Source: Halorubrum cibi (GTDB lineage Archaea > Halobacteriota > Halobacteria > Halobacteriales > Haloferacaceae). From it: a stretch of DNA of 64,000 nucleotides. Location of the stretch: contig NZ_FXTD01000013.1 in assembly GCF_900182635.1 (NCBI RefSeq), forward strand, positions 1 through 64,000. Direction: 5' to 3'. The notes under the pieces are model-generated. The model ran no database searches. It worked only from the letters and a program-made list of their open reading frames with translations, and was not told the DNA's origin. How positions within the stretch are numbered: the first letter of the stretch is position 1; each line of letters opens with the position of its first letter. A program made the position numbers and the translations under genes. Positions 1-64,000 of the stretch are shown in pieces.

Positions 1-536
1 CCATGTGAACCCGTAAAAAGTGGAGCGTGACATGCTTCCAGCCGGGAAATCCGTGGCCAGTCGGATCACTCACCGCCGTTGGACTGGCGGCACAGCGCTT
101 TTGAGCCAGCGACGCGGCTTGCTTAACGAAGCGGAAGAGGAGTTTGGACACATTCGGCTCTTCCGCTTCGCTTCCACCTTCAGAGCGATGCTATCCTGCT
201 GCCTTCTGCGGATTCAACAGAGCACACTAGTGGGAATTTGAATTACGCCGGGTGTTGGCCGCGTAACTCAAACCGTACACCATCCTGAGACGGAGTACAA
301 TCGAAGGTGTACGCCCGCAACACTAACGACCGGTCTCATCTCCGGCGGCGTGCCGCGTCGACCGGGAAACCCTCGTGGCGGGCGGTCGCCTGCGCGGCGA
401 CGGGCGGGTCGCTTCCGCGACCGGATGTCACGTGCCTGGGTTCTCCGCGCGGTCATCGCTCCCAGCCGGGAGTACTCGGGCGGGGACTGAGGGCACGCGA
501 TAGAGGGTATTCACCGGGGTCGTTTAAACCGTCCGC
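1..536. other. Non-coding left flank, possible mobile-element scar
   Basis: No convincing gene lies here. Short open frames exist, but none has family resemblance or a promoter. Positions 127-139 and 158-170 form a perfect 13-bp inverted repeat with an 18-nt loop. An 8-bp inverted repeat lies at 274-281/306-313. Composition up to about 310 is less GC-rich than the rest of the window. One frame (9-86) reads as a short stop-terminated tail directly after an in-frame stop, as a decayed transposase end would, but I cannot assign it to a family. Confidence 0.4.
127..170. repeat. 13-bp perfect inverted repeat (hairpin)
   Basis: Arms 127-139 and 158-170 are exact reverse complements separated by 18 nt. 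It could be an RNA hairpin, a terminator stem or part of a degraded insertion-sequence end. No T-run follows it, which argues against a simple terminator. Confidence 0.6.
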
Positions 537-2228
537 TCAGTCGTCGAGTTCGGCCTCCGCGACGTTCGTGGACTGGTCGTCGACCCGTGTCTCCTCGACC
601 TGCGGCTCCTCGACCGACACGGGCTCGATCCCGCGGCGGCGCGCGTCGGCCTCGGAGAGCAGGTACACGAGCGCGGCGAGGAGCGCGGCACCGACCGGGA
701 GCAGGAGAAGCGGCGTGATACGGGTGTACCCCCAGACCACGAGCAGGAGGGCGACGACGACCGCGACGGTGACGGCGTAGTAGATCTGCGTCCGGACGTG
801 GTCTATCAGATCGGAACCGGTGAACGTCGCCGAGAGGACGGTGGTGTCGGAGATCGGCGAGCTGTGGTCGCCGAAGATGGCACCGGAGAAGATGACGCCC
901 ACCATCGCGGCCACGAGGGTGTGACCCGCCGCACCGCCGCCGGTGATCTCCCACGCGATCGGGATCGCGATGGGAGTGACGATCCCCATCGTACCCCACG
1001 AAGTGCCCGTGGAGAAGGCGATGACGCCGGCGACGACGAACACGAGAGCCGGCAACAGCGCGGGCGAGACGGCGTCGCCTACGATCCCCGCGACGTAGGT
1101 ACCGGTGCCGAGCGCGTCGATCGCCTCGCCGATCCCCCACGCGAGGACGAGGATCGAGACCGCGGTGAGCATGATCCCGAACCCGTCCAGCGCGTACTCG
1201 GTCGCGTCGCCGATCCCGAAGACGCCGTACGCCTTCCCGAGAACGAACCCGCTCGCGACCATCGCGAACGAGCCGATGGTGAGCGCGACCTCGTAGGAGG
1301 CGCCGAGCGCTGCGTCCCAGAGTCGTCCGCCCGCGGCGGCGAGGTCGCTCGCGAGGAGGTCCCCGAGGAATCCTCCGGGCGAGAGACCGCCGGACCACAA
1401 CGCGGTCGCGATCGTCACGACGATCAGCGTCGCCACGGGAAGGAAGAACGAGGCGAGCCGGGGCGTCGACGCGGGCGGTTGGCCGAGCTCGCCGGCGACG
1501 TCCTGCATCGGCACCGCTCCGTCACGCGTGACCTTCCCGGTCGTCCACGATCGGTGTTCGGCCGCGAGCATCTCGCCGTAGTCGCGTCCCGAGCCGACGA
1601 TCACGAGGACCATCACGATCGCGAGGATCGCGTACATGTTGAACGGGATGGAGGAGACGAACACCTCGAAGACGCCGGGTCGGTTCGCGGCGTCGACGCC
1701 GGCGGCGTCGTACCCCTCGGCGATGAGCGAGAGCTGGAAGGCGACCCACGAGGAGATGCCGAGCGTCGCGACGGGCGCTGCGGTGGAGTCGACGACGTAC
1801 GAGAGCTTCTCCCGGGAGATCCGGAGACGGTCCGAGATGTCCTTCATCGCGGAGCCGACGATGGCGGTGTTGGCGTAGTCGTCGAAGAAGAGGACGATGC
1901 CGAGTCCCCACGCCGCGAGCCCGGCCTTTCGCTGGCTGTCGAGTCTGGTGAGCGCCCAGTCGTGGACCGCAGCGGTGCCGCCGAGGTTCCACACCATGGC
2001 GACCCCGGAGCCGAGAAGCAGCGTGAACACGATGATCGTCGCGTGGAACTCGTCGGAGACTGCGGCGACGATCCACTCAAACGTCCGCACGATCCCGAGC
2101 CCACCGGTGACGAGTACCGCGCCGGACCAGATGCCGAGGAAGAGCGATAGCGCCGCCTTGCGGGTGACCACCGCGAGGACGATCGCGAGCACCGGAGGGA
2201 CGATCGAGAGGGTTCCGAAGTCGGTCAT
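537..2228 (-). CDS. Na+/H+ antiporter, NhaC family
   Basis: A 563-residue polytopic membrane protein with about a dozen hydrophobic segments. NhaC-like features include the LFFDDYANTAIVG segment with its conserved acidic pair and the following SREKLSYVVDSTAAP stretch. It should exchange cytoplasmic Na+ for protons, a housekeeping role in a salt-in halophile. The C-terminal 40 residues are soluble and acidic. The start is supported by a TATA-like ATACTTAT element about 28 nt upstream (near 2254-2262), implying a leaderless transcript. Substrate (Na+/H+ versus a malate or amino-acid variant of the family) is not settled by sequence. Confidence 0.9.
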   Translation of the reverse strand: MTDFGTLSIVPPVLAIVLAVVTRKAALSLFLGIWSGAVLVTGGLGIVRTFEWIVAAVSDEFHATIIVFTLLLGSGVAMVWNLGGTAAVHDWALTRLDSQRKAGLAAWGLGIVLFFDDYANTAIVGSAMKDISDRLRISREKLSYVVDSTAAPVATLGISSWVAFQLSLIAEGYDAAGVDAANRPGVFEVFVSSIPFNMYAILAIVMVLVIVGSGRDYGEMLAAEHRSWTTGKVTRDGAVPMQDVAGELGQPPASTPRLASFFLPVATLIVVTIATALWSGGLSPGGFLGDLLASDLAAAGGRLWDAALGASYEVALTIGSFAMVASGFVLGKAYGVFGIGDATEYALDGFGIMLTAVSILVLAWGIGEAIDALGTGTYVAGIVGDAVSPALLPALVFVVAGVIAFSTGTSWGTMGIVTPIAIPIAWEITGGGAAGHTLVAAMVGVIFSGAIFGDHSSPISDTTVLSATFTGSDLIDHVRTQIYYAVTVAVVVALLLVVWGYTRITPLLLLPVGAALLAALVYLLSEADARRRGIEPVSVEEPQVEETRVDDQSTNVAEAELDD

Positions 2229-2389
2229 TGTCGCGGTACCGCTCCTGACATAGATAAGTATACTCCGACTACTCGGATGGACGCTCGCCGATCCGGGCGG
2301 TTACGGTGTCGGTGGTGGCGCAATTCGGAGCGCAGCGGGGTCGTCGCGTATCCGAACGCACTTACGTCCCTGTGACTGACTCACGCGCA

Positions 2390-3433
2390 ATGTCTGTACG
2401 AGTCGGTATCCTCGGTGCGACCGGTGCGGTCGGTCAGCGATTCATCCAGCTGCTCGAGAGCCACCCCACCTTCGAACTGGCGGCGGTCACGGCCAGCCCG
2501 TCGAGCGCGGGCCTGAGCTATCGCGAGGCTGCGAAGTGGCGCGTGGACACCCCGATCCCCGACGACGTCGCCGAGATGGAGGTCGTCGCGACCGAGCCGG
2601 ACGCGATCGCCGACGCCGACGTCGATCTGCTCTTCTCCTCGCTTCCCTCGGACGTCGCCGCCGAGGTCGAGCCGCCGTTCCTCGAGGCGGGGTACGTCGT
2701 CTCTTCGAACTCCTCGAACGATCGGATGGCGGCGGACGTTCCTCTGACGATCCCCGAGATCAATCCGGAGCACCTCGGGCTGATCGACGTCCAGCGCGAC
2801 GAGCGCGGGTGGGACGGCGCGTTGGTGAAGAACCCGAACTGCTCGACGATCACGATGGTTCCCACGCTCGCGGCGCTCGACGAGTTTGGACTCGAGACGG
2901 TCCACGTCTCCACGCTCCAGGCGGTCTCGGGCGCGGGCTACTCCGGCGTCACGTCGATGGAGATTCTCGACAACGCCATCCCGCACATCGGCGGCGAGGA
3001 GGACAAGATGGAGACCGAGTCGCGCAAGCTCCTCGGTTCGTTCGACGGCGCGGAGCTGGACCTCCACGACGCCGACGTGGCCGCCTCCTGTAACCGGATC
3101 CCGACGCTCGACGGCCACCTCGAGAACGTGTTCGCCGAACTGACCGACGATCCCGACCCGGCGGCGGTCCGCGAGGCCATGCGCGCGTTCGAGAGCGCGG
3201 ACCTCCCGAGCTCGCCCGATCCGCTCATCAAGGTGTTCGGTCCCGACGAGCCGGACCGCCCGCAACCTCGGCTCGACCGGACGTACGCCGACGGGATGGG
3301 CATCGTCGCCGGCGGCGTCGAGGCGACGACCAACGGGATCCAGTACAACTGCCTCGCACACAACACGATCCGCGGCGCGGCCGGCGCGTCGATCCTGAAC
3401 GGCGAGCTGCTCGTCGAGGAAGGCTACGTCTAG
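2390..3433 (+). CDS. asd: Aspartate-semialdehyde dehydrogenase
   Basis: Reduces aspartyl phosphate to aspartate semialdehyde with NADPH, the branch point to threonine, methionine and lysine. The 347-residue product opens with the Rossmann motif GATGAVGQRF and carries the catalytic-cysteine motif NPNCST in mid-protein, followed by a QAVSGAGYSG segment typical of the archaeal/fungal type. An upstream in-frame ATG at 2306 exists, but the ATG at 2390 starts exactly at the Rossmann strand and has a TATA-like CACTTACG about 28 nt upstream, so I prefer it. Confidence 0.95.
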   Translation: MSVRVGILGATGAVGQRFIQLLESHPTFELAAVTASPSSAGLSYREAAKWRVDTPIPDDVAEMEVVATEPDAIADADVDLLFSSLPSDVAAEVEPPFLEAGYVVSSNSSNDRMAADVPLTIPEINPEHLGLIDVQRDERGWDGALVKNPNCSTITMVPTLAALDEFGLETVHVSTLQAVSGAGYSGVTSMEILDNAIPHIGGEEDKMETESRKLLGSFDGAELDLHDADVAASCNRIPTLDGHLENVFAELTDDPDPAAVREAMRAFESADLPSSPDPLIKVFGPDEPDRPQPRLDRTYADGMGIVAGGVEATTNGIQYNCLAHNTIRGAAGASILNGELLVEEGYV

Positions 3434-3460
3434 GGGGCGCGTCCGTCGTTCCCCGCTCGG

Positions 3461-5446
3461 TCACTTCCCCTCGAACTCCGGCTCCTCGTCGCTCATGAAC
3501 GCCGTGATCCCCTCCATGAGGTCGTCGGTGTTCATCGCGTGGCCGAACGCCTGCGATTCGGCCTCGAGGCCGGCCTCGCCATCGTCCCGCCCGGCGTGGA
3601 TGACCCGTTTGGTGTACTTCTGGGCGACCGGCGGGCCGGCGGCGAGCTCCTCCGCGAGTTCCCACGCGCGGTCGATCAGCGCGTCGTTCTCGACGACCTC
3701 GTTGACGAAGCCGTACTCGTACATCGTCTCGGCGTCGTAGCGGTCGGCGGTGAAGATGATCTCCTTCGCGCGCCCCTCGCCGACGATCCGTGCGAGCCGC
3801 TGGGTCCCGCCCCATCCCGGGATCAGCCCGAGGTCGTGCTCGGGCTGGCCGAGCTCGGAGCGCTCGGAGGCGACGCGGAGGTCGGCCGCGGTCGCGAGCT
3901 CCATCCCGCCGCCGAGACAGTAGCCGTCGATCCCGGCGACGACGGGCTTGTCCGACGCCTCCAGTTTCCCGAAGGTCCGCTGTCCCGTCCGGGAGAGCTC
4001 GACGCCCTCGAGGGGGTCCACGCCGCTCGCGGCCATGCTCTGGAAGTCGGCCCCCGCCGAGAAGGCCCGGTCGCCCGCGCCGGTCACCAGGATCGCCCGC
4101 ACCTCGTCGTCGGCGTCGAGCCGGTCGATCGCCGACTCGAACTCCGCGAGCAGCTCGTGGCTTATCGTGTTCATCCGATGGGGGCGGTCGATCTCGACGT
4201 GGCCGATCCGCTCCTCGACGGTGACGGAGAGCGTGTCGTAGTCGGCGAGCGGATCGTCGTCTCCCCCGCCCGCCGCTCCGTCGCTCCCGTGGAACCCGCC
4301 CGCGTCGGCGGCCTCGCGCAGGGAGTCGGTCGCCCGATACCGTTCCTCGTCGGTCTCCTCGTGGAGGTCGTCGAGAGTCTCAACGAGCACGTCGAGTCCC
4401 TCGTCGTCGGCGAGTTTCGCCGGACCGTCCGGGAAACCGGCTCCGAGTTGCATGGCCCGGTCTATCGCCTCGGCGTCGGCCACGTCGTTCCCGATCAGTC
4501 CCGCGACCTCGTTGGCCATCACGGCGAGCAGCCGCCGTCGAACGTCCTCGTCTCCCTCGCCAGTGGGGATCTCGGCCCCGCCGTCCTCGTAGTCGTAAAA
4601 GCCCGAGCCGGTCTTCTTTCCGAGGGTCTCGTTCTCGACCTTCTCGGAGAGCAGCGGGCAGGGGCGGTACGCCTCGCCGAGCATCTCGTGCATGTACTCG
4701 AGGACGTGGTATCCCACGTCGATCCCGACCTGATCCGCGAGTTCGAACGACCCCATCGGGAGGCCCACGTCGTACTTCGTCGTGGAGTCGACGGTCTCGA
4801 TCGTCGCGTCGCCGGACTCGACGATCCACGCCGCCTCGTTCATCAGCGGAACGAGCACGCGGTTGACGATGAACCCCGGGCTGTCCTTGCGGACGCGCAC
4901 GGGCGTCTTGCCCATCTCCTCGGCGAGCCCCTCGATCAGCTCGAGGGTCTCCTCGTCGGTGTGGGCGCCGGAGATGACCTCGACGAGCTGCATCCTGACC
5001 GGCGGGTTGAAAAAGTGCATTCCACAGAAGCGCTCGGGCCGGTCCGTGACCTCCGAGAGTTCCGTGATCGAGAGGCTGGAGGTGTTCGTGACGAAGACGG
5101 CTTCCTCGGGGGCGTGTTCGACCACCTCGTCGTACACGTCCTTCTTGATCGCCATCTTCTCCGGGACGACCTCGATCACGATGTCGGCGTCGGCGAGCGC
5201 GTCCCCGAGGTCGACGAACGTCTCGACGCGGTCGAGCGCCGCGTCTGCCTCCTCGTCGTCGATGCGGTCCTTCTCGGCGAGCTTGCCGAGCGACCACTCG
5301 ATCTGCTCGTAGCCGTCCCGAACGAACGCCTCCTCGATGTCGCGGAGCGCCACGTCGTAGCCGGCGAGCGCGGCGACCTCGGCGATGCCGTGTCCCATGT
5401 TCCCGGCTCCGAGTACCGCCACCCGCTGAACGTCTTCGAGTCGCAT
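3461..5446 (-). CDS. Bifunctional 3-hydroxyacyl-CoA dehydrogenase / enoyl-CoA hydratase
   Basis: A 661-residue fusion for two successive beta-oxidation steps. The N-terminal two-thirds is 3-hydroxyacyl-CoA dehydrogenase: NAD-binding GAGNMGHGIAEV near residue 13, then HFFNPPVRMQLVEV and two C-terminal dehydrogenase domains. After a Gly/Asp-rich linker at about residues 395-410 comes a crotonase domain with AFSAGADF and GYCLGGGMELA forming the oxyanion hole. This domain order is the one known from archaea and is the reverse of bacterial FadB. An upstream extension is open to 5782 but has no conserved sequence; the start at 5446 is adjacent to the Rossmann fold. Confidence 0.93.
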   Translation of the reverse strand: MRLEDVQRVAVLGAGNMGHGIAEVAALAGYDVALRDIEEAFVRDGYEQIEWSLGKLAEKDRIDDEEADAALDRVETFVDLGDALADADIVIEVVPEKMAIKKDVYDEVVEHAPEEAVFVTNTSSLSITELSEVTDRPERFCGMHFFNPPVRMQLVEVISGAHTDEETLELIEGLAEEMGKTPVRVRKDSPGFIVNRVLVPLMNEAAWIVESGDATIETVDSTTKYDVGLPMGSFELADQVGIDVGYHVLEYMHEMLGEAYRPCPLLSEKVENETLGKKTGSGFYDYEDGGAEIPTGEGDEDVRRRLLAVMANEVAGLIGNDVADAEAIDRAMQLGAGFPDGPAKLADDEGLDVLVETLDDLHEETDEERYRATDSLREAADAGGFHGSDGAAGGGDDDPLADYDTLSVTVEERIGHVEIDRPHRMNTISHELLAEFESAIDRLDADDEVRAILVTGAGDRAFSAGADFQSMAASGVDPLEGVELSRTGQRTFGKLEASDKPVVAGIDGYCLGGGMELATAADLRVASERSELGQPEHDLGLIPGWGGTQRLARIVGEGRAKEIIFTADRYDAETMYEYGFVNEVVENDALIDRAWELAEELAAGPPVAQKYTKRVIHAGRDDGEAGLEAESQAFGHAMNTDDLMEGITAFMSDEEPEFEGK

Positions 5447-5617
5447 ACGGGAGGGTTGCGAGCGGCGGGGTTCAACGTTTTCATTTCCCAAACGAGAAAC
5501 GCAGGGTAAGTTTATTGTGTGCGCCGACGGCCACCCCGACGACTCCGTCGTACTCCCGTTTTCGATCCTCGCCCCGACCGGAAACGTACACGTGTCTCCG
5601 CGCCCAACGCCGGAGCG

Positions 5618-6208
5618 ATGGACGACCGAATCGCGGCGACCCTGCGCGAGGACCCGACGATGGCGACGCTCGTCGACCGTCACGGGTGGCTCCCCGTCGA
5701 GCCCGCCGCCGACGAGTTCGCACGCCTCTGTACCTCGATCGTGAACCAACAGCTCTCGACCGCCTCCGCGGCGGCCATCCACGAGCGGTTCCTCTCGTTT
5801 CTCGGCGGCGATCCGACTCCCGATCGCGTCCTCGCGGCCGACGAGTCGTCCCTGCGCGAGGCCGGACTCAGCGGTACGAAAGTCGACTACCTGCGGAACG
5901 CCGCCGCGGCCTTCCGCGACGGAGACTTCACGCGGTCGGGGCTGGCGGACGCGAGCGACGACGCGGTCGTCGAGGCGCTCACCGAGATCCGCGGCGTCGG
6001 CGAGTGGACCGCCCGGATGTACCTCATCTTCGCGCTCGGGCGCGAGGACGTGCTGCCGCTCGGCGATCTCGCGGTGCGAAAGGGACTGGAACGGGTGTAC
6101 AACGACGGCGACGACCTCTCGCGGGCGGAGATGCGCGATATCGCCGAGGCCTGGCGGCCCTACCGGAGCTACGGGACGCGGTACGTCTGGGCGGAGTACG
6201 AGTCCTGA
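5618..6208 (+). CDS. DNA-3-methyladenine glycosylase, AlkA/HhH-GPD type
   Basis: Base-excision repair enzyme of the helix-hairpin-helix GPD superfamily, 196 residues. The hairpin LTEIRGVGEWTARMYL is followed by the GPD segment with the expected catalytic aspartate in LPLGDLAVRKGL. SIVNQQLSTASAAAI near residue 45 matches the family's substrate-pocket helix. It lacks the N-terminal AlkA_N domain of E. coli AlkA, so it is the short type. The ATG at 5618 is chosen over an upstream in-frame start because the extra 33 residues are Arg-rich translated leader. Divergent from the beta-oxidation fusion. Confidence 0.88.
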   Translation: MDDRIAATLREDPTMATLVDRHGWLPVEPAADEFARLCTSIVNQQLSTASAAAIHERFLSFLGGDPTPDRVLAADESSLREAGLSGTKVDYLRNAAAAFRDGDFTRSGLADASDDAVVEALTEIRGVGEWTARMYLIFALGREDVLPLGDLAVRKGLERVYNDGDDLSRAEMRDIAEAWRPYRSYGTRYVWAEYES

Positions 6209-6232
6209 GCGCGGGCGACTCGGATCCCCGAT

Positions 6233-6649
6233 TCAAAACGAGACGTGCGACGTCGATCCCGGCCCGTCCTCGTCCTCGATCCCTCCCTCACGGAGGAACG
6301 CGTAGCGGTCGTCGGCCAGGTGGACCGCGCCGTCCTCGACCGCGAGGTCGACGCCGGGAAGCGTCGTCCCCGCCGCCGGGCCGTCGTCGCACTCGCCGGA
6401 GCAGGCGTCGAAGTGCGACCCGTGCCGCGGACAGACGATCGCGTCGTCCCGCACCGCCGCGCCGTCGCCAGTGTCGAGCCGCTGGCTCTCGTGCGGGCAG
6501 GTGTTGATCCACGCGCGCACCCCCGGATCCTCGTCACAGCTGACGAGGATCAGCTCCGTCTCGTTCGCGAACGGGTCCTCCGCGGTGAACCGGTACGACC
6601 CGTTCTCGGGGACCGCCTCGAGGTCGACGATCCGCGTCTCCTCCGACAT
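6233..6649 (-). CDS. Rieske [2Fe-2S] ferredoxin-like protein
   Basis: A soluble 138-residue Rieske-fold protein. The two cluster-binding motifs are visible: CPHESQ near residue 51 and CPRHGSHF near residue 72, each giving one Cys and one His ligand. There is no membrane anchor or Tat signal, so it is a cytoplasmic ferredoxin-type Rieske protein rather than a cytochrome bc subunit. It starts about 10 nt after the rimK-like stop and is co-directional with it, suggesting one transcript. Electron partner unknown. Confidence 0.9.
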   Translation of the reverse strand: MSEETRIVDLEAVPENGSYRFTAEDPFANETELILVSCDEDPGVRAWINTCPHESQRLDTGDGAAVRDDAIVCPRHGSHFDACSGECDDGPAAGTTLPGVDLAVEDGAVHLADDRYAFLREGGIEDEDGPGSTSHVSF

Positions 6650-6658
6650 CGACTTCCG

Positions 6659-8011
6659 CTACTCCTCTTCGAGGATCTCTCCCGACTCGCCGCGCTCCGC
6701 CTCGTCGGTGTCCGCGCGCTTGCGGACGTTGACCCGGTAGTCCGTGAGGATGTCCCGGCCGAGAAGCAGCGGGTACTCCATGTGTCCGCGGTCCTCGACG
6801 CTCGCGGTGACGGTGTGTTGGTTGCCGCCGATGCCGATCACGAGGTCGACGACGGGGCGGGCCTTCCCGCCCTTCACGCTGCCGGATTTCACCCGCGTCA
6901 TGCTCTTTATCGGCCCCGCGCCGATCTCCGCGGCGAGCGAGGTGTCGATACTGGTTCGGGTCGCGCCGGTGTCGGACTTCGCGAACGCCTGGATCGACCC
7001 GGAGGTGCCGGTTGCGACGACCTCCTCGATGTACCCGATGACGGGCTGTTCCGATGGACGTGTCTTCGGCTTCGGCGCACACGAGGGACGTGAGTCGTCA
7101 AGCGTGCCCGCGATCCGTTCTACGTCGTCGTCGTCGACCTCGCCGTCGACCGTCTCGATCGCGAGCTTGGCGATGTACGGCGCGGGGCTGGTTCCGGTCG
7201 CCTCGAAGAGGCCCTTGAATCCCGCCGTCGGGTTGACCTCGAGGACGTACCAGCCGTCGTAGCCCTCAACGAGGTCGACGCCGGCGTAGTCGAGGCCCAT
7301 CACTTCGGCGGCGTACAGCGCCGTGTCGGCGGCCTCGTCGGGCATGTCGTCGGTGGCGTCCTCGACCGCGCCGCCGAGCGCGACGTTGGTCCGCCAGTCG
7401 CCCTCGGGCGCGTAGCGGTACATCGAGCCGACGATCTCGTCGCCGACGATGTACACCCGCAGGTCCCGGTGCTTCTCGTCGTCGCGGTCGATGAGCTGCT
7501 GGAGGAACGCCTGCCGGTTGCCCACCTTCGGGTTCACCCGCTCCGTGAGATCGACCTTCCAGGTGCCCCCGCCGTGAGTGCCGATCGCCGTCTTGTACAC
7601 GCCCACGTCGCCGAAGCGCTCGCGGTCCTCGTTGAGTCGGTCGTTCGAGAGCGCGAGGAGCGCGTCGGGAACGCGGATGTTCCAGTCGGCGAGCGTCGCC
7701 GCGGTGGCGAACTTGTGGATCGACGTGAGCACCGTGTTCGGCTCGTTCAACATCGGCCGGATCCGCTCGAAGGTCGCCGCGAGTCCGAGCAGCTCCGCGG
7801 GCTGGTCGGTGTTCGATAGGAGCAAGCGGTTCGCGATGACGTCGACGGCGGGTTCCACCGACACGTCTCCGTCCTCGACGCTTATCGCGGCGTTCTCCTC
7901 GCGGAGCCACACCGGCTCGTGACCGAGGTCCTCGACTGCGTTACAGATCGCCTTCGTCTCCTTGCTGTTGTGTAACGACAACACCCCAACCCGTACCGGG
8001 TCCGTAGTCAT
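6659..8011 (-). CDS. RimK-type ATP-grasp ligase fused to a RimB-like (Zn_protease/aspartic-protease fold) domain
   Basis: 450 residues. Residues about 1-290 are an ATP-grasp enzyme of the RimK/LysX group, with the Mg/ATP-binding end EVNPT at 258-262 and the Gly-rich loop GTHGGGTW at 144-151. RimK enzymes join amino acids to a carboxylate using ATP. After a charged linker (about 290-320), residues about 322-432 form a RimB-like domain with the retropepsin-like motif DTGA at 347-350 and LGRD at 417-420. The start at 8011 follows directly from the Rossmann-like strand; a longer in-frame extension to 8080 overlaps the divergent promoter. Substrate is unknown: a ribosomal-protein or cofactor glutamate ligase is possible. 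Confidence 0.88.
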   Translation of the reverse strand: MTTDPVRVGVLSLHNSKETKAICNAVEDLGHEPVWLREENAAISVEDGDVSVEPAVDVIANRLLLSNTDQPAELLGLAATFERIRPMLNEPNTVLTSIHKFATAATLADWNIRVPDALLALSNDRLNEDRERFGDVGVYKTAIGTHGGGTWKVDLTERVNPKVGNRQAFLQQLIDRDDEKHRDLRVYIVGDEIVGSMYRYAPEGDWRTNVALGGAVEDATDDMPDEAADTALYAAEVMGLDYAGVDLVEGYDGWYVLEVNPTAGFKGLFEATGTSPAPYIAKLAIETVDGEVDDDDVERIAGTLDDSRPSCAPKPKTRPSEQPVIGYIEEVVATGTSGSIQAFAKSDTGATRTSIDTSLAAEIGAGPIKSMTRVKSGSVKGGKARPVVDLVIGIGGNQHTVTASVEDRGHMEYPLLLGRDILTDYRVNVRKRADTDEAERGESGEILEEE

Positions 8012-8114
8012 ACGGGTGAGTGCGACGGCCGGGATGAAAACTGGTCCGATCGTTTCACATGCCTGAGAGCTGTCTGACACGTCGCTCCGTCGACTCCGTC
8101 ACCGCGTGCGTCAC

Positions 8115-8122
8115 GTATATAC
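8115..8122 (+). promoter_or_regulatory. TATA box of the deacylase gene
   Basis: GTATATAC is centred 27-28 nt before the ATG at 8146, the spacing expected when transcription starts at or next to the start codon. It decides in favour of 8146 over the upstream ATG at 8059. Confidence 0.75.
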
Positions 8123-8145
8123 CCGGCCCCCGGTTCGCGTGTGAC

Positions 8146-9171
8146 ATGGGAAACGACCGGGCGTTCACGTACAACGGCGGCGCGGTCCCGCCCGGCGAGA
8201 CGCAGAACATCCGTTACGGCATAAGCGAGACGTACCTCGGCGACCCCGTCCGCATCCCGGTTACCATCGTCAACGGCGAGCGCGACGGCCCGACCTGCTT
8301 CCTCACGGCGGCCGCTCACGGCGACGAGCTCAACGGGATCGAGGTCGTACGAGAGGTCGCCCACGAGTGGGACCTCTCCGACCTCCGTGGAACGCTGGTC
8401 TGTCTGCCCGTGTTGAACGTTCCCGGCTTCCTGGCCCAACAGCGGTACCTCCCCGTCTACGACCGGGACCTGAACCGGTCGTTCCCCGGGAAACCGGGCT
8501 CCACGAGCTCGAAGCGGATGGCCCACCGGATCTACGCGAACTTCATCGAGCCGTGCGACTTCGGGATCGACTTTCACACCTCGACGCGGGGGCGCACGAA
8601 CATGCTTCACGCCCGCGGCGACATGACCGACGAGGGGGTGTACCGCCTCGCGATGGCGTTCGGATCGAGCGTGATCATCGACAGCGACGGTCCGAGCGGG
8701 ACCCTCCGCGGGGAGGCGACCGCCGATGGCATCCCGACGATCACGGTCGAGATGGGTGAGGCACACCGGTTCCAGCGCCGGCTCATCGACGACGCGCTCG
8801 CGGGCGTCCGGTCGGCGTTCGCGGAGTACGGAATGCTCGAGACCGAGTCGGTCCGCTGGCCCGGCTGGCGCACGATCGTCGCGGGATCCGGCGAGAAGAC
8901 GTGGCTCCGGGCGGACTCCGGCGGGATCGTCGACACCCACTACGAGAGCGGGTCGCTGGTTCAGGAGGGCGAGCGGATCGCGACGATCACCAACCCGTTC
9001 AAGGAGGACGCGGTCGGCGTGAAAGCGCCCTTCACCGGACTGCTGATCGGCGTCCTCGAGAACCCCGTCGTCTACCCCGGAAACCCGCTCTGTCACCTGG
9101 TCGAGGTCGACGAGTCGACCGAGCGCGTCCTCGAGTCCGAGACTACGGTCTCCGGGACCGGATCGCGCTGA
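8146..9171 (+). CDS. Succinylglutamate desuccinylase / aspartoacylase family deacylase
   Basis: A 341-residue zinc carboxypeptidase-like deacylase (AstE/AspA family). Zinc-binding features are visible: AAAHGDELNGIE gives the HxxE pair and IDFHTS the second histidine; TVEMGEAH supplies the catalytic glutamate region. The C-terminal 90 residues resemble the biotinyl/lipoyl-like beta domain of this family. It is divergently transcribed from the RimK-like ligase and shares its promoter region. A ligase forming an amino-acid amide next to an enzyme hydrolysing N-acyl amino acids suggests a linked pathway; this is inference. Confidence 0.88.
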   Translation: MGNDRAFTYNGGAVPPGETQNIRYGISETYLGDPVRIPVTIVNGERDGPTCFLTAAAHGDELNGIEVVREVAHEWDLSDLRGTLVCLPVLNVPGFLAQQRYLPVYDRDLNRSFPGKPGSTSSKRMAHRIYANFIEPCDFGIDFHTSTRGRTNMLHARGDMTDEGVYRLAMAFGSSVIIDSDGPSGTLRGEATADGIPTITVEMGEAHRFQRRLIDDALAGVRSAFAEYGMLETESVRWPGWRTIVAGSGEKTWLRADSGGIVDTHYESGSLVQEGERIATITNPFKEDAVGVKAPFTGLLIGVLENPVVYPGNPLCHLVEVDESTERVLESETTVSGTGSR

Positions 9172-9268
9172 CCGTCGAGATCGTCGGTCGCCCGCTCACC
9201 CGACCCGGCCGGTCCCGGCGAAACGATCGGTATTACCCGCTGGGCCTCGAAGGGACACGCGAAACGTA

Positions 9269-9310
9269 ATGACCGGACCCATCGAACGGCTCGGAGGGGG
9301 GAAACGGTGA
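9269..9310 (+). CDS. Possible 13-residue leader ORF
   Basis: ATG at 9269 reads 13 codons and ends in TGA at 9308-9310, which overlaps the GTG start of the next gene (GTGA, 3-nt overlap). A TATA-like TATTA at 9231-9235 would place transcription start just before this ATG, so the leader would be translated first and the GTG reached by reinitiation. No homology can be judged at this length. Confidence 0.35.
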   Translation: MTGPIERLGGGKR

Positions 9311-10026
9311 ACCCCAACCGGGTCGATTTCGTCGTCGATCTGGCGTACGGGCTCATGATATTCGTCGCCGTCGTCCTCTTCTCGGTCGTCGGCAACCAGG
9401 TCGGGATCGCCTTCGGGCTCGGCGTGCTCATCTCGTACGCCATCCACGTCTTCTGGAAGATGGCCCGGTTCGACCCCGAGTGGATGACTCAGGAGGTCAC
9501 GGAGAACGTCGAGGAGACGCTGAAGACCGAGGTCGACGCAGTGATCGAGCGCCTCGAGGAGGTGAACGACCGCGTCGACCGTCGCCCCCGCGCCGACGAG
9601 GTCGAGGAGGCGGTCGACGAGAGCGTCGGAAAGGTCTCGGAGGACGTCGAGAAGACCGTCGAGGAGAAGGTCGGCGAGGTGACGAAGGACGTCGAGGAGA
9701 CCGTCGAGAAGGTGTCGGAGGACGTCGAGAAGACGGTCGAAGAGACGGTCGGTGAGACGGTCGAGAAGACGGTGGGCGAGACCGTCGAGAAGACCGTCGA
9801 AGAGCAGGTCGGCGAGACGGTGGAAGGGGCCGTCGAGGAGACGGTGGAGGAAACGGTGGAAGGAACCGTGGAGGAGACCGTCGAGAAAACCGTGGAAGAG
9901 ACGGTCGAGGAGACGGTGGGCGACACCGTCGAAGAGACCGTCGACAAGCGGATCGAGGAGGTCGTCGACGAGGACGCCGTCGAGGACGAGAGTGGCACCG
10001 GGTCGGACGACGACGAAGCAAAGTAA
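9307..10026 (+). CDS. Membrane-anchored Val/Glu/Thr helical repeat protein
   Basis: 239 residues, function unknown. Residues 7-50 are hydrophobic and form one or two membrane segments. A charged stretch (51-100) follows. Residues 103-140 carry valines at mostly 4-4-3 spacing, an 11-residue (hendecad) period. From 140 to 212 every fourth residue is Val, in units such as VEET, VEKT, VGET. The tail is acidic (DESGTGSDDDEAK). The repeat predicts a long right-twisting amphipathic helix or bundle on one face of the membrane. Start is the GTG at 9307, the only start that keeps the membrane segments; it overlaps a leader ORF stop. Confidence 0.75.
   Translation: MNPNRVDFVVDLAYGLMIFVAVVLFSVVGNQVGIAFGLGVLISYAIHVFWKMARFDPEWMTQEVTENVEETLKTEVDAVIERLEEVNDRVDRRPRADEVEEAVDESVGKVSEDVEKTVEEKVGEVTKDVEETVEKVSEDVEKTVEETVGETVEKTVGETVEKTVEEQVGETVEGAVEETVEETVEGTVEETVEKTVEETVEETVGDTVEETVDKRIEEVVDEDAVEDESGTGSDDDEAK
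9724..9942 (+). repeat. 12-nt period coding repeat (four-residue Val repeat)
   Basis: About 18 consecutive 12-nt units of the form GTC-GAG-GAG-ACG and variants encode residues 140-212. Units differ mainly at synonymous third positions and alternate GAG/GGC at the second codon, which suggests an old repeat kept for its amino-acid period. Confidence 0.8.
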
Positions 10027-10066
10027 GACGGCGCGGTGGCGGCGGTACCGGCCCTTTCGTCCCCGT

Positions 10067-10543
10067 TCAGCTCCGCTCGCGAGCCACGACCGCGACCGCC
10101 GCGACGACCGAGAGGAACCCGGCGAGGAACCCGACCGGCTGAACCAACAGCCGCTGGAGGACGACCCCGCCCGGCTCGCGTTCGACCGACCGAGTCCAGA
10201 ACTCGTAGTGCGTCCCGTCGTGAGCGACGACGATCAACCCGTCCCCGAGCGTGGGCCCCGACGGGTACGAGAGCGAATCGACTCGCTCGGACGGGTCTTC
10301 CACCGTGAATCCGCCGTCGGGCGACTCGCGGGCCCGATCGAAAGCGTCGCGCGCGGCCGCCTCGAGGTCGTCGCGGTCGACCACGTCGGCCTCGTCGTAG
10401 GGCTGCGTTTCGGGGCCGACCGGTTGGACCGCGTGGGCGTACGCGGTCGTCGGCTCCGCGACCGGGACGGGGAGGTACAGCGGGTTCGCCATCAGTAGCC
10501 CGCCGAGCGCGAGGAGGACCACGACGGTGACGTGCCGGGACAT
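10067..10543 (-). CDS. Hypothetical haloarchaeal membrane protein
   Basis: 158 residues, not recognised as a named family. An N-terminal hydrophobic helix (residues 4-24) could be a signal anchor, and a second hydrophobic helix lies near the C-terminus (about 130-153), ending in Arg/Glu. The domain between is acidic, soluble and without cysteines, so the likely topology is an extracytoplasmic domain between two anchors. The ATG at 10543 is chosen because the longer frame (to 10804) overlaps the next gene and lacks hydrophobic start features. Confidence 0.65.
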   Translation of the reverse strand: MSRHVTVVVLLALGGLLMANPLYLPVPVAEPTTAYAHAVQPVGPETQPYDEADVVDRDDLEAAARDAFDRARESPDGGFTVEDPSERVDSLSYPSGPTLGDGLIVVAHDGTHYEFWTRSVEREPGGVVLQRLLVQPVGFLAGFLSVVAAVAVVARERS

Positions 10544-10676
10544 GGGATCGCTATCGCCGGGACGCGACAAGAGGGTTTCCGCCCGGAGAGCGGTCGGCGT
10601 CGCTGTCGCAGTCGGCCGGCCTCCGCGATGGAGCCCGCACGGAACGCCTATCCGATCCGGGGACGCGATCCGAGAC

Positions 10677-11528
10677 ATGACCGACGACCTCGACACGCCG
10701 GTGCTCGACAACCACCTCCATCTCGACCCGCGGCACGGCCGCGGCATCGACGCAGTCGACGACTTCGCCCGCCTCGGGGGGACCCACCTCCTCGTCGTCA
10801 ACAAGCCCTCGTGGCTCCTCGGCGTCGACGTCGAGGAGCCGGCGGACTTCCAGGCGGTCTTCGAGGAGACGATCGACGCCGTCGACGCCGCGACCGATGC
10901 CCTGCCCGGCCGCGCGTGGCCCGTCCTCGGCGTTCACCCCGGGCTCGTGAACCGACTCGTCGACGACCGCGGCTTCTCGCCGGAGGAGGCGCGCGATCTG
11001 ATGTGCGGCGGGATCGACGTGGCGAGCGAGTTCGTCGATGCCGGCCGCGCGCTGGCGCTCAAATCGGGTCGCCCCCACTACGACGTGAGCGACGCCGTGT
11101 GGGAGGCCTCGAACGCCGTGACCCGCCGCGCGTTCGAACGGGCCGCCGAGATCGGCTGCGCGGTCCAGCTCCACACGGAGGCGAGCGAGGACCTCACCGA
11201 CCTCGCGGCGGTCGCCGAGTCGGTCGGGCTCGACCCGACGAACGTGGTGAAACACTACGCGGCCGGGCGGCTCGCGGGGCCGATCCCGAGCGTGATGAGC
11301 GAGAAGGACCGGCTGAAACGTGCCGCGGAGTCGGACGAACCGTTCCTGATGGAGACGGACTTCGTCGACGACCCCGACAGACCGGGGATGGTACTCGGTC
11401 CGAAGACCGTCCCGCGGCGGGTCCGGTGGATGCTCGAGTCGGGATACGAGGACGCCGTCCGCCGCGCGCACGTCGAGACGCCCGCCGCGGTGTACGGGAT
11501 CGACACCGAGGCGACGCTGGAGGCGTGA
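10677..11528 (+). CDS. TatD-like metal-dependent hydrolase (archaeal COG1099 type)
   Basis: 283-residue TIM-barrel amidohydrolase. The N-terminal metal motif DNHLHL (HxH) lies near residue 12, VLGVHPGL near 85, VQLHTEA near 165, and ETDFVDDP near 225 supplies the last aspartate. These match the TatD-related archaeal family whose substrate is unknown; bacterial TatD is a 3'-5' exonuclease. The start at 10677 precedes the conserved HxH strand by about 10 residues; an upstream extension to 10527 overlaps the divergent membrane-protein gene. Confidence 0.87.
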   Translation: MTDDLDTPVLDNHLHLDPRHGRGIDAVDDFARLGGTHLLVVNKPSWLLGVDVEEPADFQAVFEETIDAVDAATDALPGRAWPVLGVHPGLVNRLVDDRGFSPEEARDLMCGGIDVASEFVDAGRALALKSGRPHYDVSDAVWEASNAVTRRAFERAAEIGCAVQLHTEASEDLTDLAAVAESVGLDPTNVVKHYAAGRLAGPIPSVMSEKDRLKRAAESDEPFLMETDFVDDPDRPGMVLGPKTVPRRVRWMLESGYEDAVRRAHVETPAAVYGIDTEATLEA

Positions 11529-11622
11529 GCGAGACGGACGCGAGCCGCGGCTCGGATCCGTGAACCCCGCAATCGCTGCCCGGAAACAGTAGTTATTAAT
11601 CGTGTAGTTCGTATCGGGAGGT

Positions 11623-11874
11623 ATGGCCGAGATAGCCATCGAGTACGCCTCCGGGAACCGCCTCCGTTCGGAGGCCGAGACGGCCCGACGCCTGATCGAC
11701 GCCTACCTCGGAGACCGTCCCGACGTCGACGACGTGACCCTCTCGCCGTCGACGGAGTCGGTGTTCTGCGTCAGCGTCGAGGGCGACCGGATCTGGTGTA
11801 CCGACCCCCGCGAGTGGATCGACTCGATGGAGGCGGTATCCGCCGCTCGCAGTCGGCTCGCCGAGGGCCACTGA
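11623..11874 (+). CDS. Small conserved hypothetical protein
   Basis: 83 residues, soluble, acidic, with no family I recognise. It has a standard alpha/beta pattern: a helix of Arg/Glu residues, an acidic loop, then a SVFCVSVEGDRIWCTDP strand-turn-strand carrying two cysteines. TTATTAA at 11592-11598 lies about 27 nt before the ATG, so it is probably leaderless. The GGAGGT touching the ATG is too close to act as a Shine-Dalgarno site. Confidence 0.7.
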   Translation: MAEIAIEYASGNRLRSEAETARRLIDAYLGDRPDVDDVTLSPSTESVFCVSVEGDRIWCTDPREWIDSMEAVSAARSRLAEGH

Positions 11875-11930
11875 ACGCGGGGAACGCGCGCGAACCGCGC
11901 CGATCGACGTGTCGTTCGGTCCGTGAGGCG

Positions 11931-12755
11931 TCAGGCCGTCGAGCCGGCGGCGCGTGCGTGGACGAACTCTCGAAGCAGCTTCCCGCCGAGAGCCGCGGCT
12001 TGGCCGTCGTCGCGGTCGTTCACCTCGACCACGTCGAAGCCGTCCGCGTGCGGCCCCACCGCGCGCACGAGGTCCCGGACCTCTCGAGGGTGGAGTCCGA
12101 ACGGCTCCATCGTCCCCGTTCCGGGCGCGAATCCCGGGTCGACCCCGTCGATATCGATCGAGAGGTACGTCGACCCGTCGGCGAACCGGCCCGGATCGAG
12201 GTCGTCGATCCACCCGCGGGCGTCCTCGGGTGCGACGACCTCGACGTCGCTCTCGGCGGCGCGGTCCCACTCCTCCGGCGAGCCGGCGCGCGCGCCGACG
12301 ACCACCGCGCGGTCGACGACGTCGAGCGCGTGGCGGGTGACGCAGGCGTGGTTCCAGGGATTGCCGGCGTACTCCGCCCGGAGGTCGAGGTGTGCGTCGA
12401 CGACGACGAGCGTCTCCGGCGAGACGGCCTCGACGCCGGCGTAGGTGACGGTGTGTTCCCCGCCGATCGCGAGCGGGACCGCGTCGTCGAGGACGACGCT
12501 CCGGAGTTCGGCGGCGAGATGGTCGAGGTACTCGCGCGTGTCGTCCCAGGGGGCGACGTCGCCCGCGTCGTGGACGCCGAGCGCGGAGAAGTGGCTGTCC
12601 GTCCGCTCGTCGTAGTCGTCGTAGGATCGAGAGAATCGCCGGATCCGGTCGGGTCCGAACCGGGTTCCGGGCTGGAACGTGGTCGTGGCGTCGAGGGGAG
12701 CGCCGACGACCACGTACGATGCCGCGTCGCGGTCGGCGGTCGCTCCGGGGAACAT
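11931..12755 (-). CDS. speB: Agmatinase-like ureohydrolase, probable aIF5A deoxyhypusine-pathway enzyme
   Basis: 274 residues of the arginase/agmatinase fold. Mn-binding motifs are present: GGEHT, VVDAHLDL, and SIDIDGVDPGFAPGTGT. The gene starts 4 nt after the aIF5A stop and is surely cotranscribed. In Haloferax volcanii the agmatinase-like protein has been linked to making deoxyhypusine on aIF5A through an agmatine-derived intermediate, so this copy is better read as an aIF5A-modification enzyme than as a free-agmatine hydrolase. The GGEHT form (Glu for the usual Asp) is a small deviation. A separate arginase lies at 52953. Confidence 0.9.
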   Translation of the reverse strand: MFPGATADRDAASYVVVGAPLDATTTFQPGTRFGPDRIRRFSRSYDDYDERTDSHFSALGVHDAGDVAPWDDTREYLDHLAAELRSVVLDDAVPLAIGGEHTVTYAGVEAVSPETLVVVDAHLDLRAEYAGNPWNHACVTRHALDVVDRAVVVGARAGSPEEWDRAAESDVEVVAPEDARGWIDDLDPGRFADGSTYLSIDIDGVDPGFAPGTGTMEPFGLHPREVRDLVRAVGPHADGFDVVEVNDRDDGQAAALGGKLLREFVHARAAGSTA

Positions 12756-12759
12756 CCGA

Positions 12760-13137
12760 CTACCCGACGACCTTGCGCTGGCCCTCGTACTCGAGGTACT
12801 CGATGGTGTCGTCCGAGGAGAAGTCCTCGCCCTCGGGGATCCGCATCGTGAACGTCTCGTAGGTGTCCAGGTCCATGACCTGCGCGTCGTCGCCGGAGAC
12901 GGAGACGACCTGCCCTTGCTTCCGCTCGATGATCGGCACCCACACCTTCGCGTCGACCGGCTGCGAGAGCGAGCGCTTCTTCTCGTCGAAGACGCCCTTC
13001 CCCTCGACGCGGGCCTTGGCGCTGCCGTGTTTCCCGGGCTTGGCGGTGCTGTAGTGGTTGATCTTACAGGGCGAGCTGTCCATCATGACGTAGCTCCCCT
13101 CCTGGAGTTCTCGAACCTGCTTCTGCTCTCGCGGCAT
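12760..13137 (-). CDS. eif5A: Translation factor aIF5A
   Basis: 125 residues, full length for archaeal IF5A. The N-terminal SH3-like domain carries the modified-lysine loop KPGKHGSAK around residues 34-42; the lysine before HG is the hypusine/deoxyhypusine acceptor. The C-terminal half is the OB-fold domain. It rescues ribosomes stalled on difficult peptide bonds such as polyproline. First gene of a two-gene operon with the agmatinase-like enzyme, preceded by a textbook TATA box. Confidence 0.97.
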
Positions 13138-13160
13138 ACACCGGCTTACCCCCGGCGCGG

Positions 13161-13168
13161 GTATAAAC
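13161..13168 (-). promoter_or_regulatory. TATA box of the aIF5A-agmatinase operon
   Basis: Reads GTTTATAC on the minus strand, centred about 27 nt before the aIF5A ATG at 13137. Transcription therefore likely starts at or next to the ATG. Confidence 0.85.
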
Positions 13169-13264
13169 GGTTTGGAACGTCGCGAGTGCGTCCGGAACGC
13201 CGCGAGTACGCCCGGAACGTCGTGGCTGCGACGTGGAACATCGCGGACCGTCGATCGGGACGAA

Positions 13265-13534
13265 CTACGGATGGAACTCGTCGTCGTACCCCCCCTCGTC
13301 GTCCTCGTCCGGCGGGACGAGGTGTCCCGTGAGGAGGTAGCTGACGACGAACAGCGCGATGAAACCCACCCCCACGGCGGCGGTCGTCCGCACCACGAAC
13401 GGGAAGTCGATCCAGAGGAAGTACCGGTCCGCGACCGCGATGGCGACGATCGCGACCAGGATCGACTTCTGTTCGTCCGTCGGATCCCGGACGAGCCCGA
13501 CGAGGTCGTCCTTGAGGTCGCCGGCGAGCCCCAT
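13265..13534 (-). CDS. Small two-helix membrane protein
   Basis: 89 residues, unnamed. Two hydrophobic helices (about 25-43 and 47-68) are flanked by a charged N-terminus and a strongly acidic C-terminal tail ([14 protein letters not shown]). The ATG directly abuts the stop of the upstream aminotransferase with no gap, so the two are cotranscribed. No functional motif. Confidence 0.7.
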
Positions 13535-14704
13535 TCAGCGGCTCCCCCCGTTCGGGACCGCGTCGTCGGCCGTCCTCCCGTCGTCGTCCGTCTCCGCGTC
13601 GCCTTCGTGCGCCTCGATGACCGCGCTCACCCGGTCGAGCCCCTCCTCGAGGGTCTCCCGCCGGTGCCCGAACCCGACGCGGAAGCGGTCCGGGAACCCG
13701 AAGAGGTCGCCCGGCGCGAGCACGACGCCCGCCTCCTCGACGACGGTCCGACAGAACTCGCGGGCGTCCGCGAACCCCTCCGGAACCGTCGGGAAGGCGT
13801 TGACGGAGGCGGGGTCGTGCCACTCCAGCCCGTGGCGGTCCACCCACGCCGCGATCCGCTCGCGGTTCTCGTCGGCCAGTTCGCGGTTCTCCGCCAAGAT
13901 CCGATCCTCGCGTCGACCGAGCGCCTGCTTCGCGACGTGCTGGCCGAAGATGCTCGGCGAGATGGTGGTGTAGTCCTTCCATCGCCAGGCGCGCTCGATC
14001 ACCGGCTCCGGGCCGGCGATCCAGCCGAACCGCAGCCCGGAGAGCCCGTACGCCTTCGTCAGGCTCGTGGTCGAGATCCCGTGCGCGCCGAAACTCGCCA
14101 CCGGCTCCTGCGGCGACGACGCGAGCAGCCGGTACACCTCGTCACACAGCAGGTATGCGTCGTTCTCGACGGCGACGTCGTACACCTCCCGAACCCACTC
14201 CTCGACGTGGTATCGGCCGGTCGGGTTGTTCGGGTTGTTCACGACGACGACCGCTGTGTCCTCGCGGACCGCGTCCGCGACCGCGTCGGGGTCCAGCTCC
14301 CACTCCGGCGGGGAGAGTTCGACGCGGGTGACCTCGCCGAACGCCTCGGGGACCGCGTGGAGCGCCTGGTAGGTCGGCGTGACGACGACGGCGTGCGAGC
14401 CGGAGCCGACCCCGTCGTCGCCGACCGGGTCGTCCGAGCCCACGAGCGAGAGGAACGTCAGGAAGTTCGCCTCCTGTGTGCCGCAGGTGAAGAGGACCTC
14501 GTCGGCGCTGCGGCCGTACCGCTCGCCGACGCGGGCGCGGAACTCCGGGTCGCCGTTCGTCGGGATCACGTACCCCACCTCTCCGGGATCGAGGTCGAAC
14601 CGGTCCGCCCTGAGCGATCGGATCCCGCTCTCGGCGAGCATGACGTCCGCCTCGTGTTCGTACTTCGCGAACCACCGTTCGAGTCCGAACGGGTCGATGG
14701 TCAT
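13535..14704 (-). CDS. PLP-dependent aminotransferase, class I/II
   Basis: 389 residues, fold-type I. Visible motifs: CGTQEANFL in the cofactor-phosphate region, [16 protein letters not shown] with the PLP-binding Asp, and [15 protein letters not shown], whose Lys forms the Schiff base. The substrate is not determined by sequence; the family includes aspartate, aromatic and branched-chain transaminases. The start at 14704 is used because the longer frame (to 15730) is antisense to thymidylate synthase. Divergent from thyA with a shared 150-bp promoter region. Confidence 0.9.
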
Positions 14705-14770
14705 GCCGCCCACTCCGGGCGGCGCGAGGTTAGTTGCTGCGGTCGGGTTAATGAGTCTCAAAGGATGTGC

Positions 14771-14777
14771 TTTATAT
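14771..14777 (+). promoter_or_regulatory. TATA box upstream of thyA-folA
   Basis: TTTATAT lies about 80 nt before the thyA ATG at 14855, implying a leader of roughly 55 nt, unlike most genes in the window. No second TATA-like element closer to the ATG stood out. Confidence 0.5.
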
Positions 14778-14854
14778 TTCGCCGTGCGTGGGTTCCGACA
14801 GACCGATCGCGGCGACGCCGCGAACGTCGGGGCGACTCCCCACGACACCACACG

Positions 14855-15883
14855 ATGCAACAGTATCTCGACCTCGTCGACGACGCGCTCTCGACGGGCA
14901 CGTACAAGCCGAATCGGACCGGCGTGGACACCATCGCGACGTTCAGCGCCGGCTACACCGTCGACCTCGCGGAGGGCTTTCCCCTCCTCACGACGAAGCG
15001 GATGGACGGCTATCGCTGGAACTCGCTCATCCACGAGGTGATCTGGTACCTCTCCGGGGAGGAGCACATCGAGAACCTCCGCGAGGAGACGAAGATCTGG
15101 GACGCGTGGGCCGACGAGGAGGGCCGCCTCGACACGGCGTACGGCCGGTTCTGGCGGCGGTATCCGGTGCCGGACGACGCCGACGCGCTTCCCGGCGAGA
15201 CGTGGCCCGAGGACGGCCACCGCTGGGTGACCGTCGAGGAGGACGCGGACGGCACGACGCGGCGCACCTTCGACCAGATCGCCTACGTGCTCGACACGCT
15301 CGAGGAGAACCCGAACTCCCGGCGGATGGTCGTGAACGCGTGGCACCCCGCGAACGCGACCGTCTCGACGCTGCCGCCGTGTCACTACACCTTCGTCGTC
15401 AACGTCCAGGGCGGGAAACTCAACCTCCACCTCACCCAGCGGTCCGGCGACATCGCGCTCGGCGTCCCGTTCAACGTCGCGGCGTACGCGCTGCTCGCGA
15501 ACGCGATCGCACAACGGACCGGGTTCGAGGTCGGCGAGTTCGGCCACACGATCGTCGACGCGCACGCCTACTGCGGACGGGGCGACCGCGGCGCGTGGTA
15601 CGACGAGAACCTCCCCGCACTCCAGGATCGGCTCGCGGACGCGGAGGGGAAGGCCGACTACCGCGACGTCAGGGCCTGGCTCGAGGACGCCGCCCCCGCG
15701 GAGGTCGACGGCGAGGAGGGGTACGACCACGTCCCCGGCCTCCTCGAACAGCTCTCGCGCGAGCCCCGCGAGCGCCCCCGGATCGAGATCGCGGACGTGC
15801 CGCTCGACGAACTGACCTACGACGACGTCGAGGTCGTCGACTACGACTGCGCCGAGGGGATCTCGTTCGCGGTCGCGGAGTGA
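14855..15883 (+). CDS. thyA: Thymidylate synthase
   Basis: Methylates dUMP to dTMP with methylene-tetrahydrofolate. 342 residues, with the active-site cysteine in LPPCHYTFVV, RSGDIALGVPFN for dUMP binding, and NRTGVDT near the N-terminus. A haloarchaeal insertion near residues 95-140 (acidic, between RRYPVPDD and FDQIAYVL) accounts for the extra length over E. coli ThyA. Its stop overlaps the start of dihydrofolate reductase (TGATG), fitting coupled regeneration of tetrahydrofolate. Confidence 0.96.
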   Translation: MQQYLDLVDDALSTGTYKPNRTGVDTIATFSAGYTVDLAEGFPLLTTKRMDGYRWNSLIHEVIWYLSGEEHIENLREETKIWDAWADEEGRLDTAYGRFWRRYPVPDDADALPGETWPEDGHRWVTVEEDADGTTRRTFDQIAYVLDTLEENPNSRRMVVNAWHPANATVSTLPPCHYTFVVNVQGGKLNLHLTQRSGDIALGVPFNVAAYALLANAIAQRTGFEVGEFGHTIVDAHAYCGRGDRGAWYDENLPALQDRLADAEGKADYRDVRAWLEDAAPAEVDGEEGYDHVPGLLEQLSREPRERPRIEIADVPLDELTYDDVEVVDYDCAEGISFAVAE

Positions 15884-16431
15884 TGGCGGGGAGCGAACCC
15901 GCCGACGCGGTGGATCCCGGCCCCGGCGACGCGTCCTTCGTCCTCGTCGCGGCCGTCGCGGAGAACGGCGTCATCGGCGCGGACGGCGGGATGCCGTGGC
16001 ACTACCCGGCGGACCTGGCGCACTTCAAGCGGCTGACGACGGGTCATCCCGTGGTCCTCGGACGCGTCACCTACGAGAGCATCGCCGACCGGATCGACGG
16101 CCCGCTCCCGGACCGGACGAGCGTCGTGTTGACGACGGGCGACCCGAACTTTCCCGAGGAGGTCGTCGTCGCCGGCGGCGTCGAGGAGGCGGCGGCGCGG
16201 GCGCGGGCGGCCGCGGCCGAGCGCGGCGTCGAGGATATCTACGTGATCGGCGGCGCGAGCGTCTACGAGGCGTTCCTCCCGTTCGCCGACCGGATGGTCC
16301 TCACGGAGGTGCCGGAGTCGCCCGACGGCGACACGCGCTTCCCGGCATGGGACCCCGACGACTGGGTCGAGGTCGATCGACAGCGCGAGGGCGACCTCGC
16401 GTTCGTCACCTACGAGCGGGTCGAGGAGTGA
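15883..16431 (+). CDS. folA: Dihydrofolate reductase
   Basis: Regenerates tetrahydrofolate from the dihydrofolate made by thymidylate synthase. 182 residues. Motifs: VAENGVIGADGGMPWHYPADL (start of fold, substrate Asp/Trp loop), VVLGRVTYESI, and YVIGGASVYEAFLP. The first 18 residues are an acidic extension before the first strand. Overlaps thyA by 1 nt. A thymidylate synthase-DHFR pairing is also known in Haloferax. Confidence 0.95.
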   Translation: MAGSEPADAVDPGPGDASFVLVAAVAENGVIGADGGMPWHYPADLAHFKRLTTGHPVVLGRVTYESIADRIDGPLPDRTSVVLTTGDPNFPEEVVVAGGVEEAAARARAAAAERGVEDIYVIGGASVYEAFLPFADRMVLTEVPESPDGDTRFPAWDPDDWVEVDRQREGDLAFVTYERVEE

Positions 16432-16497
16432 GAGACGTTCCGGACGCCTCTCCGGCGTGGAACCGCTTATGTCCCCGCCGGCCCGAACGATGATAGC

Positions 16498-17325
16498 ATG
16501 GAAGTCGCGTTGATCACGGTCGGCGACGAGCTGCTCTCCGGCGACACGGTGAACACGAACGCCAACTGGCTCGCGGCGCGGCTGGCCGATCGGGGCGTCT
16601 CGGTGACGCGGATCCTCTCGGTTCCGGACGATCGGGAGACGATCGCCGAGCGGGTGGCGACCTACGGCGACGCCTTCGACCGAGTGATCGTCACCGGCGG
16701 GATCGGCGGGACGCCCGACGACGTGACGGTGGAGGCCGTCGCGGACGCGTTCGGTCGCGACCTCGCCGTCTCGGAGCTGGCCCGCGCCGACGTCGAGGAG
16801 CGGCTGGCCGAGATCGCGACCCGGATCCCGGACCGCGACCTCGACGTCGACGTCGATCGCGAGGCCGCGCTGCCCGAGGGGAGCCGACCGCTGTCGAACG
16901 AGGCGGGGCTCGCGCCCGGCTGCGTGCTCGAGAACGTGTACGTCCTGCCGGGGATCCCCGAGGAGTTGAAGGCGATGTTCGACTCCGTCGCGGACGAGTT
17001 CGCGGGCGAGCGCCGGTCGCGGTTCCTCTACACGGTCGAGCCCGAGGCGAACATCGTCCCCGCCCTCGAGGAGGCGATGGAGCGGTACGAGGTCACCGTC
17101 GGCTGTTATCCGGACCGAGAGGCGGGCCACAACCGGCTGAAGCTCGTCGGCACCGACGACGGGGAGCTGGCCGCCGGGAGCGAGTGGCTGCTCGGGACGA
17201 TCGACGCCAGCGAGTCCCCCGTCTCGCGCGACTGGGGCGACGGCGCCTCGGCCGATGCCGGGAGTTCGGGCAGTCGGGACGATGACGCGAACGGCTCGGA
17301 TCGGCACCGACCGCGTACCGGTTAA
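16498..17325 (+). CDS. CinA N-terminal-type (MoCF/COG1058) protein
   Basis: 275 residues. Residues 1-170 are a MoaB/MogA-like molybdopterin-binding fold with ALITVGDELLSGDTVNTNANWLA and VTGGIGGTPDDVT, the signatures of the CinA N-terminal family. The C-terminal part includes the KOW-like YPDREAGHNRLKLVGTD segment and ends in a disordered tail rich in Asp/Ser. The amidase domain is missing and is encoded separately at 19243-19812. In bacteria this domain can act as ADP-ribose pyrophosphatase; the archaeal role is unproven. TTATG 30 nt upstream suggests a leaderless start. Confidence 0.85.
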   Translation: MEVALITVGDELLSGDTVNTNANWLAARLADRGVSVTRILSVPDDRETIAERVATYGDAFDRVIVTGGIGGTPDDVTVEAVADAFGRDLAVSELARADVEERLAEIATRIPDRDLDVDVDREAALPEGSRPLSNEAGLAPGCVLENVYVLPGIPEELKAMFDSVADEFAGERRSRFLYTVEPEANIVPALEEAMERYEVTVGCYPDREAGHNRLKLVGTDDGELAAGSEWLLGTIDASESPVSRDWGDGASADAGSSGSRDDDANGSDRHRPRTG

Positions 17326-17399
17326 GGAGGATTTTTCAACCGTCCGGCGTAATAAAGGGTAATGAGCGAGCACGTCACCGCGCGAGCGGGTGAGAAGCG

Positions 17400-18197
17400 A
17401 TGATGGGCGGCAACGACCAGCAGGCGTACGACCGCGGGACGTCGCTGTTCTCGCCCGACGGGCGCATCTATCAGGTCGAGTACGCCCGCGAGGCGGTCTC
17501 GCGCGGCGCGCCGAGCCTCGGCGTCCGGACGGCGGACGGGATCGTCTTCGTCGCGATGTCGCGAGCGACCTCGACGCTGATGGAGTCCGAGAGCATCGAG
17601 AAGCTCCACAAGCTCGACGACCACCTCGGCACCGCGAGCGCCGGACACGTCGCGGACGCGCGACAGCTCATCGACCTCGCGCGCCGGCAGTCGCAGGGCA
17701 ACCGCCTCCGCTACGGCGAGCCGGTCGGCGTCGAGACGCTGACGAAGTTCGTCACCGACCACATCCAGGAGAACACCCAGCGCGGCGGCACCCGGCCGTA
17801 CGGCGCGGCGCTGCTCATCGGCGGGATCGAGAACGGCGAGCCGCGCCTGTTCGCGGCCGACCCCTCGGGGACTCCCAACGAGTGGAAGGCGACCGTCATC
17901 GGCGGCGGGAGACAGGACATCCAGGGTGTCCTCGAGGAGGAGTGGGAGGAGGGCCTCTCGCTCGCGGAGGGGATCGAACTCGGCGTCCGCGCGCTCGCGG
18001 CCCACGAGGAGGAGTTCGTCCCCGGCGACCTCGCGGTCGCGACGGTCACGGAGGCCGAGGGCTACCGGACCGTCCCCGAAAGCGAGGTGAGCGAGGCGTT
18101 CGAGGCCGCCGGGCTCGCCGGCGACGAGGACGACGACGAGACGAGCGCTGACGACGACGGCACCGACGAAACGGACGCCGACGGCGACGGGGAATAA
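17400..18197 (+). CDS. psmA: Proteasome alpha subunit, divergent paralogue type
   Basis: 265 residues of the 20S alpha type. The N-terminal signature YDRGTSLFSPDGRIYQVEYAREAV is intact, as are GHVADARQLIDLARRQ and PYGAALLIGG. The lysine that accepts HbYX tails of the ATPase ring appears kept (K68 in SIEKLHKL). The usual DKRVRSPL segment is replaced by MSRATSTL, so it resembles a second alpha (PsmA2-like) more than the main one. The C-terminal 30 residues are Asp/Glu/Thr-rich. Its ATG (either 17400 or 17403) overlaps the stop of a 13-codon ORF at 17362-17403. Confidence 0.93.
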   Translation: MMGGNDQQAYDRGTSLFSPDGRIYQVEYAREAVSRGAPSLGVRTADGIVFVAMSRATSTLMESESIEKLHKLDDHLGTASAGHVADARQLIDLARRQSQGNRLRYGEPVGVETLTKFVTDHIQENTQRGGTRPYGAALLIGGIENGEPRLFAADPSGTPNEWKATVIGGGRQDIQGVLEEEWEEGLSLAEGIELGVRALAAHEEEFVPGDLAVATVTEAEGYRTVPESEVSEAFEAAGLAGDEDDDETSADDDGTDETDADGDGE

Positions 18198-18277
18198 CCC
18201 GCCGGAACTCGACGGAAGCCGACCGCGGGGACGACGGCTCACGGTCACCTTTTTGTTCGGTCCCCCGAACGGGTCGT

Positions 18278-19168
18278 ATGACACGACTCGGCGGACTCCT
18301 CGCGTATCCGATGAAATCGCTGGACGGCGTCGCCGTCGATCGCGCTGAACTCGGTTCGCGGGGCGCGCTCCGAGGAGACCGCTCGTACGCGTTCGTCGAG
18401 GCCGGCGTCGACCCCGAAGCCGCGTCGGTCGGGAGCGGCGGCGGGTACGTGAACGGGAAGAGCGAGCCGGCGATCCAGCGGCTGCGGGCGACGTACGAAC
18501 TCGCCGGTCCGACGGACGCGACGCCGACGGCGGTGACGCTGGAGCGCCCGGCGCGAGGCGACGCGGCGGCCGACGAGCGGACGTTCGCGCTGCCGAAGGA
18601 GAGGGACGCGCTGGCGGCGTGGGTCGGCGAGTACCTCGGGTACGGGGTCGACCTCGTCCGCGACCCGACGGGCGGGTTCCCGGACGACCGGGCGGCCCCC
18701 GGCCCGACGGTGATCTCGGCGGGGACGCTCGAGGCGGTCGCCTCGTGGTTCGACGGGATCGCGGACGCGACGGAGGCCCGCCGGCGGTTCAGGCCGAACG
18801 TCGTGATCGAGGACTGTCCGGCCTTCTTCGAGGACCGGCTGTTCGACGATCGCGGAACGGGGATCCGGTTCTCGATCGGCGAGGCGGATCTCGTCGGCGT
18901 CAACCCCTGTCAGCGGTGCGTCGTCCCGTCGCGACACCCGGACACCGCGGCCGAGATCGACGGATTTCGGGAGAGATTCCTCCGGAAGCGGCGGGAGACG
19001 CTGCCCGAGTGGACCGAGAGCGACCGGTTCGACCACGACTTCCGGCTGATGGTGAACACGGTCGTCCCGGAGGGGTCGTGGGGATCGGTCGTCGCGGTCG
19101 GTGATTCGGTCGAGATCGACGGCCTCGTCGACGTGGAGGAGGCGGACGACGGCGTCGTGCTCGCGTGA
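18278..19168 (+). CDS. MOSC domain protein (mARC/YcbX-like)
   Basis: 296 residues with an N-terminal MOSC_N beta-barrel (YPMKSLDGVAVDRAELG) and a C-terminal MOSC domain. The conserved cysteine segment NPCQRCVVPSRHP near residue 210 is the predicted molybdenum-cofactor sulfur ligand. Homologues reduce N-hydroxylated compounds, normally with an electron-transfer partner; no ferredoxin domain is fused here. TTTTTG about 30 nt upstream suggests a leaderless start. Confidence 0.87.
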   Translation: MTRLGGLLAYPMKSLDGVAVDRAELGSRGALRGDRSYAFVEAGVDPEAASVGSGGGYVNGKSEPAIQRLRATYELAGPTDATPTAVTLERPARGDAAADERTFALPKERDALAAWVGEYLGYGVDLVRDPTGGFPDDRAAPGPTVISAGTLEAVASWFDGIADATEARRRFRPNVVIEDCPAFFEDRLFDDRGTGIRFSIGEADLVGVNPCQRCVVPSRHPDTAAEIDGFRERFLRKRRETLPEWTESDRFDHDFRLMVNTVVPEGSWGSVVAVGDSVEIDGLVDVEEADDGVVLA

Positions 19169-19242
19169 AAGGCTGGGTCGCGGTCGCGTAAACGGGTTGT
19201 CGCGTGAACGCGGGGTCGCGGTCACTGATAGCGTCTCCGACC

Positions 19243-19812
19243 TCAGTCCGCTCCGTCGATCTCGCGGATCGCCCTGACGAGTTCGGCGAGCGCGCGCTCG
19301 ACGCTCGCGCGTTTCACCGCGTCGCGGTCGCCGGGAAACTCCGCGCGGACGCTCCGCACGAACGACGCTTCGGTCCCCCACGGGGCGGCGTGAGCCACGC
19401 CGACGTACACCAGCCCCACCGGCTTCTCCGCCGTCCCCCCGCCGGGACCGGCGATCCCCGTCGTCGAGACGGCCCACGTCGCGTCGGCGTGGTCTCTGGC
19501 GCCGGCGGCCATCTCGCGGGCGACCGGTCCGCTGACCGCGCCGTGTTCGTCCAGCGTCTCGCGGGCGACGCCCAACTCCTCGCGTTTGGCGTCGTACGCG
19601 TAGGTCACGTATCCCCGATCGAAGTAGGCGCTCGACCCCGGCACGTCGGTCACCGTCGACCCCACGAGTCCGCCCGTCAGCGATTCGGCGGTCGCGAGCG
19701 TGTCTCCCCGATCGGTCAACAGCTCGCCGAGGATCGCCTCCGGTGACTCGTCTCGCGTCTCCGGTGCTCGGTTCCGCGGTCGGTCGCGGTCCGTCTCTCG
19801 ATCGTCGCTCAT
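19243..19812 (-). CDS. CinA C-terminal amidase domain protein (PncC-like)
   Basis: 189 residues. The nicotinamide-nucleotide amidase fold is visible: LATAESLTGGLVGSTVTDVPGSSAYF near residue 40 (Ser nucleophile region) and STTGIAGPGGGTAEKPVGLVYVG near 115. It deaminates NMN to NaMN for NAD recycling in characterised homologues. The first 30 residues are an acidic/Arg-rich extension. It is separate from the CinA-N-like gene at 16498. Confidence 0.88.
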   Translation of the reverse strand: MSDDRETDRDRPRNRAPETRDESPEAILGELLTDRGDTLATAESLTGGLVGSTVTDVPGSSAYFDRGYVTYAYDAKREELGVARETLDEHGAVSGPVAREMAAGARDHADATWAVSTTGIAGPGGGTAEKPVGLVYVGVAHAAPWGTEASFVRSVRAEFPGDRDAVKRASVERALAELVRAIREIDGAD

Positions 19813-19886
19813 GGAGACGACTCCGACCGCGGCGTGCTTGAAACGTCCGGCACGGGGGTACCTTCATTCCTCGGGGGCGAGTAGCC

Positions 19887-20552
19887 GTGGACGTGAGCGA
19901 CGACGCCACGTCGACCGACGACACCGGGCAGACCGAGGACGCCGAACCGACCGACTGGGACGAGCGGTTCGCGAGCGGCGAGTACCCTCGAGATCCGGAG
20001 CCGTCTCCCGTCCTGTGCTCCTACGAGCCCTCGATCCCCGACGGCCGGGCGCTCGACCTGGCGACCGGGACCGGACGGAACGCGCTGTTCCTCGCGGCGG
20101 CCGGCTACGACGTCGTGGCGCTCGACGCCTCGGCGGAGGGGCTCCGGATCGTCCGGGAGCGGGCGGCGGAGCGCGGTCTCGGAGGGCGGATCGAGACGGT
20201 CCACGCCGACGCCACCGAGTACGACTTCCCGACGGATCGATACGACCTGATCGCGGTGAGCTTCTATCACACGCTCGACCGGTTCACCGACCTGTGTGAG
20301 TCGCTTGCCGAGGGCGGCTACCTCTTCGTCGAGGGGCACCTACGATCGGCCGAGCCGACGCCGTCGGGACCGAGCACCGATCGCTACCGGTTCGGGGCGA
20401 ACGAACTCCTCCGGGCGGGCCTCGGGTTGACGGTTCTCCACTACGACGAGACGACCGAGGAGCGCCCCGGCGATCGCCGACGGGCGACCGCGAGACTCCT
20501 CGCTCGCCGGTCCCACGGCACCCGTCAGTCGTACCCCGAACGCCCGGAGTGA
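19887..20552 (+). CDS. SAM-dependent methyltransferase, class I
   Basis: 221 residues. Motif I ALDLATGTGRNALFLAAAGYDVVALD near residues 52-77 binds SAM; VHADATEYDFP and YDLIAVSFYHT are motifs II and III. It resembles tellurite-resistance TehB-like and other small-molecule methyltransferases; substrate unknown. Translation starts at GTG 19887. The first 25 residues are acidic. A 21-bp tandem repeat overlaps its 3' end. Confidence 0.83.
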   Translation: MDVSDDATSTDDTGQTEDAEPTDWDERFASGEYPRDPEPSPVLCSYEPSIPDGRALDLATGTGRNALFLAAAGYDVVALDASAEGLRIVRERAAERGLGGRIETVHADATEYDFPTDRYDLIAVSFYHTLDRFTDLCESLAEGGYLFVEGHLRSAEPTPSGPSTDRYRFGANELLRAGLGLTVLHYDETTEERPGDRRRATARLLARRSHGTRQSYPERPE

Positions 20553-20597
20553 CGACCCGAACGCCCGGAGTGACGACCCGAACGCCCGGAGCGACGA
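20535..20597. repeat. Three 21-bp tandem repeats spanning a stop codon
   Basis: Units at 20535-20555, 20556-20576 and 20577-20597 are identical except for one change (T to C) in the third. The unit includes the methyltransferase stop TGA, so copies 2 and 3 lie in the 3' untranslated region. Confidence 0.9.
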
Positions 20598-20759
20598 CGG
20601 GCGACGACCCGCCCCGTCGAACGCTATCGGAGCGCTCGAGGTCGAACTCCCATCAGTTCCCGATCATGAGCGCTGAAACGGCCGACGAGAGCCGTGAAGG
20701 CGGTATTACTGGTTAGATACACGTGACTGACAAGACGTGTGGGGATGTTGACAGGGATA

Positions 20760-20767
20760 TACTTATC
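20760..20767 (+). promoter_or_regulatory. TATA box of the permuted binding-protein gene
   Basis: TACTTATC is centred about 28 nt before the ATG at 20792, implying a leaderless transcript and favouring this ATG over the in-frame one at 20723. Confidence 0.7.
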
Positions 20768-20791
20768 AAAGTGGACCCTATATGGGTGGAT

Positions 20792-22105
20792 ATGTCATAC
20801 CACAAGAGACGGCGTGACGTGTTGAAGGGGATCGGTGTCGCTGGCGCGGTCGGCGTCGCCGGCTGTTCGGGCAACGGCGGCGGCGGAGGCGGTGGCGGCG
20901 GCGCGCCGGATCTGATCACGGTGATCGGATACCCGGAGAGCGGGATCCAACTCTTCCGCGACTACTACAGCGCGTCCGACGGCGCGGAGGACATCCTGAT
21001 CCCCGACGGGCTTCAGGACCCCGCGCTGCCCGGCCAGGTCGGCAACGACATGAACAACGTCACCGGTACCGCGCCTGCGGCGGGCGGCCCGAACCAGGAG
21101 GCGTTCGAGAGCCTGTATCAGGACACGTACGACGAGTCGCCGGGCGTGTTCACCTCGCAGTCGTACGACTCGGCGGCCGCGTTGATCCTGGCGAACGTCG
21201 CGGCCGGCGAGAACGACGGCACCGCGATCCGCGACCAGCTCCGGCGAATCGCGAATCCGGGCGGTACCGAGTACGGTCCCGAGGGGTTCCTCGACGCGGT
21301 CGAGGCGGTCGCGAACGGCGAGGACATCAACTATCAGGGGGCATCGAGCGCCGTCAACTTCGACGAGAACGGCGACCCGGCGTCCGCGGCCTACTCCATC
21401 TGGGAGTTCGCCGGGCAGGACGCCGACTCCGTCGACGTCGCCGAGACGCAGAACTTCGAGGGCGAGAACCCCGACGGCGAGGGGCCGTCCGCCGACTCCT
21501 CGCCCGGCGGATTCGGACGCGAGGTGAGCGTCGGAATCCTGCTCCCCGAGACCGGCGACTTGGCGTCGACGGGTCAACCCATGATCCGCGCGGCCGAGCT
21601 ACCGGCCCAGCAGGTCAACGAGTCCGACCTCGATCTCACCGTGAACGCCCAGTTCGAGGACACCAACACCTCGCCCGACCAGGGGGTCAGCGGCGCCGAG
21701 TCGCTCGTGAGCTCGGGCGTCCCGGCGGTGTGCGGGACCGCCTCCTCCGGGGTTAACGTCCCGGTCTGTCAGGAGACGCTCATCCCGAACGAGGTCGTCG
21801 GCTGTTCGCCCTCCAGCACCGCGCTGTCGGTGACGAACCTCGAGGACGACGACTACATCTTCCGGACCGCGCCGAGCGACCAGCTCCAGGGCCGGGTCAT
21901 GGCCCAGGTCGCCTCCGAGCGGCTCGAAGCCGAGACCGCCGCGACGCTGTACGTGAACAACGACTACGGACAGCAGCTCTCAGAGCGGTTCAGCGAAGTC
22001 TTCGAGGACACGTTCGACGGCGAGGTGTACGACCAGATCAGCTTCAACATCGGCGAGTCCTCGTACTCCAACGTCATCGAGCAGGCGCTCTCGAGCGGGA
22101 ACTGA
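20792..22105 (+). CDS. livK: Branched-chain amino-acid ABC substrate-binding lipoprotein, circularly permuted
   Basis: 437 residues. Residues 1-25 are a Tat lipoprotein signal: twin arginines in KRRRDVLKG and lipobox VAGC with Cys25. A Gly-rich linker runs to 37. In this family (type I periplasmic binding fold) the mature protein normally begins with VSVGILLPETGDL and has YVNNDYG in the middle and LITVIGYPESG after it. Here residues 38-239 hold the C-terminal part (LITVIGYPESG to the acidic tail SSPGG), and residues 241-437 hold the N-terminal part (REVSVGILLPETGD to the helix ending VIEQALSSGN). Nothing seems missing; the order is swapped at a loop in lobe 2. The frame is intact and convergent with livHMGF, so it likely serves that transporter if it folds. 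Confidence 0.88.
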   Translation: MSYHKRRRDVLKGIGVAGAVGVAGCSGNGGGGGGGGGAPDLITVIGYPESGIQLFRDYYSASDGAEDILIPDGLQDPALPGQVGNDMNNVTGTAPAAGGPNQEAFESLYQDTYDESPGVFTSQSYDSAAALILANVAAGENDGTAIRDQLRRIANPGGTEYGPEGFLDAVEAVANGEDINYQGASSAVNFDENGDPASAAYSIWEFAGQDADSVDVAETQNFEGENPDGEGPSADSSPGGFGREVSVGILLPETGDLASTGQPMIRAAELPAQQVNESDLDLTVNAQFEDTNTSPDQGVSGAESLVSSGVPAVCGTASSGVNVPVCQETLIPNEVVGCSPSSTALSVTNLEDDDYIFRTAPSDQLQGRVMAQVASERLEAETAATLYVNNDYGQQLSERFSEVFEDTFDGEVYDQISFNIGESSYSNVIEQALSSGN

Positions 22106-22144
22106 TCGGTCGGGCCGTCCGCGGCTCCGGCACCGAAACTCGCG

Positions 22145-22150
22145 TTTTTT
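22145..22150 (+). terminator. Oligo-T terminator after livK
   Basis: A run of six T lies 40 nt after the livK stop in otherwise GC-rich DNA, as expected for archaeal intrinsic termination. Confidence 0.5.
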
Positions 22151-22194
22151 CGACCAGCCGGCCGACGCGAGCGACGGCTCCGTGAGAAGTCTCG

Positions 22195-22200
22195 AAAAAA
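22195..22200 (-). terminator. Oligo-T terminator after livF
   Basis: Six A on the plus strand give a T6 run on the minus strand, 24 nt past the livF stop. Together with the T-run at 22145 it separates the convergent transcripts. Confidence 0.5.
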
Positions 22201-22223
22201 CGGCGGTCCGCGGTCGACGCCGA

Positions 22224-22928
22224 CTACCCTCCGAGGAACTCGCGACGGACCTCCTCGTCGTTCAACAGCGCGGTTCCCTCGTCCTCGTAGCGGTTCTGCC
22301 CGTTCGAGAGCACGTAGCCGCGGTCACAGCGTCGAAGCGCCTCCTTGGCGTTCTGTTCGACCATCAGGATCGCGGTTCCCGTCCCGTTGATCTCGTCGAT
22401 CTTGTCGAACATCTCGTCGACGAGGTCGGGCGCGAGCCCTGCGCTGGGCTCGTCGAGGAGCAGCAGCTCGGGGTCGAGCATCAGCGCCCGCCCCATCGCG
22501 AGCATCTGTCGCTGGCCGCCGCTCATCGTTCCGGCCTGCTGATCCCTCCGCTCTTCGAGGATCGGGAACCGGTCGTACACCTTCCGGAGCTCATCCTGTG
22601 GCACCTCGTCCAAGATGTACGCGCCCATCTCGAGGTTCTCCTCGACCGAGAGCTCCGCGAAGACGTTCTCGTTCTGCGGGACGTATCCGAGCCCCTTGTG
22701 GATCACGTCCTCCGGTTTCGTCCCGCTGATGTCCTCGCCGGCGAACGTCACGGTACCGCCCATGTGGGTCGTCAGCCCGAAGACCGACTTCATCACGGTC
22801 GACTTGCCGGCCCCGTTGGGACCGACGATCGTGACGTACTCGCCGTCGTCGACGTCGAGATCGACGTCCGTGAGGATCTGGAGATCGCCGTAGCCGGCGT
22901 CCAGACCGCGGACTTCGAGGAGGCTCAC
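22224..22928 (-). CDS. livF: Branched-chain amino-acid ABC transporter ATP-binding protein
   Basis: 234 residues, one nucleotide-binding domain. Walker A GPNGAGKST near residue 37, signature MSGGQRQML near 135, Walker B LLLLDEPSAGL near 157, and the switch His region MVEQN. The length and QNENVFAELSVEENL segment fit LivF. Its ATG overlaps the livG stop by 4 nt (ATGA), showing translational coupling as last gene of livHMGF. Confidence 0.94.
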   Translation of the reverse strand: MSLLEVRGLDAGYGDLQILTDVDLDVDDGEYVTIVGPNGAGKSTVMKSVFGLTTHMGGTVTFAGEDISGTKPEDVIHKGLGYVPQNENVFAELSVEENLEMGAYILDEVPQDELRKVYDRFPILEERRDQQAGTMSGGQRQMLAMGRALMLDPELLLLDEPSAGLAPDLVDEMFDKIDEINGTGTAILMVEQNAKEALRRCDRGYVLSNGQNRYEDEGTALLNDEEVRREFLGG

Positions 22929-23968
22929 ACCTCACCCCCGAGGTACGCCTCGATGACGTCCTCGCTCTCTTTGATCTCCGCCGGCGTCCCGTCCTTCAGG
23001 ACGCGGCCCTGGTGCATGACGATGACCCGCTCGCAGTTGTTCATGATGAGGTCCATGTCGTGTTCCACGATGAGGAAGGTGTACCCCTGTTCGCGCAGCT
23101 CGTGGATGTGTTCGAGCAGTCGCTTCTCCAGGGAGGGATTGACGCCCGCGAACGGCTCGTCGAGAAGGAGCATGTCAGGGTCGGTCAACAGCGCGCGGGC
23201 CATCTCGAGCAGCTTCCGCTGGCCGCCCGAGAGGTTGCCGGCGTACTCCTCGGCGAGGTGGTCGATCTCGAAGAAGTCGAGCACCTCCCAGACGCGCTCG
23301 AGCTGGTCTGTCTCCTGTTCGCGCACCTCGCCGCGGGTGATCGGCATGACCGACCGCCACAGCGACTCGCCGACCTGACCCTTCGGCGCGAGCATCATGT
23401 TTTCGAGAACGGTCATCTCCTCGAGTTCGCGGGCGATCTGGAAGGTCCGGGCGAGTCCCTGGTTCGCGATCTCGTGCGGCTCGAGCCCGGTGATGTCCTC
23501 GCCGTTGAATCGAACCGTCCCCTCGTCGGGCTCCAACATCCCGGTGATGAGGTTGAAGGTGGTCGACTTCCCAGCCCCGTTGGGACCGATGAGCCCGGTC
23601 AGCGTTCCCGCCTCGACGTCGAAGCTGACGTCGTCGACGGCGACGATCCCGCCGAACGTCCGGCGGAGCCCCTCGACCTCGAGGGGCGTCGAACCGGTCG
23701 GTACGCCGGCGTCCTCCGGGGCGTGGACCGGTTGATCCGGCGTCTCCACGTCGGTCGACCCGCCTTCGTTCGGGTCGTCCCCGGAACCCGCCGTCGAGCC
23801 GTCCCCGTCCGGTTCGTCTCCGACTCTCGCCGAGCCGTCCGTCGCCGGCTCCGCGTTGCTTTCGGTCGGCTCCGGATCGCTCTCGGCCGATTCCGATTCC
23901 GGGTCGCTCTCGATCGGTTCCTCCGTCGACGTCGATCCGTCGGGGGTGGTGTCGTCGCTCTCGCTCAT
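22925..23968 (-). CDS. livG: Branched-chain amino-acid ABC transporter ATP-binding protein with acidic N-terminal extension
   Basis: 347 residues, about 90 longer than a typical LivG. The ATPase domain begins near residue 94 (PLEVEGLRRTFGG), with Walker A GLIGPNGAGKST, signature LSGGQRKLL, Walker B LLLDEPFAGV and IVEHDMDL. The first 92 residues are low-complexity, rich in Asp, Glu, Ser and Pro. The extension is real in the sense that its ATG overlaps the livM stop by 4 nt, and any shorter start would leave a gap of about 280 nt. Confidence 0.92.
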   Translation of the reverse strand: MSESDDTTPDGSTSTEEPIESDPESESAESDPEPTESNAEPATDGSARVGDEPDGDGSTAGSGDDPNEGGSTDVETPDQPVHAPEDAGVPTGSTPLEVEGLRRTFGGIVAVDDVSFDVEAGTLTGLIGPNGAGKSTTFNLITGMLEPDEGTVRFNGEDITGLEPHEIANQGLARTFQIARELEEMTVLENMMLAPKGQVGESLWRSVMPITRGEVREQETDQLERVWEVLDFFEIDHLAEEYAGNLSGGQRKLLEMARALLTDPDMLLLDEPFAGVNPSLEKRLLEHIHELREQGYTFLIVEHDMDLIMNNCERVIVMHQGRVLKDGTPAEIKESEDVIEAYLGGEV

Positions 23969-25356
23969 CGGTTCTCGCCTCCGTCGGCCGCGGTCGCAGC
24001 CTTGCTCGCGTCCTCGCCGCTCGGTCGCGAGAGGTCGATGCTCGAGGCCGTCTCCTTGCGGTGACCGAGCAGCCCTTCCGGGCGGTTGTGCATCAGCCAG
24101 ATCAGCACTACGCCCATGATCACGAGCCGCAGTTGGCTCACGCTGTCGAGCGTGTAGAGTATGAACGGCACCGGGTCGAGCGACCCGAACGCCGCGACCG
24201 CCTCGCCGAAGTTCCGCGGCGCGTCACCGAGTTCGAAGGCGGTCTCGACGAGGTTCTTCACGTACCGCGGTCCCTCGTACAACACCCCGGCGAAGATCGC
24301 GCCGCCGAGGAAGCTTCCCGTGTTCGAGCCGGCACCGCCGATGATCAGCGCGATCCAGACGAAGAACGTGATGTTCGGCCGGAACGACGGCGGCGTGATG
24401 CTCCCCCGGCTCGAGTACCACAGGATCCCGCCGAGGCCCATCAGGGCCGACCCGAGGACGAACGCGGTGAGCTTGAAGCGGTCGGTGTCCTTCCCGAGGG
24501 CGTTCGCGACGTCCTCGTCCTCGCGGATCGCCTTCAGGACGCGCCCGAACGGCGACTTGCCGGTCCGCGAGAGCAGCAGGTAGAACAGCCCGACGCCGAC
24601 GAGGAGCAGGACCCCGTAGAGGAGCCCGTCGATCACCGGTTTCGGGTTGTTCGGGATCAGCGTCCGCTGGACGAATCCGACGAAGCCCATGTACGGCTCC
24701 CACAGGAAGAGGGTCCGCAAGAGCGCCTCGAGCGGATCCGGATAGTTCAGAATGAGGCCGCCGCCGCCGCCGAGTCCGATCGTGTCAGCGGTCGGATCGA
24801 AGCTGAACAGCTGGACGCCCGCGATCGTGAGGTCGATCGTGTCGGGGACGGTGTACGACTGGAACGTCCGAGACATCATCGTGAACCGAATGATCTCCGA
24901 GAACGCCACCGTGACGATGGCGAGGTAGTCGGCTCGCAGCCGGAGCGCGGGGAGCGCGACCAGCAGCCCGAACAGCCCCGCGACCACGACGCCGGCGACC
25001 ATGCCGACGCCGAGCGGCAGCCCGAGGCCGCCGACCTGTGCCGCGCCGCCCTGTGCGACCGGGGGCTTCGAGACGAGCGCCGTCACGTAGACGCCGATCC
25101 CCATGAAGCCGACGATGCCGATGTTGAACAGACCGGTGTACCCCCAGTGGAGGTTCAACGCCAGCGCGAGCATGCCGAACACGCCGATGTAGAACGTGAG
25201 GTTCGCGATCGAGTTCAACTGCCCGCGGAGGCCGTATCCGAACGCGACCCCGGCGAGCACGTACGCCAGATAGACCGCTCCGAGGACCGCGAGCACGAGC
25301 GTCACGTCGCGGTCGAGGAGTCCCCCGAACCGTCCGCGAAGGTCGTCGGCGCTCAT
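23965..25356 (-). CDS. livM: Branched-chain amino-acid ABC transporter permease
   Basis: 463 residues with about ten membrane helices. LivM hallmarks: LALNLHWGYTGLFNIGIVGFMGIGVYV near residue 65 and the cytoplasmic coupling loop FGRVLKAIREDEDVANALGKD near 275. The C-terminal 40 residues are hydrophilic. It overlaps livH and livG by 4 nt each. Confidence 0.94.
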   Translation of the reverse strand: MSADDLRGRFGGLLDRDVTLVLAVLGAVYLAYVLAGVAFGYGLRGQLNSIANLTFYIGVFGMLALALNLHWGYTGLFNIGIVGFMGIGVYVTALVSKPPVAQGGAAQVGGLGLPLGVGMVAGVVVAGLFGLLVALPALRLRADYLAIVTVAFSEIIRFTMMSRTFQSYTVPDTIDLTIAGVQLFSFDPTADTIGLGGGGGLILNYPDPLEALLRTLFLWEPYMGFVGFVQRTLIPNNPKPVIDGLLYGVLLLVGVGLFYLLLSRTGKSPFGRVLKAIREDEDVANALGKDTDRFKLTAFVLGSALMGLGGILWYSSRGSITPPSFRPNITFFVWIALIIGGAGSNTGSFLGGAIFAGVLYEGPRYVKNLVETAFELGDAPRNFGEAVAAFGSLDPVPFILYTLDSVSQLRLVIMGVVLIWLMHNRPEGLLGHRKETASSIDLSRPSGEDASKAATAADGGENR

Positions 25357-26465
25357 GCCGTGGTCCTCCCGCTGAAGATGCCTTCAGGCTTGAACAACAG
25401 GATCACGATCATCACCATGAACGCGGCCGCCCGTCCGAACTCGGAGGGGATCCAGACCACGGACACCGAGGCGGTCAGCCCGATGACGATCCCGCCGCCG
25501 ATCGCCCCGTAGATCGATCCGATGCCGCCGAGGATGACCGCGGCGAACACCAAGAGCAACAGGAGCCAGCCGTCGTTGAAGCCGAGCGTCCCCTTCCAGA
25601 GGACGAACATGTACCCTGCGACGCCGGTGAGTCCGGCCCCGACGATCCACGTAGTGCGGATGACCCGCTCGGTCGGGATCCCGGTGATCCGCGCGAGGTC
25701 CTCGTTGTCGGACATCGCGCGCATCGCCTTGCCGAGCTTGGTGCGCTGTAAGAGCAGGTGGACGCCGAGCATGAGGCCGCCCGCGACGACGATCAACGAG
25801 GCGTCGTGAGCGGTGATCCGGAAGGTCCCGTCGAACGCCGGGACGTTGATCCGCGGGACGGAGCCCGCCGCCGTGGTCCCGCGCACGCCCGCCCCGAAGA
25901 CGAACTGGATGAGGTAGCGGAGCGCGAACGCGACCCCGATGCTCGTGATCAACAGGGCGATGCCGCTCTCGTCGCGGATCGGCTTGTACACGAACCGGTC
26001 GATCAGGAGCGCGAGCGCGATCGTCGAGACCCCCGCCACGAGCGCGCCGAGGACGACCGCGATCGGAGAGGTCGTGATCCCGATCCCGATCGCACCGCCG
26101 AACACCGATCCGCCGGCACCGACGAGCAACAGCGCGCCGACGCTGTTCTCGCCGATCCCCGCGATGAGGTAGCTGGTGGCCATCCCGGCGAACGCCCCGC
26201 TGGTGAGGTAGTCGCCGTGTGCGAAGTTCGCGAAGTTGAGAATGCTGTACGTCATCGAGAGTCCGATGCCCGCCAGACCGATGATCAGCCCTCGAAGCAG
26301 GCCGTCCCAGACGAGCGAGGCGAGGCTGCTGACCCGGATCCCCCCGGTCCAGAGCCCGCTCACGAGCGCCCACGCCATCCACAGGGCCACGAGAACGACC
26401 CCGATGGCGAGCGGGTCCTCGCCGAGGGTTCGGCGGTATCGGACGTACGTTTCAGAGATACTCAC
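25353..26465 (-). CDS. livH: Branched-chain amino-acid ABC transporter permease
   Basis: 370 residues, first gene of livHMGF. LivH hallmarks: LGLSMTYSILNFANFAHGDYL-type segment (here GIGLSMTYSILNFANFAHGDY) and the EAA-like loop GKAMRAMSDNEDLARITGI. I use the GTG at 26465, preceded by GAGGAG nine nt upstream and a TATA box at 26501-26508. A longer in-frame start at 26555 would place translation before the promoter. Confidence 0.92.
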   Translation of the reverse strand: MSISETYVRYRRTLGEDPLAIGVVLVALWMAWALVSGLWTGGIRVSSLASLVWDGLLRGLIIGLAGIGLSMTYSILNFANFAHGDYLTSGAFAGMATSYLIAGIGENSVGALLLVGAGGSVFGGAIGIGITTSPIAVVLGALVAGVSTIALALLIDRFVYKPIRDESGIALLITSIGVAFALRYLIQFVFGAGVRGTTAAGSVPRINVPAFDGTFRITAHDASLIVVAGGLMLGVHLLLQRTKLGKAMRAMSDNEDLARITGIPTERVIRTTWIVGAGLTGVAGYMFVLWKGTLGFNDGWLLLLLVFAAVILGGIGSIYGAIGGGIVIGLTASVSVVWIPSEFGRAAAFMVMIVILLFKPEGIFSGRTTA

Positions 26466-26474
26466 GTGATAACA

Positions 26475-26508
26475 CTCCTCAAAGTACCGTGTGAAATCAA
26501 CGTATAAG
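26475..26508 (-). promoter_or_regulatory. Promoter and Shine-Dalgarno site of livHMGF
   Basis: Minus-strand CTTATACG at 26501-26508 is the TATA box. GAGGAG (26475-26480) sits 9 nt before the GTG start and decides that start. This is one of few genes here with a plausible leadered start. Confidence 0.6.
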
Positions 26509-26646
26509 ACGTTTACTACCTCTCGCCCGGATCGACGTGGTCGCGTCCCCCACATTCGGCCGCAGAAGAGTCGTTCACGTGATACCCGACGGGCCGGCGG
26601 CGACGCTCCGGTACGACTTATACCGAATCGCCTCGACGATCCGACA

Positions 26647-27528
26647 ATGACCGCGATCGGCCTGATCGGCGTCGGCTACATCGGGAAACGGCTCGTCGAC
26701 CGCCTCCTCGACGCGGGATACCGCGTGACCGTGTTCGACGTCGAGGACGACCAGACGGCGTACGCGATCGACCGCGGCGCTCGTGCCGCTTCGAGCCCGG
26801 CCGAAGTCGCTCGGGAATCGGACGTGGTGATCCTGACGCTGCCCGGATCGCCCGAGGTCGAGGCGACGATGGAGGGCGCGGACGGGCTGCTCGCGGAACT
26901 GGACCCGGGGGATCTCCTCGTCGACGTGTCGACGACCCGCCCGTCCACGTCGGTCGCCTGTGAGGAACTGTGCGCCGAGGCCGGCGTCGACTTCCTCGAG
27001 GCGCCCATCACTGGCGGATCGCCGCGGGAGGGGTACCACGTCATGGCCGGCGGCTTCGAGGGGAGCTACGAGCGAGCCGCGGAGGTGTTGGACGTCATCG
27101 CGGACGACCACGTCCGCGTCGGACCGGTCCCCGAAGCGACGGTGTTCAAACTCGGGCTCCAGATGCGCTACGCCGGCCACCACGCGGTCGACGCGGAGGT
27201 CGTCGAGTTCGTTCGCGACAACGGGGTGGATCCGACGCTCTTCACCGATTTCCTCGAATTCGAGATGTACGAGGGGTACTTCACCGGCGAGTTCGGCCGG
27301 GCGATGGAGGGGTTGGGGACGCTGGCCATCTGGAACAAGGACCTCGGCTACGCCACCGACTTCGCCGGCGAGCGGGGAACCGCGCTCCCGTTGACCGCCG
27401 CGGTCCGCGAGGCGTACAAGGCGACGACGCGTCGGGTCGACGACGGTGACGGACACGCCGCGGCGCTGATCACGTACTGGATGCTCCTCAACGACGGGGA
27501 GGGGCGGTTCGTCCCGGTTTCGGAGTAG
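26647..27528 (+). CDS. NAD(P)-dependent beta-hydroxyacid dehydrogenase family oxidoreductase
   Basis: 293 residues. Rossmann motif GLIGVGYIGKRLVDRL at the N-terminus, then the family pattern DVSTTRPSTS, LEAPITGGSPREG (substrate-binding), and the catalytic-lysine helix where the sequence reads FKLGLQMRY. The usual NK lysine motif is altered (KLGLQM instead of KxxxN), so activity on standard 3-hydroxyisobutyrate is not assured. CTTATACC about 28 nt upstream supports the ATG at 26647 and a leaderless transcript. Confidence 0.85.
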   Translation: MTAIGLIGVGYIGKRLVDRLLDAGYRVTVFDVEDDQTAYAIDRGARAASSPAEVARESDVVILTLPGSPEVEATMEGADGLLAELDPGDLLVDVSTTRPSTSVACEELCAEAGVDFLEAPITGGSPREGYHVMAGGFEGSYERAAEVLDVIADDHVRVGPVPEATVFKLGLQMRYAGHHAVDAEVVEFVRDNGVDPTLFTDFLEFEMYEGYFTGEFGRAMEGLGTLAIWNKDLGYATDFAGERGTALPLTAAVREAYKATTRRVDDGDGHAAALITYWMLLNDGEGRFVPVSE

Positions 27529-27609
27529 ACGGAGTCCGTCCGCGCCCCGAGTCGGAAGACGCGAACCCGTCGGACGTAGCTATTAGTCACCCGGGACCGA
27601 TCGCCCGAT

Positions 27610-28560
27610 ATGATCGGTACCGCGGACGACGTGACGGGGGCCGCAGAGGGGGCCGAGGTCCCGTCCGACGAGATCCCCGAGGGCGTTCCCGGGACCTCGC
27701 GGTTCGTCTCGGCGAACGGCGTCCGTCTCCACGTCGTCGAGGCGGGCCCCGAGGACGGGAAGCTGCTCGTCCTCCTCCACGGGTTCCCGGAGTTCTGGTA
27801 CGGCTGGCACGAGACGATCGCCGCGCTCGCGAACGCCGGCTACCGCGTCGTCGTGCCCGACCAGCGCGGGTACAACCTCTCGGAGAAGCCGCCCGCCGTC
27901 GCCGACTACCGGATCGGGGAACTCGCCCGCGACGTCGTCGGACTCATCGACGCGTACGGGCGCGAGACGGCGGCGGTCGCCGGCCACGACTGGGGTGCCG
28001 CCGTCGGCTGGTGGCTCGCGATCCACCACGCCGATCGGCTCTCGGAACTCGTCGCCGTCAACGTCCCCCACCCGACCGTCTTCGAGCGGGCGCTCCGTAA
28101 CTCCTGGCGGCAGCGCCGCAAGAGCTGGTACGTGCTCGCCTTCCAACTGCCCCGGCTGCCAGAGGCGGTCGCGCGGGCCGGAAACTGGCGGATCGGCGTG
28201 CGGACCCTCCGCGAGACGAGCGAACCGGGGACGTTCGGCGAGGACGACTTTCGACGCTATCGGCGGGCGTGGGACCGCGACGGCGCGTTCGAGGCGATGG
28301 TGAACTGGTACCGGGCCATCGTCCGCGAGCGACCCACGCCGGAGACGCCGCGCGTGGGGGTCCCGACGCTCGTGGTCTGGGGCGCGGACGACCCGTTCCT
28401 CGAGAAGCGGCTGGCCGGCGAGAGCCTCGAACACTGCGCCGACGGGCGGCTCCTCACGATCGACGACGCGACCCACTGGGTGATCCACGAGGACCCGCAC
28501 CGCGTCGCGAGGGCGGTCGCGGACCACGCCGACCCGCTGCCGCCGGGCGCACGGGAGTGA
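27610..28560 (+). CDS. Alpha/beta hydrolase, epoxide-hydrolase-like
   Basis: 316 residues. Oxyanion motif LLHGFPEFWYGW near residue 57, nucleophile elbow VAGHDWGAAVGW near 125 (Asp nucleophile, typical of epoxide hydrolases and haloalkane dehalogenases), and C-terminal DDATHWVIHEDP with the catalytic His. The cap domain holds Tyr-containing FRRYRRAW. CTATTAGT about 30 nt upstream supports the start. Substrate unknown. Confidence 0.87.
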   Translation: MIGTADDVTGAAEGAEVPSDEIPEGVPGTSRFVSANGVRLHVVEAGPEDGKLLVLLHGFPEFWYGWHETIAALANAGYRVVVPDQRGYNLSEKPPAVADYRIGELARDVVGLIDAYGRETAAVAGHDWGAAVGWWLAIHHADRLSELVAVNVPHPTVFERALRNSWRQRRKSWYVLAFQLPRLPEAVARAGNWRIGVRTLRETSEPGTFGEDDFRRYRRAWDRDGAFEAMVNWYRAIVRERPTPETPRVGVPTLVVWGADDPFLEKRLAGESLEHCADGRLLTIDDATHWVIHEDPHRVARAVADHADPLPPGARE

Positions 28561-28637
28561 GAGCGGGCGAAACGGAGTCGGAGACGGACGCTGCCTTCGC
28601 CGACGCGTTTTAACCCCCGCGGCCCGACCGCACGGGT

Positions 28638-28964
28638 ATGACGCTCGACCGATACGCCGATGCGATCGGCGCTCTCGACCCCGCCGACGGCGAGGTCGAG
28701 AGCGCCGAACTCGTCGTCACCGACGACGTGCTCGTGAAGGCGTTCGTCCTCGCACCCGGCGGCGAGGTCGACCCGCACGGGCACGCGGATGCGACGAACG
28801 TCTTCCACGTCCTCGAGGGGGAGCCGACCGTGATCAGGGGAGACGAGTCCGAGCGCCTCGCCGCGCCCGCGGTCGTCCACAACGCCCGCGGGGACGTCCA
28901 CGGGGCTCGAAACGATACCGACGAACGCGCCGTGCTCACGGCCAGCCTCTGTCCCCTCCCGTGA
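28638..28964 (+). CDS. Cupin domain protein
   Basis: 108-residue single cupin barrel. The metal-binding motif is DPHGHADATNVFHVLEG: HxH plus a following Glu, with the last His in VHNARGDVHGARN. Function not assignable. Its stop overlaps the ATG of the rhodanese-like gene (TGATG), so the two are coupled. Confidence 0.8.
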   Translation: MTLDRYADAIGALDPADGEVESAELVVTDDVLVKAFVLAPGGEVDPHGHADATNVFHVLEGEPTVIRGDESERLAAPAVVHNARGDVHGARNDTDERAVLTASLCPLP

Positions 28965-29332
28965 TGGACGGAGAGATCGACCCGGCGGGGCTCGCAGCCC
29001 TACTGGACGAGGGCGAGGACGTGCGGATCGTCGACATCCGCGACGAGCGGGCGTTCGACCGGGGGCACGTCCCCGACAGCGAGTCGATCCCGTTCCCGGA
29101 GCTCACGACTCGCGTCGCCGACTTGGAGGGCGCAGAGCGGATCGTGACGGTCTGTCCGCACGGGATCGCGAGCCAGCAGGCCGCACGGCTGATCGGCAGC
29201 TACGAGGGGACCGCCGACGCCCGCGTGGAGAGCCTCCGCGGCGGGATCGAGGCGTGGCAGGAGGACGGCCGCGAGCTCGAAGCGTCAGCTTCCGAGGACG
29301 ACGCGGAAGCGGACCCCGACGCGCCGTTCTGA
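28964..29332 (+). CDS. Rhodanese-like sulfurtransferase domain protein
   Basis: 122 residues, a single rhodanese domain. IVDIRDERAFDRGHVPDSESIPF is the CH2A-type start, and the active loop is VCPHGIASQQAA, with the persulfide-forming Cys. The C-terminus is acidic. Coupled with the upstream cupin by a 1-nt overlap; likely sulfur transfer or tRNA thiolation, but no target is evident. Confidence 0.85.
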   Translation: MDGEIDPAGLAALLDEGEDVRIVDIRDERAFDRGHVPDSESIPFPELTTRVADLEGAERIVTVCPHGIASQQAARLIGSYEGTADARVESLRGGIEAWQEDGRELEASASEDDAEADPDAPF

Positions 29333-29408
29333 TCGGGCGTCTCGACGGCGGATCGTCGAGATCACGCGTCGAGATCACGCGTCGAGATCACGCGAGGCTG
29401 TCGTCGGA

Positions 29409-29789
29409 TCACGGAGAATCGAACGAACGGAGGATCTCCGCGAGTGCGCTGGCCAGCTCCTCGAAACGGTCGATCTCCATCGAGTCGGTCGTCACCCAGA
29501 CGCCGTGGCCGTTGGCGATCACGCGAGTCAGGTAACCGTTCTCGAACACTCGGACGGTGAAGAAGTAGTCGCCGAGCTGCGTGTTGGCGTACAACGACTG
29601 CGCGTGGAATCCGTGTCGCTCGCTCTCGGCGAACCCGACGAGGTCGGCGGTCCGGCTCAGGTCGCTCCGCAGATAGAGCTGTTCGACGTCCTCCTCGGTG
29701 AAGTAGGTGAGGCTCCGGAGCTCGTCTCCCGTCGCGGTCCGTGCCGCGCTGAGCAGTTCCTCGGTGTGTTCTTCGAGTGCCTGTGACAT
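29409..29789 (-). CDS. Conserved haloarchaeal hypothetical protein
   Basis: 126 residues, soluble, no known name. The sequence alternates an N-terminal helix (LEEHTEELLSAARTA), a strand-rich core (GDYFFTVRVFENGYLTRVIANG, GVWVTTDSM), and a final helix (EELASALAEIL), which resembles small sensor-like haloarchaeal proteins. I cannot assign a role. Start ATG 29789 is chosen over the longer frame that overlaps the AglJ gene. Confidence 0.7.
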   Translation of the reverse strand: MSQALEEHTEELLSAARTATGDELRSLTYFTEEDVEQLYLRSDLSRTADLVGFAESERHGFHAQSLYANTQLGDYFFTVRVFENGYLTRVIANGHGVWVTTDSMEIDRFEELASALAEILRSFDSP

Positions 29790-29889
29790 GCTACCACGTA
29801 TGGCGACGGGATACATGAGCGTATGGGTCGGCCTCCGTTTTGCGACCGGAGGGACAGAGTTTAGCGACTCGGCCGATATCGCCCGGACG

Positions 29890-30912
29890 ATGAGCGACTT
29901 CGACGACGTCTGCGTCCTGTTGCCCACCTTCGAGGAGGCCGAGACGGTCGGGACCGTCGTCTCCTCGTTCCGCGAGGCGGGACTCCGGGAGATCCTCGTG
30001 ATCGACGGTGGGTCGACGGACGGCACCCGCGATCTCGCCCGCGAGGCCGGCGCACGCGTCGTCGTCCAGTCCGGCGAGGGGAAGGGACAGGCGATCCGCG
30101 AGGCCGTCCGCGAACACGTCGACGCGCGCTACGTCCTGATGGCCGACGCCGACGCCACCTACGACGCGACGGACGCCGAGGCGATGCTGGCGCCGCTTCT
30201 CGAGGGCGAGGCCGAACACGTCATCGGCGACCGCTTCGCCGACATGCGACCGGGCGCGATGACGCGGCTGAACCGGATCGGGAACCGCATCATCAACGGG
30301 ACGTTCCGCGCGGTCCACGGGGAGGAGTACGGGGACATCCTCTCGGGGTATCGGGCGTTCACCCGCGAGTCGTTCCTCCGGCTAACCCTCTCCGCCGACG
30401 GGTTCGGTGTCGAGACGGAGATGGCGGTCGAGTGCGTGAAACAGCGGGTTTCGGTGGCGGTCGTCCCCGTCACGTACCGCCCCCGTCCCGACGGCTCCTC
30501 GACCAACCTCCACCCGATCCGCGACGGCGGCGTGATATTCCTCGAGTTGTACCGGAAGGCGAAGACCAACAACCCGCTCTTCTACTTCGGGAGCGTCGGC
30601 ACGATCTCGACGACCGCCGGGGCGATCATGGCCGCGTTCGTCCTGTATCGGTGGCTCGTCTTCGACGTCGGCCACGAGATAATCGCGGTGGCCGCGACCG
30701 GCGCGATCATCCTCGGGATGCAGCTGCTCGTGTTCGGCGTCCTCGCCGACATGATCCTCTCCCTCCACCGCGAGCAGTTGGACCGGCAAGACCGCGTCGT
30801 CGAGGAGCGACTGGCGTCGGACGCCGGCGGCGCGGACGCGGAAAGCGAACCCTCGCAGTCGGGGGACACCGGGACTGACGACGGCCTCACGGCCGAGTCC
30901 GCGGGAAACTGA
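29890..30912 (+). CDS. aglJ: Dolichyl-phosphate hexosyltransferase, AglJ-type
   Basis: 340 residues, family GT2. The glycosyltransferase domain opens with VLLPTFEEAETVGTVVSSF, has the nucleotide-sugar/metal motif ADADATYD near residue 81, and RYRAFTRES-like SGYRAFTRESFL. Two C-terminal hydrophobic helices (about 238-285) anchor it. In Haloferax the AglJ enzyme places the first sugar on dolichyl phosphate for S-layer N-glycosylation. Length and domain order fit, though other DPM1-like transferases share them. No other agl genes are nearby. Confidence 0.82.
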   Translation: MSDFDDVCVLLPTFEEAETVGTVVSSFREAGLREILVIDGGSTDGTRDLAREAGARVVVQSGEGKGQAIREAVREHVDARYVLMADADATYDATDAEAMLAPLLEGEAEHVIGDRFADMRPGAMTRLNRIGNRIINGTFRAVHGEEYGDILSGYRAFTRESFLRLTLSADGFGVETEMAVECVKQRVSVAVVPVTYRPRPDGSSTNLHPIRDGGVIFLELYRKAKTNNPLFYFGSVGTISTTAGAIMAAFVLYRWLVFDVGHEIIAVAATGAIILGMQLLVFGVLADMILSLHREQLDRQDRVVEERLASDAGGADAESEPSQSGDTGTDDGLTAESAGN

Positions 30913-30966
30913 AGCGAATCCCGAACCTTCCACATCGTTTATGTTCCGGGTCGAACACGTCCACGC

Positions 30967-32148
30967 ATGGACGAGAAGCGTTTCGTCGTCGCCCTCTTCG
31001 GCCTCACGGTCGCGCTCATCGCCGGCTTCATCGCCTACCGCTTCGTCGCCGCCCTCACGGTCGCCGTCTTCCTGTACTACTCCACCCGTCGTTTCTACCA
31101 CGACCTCGAGCGGCTCCACCTCCCCCCGCGCGTCCGCGCGATGACCGCACTCTCGGTGATCGCCGTTCCGCTCATCCTGCTTTTGAGTTCCGCGGTGGTG
31201 CTTCTGGTCGTCGAGACGCGGCGGTTCATCGAGGAGTTCCCGCTCGCCGAGACGCTCGGGTCGGGTAACCAGTGGGTACAGCGGCTGAGCGAACTGTCGA
31301 ACCTCTCCGTCGGCAACGTCGTCGAGGCGTATCGGTCGGGCCAGTTCGATCCCCTGATCGACTTCCTCGTCGACAACGCCGCGCTGTTGACGAACACGGT
31401 CTCCGGACTACTCCTCAACCTGCTCATCACCGTCGTGGTCACCTACTACCTGCTTCTGGACGGCTCGAAGTTCCACGAGTGGGTCCTCCGTTTCGACGAC
31501 GACGCGATCGTCCGGGAGTACTTCGAGGCGGCAGACGCGGAACTCGAGGCCGTGCTGTACGGTAACCTGCTCAACGTCATCGCCATCTCGATCATCGCGA
31601 TCGCGACGTACACCGGCTACAACGTGGTGGCACCCGAAGCCGTCGCCGTTCCGTATCCGACGCTCGCGGGCGCGTTCACCGGCGTCGCGAGCCTGATCCC
31701 GGTCATCGGCATGAAGATCGTCTACCTGCCGTTGGCGGCGGCAACCGCGGTTCCGGCGATCATGGGAAGCGACACCGGGCTGTTGGTGTACGTCGGTGCG
31801 TTCCTCCTCGTGGCGGTCGTCGTCGTCGACACGATCCCCGACATCGTGTTGCGGCCGTACTTCAGCGGGAAGACGACCCACGTCGGACTGCTGATGCTCG
31901 CGTACATCTTCGGGCCAGTCGTGTTCGGGTTCCACGGCCTCTTTCTCGCGCCGATCGTGTTGGTGCTCGTGTTGACGTTCGCGGACACCGCCTTACCGCG
32001 GCTGCTCGGCGTGGAACCGGATCCCACGGAGCGGCTCCCGGACGGCCAGCGCCGCCTCGACGAGTTCGAGTGGACGGTCTCCGGCGACGACGCGTCCGGG
32101 TCGGCGGCCTCCGGCGCGTCGGATCCGATCCGGAGTGACGACGACTGA
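30967..32148 (+). CDS. AI-2E family transporter (PF01594 type)
   Basis: 393 residues, with about eight membrane helices. The family arrangement is visible: a pair of N-terminal helices, a long soluble segment (RFIEEFPLAETLG, residues 80-125), then a C-terminal helix block with LIPVIGMKIVYLP and VVVDTIPDIVLRPYFSG near residues 240-300. Members include AI-2 exporters and Na+/H+ antiporters; substrate unknown. The C-terminal 40 residues are acidic and disordered. Confidence 0.85.
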   Translation: MDEKRFVVALFGLTVALIAGFIAYRFVAALTVAVFLYYSTRRFYHDLERLHLPPRVRAMTALSVIAVPLILLLSSAVVLLVVETRRFIEEFPLAETLGSGNQWVQRLSELSNLSVGNVVEAYRSGQFDPLIDFLVDNAALLTNTVSGLLLNLLITVVVTYYLLLDGSKFHEWVLRFDDDAIVREYFEAADAELEAVLYGNLLNVIAISIIAIATYTGYNVVAPEAVAVPYPTLAGAFTGVASLIPVIGMKIVYLPLAAATAVPAIMGSDTGLLVYVGAFLLVAVVVVDTIPDIVLRPYFSGKTTHVGLLMLAYIFGPVVFGFHGLFLAPIVLVLVLTFADTALPRLLGVEPDPTERLPDGQRRLDEFEWTVSGDDASGSAASGASDPIRSDDD

Positions 32149-32224
32149 TCCGGCGTCCCCGGCGACCGCGACCGCCCCGCGGGCGGCCGAAGGTCATAAA
32201 TCCCCGTTCGCCGACCGGAGACGT

Positions 32225-33412
32225 ATGCGCGTACACGTCATCGGCCTCGGCGGGGCGGGCGGGCGGGTCGTCGACCGGCTCGCGGCCGACCACGACGGGG
32301 ACCCCTTCCTCCACGGCATCTCCGCGTTCGACACGGACATGGAGGCGCTCGGCTCGCTTCAGTCGATCGGGGAGGAGCGCCGGTATCGGTTCGGGGACGC
32401 GGCCGGCGGCGACGGGCTCGACGGCGACCTCCACGCCGGTCGGGAGCTCGGCGAGGTCCACGCGAGCGAGCTCGGCCGCGCGCTCGACGACCAGTGCCCG
32501 TCGCTCGCGGAGGCGTTCGTCCTCGTCCTCGGCGTCGGCGGCGCGGCCGGCGGCGGGGCCGCCCCGGCGCTCGCCGCGGAGCTCGAGACGCTGTACGACG
32601 CGCCGGTGTACGCGATCGCCGTCCTCCCGACGCCCGCCGAGAGCGACGCCGACGGGGAGGCGGGTCCGGGCGCGGAGGCAGGTCCGGCGGGCGGAGGCGG
32701 GTCCGGGCGCGGAGGAGACGGGGGATCGACCCCGCGGAGACCCCTCGCGGAGAAGAACGCGGCTCGGACGCTCGGCGCGCTCTCCGACCGGACGGCCGCC
32801 GTCTTCCCCTTCGACACGGACGCGTGGCTCGGCGGCGGCGAGACGATCGACGACGCAAGCGACCGGCTGAACGGCGTCCTCGCCGATCGGATCGCGGCGC
32901 TCTTCGGGGCCGGCGAGGGCGACGACGACGCGATCACGCCCCAGCAGGTGCTCGACGCGAGCGACGTCGCCCGCGCGGTCGGCGACGCCGGCGAGACCGC
33001 GGCGCTGGGGTACGCCACCCAGGAGGTCGAGCCGCCGGAGACGGAGTCGCGGTTCGGCCTCGGCCTGTTCGGCTCCTCGGAACCGGAGAAGGTGGACACG
33101 AGCGCCGCGGTGTCGGCCGTCGAGACCGTGATCCGGAAGGCGACCCGCGGGAAGAACACGGTGGAGATGCCCGAGGGGCGCGCCGACCGGACCCTGCTCG
33201 TCGTCGGCGGGCCGCCCGCCTGGCTCAACCGGGAGGCGATCGCCGAGGGACGGCGCTGGCTCGCCGAGGAGACCGGCTCCGGCGCGATCCTGAGCGGGGA
33301 CGCGCCGGTGCCCGGCGGCGGGGAGGTGTTCGCGCTCGTGGTGCGATCGGGGATCGACGAGCCCGATCGGATACGCGAGATCCGCACCTCGATCCCCGAC
33401 CGAGCCGAGTAG
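32225..33412 (+). CDS. Non-canonical tubulin/FtsZ-superfamily protein
   Basis: 395 residues. N-terminal HVIGLGGAGGRVVDRLA resembles the FtsZ/CetZ start, and the Gly-rich phosphate loop at 102-113 reads LGVGGAAGGGAA, where FtsZ has GGGTGTG; the Thr is replaced by Ala. A catalytic-loop-like DASD appears in the second half (VLDASDVARAV). Residues 139-172 form a Gly/Ala/Pro-rich insertion. It could be a divergent haloarchaeal tubulin-like scaffold; GTPase activity is doubtful. CATAAATC about 30 nt upstream supports the ATG at 32225. Confidence 0.75.
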   Translation: MRVHVIGLGGAGGRVVDRLAADHDGDPFLHGISAFDTDMEALGSLQSIGEERRYRFGDAAGGDGLDGDLHAGRELGEVHASELGRALDDQCPSLAEAFVLVLGVGGAAGGGAAPALAAELETLYDAPVYAIAVLPTPAESDADGEAGPGAEAGPAGGGGSGRGGDGGSTPRRPLAEKNAARTLGALSDRTAAVFPFDTDAWLGGGETIDDASDRLNGVLADRIAALFGAGEGDDDAITPQQVLDASDVARAVGDAGETAALGYATQEVEPPETESRFGLGLFGSSEPEKVDTSAAVSAVETVIRKATRGKNTVEMPEGRADRTLLVVGGPPAWLNREAIAEGRRWLAEETGSGAILSGDAPVPGGGEVFALVVRSGIDEPDRIREIRTSIPDRAE

Positions 33413-33486
33413 TCCGAGACGGGATCGGCCCCTCCCGGCGGTCCGCGACCGAACCCGTTAACCTCGTTCGTCGCCCCGTTCCGGAC

Positions 33487-34230
33487 GTGAGTTCCCCTTC
33501 CGAGACCGCCGGGCTCGGCATCGACCTCGACGTCTCCGACGTCGAGGCGGTGGCCGGCCGGCGCGACGAGCTGGTCGCCGAAGTCCGCGACCACGCCGGC
33601 GGGATCGCCTACCGGCTCGCGAAGCTCCAGGGCGGCGACTACGGTCGAACGGAGCTGTCGACGGCGGGCGGCGAGTGGACCGTCAAACACGAGGCCGGCG
33701 AGCTGGAGTTCCTGCTTTTCTCCCCCAAGCGCGGATCGGACACCTACGTCGTCTCGACGAAACAGCCCCCGGAGCCGTCGGGGCTCTCGGCCGCCCTCGA
33801 GGACTACCCGAACATGGTCGCCGCCTGGAACGCGTACGTCGACTCGCTGTCGGGCGTGCTCGACGGCGTGTCCGCGGAGTTCCCCGAGCCGGCCTCGACC
33901 GACGGGGTCGTCGCGGAGCGAGACCGAGTGCTCGACTCGATCCGCGAGACCTGCGGCGTCATCGCCGGCGAGGTGTACCGGTACGAGGGCGACGACTACG
34001 GGACGTTCACCGCCCGCGTCGACGGCGACCGCTGGGAGCTCAAGTGGGAGGAGGGAGCCGTGTCGTACCTCCGCGTCGGCGGCTCCGGCGGGCTCTACCT
34101 CCTCTCGCAGTACGAGGCTCCCTCCGCCGCCGACGTGCGCGAGTACGCCGAGCCGTTCGCGGGCTTCGTCGAGGCATACAACGAGTTCGTCGAGGGACTG
34201 GAGAGCGACCTCACGACCGTCTCGGTGTAG
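33487..34230 (+). CDS. Internally duplicated haloarchaeal protein of unknown function
   Basis: 247 residues, acidic, soluble, no named family. Residues about 40-125 and 158-242 look like two diverged copies: each has a DYG motif (51-53; 170-172), a Trp-containing strand (GEWTVKHE; DRWELKWE), an aromatic strand (TYVVS; LYLLS), and ends with a helix (WNAYVDSLSGVL; YNEFVEGLESDL). Starts at GTG 33487 with GTTAACC about 30 nt upstream. It directly follows the tubulin-like gene, with a 74-nt gap and its own promoter. Confidence 0.7.
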   Translation: MSSPSETAGLGIDLDVSDVEAVAGRRDELVAEVRDHAGGIAYRLAKLQGGDYGRTELSTAGGEWTVKHEAGELEFLLFSPKRGSDTYVVSTKQPPEPSGLSAALEDYPNMVAAWNAYVDSLSGVLDGVSAEFPEPASTDGVVAERDRVLDSIRETCGVIAGEVYRYEGDDYGTFTARVDGDRWELKWEEGAVSYLRVGGSGGLYLLSQYEAPSAADVREYAEPFAGFVEAYNEFVEGLESDLTTVSV

Positions 34231-34258
34231 CGCCCGAGGTGTAGCGCCCGAGGTGTAA
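34225..34258. repeat. 14-bp tandem repeat spanning a stop codon
   Basis: Units at 34225-34238 and 34239-34252 are identical and a partial third copy starts at 34253. The unit contains the stop codon TAG of the upstream gene, so the second copy is untranslated. Confidence 0.85.
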
Positions 34259-34340
34259 CGCTCGCCGAGACGGAAGGACCGCCAAGTCGAACGACTGTCG
34301 CCGGGATCAGCTTTATGACGTGTTCCGCGACACAGGACGT

Positions 34341-35258
34341 ATGCCGACAGCAACCGCCGGATTCGTCGGACTCGGGATAATGGGCCTGCCGATGGCGAAG
34401 AACCTCCTCGACGCGGGGTACGACGTCGTCGGGCACAACCGCTCGGACGAGCCGGTTGAGGAACTCGTGGCGTACGGCGGCGAGGACGGCGGGTCGCCCG
34501 CTGGCGTCGCCGAGCGGAGCGACGTCGTCTTCCTCTGTCTTCCCGACTCGCCGGCGGTTGAGGACGTCGTGCTCGGCGAGGGCGACGAACCCGATCCGGT
34601 GATCGACGGCGTGAGCGACGGGATGGCCCTCGTCGACCACTCGACCATCTCGCCGACCGTCGCGGAGGCGATCGCCGAGCGGCTCGCCGAGGAGGGCGTC
34701 GACGTCCTCGACGCGCCCATCTCGGGCGGCGAGTCGGGCGCGATCGAGGGCACCCTCTCGATCATGGTCGGCGGCGACGAGGACGTCCTCGCGGAGTGGA
34801 GGGAGGCCCTCGAGGTCACGGGCGAGACCGTGACACACTGCGGGCCGAGCGGGGCCGGACAGACGACGAAGGCGTGCAACCAGATCGTCGTCTCCGCACA
34901 GATGGTCGCGGTGAGCGAGGCGCTGGTGTTCGCACACAACGCGGGAGCGGACCTCGAGGCGGTCGTGGACGCGATAAGCGGCGGCGCGGCGGGCTGTTGG
35001 ACGCTCGACAATCGGGCCGAGTCGATGATCCGCGGCGACTTCGATCCGGGCTTCTTCGCGGAGTACCAGTACAAGGACCTCCGGATCGCGACGGACGCCG
35101 GCGAGGCGTTCGGCTCTCCGATGCCCCAGACCGAACTCGCCCACGAGCTGTACAAGTCCATGGTCCAGAACGACATGGGCCGCGACGACAACTCGGGAGT
35201 GATGCAGATCCTCGAGATGCTGGCGGGTGAGGAGGCCCGAGTCGACGGCGGGAATTGA
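34341..35258 (+). CDS. 2-hydroxy-3-oxopropionate reductase-like / 3-hydroxyisobutyrate dehydrogenase family
   Basis: 305 residues. Rossmann motif GFVGLGIMGLPMAKNLLDAG, then VDHSTISPTVA, LDAPISGGESGA, the catalytic Lys motif TTKACNQIVV, and substrate C-terminal segment DPGFFAEYQYKDLRIA. Compared with the paralogue at 26647 this one keeps the canonical lysine-Asn motif. CTTTATGA about 27 nt upstream fits a leaderless start. Tartronate semialdehyde or 3-hydroxyisobutyrate are the usual substrates. Confidence 0.88.
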   Translation: MPTATAGFVGLGIMGLPMAKNLLDAGYDVVGHNRSDEPVEELVAYGGEDGGSPAGVAERSDVVFLCLPDSPAVEDVVLGEGDEPDPVIDGVSDGMALVDHSTISPTVAEAIAERLAEEGVDVLDAPISGGESGAIEGTLSIMVGGDEDVLAEWREALEVTGETVTHCGPSGAGQTTKACNQIVVSAQMVAVSEALVFAHNAGADLEAVVDAISGGAAGCWTLDNRAESMIRGDFDPGFFAEYQYKDLRIATDAGEAFGSPMPQTELAHELYKSMVQNDMGRDDNSGVMQILEMLAGEEARVDGGN

Positions 35259-35330
35259 TATCCACGAACATGGGTATCGATCGGTGGATTCAGGAATATT
35301 TATTCGCCGACGTGCGGTATCCCGGCGTAG

Positions 35331-36503
35331 ATGTCGATCACCCTGCCCGGCCCGACACTGGGCGTCGTCGGCGGCGGACAGCTCGGACGGATGCTCGCGG
35401 AGGCGGCCTCGCCGCTCGGCGTCGACGTGGTCGTCTTAGACCCCACGCCGGAGTGCCCGGCCTCGGGGGTCGCCCGCGACCAGATCGTCGCCGACTTCGA
35501 CGATCCCGACGGGATCCGCGAACTCGCCGCGCGCGTCGACGCACTCACCTTCGAGATCGAGCTCGCCGACCCCGAGGTGCTGGCGGCGGCGGGCGCGGAA
35601 CACGACGTGCCCGTCCAGCCGGATCCGGGAACCCTCGAGACGATCCAGGACAAGCTGGTCCAGACGGAGGCGCTCGCCGACGCGGGGATCCCCGTCCCGG
35701 AGTTCGCCGCCGTCGCGACCGCTGACGGGCTCGAGCGCGTCGTCGAGGAGTTCGATGGTGTCATGCTCAAGGCCCGCCGCGGCGGCTACGACGGCCGCGG
35801 GAACCTCCCGGTCCGCGAGCCCGAGCAGGCCGCCGACGCGCTCGCCGAGGTCGGCGGCGACGCGATGGCCGAGCGGTTCGTCGACTTCGAGCGCGAGATC
35901 GCCGTGATGGGACTGAAGGGAGCCGACGGCGCGACCCGGACCTACCCCGTGACGGAGACGGTCCACCGCGAGGAGATCCTCCGCGAGAGCGTCGCCCCCG
36001 CCCGCGCGGACGACGACGTGATCGCCCGCGCCGAGGCGGTCGCGGCGGACGTCCTCGACTTCCTCGACGGGCGCGGCGTCTACGGGATCGAGCTGTTCGA
36101 GACCCGCGAGGGAGACGTGCTCGTCAACGAGATCGCGCCGCGCCCGCACAACTCGGGCCACTGGACGATCGAGGGGACGCGGACCTCGCAGTTCGAGAAC
36201 CACGTCCGCGCCGTGCTCGGCTGGCCGCTCGGCCCGACGGACCTCGTCGCGCCCGCGGTGACCGCGAACGTGCTCGGAGACACCGACGAGAGCCGGTCCG
36301 CGACCCTCCACGGCGTCGAGACGGTCCTCGACGCGCCGGACGCTGACCTCCACTGGTACGGCAAGGACGACGCGCGCCCCCTCCGGAAGATGGGCCACCT
36401 GACGCTGACCGACGCGACGGCGGATCTGGAGCCACCCGCCCGCGACGCGCTGTTGTCGCGAGCGCGAGAACTCCGAGACAGGGTGACGTTCCGCGAGGCG
36501 TAG
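35331..36503 (+). CDS. purK: 5-(carboxyamino)imidazole ribonucleotide synthase
   Basis: 390 residues, ATP-grasp enzyme of purine biosynthesis, which converts AIR, bicarbonate and ATP to N5-CAIR. GVVGGGQLGRMLAEAASPLG near residue 11, KARRGGYDGRGN near 147, and the ATP-binding ELFET...NEIAPRPHNSGHWTIE segment identify PurK, with LRKMGHLTLT near the end. The partner purE (usually adjacent or fused) is not in this window. TATTTATTC about 30 nt upstream supports the ATG. Confidence 0.95.
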   Translation: MSITLPGPTLGVVGGGQLGRMLAEAASPLGVDVVVLDPTPECPASGVARDQIVADFDDPDGIRELAARVDALTFEIELADPEVLAAAGAEHDVPVQPDPGTLETIQDKLVQTEALADAGIPVPEFAAVATADGLERVVEEFDGVMLKARRGGYDGRGNLPVREPEQAADALAEVGGDAMAERFVDFEREIAVMGLKGADGATRTYPVTETVHREEILRESVAPARADDDVIARAEAVAADVLDFLDGRGVYGIELFETREGDVLVNEIAPRPHNSGHWTIEGTRTSQFENHVRAVLGWPLGPTDLVAPAVTANVLGDTDESRSATLHGVETVLDAPDADLHWYGKDDARPLRKMGHLTLTDATADLEPPARDALLSRARELRDRVTFREA

Positions 36504-36515
36504 GGCGGCGGCCGC

Positions 36516-38237
36516 TCACGACACCTCTGAGGACGCGTCGATCGGGTCGGCGTGCTCGTCGGCCTCGACGAACTCGACGCCGACGATCTCGAACCGCGCG
36601 CCGCCGTCCTCGCCGTCCGTCGCCTCGATCGACCAGCCGTGTGCCTCGACGACGTCGCGGACGATCGCCAGTCCGAGCCCTGTTCCTGGCTCGCGCGTCG
36701 TGAACCCGACGTCGAAGACGCTCTCGCGTTCGGACTCGGGGATTCCGGGGCCGTCGTCCGCGAGGAAGAACCCGTCCGGCAGTCGGCCGACGGTCACCGT
36801 CACCGGTCCGTCGGCGTGATCGCGGGCGTTCCGCACGAGGTTGTCGAGCACTTGCCGAAACCGGACGCGGTCCGCTGAGACGACCGCGCCGACGACCGCG
36901 TCGTCGACGACGACCGTGAGGTCGCCGTCCGCGATATCGTCCTCGACCGAGGTGACGGCCTCCTTGAGCGGGACCGATTCGAACTCGGTCACGGTCTCGC
37001 CCTGTCTCGAGAGCTGTAACAGATCCTCGAGGAACGCCGTCATGCGGTCGGTCGTGGACTGGATCCGCTCGAAGTACTCCGGGTCCCCCGTCTCGCTCGC
37101 GAGCTCCGCGTAGCCGGAGATGACCGAGAGCGGGTTCCGGAGGTCGTGTGAGACGACCCCCGCGAACGCGTCTAACCGTTCGTTCCGCTCCTCGAGGGCT
37201 CGCCGCTGCTTCTCTATCGTCGTCACGTCGCCGATCAGGACGACCCAGCCGTACGTCTCGCCGTCTCGCCGGAGCGGCGACCGGCTCAGCCGGAGGAACC
37301 GCCCGCCGTCGGGACCCTCGCGAGTCACGAGGACGTCGTCCGTGGCGGTTTCGAGCCGATCGTACTCCGGGAGGCGCGCCGAGGCCGCCGAGCCGACCGC
37401 GGCCTGTTGCTCGCCGACGACGGCCTCCGCCGCGGGATTGACGTCGACTATCGTCCCGTCGGCGTCGACGACGACCACGCCGTCGTCCATCTCCGAGACG
37501 ACGACCCGCGAGGCGATGGGCGTCAGATCGAGGAGCCGGTAGCGGAACATTGCCACTCCGAAACACGCCGTCGAGAGCGATAACGAGACGGGAGTCAGGT
37601 TCACCGGTCCCGTCCCGAACGGCGGCAGCGAGAGGGCCTCGAAGACGTTCAACGCGAGTGGGATCAGCGCCCCACAAATGAGCAACACGGCCTGCCGTTT
37701 CACCTGCCCACCGGAGCGGAACGCGTTCCCCACGACGAGGGCGGCTCCGGCGATGACTGCGACGTACGAGAAGGCAAGGTGGAACTGATACGCCGGACCG
37801 AGCGTCGTCTCCAACCGCGTCAGCGACCCGGTCGTTGCGAGTCCGACGTCGACGAGCGCGAGCGAGTACGGGTTCACGAACAGCAACGCGACTAACGCGA
37901 CGGGGACTGCCGTGAGCGCCGCGACGACCGGCGGTGTGAGGTTCTCGCCGCGACCGGTGTACGCCAGCGCGAACGCCAGCCAGGCAGATGGGGTGATGGC
38001 CGCACCGACGTGTAACAGGCGATGTGCGAACAGCTTCGCCTCGAGGGTGGTGCTCGCGAGTTGGATCCCGTACGTCGCGGCCCACACCGCTGCCGAGAGA
38101 CAGAGGACGACGAACGCGAGGACCGTTCGATCCCGCCGCTCCGCCGGGACCGACAGGGTCGCGTACCCCGCCCACAGCGACGCAACCAGTGCCGACAGAA
38201 AGAGCAAGAGGACGTAGGGGGTTGACTGCCACGGCAT
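36516..38237 (-). CDS. Sensor histidine kinase with 7TM N-terminal domain, PAS and kinase core
   Basis: 573 residues. Residues about 1-215 form seven membrane helices of the haloarchaeal 7TM sensor type. A PAS domain follows (MDDGVVVVDADGTIVDVNPAAE, about 235-345). HisKA has FAGVVSHDLRNPLSVISGY with the phosphorylated His. The ATPase domain has DNLVRNARDHA, ADDGPGIPESE and GTGLGLAIVRDVVEAHG (N, G1, G2 boxes). No response regulator is adjacent. The start is supported by ATTTAAGTATC near 38263-38275. The ligand is unknown. Confidence 0.92.
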   Translation of the reverse strand: MPWQSTPYVLLLFLSALVASLWAGYATLSVPAERRDRTVLAFVVLCLSAAVWAATYGIQLASTTLEAKLFAHRLLHVGAAITPSAWLAFALAYTGRGENLTPPVVAALTAVPVALVALLFVNPYSLALVDVGLATTGSLTRLETTLGPAYQFHLAFSYVAVIAGAALVVGNAFRSGGQVKRQAVLLICGALIPLALNVFEALSLPPFGTGPVNLTPVSLSLSTACFGVAMFRYRLLDLTPIASRVVVSEMDDGVVVVDADGTIVDVNPAAEAVVGEQQAAVGSAASARLPEYDRLETATDDVLVTREGPDGGRFLRLSRSPLRRDGETYGWVVLIGDVTTIEKQRRALEERNERLDAFAGVVSHDLRNPLSVISGYAELASETGDPEYFERIQSTTDRMTAFLEDLLQLSRQGETVTEFESVPLKEAVTSVEDDIADGDLTVVVDDAVVGAVVSADRVRFRQVLDNLVRNARDHADGPVTVTVGRLPDGFFLADDGPGIPESERESVFDVGFTTREPGTGLGLAIVRDVVEAHGWSIEATDGEDGGARFEIVGVEFVEADEHADPIDASSEVS

Positions 38238-38361
38238 GTGGTCGGATCTACCGGATCCTACGCCGTTCGATACTTAAATGGGCCGACCGCGCGGTTCGGT
38301 CTCCGTCGGTCGATATCGAGCCGCCGCGTCGAGGCCGGCCGAGAACCCGATACCGCCCGGA

Positions 38362-39903
38362 TCACCACTCCGAGAAGCCGCCGTCGACGAGCGTGTCCGT
38401 CTGGCGATCGATGTACGCCCGCTGGGTGTCGTGGACCGCATCGGCGAACGGTTCGTCCGCTTCGAGCCGCGATCGAACGCCGGCGCGCTTCCAGGCGGCC
38501 GGCGTCACCCGGTGGTCGACTCGGTATCGCAGCGGGGCGAGCCACGACTCCGCCTCGGTCTCCGAGCAGCCGGCCGTCCGGAGGCCGGCGGCCGCGTGGT
38601 CGAGGAGATCGTCGTATATTCGGTCGAGATCCGTCGTGTGCTCGCCGTCGTAGCCGATCCACTCCATGTCGGCCTCGAGGCCGTCGGCGACCGCGGCGTA
38701 GAAGTTGTCCCGTGCGGTCTCCCACTCCTGTCCGATGACGGGGTGTTCACGCCGCGGCAGCGCCCCCATCAGTCCCGCGAACGCCGCCTGGAACGCGATC
38801 GAGTCCCGGACTGTCGGCTGTGCGGGCACCGGACGGAACTCGATCCGGGCGTTCGCGCTGGAGCGGCTCGCCCCCTCGAACACCGGGCGGACCCATCGCC
38901 AGTAGGTGCCGTGTTTCGTCCGGAACGTGGCGAAGTCGTCGTCGAAGCGGTCGGTTCCGGGCGACTCCGGCATGGGAACCAGCGTCTCGTCGCTCGCGAT
39001 CCGGTCGACGGCGGTCTCGACGTCGTGGAAGTCGCGGGGGAATCTGACCTTGTCGGCGTCGGTCCGGGCGTTGAGCACGGACTCGAACACGTGGACTCGA
39101 TTCTCCGTCGCGCCCTCCTCGAGGACCCGCTCCGCGTCCCAGTCGTCGTCGTAGAGGTCCGGCGGGAGGAACGGTGAGTTCACGCCGAGTGCTAAAAGCG
39201 GCCCGGCGATCCGGAGCGCGTATCGGAAGTGGATCGGCAGCGTGTCGGCCTGTGCGACCTGATAGTGCGGCTGGATCGAGGTGATGAGGCTCTCGGGCAT
39301 CACCGTGTCCGCCCGCAGCGTGACGCCGGGCGCCTCCAGGGTGACGGACGCGTCATCGCCGGCGTTCGCCATCGCGTGGTAGCGGACGGCGTCGCTCATG
39401 TTGGCCGCGACCGTCACGCCGTCGAGGTCGACGTCGTCGGTGAGATATTCGCGGGCGGTCTCACCGGCGGGAGGGATGGTCCAGACGCCGTCGGAGACGA
39501 GCCGCATCCCCTCGACCCCCGCGGTGTTCTCCGCGGCCTCCAGGCGGGCCCGGACCTCCGCGAGCTGCGCGCGCAGCCCGTGATCGGAGAGCGGCTGGGG
39601 ACTCGTCGACATCTCGGCGTTGTGGAGTCCGAGCTCCTTCTCGAACCCCATCAGCTCCAGGAGTCGACGGGGCACGCGCATCAGCGCGTACTCGCCCGCG
39701 CGGGACTCCTCGCTCCAGCGGCCGTCGGCGACCGCGTAGAACTCGTACTCGAAGCCGACGATCGACTGGTGGTTGTCGAACGCCCCGTCGTGTAGTCCCT
39801 GTTTGACGACCTCCGCCTCCTCCTCGGCGCGCGCGGCGAACTCCTCCGCGTCGACGGCCAGCGCCTCCCGGACGCCGTCGGCGAGGGTCGACTCGGTGCT
39901 CAT
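38362..39903 (-). CDS. GCS2-type glutamate-cysteine ligase-like protein
   Basis: 513 residues. GCS2/COG2170 features: GFEYEFY near residue 50, LHNAEMSTSPQPL near 90, SIQPHYQVAQ near 202, LALGVNSPFLP near 235, and RIEFRPVPAQPT near 360. The family joins glutamate to an amine through an acyl-phosphate. Halophiles use gamma-glutamylcysteine as a thiol, so this is a candidate, but the sequence is long and diverged enough that the amine substrate is uncertain. TTTTATTAC about 27 nt upstream supports the ATG at 39903. Confidence 0.78.
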   Translation of the reverse strand: MSTESTLADGVREALAVDAEEFAARAEEEAEVVKQGLHDGAFDNHQSIVGFEYEFYAVADGRWSEESRAGEYALMRVPRRLLELMGFEKELGLHNAEMSTSPQPLSDHGLRAQLAEVRARLEAAENTAGVEGMRLVSDGVWTIPPAGETAREYLTDDVDLDGVTVAANMSDAVRYHAMANAGDDASVTLEAPGVTLRADTVMPESLITSIQPHYQVAQADTLPIHFRYALRIAGPLLALGVNSPFLPPDLYDDDWDAERVLEEGATENRVHVFESVLNARTDADKVRFPRDFHDVETAVDRIASDETLVPMPESPGTDRFDDDFATFRTKHGTYWRWVRPVFEGASRSSANARIEFRPVPAQPTVRDSIAFQAAFAGLMGALPRREHPVIGQEWETARDNFYAAVADGLEADMEWIGYDGEHTTDLDRIYDDLLDHAAAGLRTAGCSETEAESWLAPLRYRVDHRVTPAAWKRAGVRSRLEADEPFADAVHDTQRAYIDRQTDTLVDGGFSEW

Positions 39904-40041
39904 GCGATGGCCGGACGAACCCCTGTAATAAAAGAGCCCCGACCGAGACCGATTCCGCCCGACCGCTTCCCAGCGAGCCGCTCCACGCTGCTCGCCGCCC
40001 CGCATCGGCGCGTTTTTGCCCGCCGATCGCCGAACCGGCGT

Positions 40042-41838
40042 ATGGAGTTCGCCGCGTTCGCCGAGCGGGCGGGGAGACTGGAGGCCGAGCCGGCCGACCT
40101 CGAGACGACGTCGATCGTCGCCGATCTGCTCGCCGACGCCGGCGACGACCTCGAGACGGCGGTCCGCTTCCTGCTCGGTCGGACCTACCCCGCACACGAC
40201 GACCGGACCCTCGACGTCGGCCCCGCGTCGTGCCGGGAGGCCATCGCCCGCGCCGCCGGCCCGAACGTCACCGCCGAGGACGTGGAGGCGCGGCTCGCCG
40301 ATCGCGGGGAGATCGGCGCGGTCGCCGCCGGATTCGACTTCGGCGGCCAGCGGGGGCTCTCGGCGTTCGGCGACGGGAGCGACCCGCTCTCGGTCGCGGA
40401 GGTGGACGACACGCTCCGAGAGCTGGCGGCCGCGACCGGCCAGGGGAGCGAGTCCCGGAAGGTCGACGCGCTGTTCGGTCTGTTCAACCGCTGTGATCCG
40501 GCGGAGGCGAGGACGCTCGCTCGTCTGGTGCTCGGCGAGATGCGGATCGGCGTCGGCGAGGGCACCGCGCGGGACGCGATCGCCGAGGCGTTTCTCGCGG
40601 ACGTCGACGCCGAGCGAGAGGGAGGCCCGGGGACGGGGATTGACGGCGAAGGAGGACCGGAGACGGGGATTGACGGTGAGGGCGACGACACTGACCACGA
40701 GAACGAAGTCGCCGCCGGCCGAGCGACGGACGGGGCGTACGCGGCCGTCGAGCGCGCCCTTCAGGTGACGAACGATTACGGCCGCGTCGCCCGTCTCGCC
40801 CGCGAGGAGGGGAGAGAGGGGCTGGACGCCGAGCGGATCCGGGTCGGGAGGCCGATCCAGGCGATGCTGGCGCAGGCGGGAACCGCCGCGGACGCGGTCG
40901 AGTCGTTCGAGGAGGTCGCCGTCGAGACGAAGTTCGACGGGGCTCGCGTCCAGGTCCACTACGCGCCGGGACCCGACGGGTTCGGGCCGCAGCTCTACTC
41001 GCGGAACATGGACGACGTGACCGAGGCGTTACCGGAGATCGTCGAGTACGTGGCGGACCGCGTCGACGTCCCGGTCGTGCTCGACGGGGAGGTCGTCGCG
41101 GTCGACGACGACGGATCGCCCCTGCCGTTTCAGGAGGTGCTCCGTCGGTTCCGCCGGAAACACGACGTGGACCGGATGCGCGAGGCGGTGACCTGTCGGC
41201 TCCACGCGTTCGACTGCCTGCTCGCGGGCGACGACCTCCTGGAGGAGCCGCTCCGCGTGCGACACGATCGGCTCACGGACGTCCTGCCCGAGGCGGCCGC
41301 GGAGTTCCGCGTCGTCGACGACGCGGAGGCGGTGGCGCGGATCGAGTCCGCGGCCCTCGAGGCGGGTCACGAGGGCGTCATGCTGAAGAACCCGGCGTCG
41401 GCGTACACGCCCGGCAATCGGGGCCGCGACTGGCTGAAACGGAAGCCGGACGTCGAGACGCTGGACGCGGTCGTCGTGGGCGCGGAGTGGGGCGAAGGGC
41501 GTCGTGCGGAGCTGTTCGGGACGTTCCTGCTCGCGGTCCGCGACGGCGACGACTACGAGCCGATCGGGAAGGTCGCGACGGGACTGACGGACGAGGAACT
41601 CGCGGATCTCACGGAGCGACTGGAGCCGCACGTCGTCGCCGAGTCGGGGACTGAGCTCCGGATCCGGCCCGAGGTCGTCCTCGAGGTGGGCTACGAGGAG
41701 ATCCAGACGTCGCCGACGTACGGCTCCGGCTACGCCCTCCGATTCCCCCGGTTCGTCGGCGTCCGCGAGGACAAGTCCGTCGAGGCGGCCGACACGCTCG
41801 AACGGGTCGCGAGGCTCGCGGAGGGGGACGGCGACTGA
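40042..41838 (+). CDS. lig: ATP-dependent DNA ligase
   Basis: 598 residues. The adenylated lysine is K297 in the motif KFDGAR; further motifs are VVLDGEVVA, EGVMLKNPAS and DWLKRKPD. N-terminal DNA-binding domain (residues 1-235), nucleotidyltransferase, and C-terminal OB fold. An acidic insertion of about 35 residues (near 190-230) contains two 30-bp tandem copies. Divergent from the GCS2-like gene. It seals nicks in lagging-strand synthesis and repair. The ATG at 40042 starts the conserved fold; an upstream frame extends to 39907 but has no conservation. Confidence 0.95.
   Translation: MEFAAFAERAGRLEAEPADLETTSIVADLLADAGDDLETAVRFLLGRTYPAHDDRTLDVGPASCREAIARAAGPNVTAEDVEARLADRGEIGAVAAGFDFGGQRGLSAFGDGSDPLSVAEVDDTLRELAAATGQGSESRKVDALFGLFNRCDPAEARTLARLVLGEMRIGVGEGTARDAIAEAFLADVDAEREGGPGTGIDGEGGPETGIDGEGDDTDHENEVAAGRATDGAYAAVERALQVTNDYGRVARLAREEGREGLDAERIRVGRPIQAMLAQAGTAADAVESFEEVAVETKFDGARVQVHYAPGPDGFGPQLYSRNMDDVTEALPEIVEYVADRVDVPVVLDGEVVAVDDDGSPLPFQEVLRRFRRKHDVDRMREAVTCRLHAFDCLLAGDDLLEEPLRVRHDRLTDVLPEAAAEFRVVDDAEAVARIESAALEAGHEGVMLKNPASAYTPGNRGRDWLKRKPDVETLDAVVVGAEWGEGRRAELFGTFLLAVRDGDDYEPIGKVATGLTDEELADLTERLEPHVVAESGTELRIRPEVVLEVGYEEIQTSPTYGSGYALRFPRFVGVREDKSVEAADTLERVARLAEGDGD
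40621..40680 (+). repeat. Two 30-bp tandem copies inside the ligase gene
   Basis: 40621-40650 and 40651-40680 differ at four positions and encode two successive units of the type GGPGTGIDGE. They lie in a poorly conserved acidic linker between the N-terminal and catalytic domains. Confidence 0.9.
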
Positions 41839-41903
41839 CGGCCCGGTCCGGACCGTCGAAACGGATGACCACCCTCAAGGATCGAGCGCGCGGAACACGG
41901 GGT

Positions 41904-42638
41904 ATGACCGTCAGGTACGACGACCTCGGCGTGGAGTGGCTCGGCTACGCGACCGCACGCGTCTCCGCCGACGACGGCCCGGTGGTGTACACGGACCCCG
42001 GGAGATACGGCGTCCTCGACGACTACTGGGCCCGCGACGGCGACGTGGTACTCGTCACCCACGATCACCACTACGATCCGGCGGGGATCCGCTCCGTCGC
42101 CGAAGCGGACGCGACGCTCGTGATCTACGAGGCAGTCGACGTCGACCGGATCGGCCGCGACGTGGAATCCGTCGAGTCGCTCGCCGCCGACTACGACGTG
42201 GTCCGCGTCGACGACGAGGCCCGCGTCGACGTCGAGACCGGCGACGGAACCGTCACCGTCTGGACGGTCGCCGCGCACAACGAGCCGGACGGTCCCTGCG
42301 CGAACGACGACGGGACGGTTCCACACCCCGAGGGCTTCGGCTGCGGGTTCCTGTTCTCGATCGGGGACCGGACCGTACTCTGGCCCGGCGACGGCGACGC
42401 GCTCGACGGGCTCGCCGAGCTCGACGTGAACGTCCTCCTCGCGAACATCGGCGGGGGCGGGATCGTCTCAGACCGTCACGCCGCCGCCGACCTCGCGGAA
42501 CGAATGGTACCGGACCTGGTCGTCCCGATCCACTACGACACCTTCGACGACCTGGAGGCGGACGGGGAGGCGTTCGCCGGCGACGTCGCGTCTCGGTCGA
42601 TCCCGGTCGCGCTCGACGAGCGTTCCGTGGACCGGTGA
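41904..42638 (+). CDS. Metallo-beta-lactamase-fold hydrolase (UlaG/RomA-like)
   Basis: 244 residues. Metal motif HDHHYD (HxHxxD) near residue 52, LWPGDGDALDG replaces the typical third-His region, and HYDTFDD near the end gives the last His. This is the MBL-fold subgroup lacking several accessory helices and often acting on sugar phosphates or NAPE-PLD-like substrates. The ATG at 41904 is preferred to 41865 because it begins at the first conserved strand (TVRYDDLGVEWLGYAT). Confidence 0.8.
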   Translation: MTVRYDDLGVEWLGYATARVSADDGPVVYTDPGRYGVLDDYWARDGDVVLVTHDHHYDPAGIRSVAEADATLVIYEAVDVDRIGRDVESVESLAADYDVVRVDDEARVDVETGDGTVTVWTVAAHNEPDGPCANDDGTVPHPEGFGCGFLFSIGDRTVLWPGDGDALDGLAELDVNVLLANIGGGGIVSDRHAAADLAERMVPDLVVPIHYDTFDDLEADGEAFAGDVASRSIPVALDERSVDR

Positions 42639-42674
42639 AAGCGGTCGCGGGTGGGTTCTAGAGCTTCCCCGGAC

Positions 42675-43688
42675 TCACTCCTCGGTCTCGTACGGCTCGC
42701 CGACGACCGCCGGAATTCGCGTCTTCCCGTAGATCGTGAGCACCACGAGCACCGCGACGTACGGCAGCAGGTTGACCAACCGGGCCGAGACCTCGATCCC
42801 GACCGTCTGGAACTGGACGTTCAGCATGTCCAGCGCGCCGAACAGCAGCGCAGCCGCCGCGGCACCAACCGGGTTGTAGTTGCCGAACAGGTACGCCACG
42901 ATGGCGATCCAGCCGCGACCGTCGACCATCGTCGAACCGGTTCCCACGAAGTTCCCGGCGTGAGCGAGCAGCACGGCACCGCCGAGTCCCGCCATCGCGC
43001 CGGAGAAGATCACCGTCGCGTAGCGGACGCGGTTCACGTCGACGCCGGCAGTGTCGAGCGCCTCCGGGTTCTCCCCGGCGGCCTGTACCCAGTAGCCGTA
43101 CCGGGTGCGGTAGAGGAACACCCAGGCGACGCCGACGAGGACGATCGTGAGGAACACGAGCGGCGACTGCCCGAGCGCCAGCTCGTTGATGTTCGTGAGT
43201 CCCGGGCTCGACCGGCTCCCCCAGATGAGCGCCGCCGCGAACGGGGCGAACCCGAGGCCGATGAACCAGACCGCCAGCCCGGCGACGATCTGGTCGGCCT
43301 TGTACCGGATCAACAGGACGGCGAAGATCACGGTCAGGAGCGTCGTGACCGCGACCGCGACGAGGATCGCGGCCCAGACGTGTCCCTGCGTCGGCGAAGT
43401 CCCGCCGAGAGCGAACATCGTCCCGGCCGTGGTGAACGCGCCGATGATCATGAACCCCTCGAGGCCGATGTTGAACACGCCGCTCTTCTCGGCGTACAGC
43501 CCGCCGATCGCCGCGAGCGCGATCGGGGTCGCCATCTCCAGCGACCGAGTGACGAACCCCCAGGTGATCAGCCGGGAGAGGTCGACGTCGAACCCGAGAG
43601 CGAGGACCGCGGCGAGCACCGCGAGGACGACGAGCGTGATCCCGCCGAGCCGGAGCCGAGCGGCGTCGAGGTACTCGGAGCCGCTCAT
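42675..43688 (-). CDS. Nucleoside-type ABC transporter permease (BmpA-system, second permease)
   Basis: 337 residues, about nine membrane helices. The family hallmark GGLYAEKSGVFNIGLEGFMIIGAFT near residue 65 and the loop GENPEALDTAGVDVNRVRY (EAA-like) match nucleoside ABC permeases of the YufQ/NupQ type. Last gene of the importer operon; its ATG overlaps the upstream permease stop by 4 nt. Confidence 0.9.
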   Translation of the reverse strand: MSGSEYLDAARLRLGGITLVVLAVLAAVLALGFDVDLSRLITWGFVTRSLEMATPIALAAIGGLYAEKSGVFNIGLEGFMIIGAFTTAGTMFALGGTSPTQGHVWAAILVAVAVTTLLTVIFAVLLIRYKADQIVAGLAVWFIGLGFAPFAAALIWGSRSSPGLTNINELALGQSPLVFLTIVLVGVAWVFLYRTRYGYWVQAAGENPEALDTAGVDVNRVRYATVIFSGAMAGLGGAVLLAHAGNFVGTGSTMVDGRGWIAIVAYLFGNYNPVGAAAAALLFGALDMLNVQFQTVGIEVSARLVNLLPYVAVLVVLTIYGKTRIPAVVGEPYETEE

Positions 43689-44818
43689 TCGGCGTCACCT
43701 CCGAGTCCCGTTCGCGCCGCGAACATCCGGAACAGTTCCGGAGCCGCGACGAAGAGGACCACGAGACCCACGATCCCGTCGATGAGCTGGACGGGAATGT
43801 CGCTGTTGATCTGAACGTGTGAGCCCGCCGATTCGAGTCCGCCGAAGAGCAGCCCGGCCGGGAGCACGCCCACCGGGTTGTTGGCGGCGAGCAGGCTCAC
43901 GGCGATCGCGTCGAACCCGTAGTTGCCGATGCCGGAGGGGTCGGTGTAGTATCCCTGGATCATGATAACGAAGAGCGCGCCCGTCAGCCCGGCGACCATC
44001 CCGGAGAGCGCCATCGTCGAGATGACCATCCGCTTCGCGTCGACGCCCGAGTACGTCGCTGCCGTGTCTTGATACCCGCTCGTCACCATGTCGTACCCGA
44101 ACCGGGTCCGCGTCATGACCGCCGCGACGAGCGCGACCACGCCGAGCATGAGGAGGATCCCCACGATCGACAGGTTCGGATCGCCGAAGACGGCCTGGGG
44201 AAGCTCCACGCTCTCGGGGAGCCGTCGGGTCCGTGTCGCGGTCGCCTCCGGAGCCCCGAACGGACCCGCGACGAGCCAGCCGACGAACCCGGTGGCGATG
44301 AAGTTCAACATGATCGTCGTGATGATCTCGTTGGCGTCCCCGTACGCCTTCATCACGCCGGGAAGCGCGCCGTAGAGGCCGCCGGCGACGACGCCGACGA
44401 CGGTCCCGAAGAGCATCAGGACGATCCCGCCGACCGTTCCCGAGGGCACGAACGCGCCGAGCCAGATGATCGAGATCACAGTGGAGAATCCGCCGACGAC
44501 GAACTGTCCTTGAACCCCGATGTTGAACACGCCGGCGCGGAACGCGACCGCGACCGCGACTCCCGTCATGACGAAGATCGTCGTGCTCCGGAGCGTTCGA
44601 GCGATCGCCCGCTCGCTTCCGAAGGCCCCGACGAGGAGTTGGTTGGCGAACCGTATCGAGTCGTATCCGGCGGCCGCCGCAATGACGAAGCCGATGAGGA
44701 GCGCCATCGCCGTCGACGCGATGGCGATCCCGACCCGTTCGAGCACCGACGCGTCGAGCAGACGAGCCGCCAGCGCGTCGAGCGCACCGCCGTTCGAGTC
44801 GGGCCCGGAACCGCTCAC
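43685..44818 (-). CDS. Nucleoside-type ABC transporter permease (BmpA-system, first permease)
   Basis: 377 residues, about ten membrane helices. GVFNIGVQGQFVVGGFSTV near residue 108 and the loop SGYQDTAATYSGVDAKRMV match the YufP/NupP permease. Overlaps both neighbours by 4 nt (ATGA). Forms the heterodimeric channel with the second permease. Confidence 0.9.
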   Translation of the reverse strand: MSGSGPDSNGGALDALAARLLDASVLERVGIAIASTAMALLIGFVIAAAAGYDSIRFANQLLVGAFGSERAIARTLRSTTIFVMTGVAVAVAFRAGVFNIGVQGQFVVGGFSTVISIIWLGAFVPSGTVGGIVLMLFGTVVGVVAGGLYGALPGVMKAYGDANEIITTIMLNFIATGFVGWLVAGPFGAPEATATRTRRLPESVELPQAVFGDPNLSIVGILLMLGVVALVAAVMTRTRFGYDMVTSGYQDTAATYSGVDAKRMVISTMALSGMVAGLTGALFVIMIQGYYTDPSGIGNYGFDAIAVSLLAANNPVGVLPAGLLFGGLESAGSHVQINSDIPVQLIDGIVGLVVLFVAAPELFRMFAARTGLGGDAE

Positions 44819-46401
44819 GACGAGACACCCCCGTCGACGTCGGCGGACGTCTCGTCATCGGCGTCGTCGGACCCCTCCGCCAGCGTCTGGCCGGCCATCA
44901 GGAGTCCGAGTTCGGACTCGGTGACCGTCTCGGGATCGACGACGTCGATGAACTCTCCCTCGTACATCACCGCGACGCGGTCGGAGAGCTTCTGGATCTC
45001 CTCGAGCTTCGAGGAGACCATCAAGATTCCGACGCCCTCGTCACGGAGTTCCATCAACCGCTTGTGGATGAACTCGATCGACCCGATGTCGACGCCGCGC
45101 GTCGGGTGCGACGCGACGAGCACGTCCGGGTCGTGGCCGATCTCCCGACCGACGATGAACTTCTGCTGGTTGCCGCCGGAGAGCGACTCCGCGTTCGCCT
45201 CGGGGTTCGGCGGCTGGACGTCGTACTCCTCGATGACGTCCGCGGCGTGTTCGTCCACCGCCCCCCAGTTCAGGATCCCGTTCTCGGCGTACGGCTCGAT
45301 CGTCTGGTTGCCGAGGAGCGCGTTGCGCTGGAGCGTGTACTCCTGGACGAGCCCCTCGGTCTGGCGGTCCTCGGGAATATAGGCGATCCCGTCCTCGATC
45401 CGGTCGCGGCGGCTCCGATCCGTGATGTCGGTCCCGCTCAGTCGGACGGTCCCCCCGGAGGGCCGACGGAGACCGGTGATGCCCTCGATGAGTTCGCTCT
45501 GTCCGTTGCCCTGAACGCCCGCGATGCCGAGGACCTCGCCCTCGCGGACGGTGAGATCGACTCCTTCGACCTGTTCTCGGCCGCGGTCGCCCGGCATACG
45601 AAGCCCCTCGACTTCGAGCACGGGATCGCCCGTTCCCGGCTCTCGTTCGAGCCGATCGAAGAGGACCTCGCGGCCGACCATCATCCGGGCGAGGTCCTGT
45701 TCGGTCGTCTCCGCGGCGGGGACCGTGCCCACGGCTTTCCCGTCCCGAAGGACGGTGATGTCGTCCGCGATCTCGAGCGCCTCGTCCAGTTTGTGGGAGA
45801 TGAAGATCAGCGATCTGCCGTCCTCGCGGAGGTCGTTCATGACCTCCATCAGCCCGTCGACCTCCTGGGGAGTGAGCACCGCCGTGGGCTCGTCGAGGAT
45901 GAGTATCTCCGCCCCTCGATAGAGGCTCTTGACGATCTCGACGCGCTGTTGTGCGCCGAGGTCGAGGTCCTCGACCGGAGTGTCGAGATGTCGGTCGACG
46001 TCGAATCCGTACCGCTCGCAGATCTCCTCGATGTCCGCTCTGGCGCTCGCCTCGTCGACGGTTCCGCCCTCAGTCGGTTCGTGACCGAGGATGACGTTCT
46101 GGAGGACGGTCATCGGCTTCACCAGCTGGAAGTGCTGGTGGATCATGCCGATCCCGGCGTCCATCGCGTCCCGTGGCGATTCGAAGGTTCGCTCCTCGCC
46201 GTCGACGTGGATGGTTCCGCTGTTCTGGTCGTAGAGGCCGTACAGAACGCTCATCAGCGTCGTCTTGCCCGATCCGTTCTCCCCGAGGAGGGCGTGTATC
46301 GATCCGCTCTCGAGCGTGAAGTCGACCTCGTCGTTGGCGACCACGTCGCCGAACCGCTTCGTTATCCCCTCGAGGCGGACCGCGGGTGCGTTACGCGTCA
46401 T
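44815..46401 (-). CDS. ABC transporter ATPase with two nucleotide-binding domains (nucleoside importer)
   Basis: 528 residues with two fused ATPase domains, as in RbsA/YufO. Domain 1 has GENGSGKTTLMSVL and LILDEPTAVLTPQEV; its signature is LDLGAQQRVEI rather than LSGG. Domain 2 has degenerate Walker A GVQGNGQSELIEG (no Lys), signature LSGGNQQKF, and VASHPTRGVDIGSI in place of the Walker B Asp-Glu. This asymmetric state, with one competent site, is normal for the family. Starts 52 nt after the binding-protein stop, suggesting the same operon. Confidence 0.92.
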   Translation of the reverse strand: MTRNAPAVRLEGITKRFGDVVANDEVDFTLESGSIHALLGENGSGKTTLMSVLYGLYDQNSGTIHVDGEERTFESPRDAMDAGIGMIHQHFQLVKPMTVLQNVILGHEPTEGGTVDEASARADIEEICERYGFDVDRHLDTPVEDLDLGAQQRVEIVKSLYRGAEILILDEPTAVLTPQEVDGLMEVMNDLREDGRSLIFISHKLDEALEIADDITVLRDGKAVGTVPAAETTEQDLARMMVGREVLFDRLEREPGTGDPVLEVEGLRMPGDRGREQVEGVDLTVREGEVLGIAGVQGNGQSELIEGITGLRRPSGGTVRLSGTDITDRSRRDRIEDGIAYIPEDRQTEGLVQEYTLQRNALLGNQTIEPYAENGILNWGAVDEHAADVIEEYDVQPPNPEANAESLSGGNQQKFIVGREIGHDPDVLVASHPTRGVDIGSIEFIHKRLMELRDEGVGILMVSSKLEEIQKLSDRVAVMYEGEFIDVVDPETVTESELGLLMAGQTLAEGSDDADDETSADVDGGVSS

Positions 46402-46453
46402 CGTGTTCTCATGGTGAATGGTTATAAATTGGGACGGGACTGAGAGGAACCGT

Positions 46454-47569
46454 TCAGCAGCTGGTCGGACCGCAAGTCAGCTCGATCTCGTCGTTCTCGA
46501 AGCCGTCCTTCGCGTCTTGGATGTTCTGACTAAGCGCGTCGGGGAGCTCGCCCTCGAAGGCCTGTCCGACGATGAAGTCGATGCTGCCCTGCTCGATGCT
46601 GAGGTTGTTCTCACCGACGTACTCGGAGAAGTTTCCGTCGATGACCGCCTCCGAGACGGTGTAGGTCGCTTCGTTGAGTGCCTTGACGGCGGACCCGAGG
46701 ATGACGTCCTGGTACTGCTCCTCGGTGACTGACTGGTCGACGTCGACGCCGAGCGCGAAGCGTCCCGCCTCCTGGGCCGCCGAGAAGACGCCGCCGCCCG
46801 CCGCGGACGCCGCGTGCCAGACGATGTCGGCCCCGTCGTCGATCTGGGAGGACGCCACGTCGTTGGCCGCGCCCGTGTCGGAGAAGCTCCCGCCGTAGCC
46901 GGTGAGGACCTCGATGCCGTCATCGACCCATTCGACGCCCTCGATATAGGACTGCTCGAACGCGTTGATGAGCGGGATGTCCTCGCCGCCGACGAAGCCG
47001 ACCGTCGACCCGTCGGGGTCGGTGGAGCTACCCTCGTACTCGAAGTCCTCCTGGGTCATCACGCCCGCGGCGACGCCCGCGAGGAACGACATCTCGTTGT
47101 TCATCTCGATCCAGCCGGAGACGTTGTCGGCGTCCTCGACGACGTTGTTGATGAGCATCCAGTTCTGATCGGGATACTCACTCGCGTTCGTCGTCAGGGG
47201 GTCGGTGTGGTTGTCACCGACGCAGATGATGAGGTCGTACCCGCTCTCGGCCACGTCGGCCTGGACGGACTCGTACTGTGCCTCCGAGGTCTCCTCGACC
47301 GTCGTGTACTCGAGATCGAAGTCCTCGGACGCCTGCTCGAGTCCCTGGACCGCGTTGTCGTTGAACGCGTTGTCGTCGAACCCGGCCGGGCTCGAGATGA
47401 TCGCGACCTGCGTGGTCGATCCGCCGCCACCGTCACCGCCGCTTCCGCCGCCTCCGCCACCGAGACACCCGGCGAAGACCGTACCCGTCGCGAGCGCGCC
47501 GCCGGACGCGAGAAGCATCCGACGATCGATTCCCGCCGACTCGTCGATTTCCGCCTGCCTATCTGTCAT
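46454..47569 (-). CDS. bmpA: BMP-family nucleoside-binding lipoprotein
   Basis: 371 residues. Tat lipoprotein signal: twin arginines in DRRMLLASGG and lipobox FAGC with Cys35, then a Gly/Ser linker. The BMP/PnrA family features are IISSPAGFDDNAFND, LIICVGDNH, FVGGEDIPLI, and the C-terminal Cys-containing TCGPTSC. First gene of the operon. I use the ATG at 47569, about 30 nt downstream of the TATA box; an ATG at 47599 is in frame but lies upstream of the expected transcript start. Confidence 0.9.
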   Translation of the reverse strand: MTDRQAEIDESAGIDRRMLLASGGALATGTVFAGCLGGGGGGSGGDGGGGSTTQVAIISSPAGFDDNAFNDNAVQGLEQASEDFDLEYTTVEETSEAQYESVQADVAESGYDLIICVGDNHTDPLTTNASEYPDQNWMLINNVVEDADNVSGWIEMNNEMSFLAGVAAGVMTQEDFEYEGSSTDPDGSTVGFVGGEDIPLINAFEQSYIEGVEWVDDGIEVLTGYGGSFSDTGAANDVASSQIDDGADIVWHAASAAGGGVFSAAQEAGRFALGVDVDQSVTEEQYQDVILGSAVKALNEATYTVSEAVIDGNFSEYVGENNLSIEQGSIDFIVGQAFEGELPDALSQNIQDAKDGFENDEIELTCGPTSC

Positions 47570-47599
47570 GGATGTATCTAGTAGTCTCGCATCCTCCAT

Positions 47600-47605
47600 T
47601 ATAAA
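47600..47605 (-). promoter_or_regulatory. TATA box of the nucleoside importer operon
   Basis: TTTATA on the minus strand, about 31-36 nt before the ATG at 47569. It decides the start and gives a short leader of about 5 nt. Confidence 0.7.
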
Positions 47606-48007
47606 TTTACTTATTAGTGAGTAGCACTATGGACCCGATCCCTCAGAGATAGGATATTTTCTGAAATGCTACCTCATTCTTTTATCTTGTATTTCTACAG
47701 ATGAATAATTGTGTAAATTGACGAAAGAGCCCGTCGTGGCGGATCCAAAGCTGACGGGGATCGTAGGTGAAGCTGCGCTGAATTCCGAAATACCGCCACA
47801 CGGACATGAATTTGATCCTTCACGAGTCGTCGAAACGCGGGAACGAGTCGGATACTATCGAGTCGTTCGCCCCAAACGTATCTGTTTTATTATGATTGTG
47901 TCGGACCCGTACAACGACTCGCTCGAAGGGAGCGCGATCCACCCGCGTGTCGTCGACGAGGCGACGACCGGCGAACCGTTTTTATCCTCGGCCTCGTAGG
48001 ACGAGAC
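47606..48007. other. AT-rich divergent intergenic region
   Basis: No gene is supported here. Positions about 47600-47725 are strikingly AT-rich against the GC-rich background, with T-rich patches such as TTCTTTTATCTTGTATTTC. A second AT-rich patch (TTTTATTATG) lies near 47885-47894. TTTTTATC near 47978-47985 is the TATA box of the acetyltransferase. The region likely holds operators for the importer; no inverted repeat stood out. The 96-codon frame 47709-47999 has no conserved features. Confidence 0.5.
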
Positions 48008-48619
48008 ATGTACGTCCGCGACGCCAAGAACCGTGACGAGGCGTGGTTACTGGACGCGATCGAGCGACTCGGGCTCGACGACGTCGCCTTCCGGTCACGG
48101 GACTACGTGATCGCGGTCGACGAGGAGACGGGCGACCGGGCCGGGTTCGGCCGGCTCCGGCTCCACCGGGGCGACGACGCGGAACGGATCGAACTCACCG
48201 GGATCGGCGTCCTTCCGGAGTGGCGGGGCCGCGGCGTCGGGGCGCACGTCGTCGAGCGACTCGTCGACACCGCGGCCGCCGAGGGGTTCGAGACGGTGTA
48301 CGTGCTCACCGACCAGCCCGAATACCTGACGCAGTTCGGCTTCGAGGAGGTCGACACCGACGACCTCCCGGCGGCGCTCTCGGACCGACTCGAGGAGAAG
48401 CGGGAGTTCCTCGGCGGCGGCGTGGTCGGCCTCCGCGCCGGCGTCGGCGACTTCGAGATGCCCGATCGGCTCCGTGAAGCGTTCAAGAACGCGGACGCCC
48501 AAGGCGGAAGCGGCGACGGAGGCGACGTCGACGCGGAATCCGAAGGGTCCACCGAGTCCGCCGAGGACTTCGGGATCGACCCGGAGACGGCGACCTACAA
48601 GTACGACACCGGCCGGTGA
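48008..48619 (+). CDS. GNAT-family N-acetyltransferase
   Basis: 203 residues. The acetyl-CoA loop is GIGVLPEWRGRGVGAHVVERL near residue 75 (Q/RxxGxG/A pattern RGRGVG), followed by YVLTDQPEYLTQFGFEEV. N-terminal half DRAGFGRLRLH gives the beta strands. The C-terminal 50 residues are acidic. Acceptor unknown. TTTTTATC about 28 nt upstream supports the ATG. Confidence 0.87.
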   Translation: MYVRDAKNRDEAWLLDAIERLGLDDVAFRSRDYVIAVDEETGDRAGFGRLRLHRGDDAERIELTGIGVLPEWRGRGVGAHVVERLVDTAAAEGFETVYVLTDQPEYLTQFGFEEVDTDDLPAALSDRLEEKREFLGGGVVGLRAGVGDFEMPDRLREAFKNADAQGGSGDGGDVDAESEGSTESAEDFGIDPETATYKYDTGR

Positions 48620-48708
48620 CGTCGCCGCACTCGCTGCTCGACGCGGACGCCGACGCCGCTCCCTCGACGACCCGACCGCTTATCGGGTCGCCGGCCGAGG
48701 GTCGGACC

Positions 48709-49110
48709 ATGGACCTGATCGAGGCCGCCCGCGACGCGCTCGCTGACGCTCACGTCCCGTACTCCGAGTACCGCGTCGGGGCCGCGCTCCGGACCGCAGA
48801 CGGTACAGTATACACCGGCTGTAACATCGAGAACGCCAACTACTCCAACAGTCTCCACGCCGAGGAGGTCGCGCTCGCCGAGGCGGTGAAGAACGGCCAC
48901 CGGGAGTTCGACCGCCTCGCCGTCTCCTCCGGCGTCCGCGACGGCGTCACGCCCTGCGGGATGTGCCGACAGAGCCTCGCCGAGTTCGCGGACGAGGACC
49001 TTCCCGTGATATGTGACGAGGGCGACGGCGAGACGAGCGAGTACACCCTCGGCGATCTGCTTCCGAACACGATCAGTCAGGGAACGCTCGACGACGCGCG
49101 CGACGCCTGA
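48709..49110 (+). CDS. cdd: Cytidine deaminase
   Basis: 133 residues, the standard size. Zinc-site motifs: CNIENANYSNSLHAEEVAL with the HAE triad and TPCGMCRQSL with the two cysteine ligands. Converts cytidine and deoxycytidine to uridine forms. The start at 48709 fits CTTATCG about 28 nt upstream; an in-frame start at 48616 would overlap the acetyltransferase. Followed by nucleoside phosphorylase, so uridine produced here can be split to uracil and ribose-1-phosphate. Confidence 0.94.
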   Translation: MDLIEAARDALADAHVPYSEYRVGAALRTADGTVYTGCNIENANYSNSLHAEEVALAEAVKNGHREFDRLAVSSGVRDGVTPCGMCRQSLAEFADEDLPVICDEGDGETSEYTLGDLLPNTISQGTLDDARDA

Positions 49111-49188
49111 GCGAACCGACTTCCGTCGAGGCGGAACTCTCCCTTCGAGGCGGAACTACTTTTAAACGCCTCGTCGAAGGTCGGGGAC

Positions 49189-50031
49189 ATGACCGACGAG
49201 CACGACGCGCCGGCCGCCGGCGGCAGCGAGGACCCGAACGACGAGGTCCAGTACCACCTCGAAGTCGGGGCGGGCGACGTCGCCGACGCCGTCCTCCTCC
49301 CCGGAAACCCCGAGCGGGTCGACAAGATCACCGCGCTGTGGGACGGCCACGAGGAGGTCGCCTCCCACCGCGAGTACCGCACCGCGACCGGCACCTACGA
49401 CGACGCGCCGATCTCCGTCACTTCCACCGGGATCGGGTCTCCGTCGGCCGCCATCGCCGTCGAGGAACTCGCGCGCGTGGGCGTCGACACGTTCATCCGG
49501 GTCGGCTCCTGCGGCGCGATCCAGCCGGGTATGGCCGTCGGCGACCTGGTCATCACGACCGGCGCGGTTCGTCAGGAGGGAACGAGCGACGAGTACGTCC
49601 GCGAGGACTACCCGGCGACCGCCGACGGCGAGGTCGTCTCCGCGCTCGTCGCGGCCGCCGAGCGCCTCGGCTACGACTACCACACCGGGATAACGATGAG
49701 CGCCGATTCCTTTTACGCCGGCCAGGGTCGACCGGGCTTCGAGGGGTTCGAGGCCGCCGGCTCCGACGAGCTGGTCGCGGCGCTCCGGGACGCGAACGTG
49801 AAGAACATCGAGATGGAGGCGTCGGCCATACTGACGATCGCGAACGTGTACGGTCTGCGCGCGGGCGCGGTGTGCTCGGTGTACGCCAACCGCGTCACCG
49901 GCGAGTTCCGGACCGAGGGGGAGTCGCGGGCGGCGGAGACCGCGAGCCTCGCCGTGAAGCTGCTCGCGCGCATGGACGAGATCAAACGGGAGGCTGGCGT
50001 CGATCGCTGGCACGCCGGGCTCTCGATCTGA
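49189..50031 (+). CDS. udp: Nucleoside phosphorylase, uridine phosphorylase-like
   Basis: 280 residues of the NP-I family. LLPGNPERVDKI near residue 38 (phosphate loop), STGIGSPSAAIAVEELARVGVDTFIRVGSCGAI near 90-120, and NIEMEASAILTIANVYGLRAGAVC near 205 (MEx ribose motif). The length and E-M-E pattern resemble uridine phosphorylase more than purine phosphorylase, but the base specificity is not decided. Leaderless start supported by CTTTTAAAC about 30 nt upstream. Confidence 0.87.
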   Translation: MTDEHDAPAAGGSEDPNDEVQYHLEVGAGDVADAVLLPGNPERVDKITALWDGHEEVASHREYRTATGTYDDAPISVTSTGIGSPSAAIAVEELARVGVDTFIRVGSCGAIQPGMAVGDLVITTGAVRQEGTSDEYVREDYPATADGEVVSALVAAAERLGYDYHTGITMSADSFYAGQGRPGFEGFEAAGSDELVAALRDANVKNIEMEASAILTIANVYGLRAGAVCSVYANRVTGEFRTEGESRAAETASLAVKLLARMDEIKREAGVDRWHAGLSI

Positions 50032-50119
50032 GCTGGGGTGAGACGGCCGCGATCCCGTGGCGGTTCCGTGTGAGAGCCGTTCCAAAGCGACTTTACCCGC
50101 GGACCGCGGATCGGAACCC

Positions 50120-51301
50120 ATGACAACTCAGGTCGTCGTCGTCGGCTCCGGCTACGCCGGTGCCGGGGCGGTGAAGGCGTTCGAAGACGAGGTCGGCGAG
50201 GGCGAGGCGGAGCTCACCTGGATCTCCGAACACGACTACCACCTCGTCTTACACGAGGTCCACCGCGCGATCCGGAACCCCGCCGTCGAGGACAGCATCA
50301 CCATCCCCGTCGGCGAGATCATGTCCGAGGACGGCGAGTTCGTCCAGGGTCGCGTCGTCGACGTCGACACCGACGAGCAGGTCGTCGAGACCGACGGGGA
50401 GGAGACGGTCGAGTACGACTACCTGCTCTTAGCGATCGGCTCCACCACCGCCTTCTTCGGCATCGACGGCCTGAAAGAGCACGCCCACCAGCTCAAGGGC
50501 CTCGCGGACGCCCGCGCCATCCACGAGGACGTCCGCGAGGCGGCCGGGAACGCGACCCGCTCCGAGCCCGCAACCGTCATCGTCGGCGGCGCGGGCCTCT
50601 CGGGGATCCAGACCGCCGGCGAGATCGCGGAGTACCGGGACAAACACCGTGCCCCCATAGACATCAAGCTCGTCGAGGGGCTCGACGAGGTGTTCCCCGG
50701 TAACGACCCGCAGGTCCAGGGCGCGCTCCGCCAGCGGCTCGAGGACGCGGATGTGGAGATCCTCACCGGCGACTTCATTTCCAAGGCCGACGAGGACGCG
50801 GTGTACCTCGGCGGCGGAGACGACGAGGAGCCGGAAGAACTGGCCTACGACGTGCTGATCTGGACCGGCGGCATCACCGGTCAGGAGGAGCTCGACGCGG
50901 TCGAGATCGAGAAGGACGACCGCTCGAATCGCGTGTTCGCGGAGTCCGACTTCACCACGAGCGACGACCGCGTGTTCGCCATCGGCGACACCGCCCTGAT
51001 CGACCAGGGCGGCGACGACGTCGCGCCGCCGACCGCGCAGGCCGCCTGGCAGGCCGCGGAGGTCGCCGGCGAGAACCTCGCGCGGGCCGCCCGCGGCGCG
51101 CCGCTCCAGTCGTGGCAACACGAGGACAAGGGGACCGTGGTCTCCGTCGGCGAGGAGGCGGTCGCCCACGACGTGGTCGGAATGCCGATCAAGACGTTCG
51201 GCGGCACCCCGGCGAAGCTCCTGAAGAAGGCGATCGCCTCGCGCTGGATCGCGAAGGTCTCCTCGACCGGACGCGGCGTGAGCGCGTTCGGCGACATGTA
51301 A
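50120..51301 (+). CDS. ndh: NADH dehydrogenase-like FAD oxidoreductase (NDH-2 type)
   Basis: 393 residues. Two Rossmann folds: FAD-binding VVVVGSGYAGAGAVKAF at the N-terminus, NAD-binding TVIVGGAGLSGIQTAGEIAEY near residue 155, and the C-terminal FAD motif RVFAIGDTALID near 290. The C-terminal 60 residues include an amphipathic segment that could bind the membrane. It passes electrons from NADH to quinone without proton pumping; a sulfide:quinone reductase is less likely since the catalytic cysteines are missing. Confidence 0.88.
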   Translation: MTTQVVVVGSGYAGAGAVKAFEDEVGEGEAELTWISEHDYHLVLHEVHRAIRNPAVEDSITIPVGEIMSEDGEFVQGRVVDVDTDEQVVETDGEETVEYDYLLLAIGSTTAFFGIDGLKEHAHQLKGLADARAIHEDVREAAGNATRSEPATVIVGGAGLSGIQTAGEIAEYRDKHRAPIDIKLVEGLDEVFPGNDPQVQGALRQRLEDADVEILTGDFISKADEDAVYLGGGDDEEPEELAYDVLIWTGGITGQEELDAVEIEKDDRSNRVFAESDFTTSDDRVFAIGDTALIDQGGDDVAPPTAQAAWQAAEVAGENLARAARGAPLQSWQHEDKGTVVSVGEEAVAHDVVGMPIKTFGGTPAKLLKKAIASRWIAKVSSTGRGVSAFGDM

Positions 51302-51963
51302 GACCACCTTTTTCTCGTCGGGCTCCCGGCGCTCACTGCGTTCGCTTCGGGAACCCCTCCTCGAAAAACCTGGAGGGAAAAAGCCGACTCCGCCGTCTTC
51401 GACGGCTCCGTCGGTGAACCGCTCGCTTCGCTCGCGGATGCTCACTACAGTCGAAGTAATGACCGATTCGGTGGCACGCCTCCGAGTGCCCCGGAGGGGC
51501 GCGAGGAGCCCGCGAGGGATGCGGTGAGCACTCGGAGAGTGCGAACCGCGAGGCTGGGGAGGCGTGAGGTGCGGTGCGGTCGTGGTACGGGGAGGGATTC
51601 AAAGGGGCAGTCGTGAGGACGCCGCAGGCGACGTAAGGACCGCAGGGAGCGAACACAGTGAGCGACCGAGGACCACAGCGAGCGTGCGGCGTCCTCACGA
51701 CTGGGGCTTTGGCGGTGTTCACCGCGCCAGCAACGATCCCATTCCTATCAGCCCGGTCCCCATCGAAACAACCGTCCTACAAGCACTATTCAGCGACCGG
51801 CAGTTTCACTCGATGCCGCGTCTGAAAACGGGACCCCGCAGGAACCAGATCCTCGATCCTCCACTCATCGACGCCGAGCCGCATCGCTCCGGGATAGTGA
51901 GCATGAAAACGAATTCACGACCATTCGTGTCGGTCGTACTCCTCAGTGGCTCCCCCCGCTGCG
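51302..51963. other. 660-bp non-coding tract with a large inverted repeat
   Basis: No gene is supported. Positions 51608-51626 and 51685-51703 are a perfect 19-bp inverted repeat with a 58-nt GC-rich loop. Weaker 9-bp arms lie at 51475-51483/51558-51566. The tract has many short GC-rich motifs of the kind that recur between genes in haloarchaeal genomes (from memory, not searched). It may be a dispersed non-coding element or a structured RNA. Confidence 0.55.
51608..51703. repeat. 19-bp perfect inverted repeat
   Basis: Arms at 51608-51626 and 51685-51703 match exactly. The loop of 58 nt itself contains repeated GAGCGA and GACCGAGGACC-like motifs. Confidence 0.85.
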
Positions 51964-52497
51964 TCAGTGTGCGGCTTCGCCGGCGGGCGCGTGCATGTCG
52001 TCGATCCGGAGGATGAGGACGTTCGCGGTGTCGTCTTTCCCGTCGACGGTGCCGTCGATGAGCAGCTTCGAGAGGGGCGTGGGACCGACCGTCACGGAGT
52101 CGCCCTCGTGGAAGTCGCGTACCGACCCTTGGACGTGGATCTCCGCGCGGCAGAGCTCGGGGTGGTGGACGCTCGAGAGGTCGATTCCGTCGACGTTCAC
52201 GCCCTCAACGGTCTCGCCCTCGTGTTTGATCGGGACGTGTGCGGGCTCGTCCATCCGCTGGATGTCGAGCGCCTCATAGGCGTTCGACGTGGGTTTGTAC
52301 CCGCCCTTCGGGCCGGGAACGCCCTCGACGAGCTGGAGCGCCTTCAGGCTCTGCATCTGGTTCCGGATGGTCCCCGGGTTGCGGTCGACCTCCTCGGCGA
52401 TCGCTTCCCCCTTGACGGCGTCCTCCTCCTCCCCGTAGAGGTTGATGAGCGCCGAGAGGATGCTTTTCTGGCTCGACGTGAGTTCGATCGATGACAT
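51964..52497 (-). CDS. Winged-helix transcriptional regulator with C-terminal domain
   Basis: 177 residues. N-terminal wHTH: SSQKSILSALINLY, EAIAEEVDRNPGTIRNQMQSLKALQLVEGVPGPKGGYKPT, with the recognition helix around residues 40-55. The C-terminal domain (about 85-170) is beta-rich and acidic (CRAEIHVQGSVRDFHEGDSVTVGPTPL). The family is widespread in haloarchaea and Rrf2-like in the wing only; no metal cluster Cys triad is present. CTTTATGC about 30 nt upstream fits the ATG at 52497. Confidence 0.8.
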   Translation of the reverse strand: MSSIELTSSQKSILSALINLYGEEEDAVKGEAIAEEVDRNPGTIRNQMQSLKALQLVEGVPGPKGGYKPTSNAYEALDIQRMDEPAHVPIKHEGETVEGVNVDGIDLSSVHHPELCRAEIHVQGSVRDFHEGDSVTVGPTPLSKLLIDGTVDGKDDTANVLILRIDDMHAPAGEAAH

Positions 52498-52605
52498 GGG
52501 TGCGGATAGATGGCGACCCCGCATAAAGGCGATGGAAGCCACTTATAAATGCGACCGGTCACGGCGAACCGGACACGGCAGACCGGTCCGCCCGGTCTCG
52601 CGGGC

Positions 52606-52860
52606 TCAACGGTAGAGCTGCCGGTATCGCAGGTACGCCGCGGGACTCGCGAGCACGACGAGGAGGCCTATCCCGGCGAGAATCAGTCCGACGTCGCCGA
52701 AGAGGAGGAACAGCCCGAATCCGGCGAAGGCGATCACGGACCCCGTAAACGCGGCGGCGATCATCGCCCCGGCCGGACCGATCTCCTCGGGGGCGACCGG
52801 TCCCGGATCGCGGTCGCTTCCGTCCGCGCTGTCGCTTTCGTCGACGTCGCTCCCGCCCAT
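52606..52860 (-). CDS. Small membrane protein
   Basis: 84 residues, unnamed. An acidic N-terminus (residues 1-27, DVDESDSADGSDRD) is followed by two hydrophobic helices (about 30-50 and 54-73). Antisense alternatives have no conserved pattern. Likely inner-membrane with cytoplasmic N-terminus, no functional clue. Confidence 0.65.
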   Translation of the reverse strand: MGGSDVDESDSADGSDRDPGPVAPEEIGPAGAMIAAAFTGSVIAFAGFGLFLLFGDVGLILAGIGLLVVLASPAAYLRYRQLYR

Positions 52861-52952
52861 GCGCGTTCGTTCGACGGCGACGGGGAAACCGTGACGGATC
52901 CGGCGCTTCGCAAATCCACACCTTTCAAGCGGTGGGGAGTCCCCCTACCGAT

Positions 52953-53858
52953 ATGACGAGAGTCAGAATCATCGGTGCGCCGACCGACTACGGAGCCAAC
53001 CGACGCGGGGTCGACATGGGACCGTCGGCGATCCGCTACGGCGGACTCGCGGACGAACTCGCGAGCGCGGGCGTCGACGTCGTCGACGCGGGGGACCTCA
53101 CCGTTCCCCGCGCCGAGGAGCGGGACCCGGACACCGACGCGCCGGCGGAGGGCGACGCGAAGTTCCTTCACGAGGTCGCCGACGTCTGTCGGCGCCTCGC
53201 GGACGAGACCGAGGAGACGCTCGCGGAGGGTGCGGTCCCGCTGGCGCTCGGCGGCGACCACTCGATCGCAATCGGCTCGCTCGTGGGGGCCGCCCGCGAC
53301 GCCGACGTCGGCGCGGTGTGGTTCGACGCCCATGCCGACCTCAACACCCCGTCGACGACGCCCTCGGGCAACGTCCACGGGATGCCCCTCGCCGCGGCGC
53401 TCGGGATCGGCGAGTTCGCGGACACCGAGTGGGCGAACGCGCGGGGACTCGACCCGGAGAACGTCGCGCTCGTCGGGCTCCGCTCGGTCGACGACGCGGA
53501 GGTCGAGCTGTTGCGCGAGCACGGCTTCACCGCCTACACGATGTCCGACATCGACGAGCGAGGGATCACGGACGTGACGGAGGACGCGCTCGCGGCGGCC
53601 TCGGCCGGCGTCGACGGCGTCCACGTCAGCCTCGACCTCGACTGGCTCGACCCCAAGGAGGCGCCGGGCGTGGGGACGCCGGTCCGCGGCGGCGTCACCT
53701 ACCGGGAAGCCCACAGCGCGATGGAGATCGTCGACGACGCCGACTGCCTCCGGTCGATGGAGCTCGTCGAGGTGAACCCGACGCTCGACCAGCACAACGA
53801 GACGGCCGAGCTCGCGACGGAACTGGCCGCCAGCGCGTTCGGCAAGCGCGTGATCTGA
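52953..53858 (+). CDS. rocF: Arginase
   Basis: 301 residues, full length. Mn-binding motifs: [11 protein letters not shown] near residue 95, [25 protein letters not shown] near 122, and [22 protein letters not shown] near 230. The long substrate loop STTPSGN is the arginase rather than agmatinase pattern. It hydrolyses arginine to ornithine and urea. The ATG at 52953 is preceded by CTTTCAAG about 28 nt upstream; leaderless. Confidence 0.93.
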
Positions 53859-53954
53859 GCGGCGTCGCCGCGACCGTTTCCGACCCTCGAAGCGATCCGG
53901 TCCGCGAACGAGCCGATCCACCACGGTTATGTGAGTGACTCGGTGACGGGTTCC

Positions 53955-55049
53955 ATGGACACGAGCCGTCTCACGGGCGCGCTCGTCATCAGCCTCACCG
54001 GCACGGGGCTGGCGGCGATCGCGGTCCGCGGGTTCGCGACCGGCACGACCGGGATCGCCGACCTCGTCGTCACCGGCCTGACGCTCCTCTTCGGGGTCGC
54101 CTTCGTGGTCACCGGCCCGATAGGGTATCGAACCGACGTCGAGTCGCGGCACCTGCTCCGGATCGCCGGCTGGAACGCCCTCGGCGTCGTCGCGACCTCT
54201 GCGGTCCTGGTGTTGGTGTACTCCTTTCAGGTCGCCGGCGGCGGGAGCGCGGTCGAACCCCTCGTTTCCGGGGCGCTCGTCGTCGCCGTGAGCGCGTTCG
54301 CGCACGTCCTGATCGGCTTCAACGACGTGCGGCGGATCCGTGCCCGGCGGCTCGTGAAACAGCGCCAGAAGGCCGCGGTGATGAACCGGTTCGTCCGTCA
54401 CGACCTGCGACACGCCGCCCAGCTCCTGATCGGCTACGGCGAGCAGCTCTCGGCCGTCGACGACCGCGAGGCGGACTGGACGGAGACGGAGGCCGATCTC
54501 GATCTCGACGTCGACCTCGGCCGGCGGATCTCGGAGATCGGCTCCGACCTCGGCGAAACCCAGTCGAAGATCCGCGTCTTCGACGACGTCCTCGAGCGCG
54601 ACGACGAGCGAACGGCCGTCGACCTCGCCGCGGCGCTCGAGGACCGGCGATCCGGCTGGGAGGAGGAGTACCCGGACGGGAGCCTCGAGACGGACCTCGC
54701 TGAGGGGTGTACCGCGCTGGCGGGCGACCACGTGGACACGGCGCTCGGGGAGCTGATCGACAACGCGTTCGAACACGGCGGGGACCCGCCCGCCGTCACC
54801 GTCACCGGAGAGCGAACCGACGGGACGATTCGGATCGAGATCCTCGACGACGGCGACGGCTTCCCGAACGACGAGACGGCGCTCATCAATGAGGACCGGA
54901 CCGAGACGCAGCTACAGCACAGCAACGGGCTCGGGCTGTGGCTCGCCAAGTGGGTGATCGAACACTACGACGGGAGCCTGTCGATCGGCGACCGGGCCGA
55001 CGGCGACGGCGGGCTCGTCACGGTTCGGCTGCCGGCGGCGGGCGGGTAG
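53955..55049 (+). CDS. Membrane sensor histidine kinase
   Basis: 364 residues. Four hydrophobic helices in the first 125 residues form the sensor. The phosphoacceptor segment is NRFVRHDLRHAAQLLIGYGE, with the His in RHDLRH. ATPase boxes: DNAFEHGGDPP (N), LDDGDGFP (G1), NGLGLWLAKWVIEHYDG (G2). No PAS domain and no adjacent response regulator. The start at 53955 is preferred over 53931: GGTTATG at 53925-53931 lies about 27 nt before it. Confidence 0.85.
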   Translation: MDTSRLTGALVISLTGTGLAAIAVRGFATGTTGIADLVVTGLTLLFGVAFVVTGPIGYRTDVESRHLLRIAGWNALGVVATSAVLVLVYSFQVAGGGSAVEPLVSGALVVAVSAFAHVLIGFNDVRRIRARRLVKQRQKAAVMNRFVRHDLRHAAQLLIGYGEQLSAVDDREADWTETEADLDLDVDLGRRISEIGSDLGETQSKIRVFDDVLERDDERTAVDLAAALEDRRSGWEEEYPDGSLETDLAEGCTALAGDHVDTALGELIDNAFEHGGDPPAVTVTGERTDGTIRIEILDDGDGFPNDETALINEDRTETQLQHSNGLGLWLAKWVIEHYDGSLSIGDRADGDGGLVTVRLPAAGG

Positions 55050-55109
55050 GGCCGACGGCCGCGCCGGCTCCGCGGTCGCGTCGGCCGGGCCGACCGCGCC
55101 GGGTCGCGT

Positions 55110-56447
55110 TCACGCCTCGCGTTCGACCCTCGCCCCGAGGTCGGCCATCGTCTCGAAGAACGTCGGGAAGGAGACGTCGACGTGCTCGCCACCGCGGATC
55201 GTCGTCGTCCCCTCCGCCGCGAGCGCGGCGACCGCGAGCGCCATCACGATCCGGTGGTCCGCCCGGCCGTCGACGGTCGCGCCGCGGAGGTCGCTCTCGG
55301 AGCCGTGGACGGTGAGGGTATCGGGTTCCTCCGTGGTCTCCGCGCCGAGCCGCTCCAGTTCCTCGGCCATCGCGGACACCCGGTCGGTCTCCTTGTAGCG
55401 GACGTGCTCGCAGTTGGTGATCCGCGTGTCGCCGTCGGCGACCGCGCCGAGCGCCGCGATCGTCGGGAGCAGGTCCGGCGTGTCGCCGACGTCGACCTCG
55501 ATGCCGGAGAGCGCGGACCGCTCGACCGCGATGACACCCGCCTCGCGGTCCCACTCGACCGCCGCGCCCATCAGCTCCGCGATCTCGACGATGGCGGCGT
55601 CGCCCTGGGCGCTCGGTCGGGCCCCCTCGATCCGGACGGCACCGTCGGGATCGGCCGCGACCGCGCCCGCGGCGACCAGATACGAGATCGACGAGAAGTC
55701 GCCGGGGACCGCGTATCGTCCGTCCTCGGGGGCGTACGTCTGTCCGCCGGGGACCGAGAACCCCGCCGCGCCGTCGGCGGTCTCGCTGCCGACTGGGTCG
55801 GCGGTCACCCCGAAGTCGGCCAGCAGTTCGAGCGTGATGTCAACGTACGGGGCGGACTTCAGCTCCGTCGTCAGCGACACCTCGACCCCGTCGTCGGTGA
55901 CCGCACCGGCCATGAGCAGGGCGGTGACGTACTGCGAGGAGACGTCGCCGGGGATCGCCACATCGCCGCCCGAGAGCGGCCCGAAGACGACGAGGGGGGC
56001 CTGCCCGTTCCCGCGGGTCGACTCGGCGCGGACGCCGAGTTCGGAGAGGGCGTCGAGGAGCGGTCCCTGCGGGCGCGACCGGAGCGAGGCGTCGCCGGTG
56101 AGGACGGTGCCGCCGTCGCCGAGCGCGGCGGTGCCGGTCACGAGCCGGGTCGTCGTCCCGGAGTTCCCGCAGTCGATGACGTCGTCGGGGACTACCGGGC
56201 GACCGTCGAACCCGTCGACTTCGACGGCGTCGGTCTCCGAATTCCACTCCTCGGGGACCGGATCGACGGAGCCGCCGAACGCGGTCACGGCGCGGGCGGT
56301 CGCGCGCGTGTCCGCGGAGACGAGCGGCGAGGCCACCGTCGCGCCGTCGCTGTATCCGGCCGCGAGCAGCGCGCGGTGGGTGTAGCTCTTCGAGGGCGGC
56401 GCGCGGGCCGTCCCTTCGACCGCGGACCGAGTGACGTGAACGTCCAT
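55110..56447 (-). CDS. aroA: 3-phosphoshikimate 1-carboxyvinyltransferase
   Basis: 445 residues, EPSP synthase. [15 protein letters not shown] near residue 17 (substrate Lys), [12 protein letters not shown] near 92, [14 protein letters not shown] near 245, and [16 protein letters not shown] near 345 are the family motifs. It transfers the enolpyruvyl group to shikimate-3-phosphate for aromatic amino acids. Divergent from the membrane protein at 56570. Confidence 0.95.
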
Positions 56448-56569
56448 ACCGCCCCATGTCGCGCGCGTCGGTAAGTGAATACCGAATGCGACGTGCTCAC
56501 ACCCGAGTCGAGACGCGCTCGCACGGCACCTGCGAGCCGCTTATTTCCCTCGCGGTCGTACGCGCCGAC

Positions 56570-57628
56570 GTGTTCGTCGGCCACGCGCTGCTCGCGTTCG
56601 CCCTCGCGGCCCTCCTCGCGGACCGGCTGGGCTGGCCCGCGGAGCGCGCGCTGGCGCTCGGCGCGGTCGCCGGGGCGTTCGCCGCGCTCCCCGACGTCGA
56701 CATGGCGTACGCGGCGGTCGCCATCGACTTCGGACGCCTCACCGCGGAGTCGCTGACGCGACCGAGCACGCTCTGGGACGCCACTCGCGAGGTCCACCGC
56801 GCCGTGACCCACTCGCTCGTCGTGTCGGTGCTCGCCGGGGGCGCGTTCGGCCTCTGGGCGGTCGCGTGGGACCGCCGACCCGTCGCGCGGACGGTCGGCT
56901 CCCTCCTCGCCGTCGGCGTCCTGGCCGCGCTCGTCTGGGTCGGGTCGTCCCTGAACGGCACGCTCGGGCTGGTCGTCCTCGGGACCTTCGCGGTCGGCGG
57001 GCTCGCCGTCGCGACGCTCGCTCGGTTGCGGACCGACCTCTCCGGGCGGGCCGTCGCCGCCGCGGCCGTCCTCGGGCTGTGCTCGCACCCGTGGGGCGAC
57101 CTCGTCACCGGCGAGCCCCCGACCCTCTTTTATCCCCTGGACGTCCGCGTCCTCGACGGTCGAGTGCTGCTCCACGGCGATCCGACGGTCCACCTCCTCG
57201 GCGCGTTCGCGCTCGAGCTGGCCGTCGTCTGGCTCGCGGCGGTCGCGGTCGCGACCGTGACCGGTCGGTCGTGGCGAGACGCGATCGACCCGCGTGCCGC
57301 TGCCGGGCTCGCCTACGGCGTCGCCGCCGTACTCATGGTGCCGCCGACGCTCGAGGTGTCGTACCACTTCGTGTTCTCGATCCTCGCGGTCGGCATCGTC
57401 TGCGGCGGGATGTCGCTGACGCCCGGATCCGAGTCGATCCCGCGTCCGATCGGCCTCTCGCGGCTGGACGCGTCCCGCCGCAGACCCGCCGGCCCGCCGT
57501 CGGCGTTCGGAGGGGCCTTCTCGGCGCTTGCCGGGATCACGGCCGCGCTGGCGGGGTACGCGGCGGTGTACCTCGCGGACGAGGCGTTCTCGTTCTCGGC
57601 GGCGTTGTTCGGGATCCTCCCCGTCTGA
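56570..57628 (+). CDS. Membrane metal-dependent hydrolase, YdjM-like
   Basis: 352 residues. HALLAFALAA at the N-terminus and DVDMAYAAV, HRAVTHSLV and CSHPWGDLVT further on are the spaced His/Asp residues of the LexA-regulated YdjM family, in a background of about eight membrane helices. The GTG start at 56570 places the first residues at MFVGHALLAF, typical of the family, and lies about 27 nt after CTTATTT; an in-frame ATG at 56456 would make a charged, non-membrane extension. Confidence 0.8.
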   Translation: MFVGHALLAFALAALLADRLGWPAERALALGAVAGAFAALPDVDMAYAAVAIDFGRLTAESLTRPSTLWDATREVHRAVTHSLVVSVLAGGAFGLWAVAWDRRPVARTVGSLLAVGVLAALVWVGSSLNGTLGLVVLGTFAVGGLAVATLARLRTDLSGRAVAAAAVLGLCSHPWGDLVTGEPPTLFYPLDVRVLDGRVLLHGDPTVHLLGAFALELAVVWLAAVAVATVTGRSWRDAIDPRAAAGLAYGVAAVLMVPPTLEVSYHFVFSILAVGIVCGGMSLTPGSESIPRPIGLSRLDASRRRPAGPPSAFGGAFSALAGITAALAGYAAVYLADEAFSFSAALFGILPV

Positions 57629-57661
57629 GGCCGACGGTCGCCGCGCTCGCGTCGGTCTCCG

Positions 57662-58714
57662 TCAGATCTCCGGCGGCTCGTCACGGCCGATGACGATCAC
57701 CTGTCCCTCGACGTCCTCCAGCGCCGCGACCCGGCCGCCGATCTCGACGGGACCGTCGTCGGTCTCGACGACGAGCGAGGCGACCTCCTCCGTGTCCTCG
57801 AAGGCGACGTCGACCACTCGGCCTCGCACCGTGACGGCCCTCCCCGTCTCGATGTCGCGACCCTCGACGGTCGCGTAGAAGTCGTCGCCGTCGAACTCCC
57901 GGACGTCCTTGACCGCCCGTCGGATCGAGGCGTATCGACGCGGGAAGGGCCGCGCCTTCCCGTCGGCCGCGAGCGTCTCCGCGGTCGTCCACAGCACCGT
58001 CCCGAAGAACCCCGAGACGAGGAAGCCGAGCGCGGAGCGGTTGAAGATGACGCCGTATCGCTCGCGGTCGTCGCGGAGGGCGTCCTGGGTCGCGTACACG
58101 GAGTACTCCCCGTCGCCGACCGCGAGGACCGGCGTGGTGATCCCTCTTCGTGCGCGCGCGATAGTCGCGACCTCGAGGTAGTCGAACTCCTCGGGGTCCG
58201 GCGCGCGGGAGGCCGGCGTCACGAGGAGCTCGACGCTCACGCCGTTTTCGACCTTCCGTTCGAGTTCCTCGCGGAACCGACGGAGGAGGTCGGGCGTGAG
58301 CGAGACGGCGAGCTCGTACTCCGCGCCGCGTATCACCTCCTCGAGGTAGCGCAGGATCGTCGACCGAGACTTCACGAGCGACACCGCCTCGGTCTCTCGG
58401 GTCGGCGCGGTGTAGCGCGCCTCGAGTTCGTCGACCATCTCCGTGAACGACGAGCGGAGCTCGTCGAACGCGTCGTCCGGATCGACCGCCACGATCTTCA
58501 TCGGGCGCGACTCGCGAAGCTCGACGAGTCCGCGGTCCGCGAGGCTCCGTACCGTGTCGTACACTCGCGGCTGCGGGATGTCGGTCCGGTCGGCGATGTC
58601 GCTCGCCGTCAACTCGCCGTGTTCCAACACCGCGAGGTACGCGTCGATCTCGTACTCTCCCAGGTTGAACCGGTCCCCGACGTGATCGAGCGTCGTCCGG
58701 AGATCGTCTGCCAT
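57662..58714 (-). CDS. trmB: TrmB-family transcriptional regulator
   Basis: 350 residues. N-terminal winged helix ([46 protein letters not shown], residues about 20-65), a coiled linker near 75-100, and the TrmB sugar-binding/effector C-terminal half ([41 protein letters not shown]). In Halobacterium, TrmB controls glycolysis/gluconeogenesis genes according to sugar. A candidate TrmB site lies in its own promoter. AGCTATAC at 58738-58745 is 27 nt before the ATG. Confidence 0.93.
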
Positions 58715-58737
58715 GGTCGGTCCGACGGTCGCCTCAG

Positions 58738-58764
58738 GTATAGCTTTTTACTATGAGCTGAGTT
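58738..58764 (-). promoter_or_regulatory. trmB promoter with candidate TrmB operator
   Basis: TATA box AGCTATAC (minus strand) at 58738-58745. The plus strand at 58749-58764 reads TACT, seven bases, then GAGTT, one mismatch from the TACT-N7/8-GAGTA site described for haloarchaeal TrmB. It overlaps the BRE side of the TATA box. Confidence 0.55.
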
Positions 58765-58812
58765 GTACGTGATTCTGGAGACGGATACGTCGCCGACCGT
58801 GTCGACGTCGAC

Positions 58813-59619
58813 TCACATGTACATCCGGTCGTAGGTGCCCTCCGGCTCGCGCTCCTCGATCCGCTCGGCGAGATCCTCGTAGTGGCGGCGGATCTCGGCC
58901 GCGAACGTCTCGAGAGGACCCGCATCGACGTCGAGTTCGTACAGGTCCGTCGCCGTCTCGACGAGCCTGACCGCCGCCTCCACGTCGGGGGCCTGCGCGT
59001 GGACGGGGGTGACGAACAGTCCGACGCCGAGCGGGGAGTCCATGCCGCGTTCGAGCAGCGCGGCGTTCACGCCGTCGAGGAATCCGGACTCCATCGGCGG
59101 GACGTCAGCGCCCTCGAGTCGACTCTCGAGGTAGTCGTCGGTCGCGATGTAGAACGTCCGGTGGGCGTCGGGACCGTGCGGGATCGGAACGCCCGAGAGG
59201 ACGGCGACCTCGTCGACGTCGTTCGCGGCCGTCCACTCGAGGACCGACTTCGCGAGCGATTCGCCGAGGACCGAGGGAACGAACTGCTCGGCGACGAGCA
59301 CCGTCACGTCCACGTCGTCAGCGGAGTACAGTCGAGTCGGGTGGCGCGGGCGACCCTTCTGGAACGGCGTGATCGAGGGGAGGCCCTCGGCGCTGACGTG
59401 GCCTCTGACCTCCAAATCGAGGTGTTCGATCAGGTAATCGACGGCGGTGAGTCCCGCGAGACCGTACGAAGAGAAGCCCGCGATGAGCGTCTCGCTGGGC
59501 GTCGACTCGTGGGTGACGTTGAACGTCGGGCGAGGGTCGAAGGTCTCGTGGCTCGGGGCGGACGAGCCGCGGTCGAGCGGGGTGTCGGCGTCGTCGTCGC
59601 GGTCGAGCGGATCGGACAT
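58813..59619 (-). CDS. PAC2-family protein (proteasome-assembly-chaperone-like)
   Basis: 268 residues. The PAC2 fold pattern is visible: TLIAGFSSYGLAGLTAVDYLIEHL near residue 45, VRGHVSAEGLPSITPFQKGRPRHPTRLY near 75, VAVLSGVPIPHG near 140, and GVGLFVTPVHAQAPDVEAAVRLVE near 195. Archaeal members bind proteasomes or have unknown roles. The ATG at 59619 is used; a longer frame to 59745 overlaps the mscS start and contains no conserved residues. Confidence 0.83.
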   Translation of the reverse strand: MSDPLDRDDDADTPLDRGSSAPSHETFDPRPTFNVTHESTPSETLIAGFSSYGLAGLTAVDYLIEHLDLEVRGHVSAEGLPSITPFQKGRPRHPTRLYSADDVDVTVLVAEQFVPSVLGESLAKSVLEWTAANDVDEVAVLSGVPIPHGPDAHRTFYIATDDYLESRLEGADVPPMESGFLDGVNAALLERGMDSPLGVGLFVTPVHAQAPDVEAAVRLVETATDLYELDVDAGPLETFAAEIRRHYEDLAERIEEREPEGTYDRMYM

Positions 59620-59738
59620 ACGTCCGGCTTCGACCGGACGGGTGTTATCGTTTCCCATGAGACGCCCGTGTTCGGGGCGAGTGCCGGTACCCGCCTCCCG
59701 GAGGAAACGCTTTTTCACGTGGACGACGCGGTGGAGGT

Positions 59739-60776
59739 ATGGCACAACCGGCGGGTACCGCCCCGATCGTCGAGTGGTCCTCGTGGCTCGCCGCGATTCC
59801 AGGCGTGCGGCTGCTCGTCGTCGTCCTTTCGGTCGTCGCCGGCGCGCTGTTGGCGCGGGTGATCGTCCGGATCATCGGCCGACCGGTGGCGCGGCGGTTC
59901 TCTCGACAGAGCGTCGCACAGACCGTGGTTCGGGGCGTTCGCGCCGGGACGGTCACGGCCGCGTTCCTCACCGGACTCTGGGTGGTCGGGTTCCAGTTCA
60001 CCGACCTCCTGATCGGGACCGCCGTCCTCTCGGCGGTGGTGGGTATCATCCTCGCGCCGCTCGTCGGAAACTTCATCAACGGCGTGTTCGTGCTCGCCGA
60101 CCAGCCGTTCGAGATCGGCGACATGATCGAGTTAGACGACGGGACGCAGGGGTTCGTCGAGGACATCACCATCCGCTACACGAAGATATTCACGATAGAC
60201 AACACGTTCAGGGTCGTTCCGAACGGCGCGATGCGCGAGCGCGACGTGACCAACTACTCCGCGGAGGACGAGCGGATCCGGCGGAGCATCGACGTGCTCG
60301 TCACCTACGAGTGCGACGTGACGGAGGCCCGGCGGCTCATCGAGCGCGCCGCCCGCGACTGCGAGGCGGTCATCGACGGCGGCCCGGACATCCGGATCGG
60401 AGTGGCCCGCTACACCGCCAGCCCGGACTGCCGGATCCACGAGTTCGGCGACGACGGCGTGTTGTTGCGGCTCCGCTACTGGGTCAAAAAGCCGTACAAG
60501 CTCGGGAAGGTCCAGTCGGACGTGAACATCCGGATCCGGGAACGCCTCGCGGACACGGGCATCGAGATGGCGTACCCCCACCGCCACCTCGTCTTCGACG
60601 ACACCTCGGGCGTCGCCGAGGTCGGCGTCCGCGAAACGGCCGCCGAGGACGACGCAGCCGGCGATTCCGACGCGGTTGCCGAGAGCGACGCAGGTTCCGG
60701 GACCGACGCGGCTGCCGAGTCGGGATCCGACTCGACCGACAAATCCGAACCGACCGACGAGAGCGAACGCCCGTGA
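59739..60776 (+). CDS. Mechanosensitive ion channel, MscS family
   Basis: 345 residues. Three or four membrane helices; the pore helix is GTAVLSAVVGIILAPLVGNFINGVFVLADQPFEIGD near residue 95-130, followed by the MscS beta domain (VEDITIRYTKIFTIDNTFRVVPNGAMRERDVTNYS). Opens on membrane tension to release solutes at osmotic downshock. The C-terminal 50 residues are a charged disordered tail. Confidence 0.93.
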   Translation: MAQPAGTAPIVEWSSWLAAIPGVRLLVVVLSVVAGALLARVIVRIIGRPVARRFSRQSVAQTVVRGVRAGTVTAAFLTGLWVVGFQFTDLLIGTAVLSAVVGIILAPLVGNFINGVFVLADQPFEIGDMIELDDGTQGFVEDITIRYTKIFTIDNTFRVVPNGAMRERDVTNYSAEDERIRRSIDVLVTYECDVTEARRLIERAARDCEAVIDGGPDIRIGVARYTASPDCRIHEFGDDGVLLRLRYWVKKPYKLGKVQSDVNIRIRERLADTGIEMAYPHRHLVFDDTSGVAEVGVRETAAEDDAAGDSDAVAESDAGSGTDAAAESGSDSTDKSEPTDESERP

Positions 60777-60843
60777 GACGTCCCGTCAGGCTTCGAGTTC
60801 CGCGATCGGAAGCCTGATACGTCGACTGAGCGGTTATGGGACA

Positions 60844-62406
60844 GTGACTGACGAGCCCTCCACCCCGTCCGGAGACGTCCCTGACGACGACTCGTCGGCG
60901 GACTCGATCACCGAGGGGAGCCTCCTCCGGCCGCTGTTCCGGCTCGCCTGGCCCATCGTCGTCATCCAGCTGCTCCAGGTGACGTACAACGTCGTCGACA
61001 CGCTGTACCTCGGCCGGCTCTCGGCGGAGGCGGTCGGCGCGATCAGCCTCGCGTTCCCGCTGATCTTCCTGCTCATCGCGGTCGCGGGCGGGTTCACCAC
61101 CGCGGGCGCGATCCTCGTCGCGCAGTACACGGGCGCGAAGGGCGACGAGTCGGCGGGGCTCGTCGCCGGGCAGACGATCCTCACGGTGGCGGTCCTCTCC
61201 GTCTTCATCGGCGTCGGCGGCTACTTCTACACCCGCCCGGCGCTGGCGCTGCTGCCGAGCGACCCCGAGACCGCGGCGACGGTGATCCCGCTCGCGGCCG
61301 ACTACATGGAGGTGATATTCCTCGGGATCCCGCTCATGTTCGGCTTCTTCGTCTTCTCGGCGCTGATGCGGGGGTACGGCGACACCCGGACCCCGATGGC
61401 GGTGATGTTCGTCTCCGTGCTGTTGAACGTCCTCCTCGATCCGTTCCTGATCTTTGGATTCGCCGACAACCCGCTCTTCGGCTGGCTCGCGTCGCTGCCG
61501 GGGATCGCGGCGCTCGAGCCGATCGGACTCGATCCCGTCGCGCTCGAGGCGTCGCTGCTCGCGGCGACCGGGTTCGTCGGGTACGGCGTCAAAGGGGCCG
61601 CGCTGGCGACGATCGCCGCTCGGGGAGTCGCCACCGGGATCGGGGTCTGGGCGCTGTTCGCGACCGATCTCGGCCCCGACGTGGGGATCGCGGACCTGCG
61701 GCCGGATCTCGGGGTCATCGAGGACGTCTTCCGGCTCGGCTTGCCCTCCAGCGTCGAGCAGACGACGAGCGCGCTGGCGATGATCACGCTCACCGCGATG
61801 GTGGTCACCTTCTCGCCGCCCGTCGTCGCCGCCTACGGGCTCGGGAATCGCCTCATCTCGCTGGTGTTCCTCCCGGCTATGGGGCTCGGCCGCGCCATCG
61901 ACACGATGGTCGGACAGAACCTCGGCGCGGACCGCGCCGACCGCGCGGGCCGCGCCGTGCGGGTCGCCGCGACGACCGGGGCCGGCGTGATGTTCCTCGT
62001 CGCCGTGGTCGCGGTGGCGTTCACCGAGCCGATCGTCTCCGTCTTCCTCGGCGACGTGCCCGACGCGCCGGCGACCGTCTCGAACGCCGTCGAGTACGTC
62101 CGGATCCGGTCCGTGGAGTTCGCCTTCATCGGCGTCTCGCAGGTGATCCTCGGGGCGTTCCGCGGAGCGGGGAACACGAAGACCGCGATGGTGATCTCGG
62201 TGCTCACCCTCTGGGTCGGCCGCGTCGCCAGCGTGGGCTACCTCGTGTTCGTCGCGGGCTGGGGCGCCACCGGCGTCTGGGTCGGAATGGCGCTCGGAAA
62301 CGTGCTCGGCGCAGTCGTCGGGGTCGCGTGGTTCTCCCGCGGCACGTGGGCGAACCGATACATCGAGGAGCCCGCGCCCGACATCGACCCGGTCGGCGAG
62401 GATTGA
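60844..62406 (+). CDS. MATE-family multidrug/toxin exporter
   Basis: 520 residues with 12 membrane helices in two homologous halves. PLFRLAWPIVVIQLLQVTYNVVDTLYLGRL near residue 30 and the second-half repeat LGLPSSVEQTTSALAMITLT near 300 are MATE patterns. Starts at GTG 60844 with GATACG about 28 nt upstream; an upstream open frame is Arg/Pro-rich and not conserved. Na+- or H+-coupled export; substrate unknown. Confidence 0.92.
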   Translation: MTDEPSTPSGDVPDDDSSADSITEGSLLRPLFRLAWPIVVIQLLQVTYNVVDTLYLGRLSAEAVGAISLAFPLIFLLIAVAGGFTTAGAILVAQYTGAKGDESAGLVAGQTILTVAVLSVFIGVGGYFYTRPALALLPSDPETAATVIPLAADYMEVIFLGIPLMFGFFVFSALMRGYGDTRTPMAVMFVSVLLNVLLDPFLIFGFADNPLFGWLASLPGIAALEPIGLDPVALEASLLAATGFVGYGVKGAALATIAARGVATGIGVWALFATDLGPDVGIADLRPDLGVIEDVFRLGLPSSVEQTTSALAMITLTAMVVTFSPPVVAAYGLGNRLISLVFLPAMGLGRAIDTMVGQNLGADRADRAGRAVRVAATTGAGVMFLVAVVAVAFTEPIVSVFLGDVPDAPATVSNAVEYVRIRSVEFAFIGVSQVILGAFRGAGNTKTAMVISVLTLWVGRVASVGYLVFVAGWGATGVWVGMALGNVLGAVVGVAWFSRGTWANRYIEEPAPDIDPVGED

Positions 62407-62438
62407 GCGTCCCGGCCGATCTCGGATCTCCCGGACGC

Positions 62439-62666
62439 TCAGTGCCGGAACACGTGTATCGCGTCGTCGTCGCGCACGAGACAGAAGCGCACCCCGTCGT
62501 TCTCGGGGAACCGCGTCGCGAGTCGACGGGTCGTGAACAGCCGGTCGAACGGCTCCTCGCAGGCCGGACACGCCACGTCCTTCCGGCTCTCCCAGAGGCT
62601 CGTGTCGCCGGTGTCGCGGAGCTGTTTCAGCGCGTGTCGATGCTCGTGGACGTCGAAGCCGGACAT
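62439..62666 (-). CDS. Small zinc-finger-like haloarchaeal protein
   Basis: 75 residues. One CPAC motif near residue 33 and a later Cys (FCLV) could bind metal with His residues (HEHRHALKQ, HVFRH). Known haloarchaeal homologues of this size are conserved and of unknown function; some are named for proximity to archaellum genes, but none is nearby here. Confidence 0.7.
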   Translation of the reverse strand: MSGFDVHEHRHALKQLRDTGDTSLWESRKDVACPACEEPFDRLFTTRRLATRFPENDGVRFCLVRDDDAIHVFRH

Positions 62667-62736
62667 GGTCAGTGATTCGGATCCGAGGATTTGAACGTAC
62701 CCCCGGCGGTATCAGACGTGAGAGGAGGTCGGTTCG

Positions 62737-63528
62737 TTACGATCCGGTCTCGTCGATCCGATCGCGGGCGCGGTCGAGGGACGCGTCGTCTCCCGTGCGG
62801 ACGTAGTCGCCGAGGGCGTTCGCCGCCTCGACGAGGGCGTCGGCGGTCCCCGGTTCGACGTCGCCGCCGAGCGCCTCGACGCGTTTCGTCCGGTCGCGGA
62901 GGCGTTCGAGGACGTCGCGTGCCGGCGCGGCGCGCGCCGTCGGATCGTCGTCGGCGTCGGGGACAGTCACCGACCGCTCGTCGTCGTCCGAGCCGTCGCG
63001 CGCCAGTTCCTCGAGGAACGTCGAGAGGTCCTCGCGGTACTCGTCGACGGCGCGGGCGGCGGCCATCCCTCGAGCCTCGCGGACGGTCTCGGGAACGGCT
63101 GTCGTCGCCGGCCGGTCGCCCTCCGCCGCGCCGGCGAGCAGCGCGAGGAGGTACTCCCGGTCCGCGTCCGTCGGGTCACGGAGGCGGTCGTGGACGTCGA
63201 CCGCCTCGAGCAGTTCGCGCGCCGCGACGTACGTCGAGTCCAGTCGGCGGAACTCGCCGCCGCGGACGAACCCCCGCTTGCGGAGGTACTCGCGGAGATC
63301 GCGTTTCAGGTCGTCGACGCCCTCCGCCGGGAGCGTCCCGCGCGCCTCGCCGAACCGGGTTCGGTGGGCGCTCAACTCGAGGGTGGCGGGCGCGTCGGTG
63401 TGGAGCGCGCGGTCCGCGGTTCCGACGCTCTTGAGGCTCCCGCAGTCGGGACACTCGACGCTGCCGGTCTCGTAGTACGACCAGCGGCTCCCGCACTCGC
63501 GACACTCCCGTTCGCCGCGGACCTTCAT
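62737..63528 (-). CDS. Zinc-ribbon haloarchaeal protein of unknown function
   Basis: 263 residues. An N-terminal zinc ribbon CRECG / CPDCG (residues about 9-31) resembles TFIIB-type ribbons. The rest is helical and acidic, with an ELLEAVDVHDRLRDPT-type segment, and no catalytic motif. It might bind nucleic acid or another protein through the ribbon. Confidence 0.75.
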   Translation of the reverse strand: MKVRGERECRECGSRWSYYETGSVECPDCGSLKSVGTADRALHTDAPATLELSAHRTRFGEARGTLPAEGVDDLKRDLREYLRKRGFVRGGEFRRLDSTYVAARELLEAVDVHDRLRDPTDADREYLLALLAGAAEGDRPATTAVPETVREARGMAAARAVDEYREDLSTFLEELARDGSDDDERSVTVPDADDDPTARAAPARDVLERLRDRTKRVEALGGDVEPGTADALVEAANALGDYVRTGDDASLDRARDRIDETGS

Positions 63529-63618
63529 TGTCGGGCGTTCGTCGCCGTCGCGGTAAAGTACTGCGGGTCGATACTGTGCGACCGGCCGTGAGTCGTGCGC
63601 CCGATCGCCGTGAAGATG

Positions 63619-63626
63619 ATATATAT
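63619..63626 (+). promoter_or_regulatory. TATA box of the last gene
   Basis: ATATATAT, centred about 28 nt before the ATG at 63651, a strong archaeal promoter for a leaderless transcript. Confidence 0.7.
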
Positions 63627-63650
63627 GGGAGGCCCGAGAAACGACCGGAC

Positions 63651-64000
63651 ATGAGTTGGAGCGCCGTCGACGCCGTGGACGACGCGGTCGAGGCCACCCG
63701 TCGGTTCCTGTTCCCGTTCAGCTTCGTCCGCTGGGCGAAGCTCGCCCTCCTCGTCCTCCTGATGGGAGGTGGCGTACAGACGAACGTCTCGGTCCCGTTC
63801 TTCCCGAATCCCGAGTTCGGAACCGGTTCAGGGACGACGAACGGGGAACCGCCCTTCGGACCGAACGGCATCCAGGGCGAGTTCTCCGGACTCGAGGCGG
63901 CCGACGTGAACCTCCTCGTCGCGATCGTCTCGGTCGTGGTCGTGGTCGCGATCGCGATCTCGATCGCGTCGCTCTCGCTTCGATTGGTGTTTTACGACGC
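63651..64000 (+). CDS. Membrane protein, truncated by window end
   Basis: Partial: 116 residues before the window ends. A helical N-terminal segment (MSWSAVDAVDDAVEATRRFLFPF) precedes a hydrophobic helix (LALLVLLMGGG), an extracytoplasmic Pro/Gly-rich loop, and a long hydrophobic helix (LLVAIVSVVVVVAIAISIASL). Resembles haloarchaeal membrane proteins of unknown function with a DUF4013-like layout. No stop codon is reached. Confidence 0.65.
   Translation, partial: MSWSAVDAVDDAVEATRRFLFPFSFVRWAKLALLVLLMGGGVQTNVSVPFFPNPEFGTGSGTTNGEPPFGPNGIQGEFSGLEAADVNLLVAIVSVVVVVAIAISIASLSLRLVFYD

Follow-up and report, generated by a model that had tools for sequence, protein, structure and literature searches.

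A family of small membrane-anchored haloarchaeal proteins carries valine at every fourth residue, and in many members its gene stands beside that of a PiT-type inorganic phosphate permease; this exceptional period and the PiT link are the firm part of our analysis. Below we demonstrate the period and how well it is conserved, the range of taxa covered in our sample, and the pairing and co-occurrence with PiT genes. Since the gene adjoins a phosphate-uptake gene in many haloarchaea, the protein is a probable partner of the transporter. The sequence studied (here, the window) is a 64,000-nucleotide stretch of Halorubrum cibi (assembly GCF_900182635.1, contig NZ_FXTD01000013.1, positions 1 to 64,000). 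Table 1 gives the family gene and its parts.

Table 1. Features of the family gene and its upstream frame in the window
Feature	Position	Strand	Basis or remark
Putative leader mini-ORF MTGPIERLGGGKR	9269..9310	+	Stop overlaps the family gene's GTG start, which GGAGG closely precedes
Family gene	9307..10026	+	239 aa, GTG start
Two-helix membrane hairpin, residues 3-61, ending WKMARFDPEWMT	9313..9489	+	Invariance, hydropathy, model helices 3-28 and 30-54
Brief period-4 lead-in followed by two heptad-like repeats, residues 64-90	9496..9576	+	Step pattern
DRRPR motif, predicted helix break, residues 91-95	9577..9591	+	Invariant residues, model gap between helices
15/11-residue segment, residues 103-140, period ca. 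3.7	9613..9726	+	Step counts, Fourier analysis
Strict 4-residue array, residues 136-216, 20 steps	9712..9954	+	Step counts, shuffles, Fourier analysis
Acidic C-terminal tail, residues 217-239	9955..10023	+	Sequence unconserved; low pLDDT

First, we examined the layout of the window protein. Residues ca. 9 to 50 are hydrophobic and were modeled as two helices, and 17 of the 61 hairpin positions were invariant among 26 diverse members, the hairpin of the family terminating in WKMARFDPxWMT. The AF2 monomer model was helical nearly throughout (residues 3 to 28, 30 to 54, 57 to 90, 99 to 171 and 178 to 221) at low confidence (mean pLDDT, 61; pTM, 0.27), and the model of a short family member was similar and equally weak. 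Hydropathy and this low-confidence model support the membrane anchor and long helix proposed in a preliminary description of the locus. Past the hairpin, R89, D91, R92, R93 and P94 were invariant in 27 alignment rows, most of which had been picked as motif bearing. For the window protein, Pfam gave 22 matches and NCBIfam 8 at E values up to 1, none reaching the curated cut-off, and a short member and the hairpin alone also fell below the family cut-off. A sequence search of the PDB returned one weak low-complexity match (the member L106 against the ribosomal bL17 tail; E value, 0.007), the hairpin profile matched no PDB sequence, and Foldseek gave nothing at an E value of 0.001. Before the family gene, between positions 6659 and 9171, lie a RimK-like ATP-grasp/Zn-protease-like gene (minus strand) and a succinylglutamate desuccinylase/aspartoacylase-like gene (plus strand).

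The spacing of V, I and L in the window protein follows two regimes. Between residues 103 and 140 the steps read 4,4,3,4,4,4,3,4,4,3,4, that is, one 15-residue and two 11-residue repeats with no pure hendecad, which confirms the mainly 4-4-3 spacing reported earlier for this segment. The exact 4-residue spacing claimed for residues 140 to 212 was also recovered, with 18 steps, or 20 when the flanking ones are included (136 to 140 and 212 to 216, the last residue being Ile), against a maximum of 6 in 20,000 shuffles of residues 62 to 222. Along similar lines, the best Fourier period was 3.70 to 3.75 in segments centered on residues 109 to 133 and 4.00 in those centered on residues 157 to 197. 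Among 5,411 non-family ORFs of at least 100 aa (1.1 Mb of loci plus the window), 22 contained a run of at least 7. By eye, 19 of these were the antisense strand of a family gene and 3 (at L025, L151 and L152) were cut-off or masked family copies; as all of them trace to the family gene, the real background maximum is 6. Across the window's genome, 14 of 16 matches to the repeat pattern clustered at the family gene, the other two being isolated and having 2 mismatches. An antisense open frame also covers the window array (9489 to 9998, minus strand; 169 aa) as a by-product of repeat composition, and comparable antisense frames were seen at other family loci.

Relatives were gathered from 19 loci and from N-terminal matches across the order and the window's genus. 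The 105 loci, each yielding a distinct protein, are a non-random set (best matches, the window's genus and about one per genus), and one protein with masked residues (L025) was excluded from step counts, leaving 104. Of 392 genomes of the order, 250 (from 71 of 95 genera) had an N-terminal match, as did 50 of 52 genomes of the window's genus, while in a phylum sample of 246 genomes all 32 matches belonged to Halobacteriales, the window's order.

Strict period 4 is widespread in this set. Beyond the second membrane helix, hydrophobic residues of the 104 proteins were spaced by 4 in 3070 of 3532 steps and by 3 in 263. Orthologues lacking the period had been named in the preliminary description as evidence against its reading; 79 of the 104 proteins contained an unbroken series of 10 or more strict steps (20 or more in 56), and 25 did not, of which 23 were short (97 to 158 aa). 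The longest runs reached 64 (L106), 56 (L088) and 55 steps (L071). Array units differ between members, e.g., VEKTVGET, VTESVSDK and VGEKVEET, and so does array position, which is before the RRP motif in L013, L014, L017 and L020 and after it in the window's lineage; many other members lack the motif altogether. Each of the 46 proteins that carry RRP[RK] showed one of two patterns of hydrophobic steps ahead of it, (4,3,1,3,3,4) in 24 and (4,4,3,4,3,4) in 22. Either pattern can accommodate two heptads, so the segment leading up to the break looks like a conventional coiled coil. After the RRP break, the helix of the window's relatives starts again at a period of 3.7 and passes to 4.0, and seven 3-steps are common to ten aligned members (the window, L007 to L012, L016, L029 and L097). 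The change of period within one protein, singled out earlier as unusual, therefore holds for the window's close relatives and not as a family trait, the wider trait being strict period 4. In L038 and L049, the heptad-RRP module is present twice per protein, with period-4 units between the copies.

We then considered the composition of the registers in runs of at least 11 hydrophobic positions. Register a was 97.7% Val, a value partly due to construction, as this register was defined as hydrophobic; register b was 49% Glu and 24% Gly, register c 60% Glu and 25% Lys, and register d 62% Thr. The choice of register a makes the rarity of in-phase losses the fairer figure, with 22 steps of 8, 5 of 12 and 4 of 16 versus 3070 of 4. 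The third base of the Val codons varies, with 12 GTC and 8 GTG in the window array.

Such a period is exceptional. The available portion of the coiled-coil study PMC4786415 places the limits of periodicity at ca. 3.33 to 3.9 residues per turn, with 4.0 inaccessible, and the array period of 4.00 is outside this regular range. Both the geometry and that portion of the study support the earlier claim that a strict 4-residue period is at odds with a left-handed coiled coil, and that the hydrophobic stripe would run around the helix in a right-handed sense. Computed at 3.63 residues per turn, a period of 4.0 corresponds to one superhelical turn per 39 residues and to crossing angles of 31 (dimer), 41 (trimer) and 54 (tetramer) degrees, the trimer value falling to ca. 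20 degrees if the helix unwinds to 3.8. One close comparison is the stalk of the trimeric autotransporter adhesin YadA, where, according to the same portion of PMC4786415, a period above 3.63 likewise implies right-handed winding and stalks of this type also show periodicity transitions along their length. The local extreme there, however, is 3.8, while the family holds 4.0 for up to 64 steps; moreover, it consists of small membrane-anchored archaeal proteins with no detected sequence relation to YadA.

Given that a period of 4.0 lies beyond the coiled-coil range as described in the accessible text of PMC4786415, the candidate forms are an extreme right-handed coiled coil, a single helix and a disordered brush. 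The most unconventional reading, to which we give clearly less than an even chance, is a genuine multi-helix assembly at period 4.0, either an extreme right-handed supercoil with helices unwound towards at least 3.8 or one with regular wide turns. It would make a fibre outside the published range, stabilized by high salt, and serve as a variable-length rod on the phosphate transporter. A heptad or related repeat is present in the patterns before RRP (46 of 46) and, at a period of 3.7, in residues 103 to 140 of the window protein. The heptad-like segment argues for association and against the next candidate, a lone self-supporting alpha-helix that would serve as a spacer without forming oligomers, each residue stacking on a similar one four positions on (Val on Val, Glu on Lys). 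Strict 4-residue spacing does bring similar residues to positions i and i+4, register c is shared by Glu (60%) and Lys (25%), and a regular coiled coil is not possible at period 4. Single alpha-helix (SAH) domains are also predicted as long, charged, repetitive helices. Val and Thr, however, are poor helix formers and make up 24% and 17% of the pooled arrays. Known single helices contain up to 80% E, K and R (PMC5812594), compared with 40% in the pooled family arrays (41% in the window array), a quarter of which is Val. We consider the single helix doubtful.

A disordered polyanionic brush, in which the array would be non-helical and act by charge and bulk at the membrane surface, with the period simply inherited from the repeat unit, would agree with the low pLDDT of the window array (45 to 63 per ten residues), with a net charge of -50 over residues 62 to 239 and with unit-wise changes in array length. 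A brush, however, has no need of a Val nearly fixed in phase, and this phase holds while the other registers and the third base of the Val codons vary; we regard it as unlikely.

In order to place the family in its genomic context, we compared neighboring genes. PiT (PF01384 in Pfam) was the dominant cross-genus neighbor, found at 41 of 59 loci with wider flanks. With an adjacency limit of 300 bp, measured to the ends of tblastn matches, it was linked to the family gene at 52 of 105 loci and in 33 of 50 genera, in a mostly operon-like arrangement: 38 linked PiT genes were downstream on the same strand (five of them overlapping the family gene by 3 to 7 bases), 11 lay upstream in divergent orientation, 2 were upstream but codirectional and 1 was downstream and convergent. 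The remaining 17 genera, the window's included, had no PiT within this distance, and in three of the other 16 a PiT match lay at 416 to 1090 bp, the farthest being only 25% identical. Flanks were ca. 1.5 kb or less for L026 to L055 and L096 to L118; a 13-kb view of 19 loci mostly of the window's genus (15 from these two ranges plus 4 further genomes) contained no PiT, and in the window's genome a PiT of the close type sits on another contig. At 11 PiT-less loci, with Pfam searches on 10 of 39 listed neighbors, no shared neighbor family was seen. Among unlinked family genes, one lies beside MrpE and MrpF (L071:4387-5759), one beside TrkA and CBS genes (L064:1539-5889) and one beside genes for CBS and TrkA_N/DHH proteins (L077:1574-3898). 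These ion-transport and CBS neighbors weakly suggest a transport role, which they would suit.

Any PiT gene at all was present in 283 of 293 genomes of the order; with PiT as such nearly universal, what accompanies the family is specifically the close subtype. Close PiT was defined by a best E value of 1e-145 or better, a threshold chosen after the data had been seen, with similar results from 1e-141 to 1e-150 (AUC, 0.89). It was found in 158 of the 177 genomes with the family gene, leaving 19 without it, versus 11 of the 116 genomes lacking the family gene. Within 16 mixed genera, 57 genomes had both genes versus a maximum of 51 in 20,000 within-genus permutations, a test in which relatedness was controlled by genus only. 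Eight of the 11 PiT-only exceptions were opened; six were without the family gene, and in two the array was cut by a contig end just before PiT. Two contigs that start inside an array with PiT directly downstream (L151:1-459 and L152:1-389) indicate that assemblies break within arrays, so the presence of the family is undercounted.

The PiT link might instead be a by-product of neighborhood conservation and shared ancestry, with the protein serving, for example, general membrane or envelope organization. The 17 of 50 unlinked genera, with the window's among them, would fit this, as would the 3 of 11 inspected unlinked loci that adjoin other ion-transport or CBS genes. Nevertheless, adjacency persists in two different arrangements, and the family gene and close PiT vary together within genera, so we judge this explanation improbable.

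Array length differs by whole units between near relatives, so slippage or recombination sets it, and 12-base tandem repeats underlie the array DNA; yet that the period is merely the footprint of multiplying 12-base units, with no function in the spacing, is very improbable, because independent unit sequences and two array positions all hold Val at exactly 4 and Val is retained despite codon variation (again with the 97.7% for register a partly by construction), and slippage was rejected as the whole explanation. Repeats varying only as slippage products had been named beforehand as evidence against the preliminary reading; the arrays change in length unit-wise, but Val is nearly fixed while its codon varies.

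The 11-residue repeats of LEA proteins recall residues 103 to 140, but the family protein is membrane anchored and its main array has period 4. No LEA family was among the Pfam or NCBIfam matches of the window protein up to an E value of 1 and no supporting evidence was found, so the LEA-like role was set aside as unsupported. Nothing favored the stress helix of the preliminary description, and gene adjacency and co-occurrence point to the PiT phosphate permease.

Upstream of the family gene, an ATG-started frame runs into the gene start at 79 of 105 loci, versus 11 and 8 in two control frames, and in 73 of the 79 its TGA stop overlaps the start codon. Taking about one locus per genus, the count was 34 of 51 versus 4 and 6, while in a small control of 7 divergent PiT starts the frames were open in 0, 0 and 1. 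According to PMC3986360, most Haloferax transcripts are leaderless, and a role in re-initiation is proposed for Shine-Dalgarno motifs; PMC6728339 reports coupling of overlapping gene pairs in 13 of 14 tests. Together, these make a translationally coupled leader ORF the likely reading of the mini-ORF, which precedes the family gene in most loci.

As the best explanation, which we hold with about even confidence, we propose that the family protein is a partner of the PiT-type permease. The conserved two-helix hairpin would anchor it in the membrane beside the permease, and the acidic valine-striped helices would extend into the cytoplasm to form a rod, longer or shorter according to how many 4-residue units it contains. 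Rods would most likely associate side by side through the valine stripe, parallel and strongly right-handed, and the conserved heptad-like segment ahead of the RRP break would nucleate this association. The protein would thereby gather, stabilize or gate the permease; in the window's clade, the partnership, if kept, would be with an unlinked PiT.

Other PiT partners are known. DUF47-type proteins, which are PhoU-like, pair with PiT as pitR-pitA in Staphylococcus and DUF47-pit in Thaumarchaeota (available portions of PMC7326077 and PMC9239043), and there as here the gene adjoins that of the permease. In contrast, the family protein is a membrane hairpin plus an array, and the DUF47 family (PF01865) was absent from the Pfam matches of the window protein up to an E value of 1. 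PF01865 occurred in 22 of 117 genomes of the order. DUF47 was rejected as a local partner, as it had no match in the family loci (flanks of ca. 1.5 kb; queries included spurious frames), and four DUF47 loci had no PiT match in flanks of the same size, again with spurious frames among the DUF47 queries. By this comparison, the haloarchaeal family seems to hold a position comparable to that of DUF47 beside PiT while being unrelated to it.

In the open literature searched, there was no paper on a coiled coil of 4-residue period and none on a haloarchaeal PiT partner of this type. Present in 71 of 95 sampled genera of the order, the family keeps a strict spacing of 4 over as many as 64 steps (256 residues), against an extreme of 3.8 in the available text of PMC4786415, and the structure of a period-4 array would directly test the published coiled-coil limit. 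The pairing with PiT suggests a partner of this permease unrelated to DUF47 and gives a lead to the function of a family for which Pfam and NCBIfam have no model.
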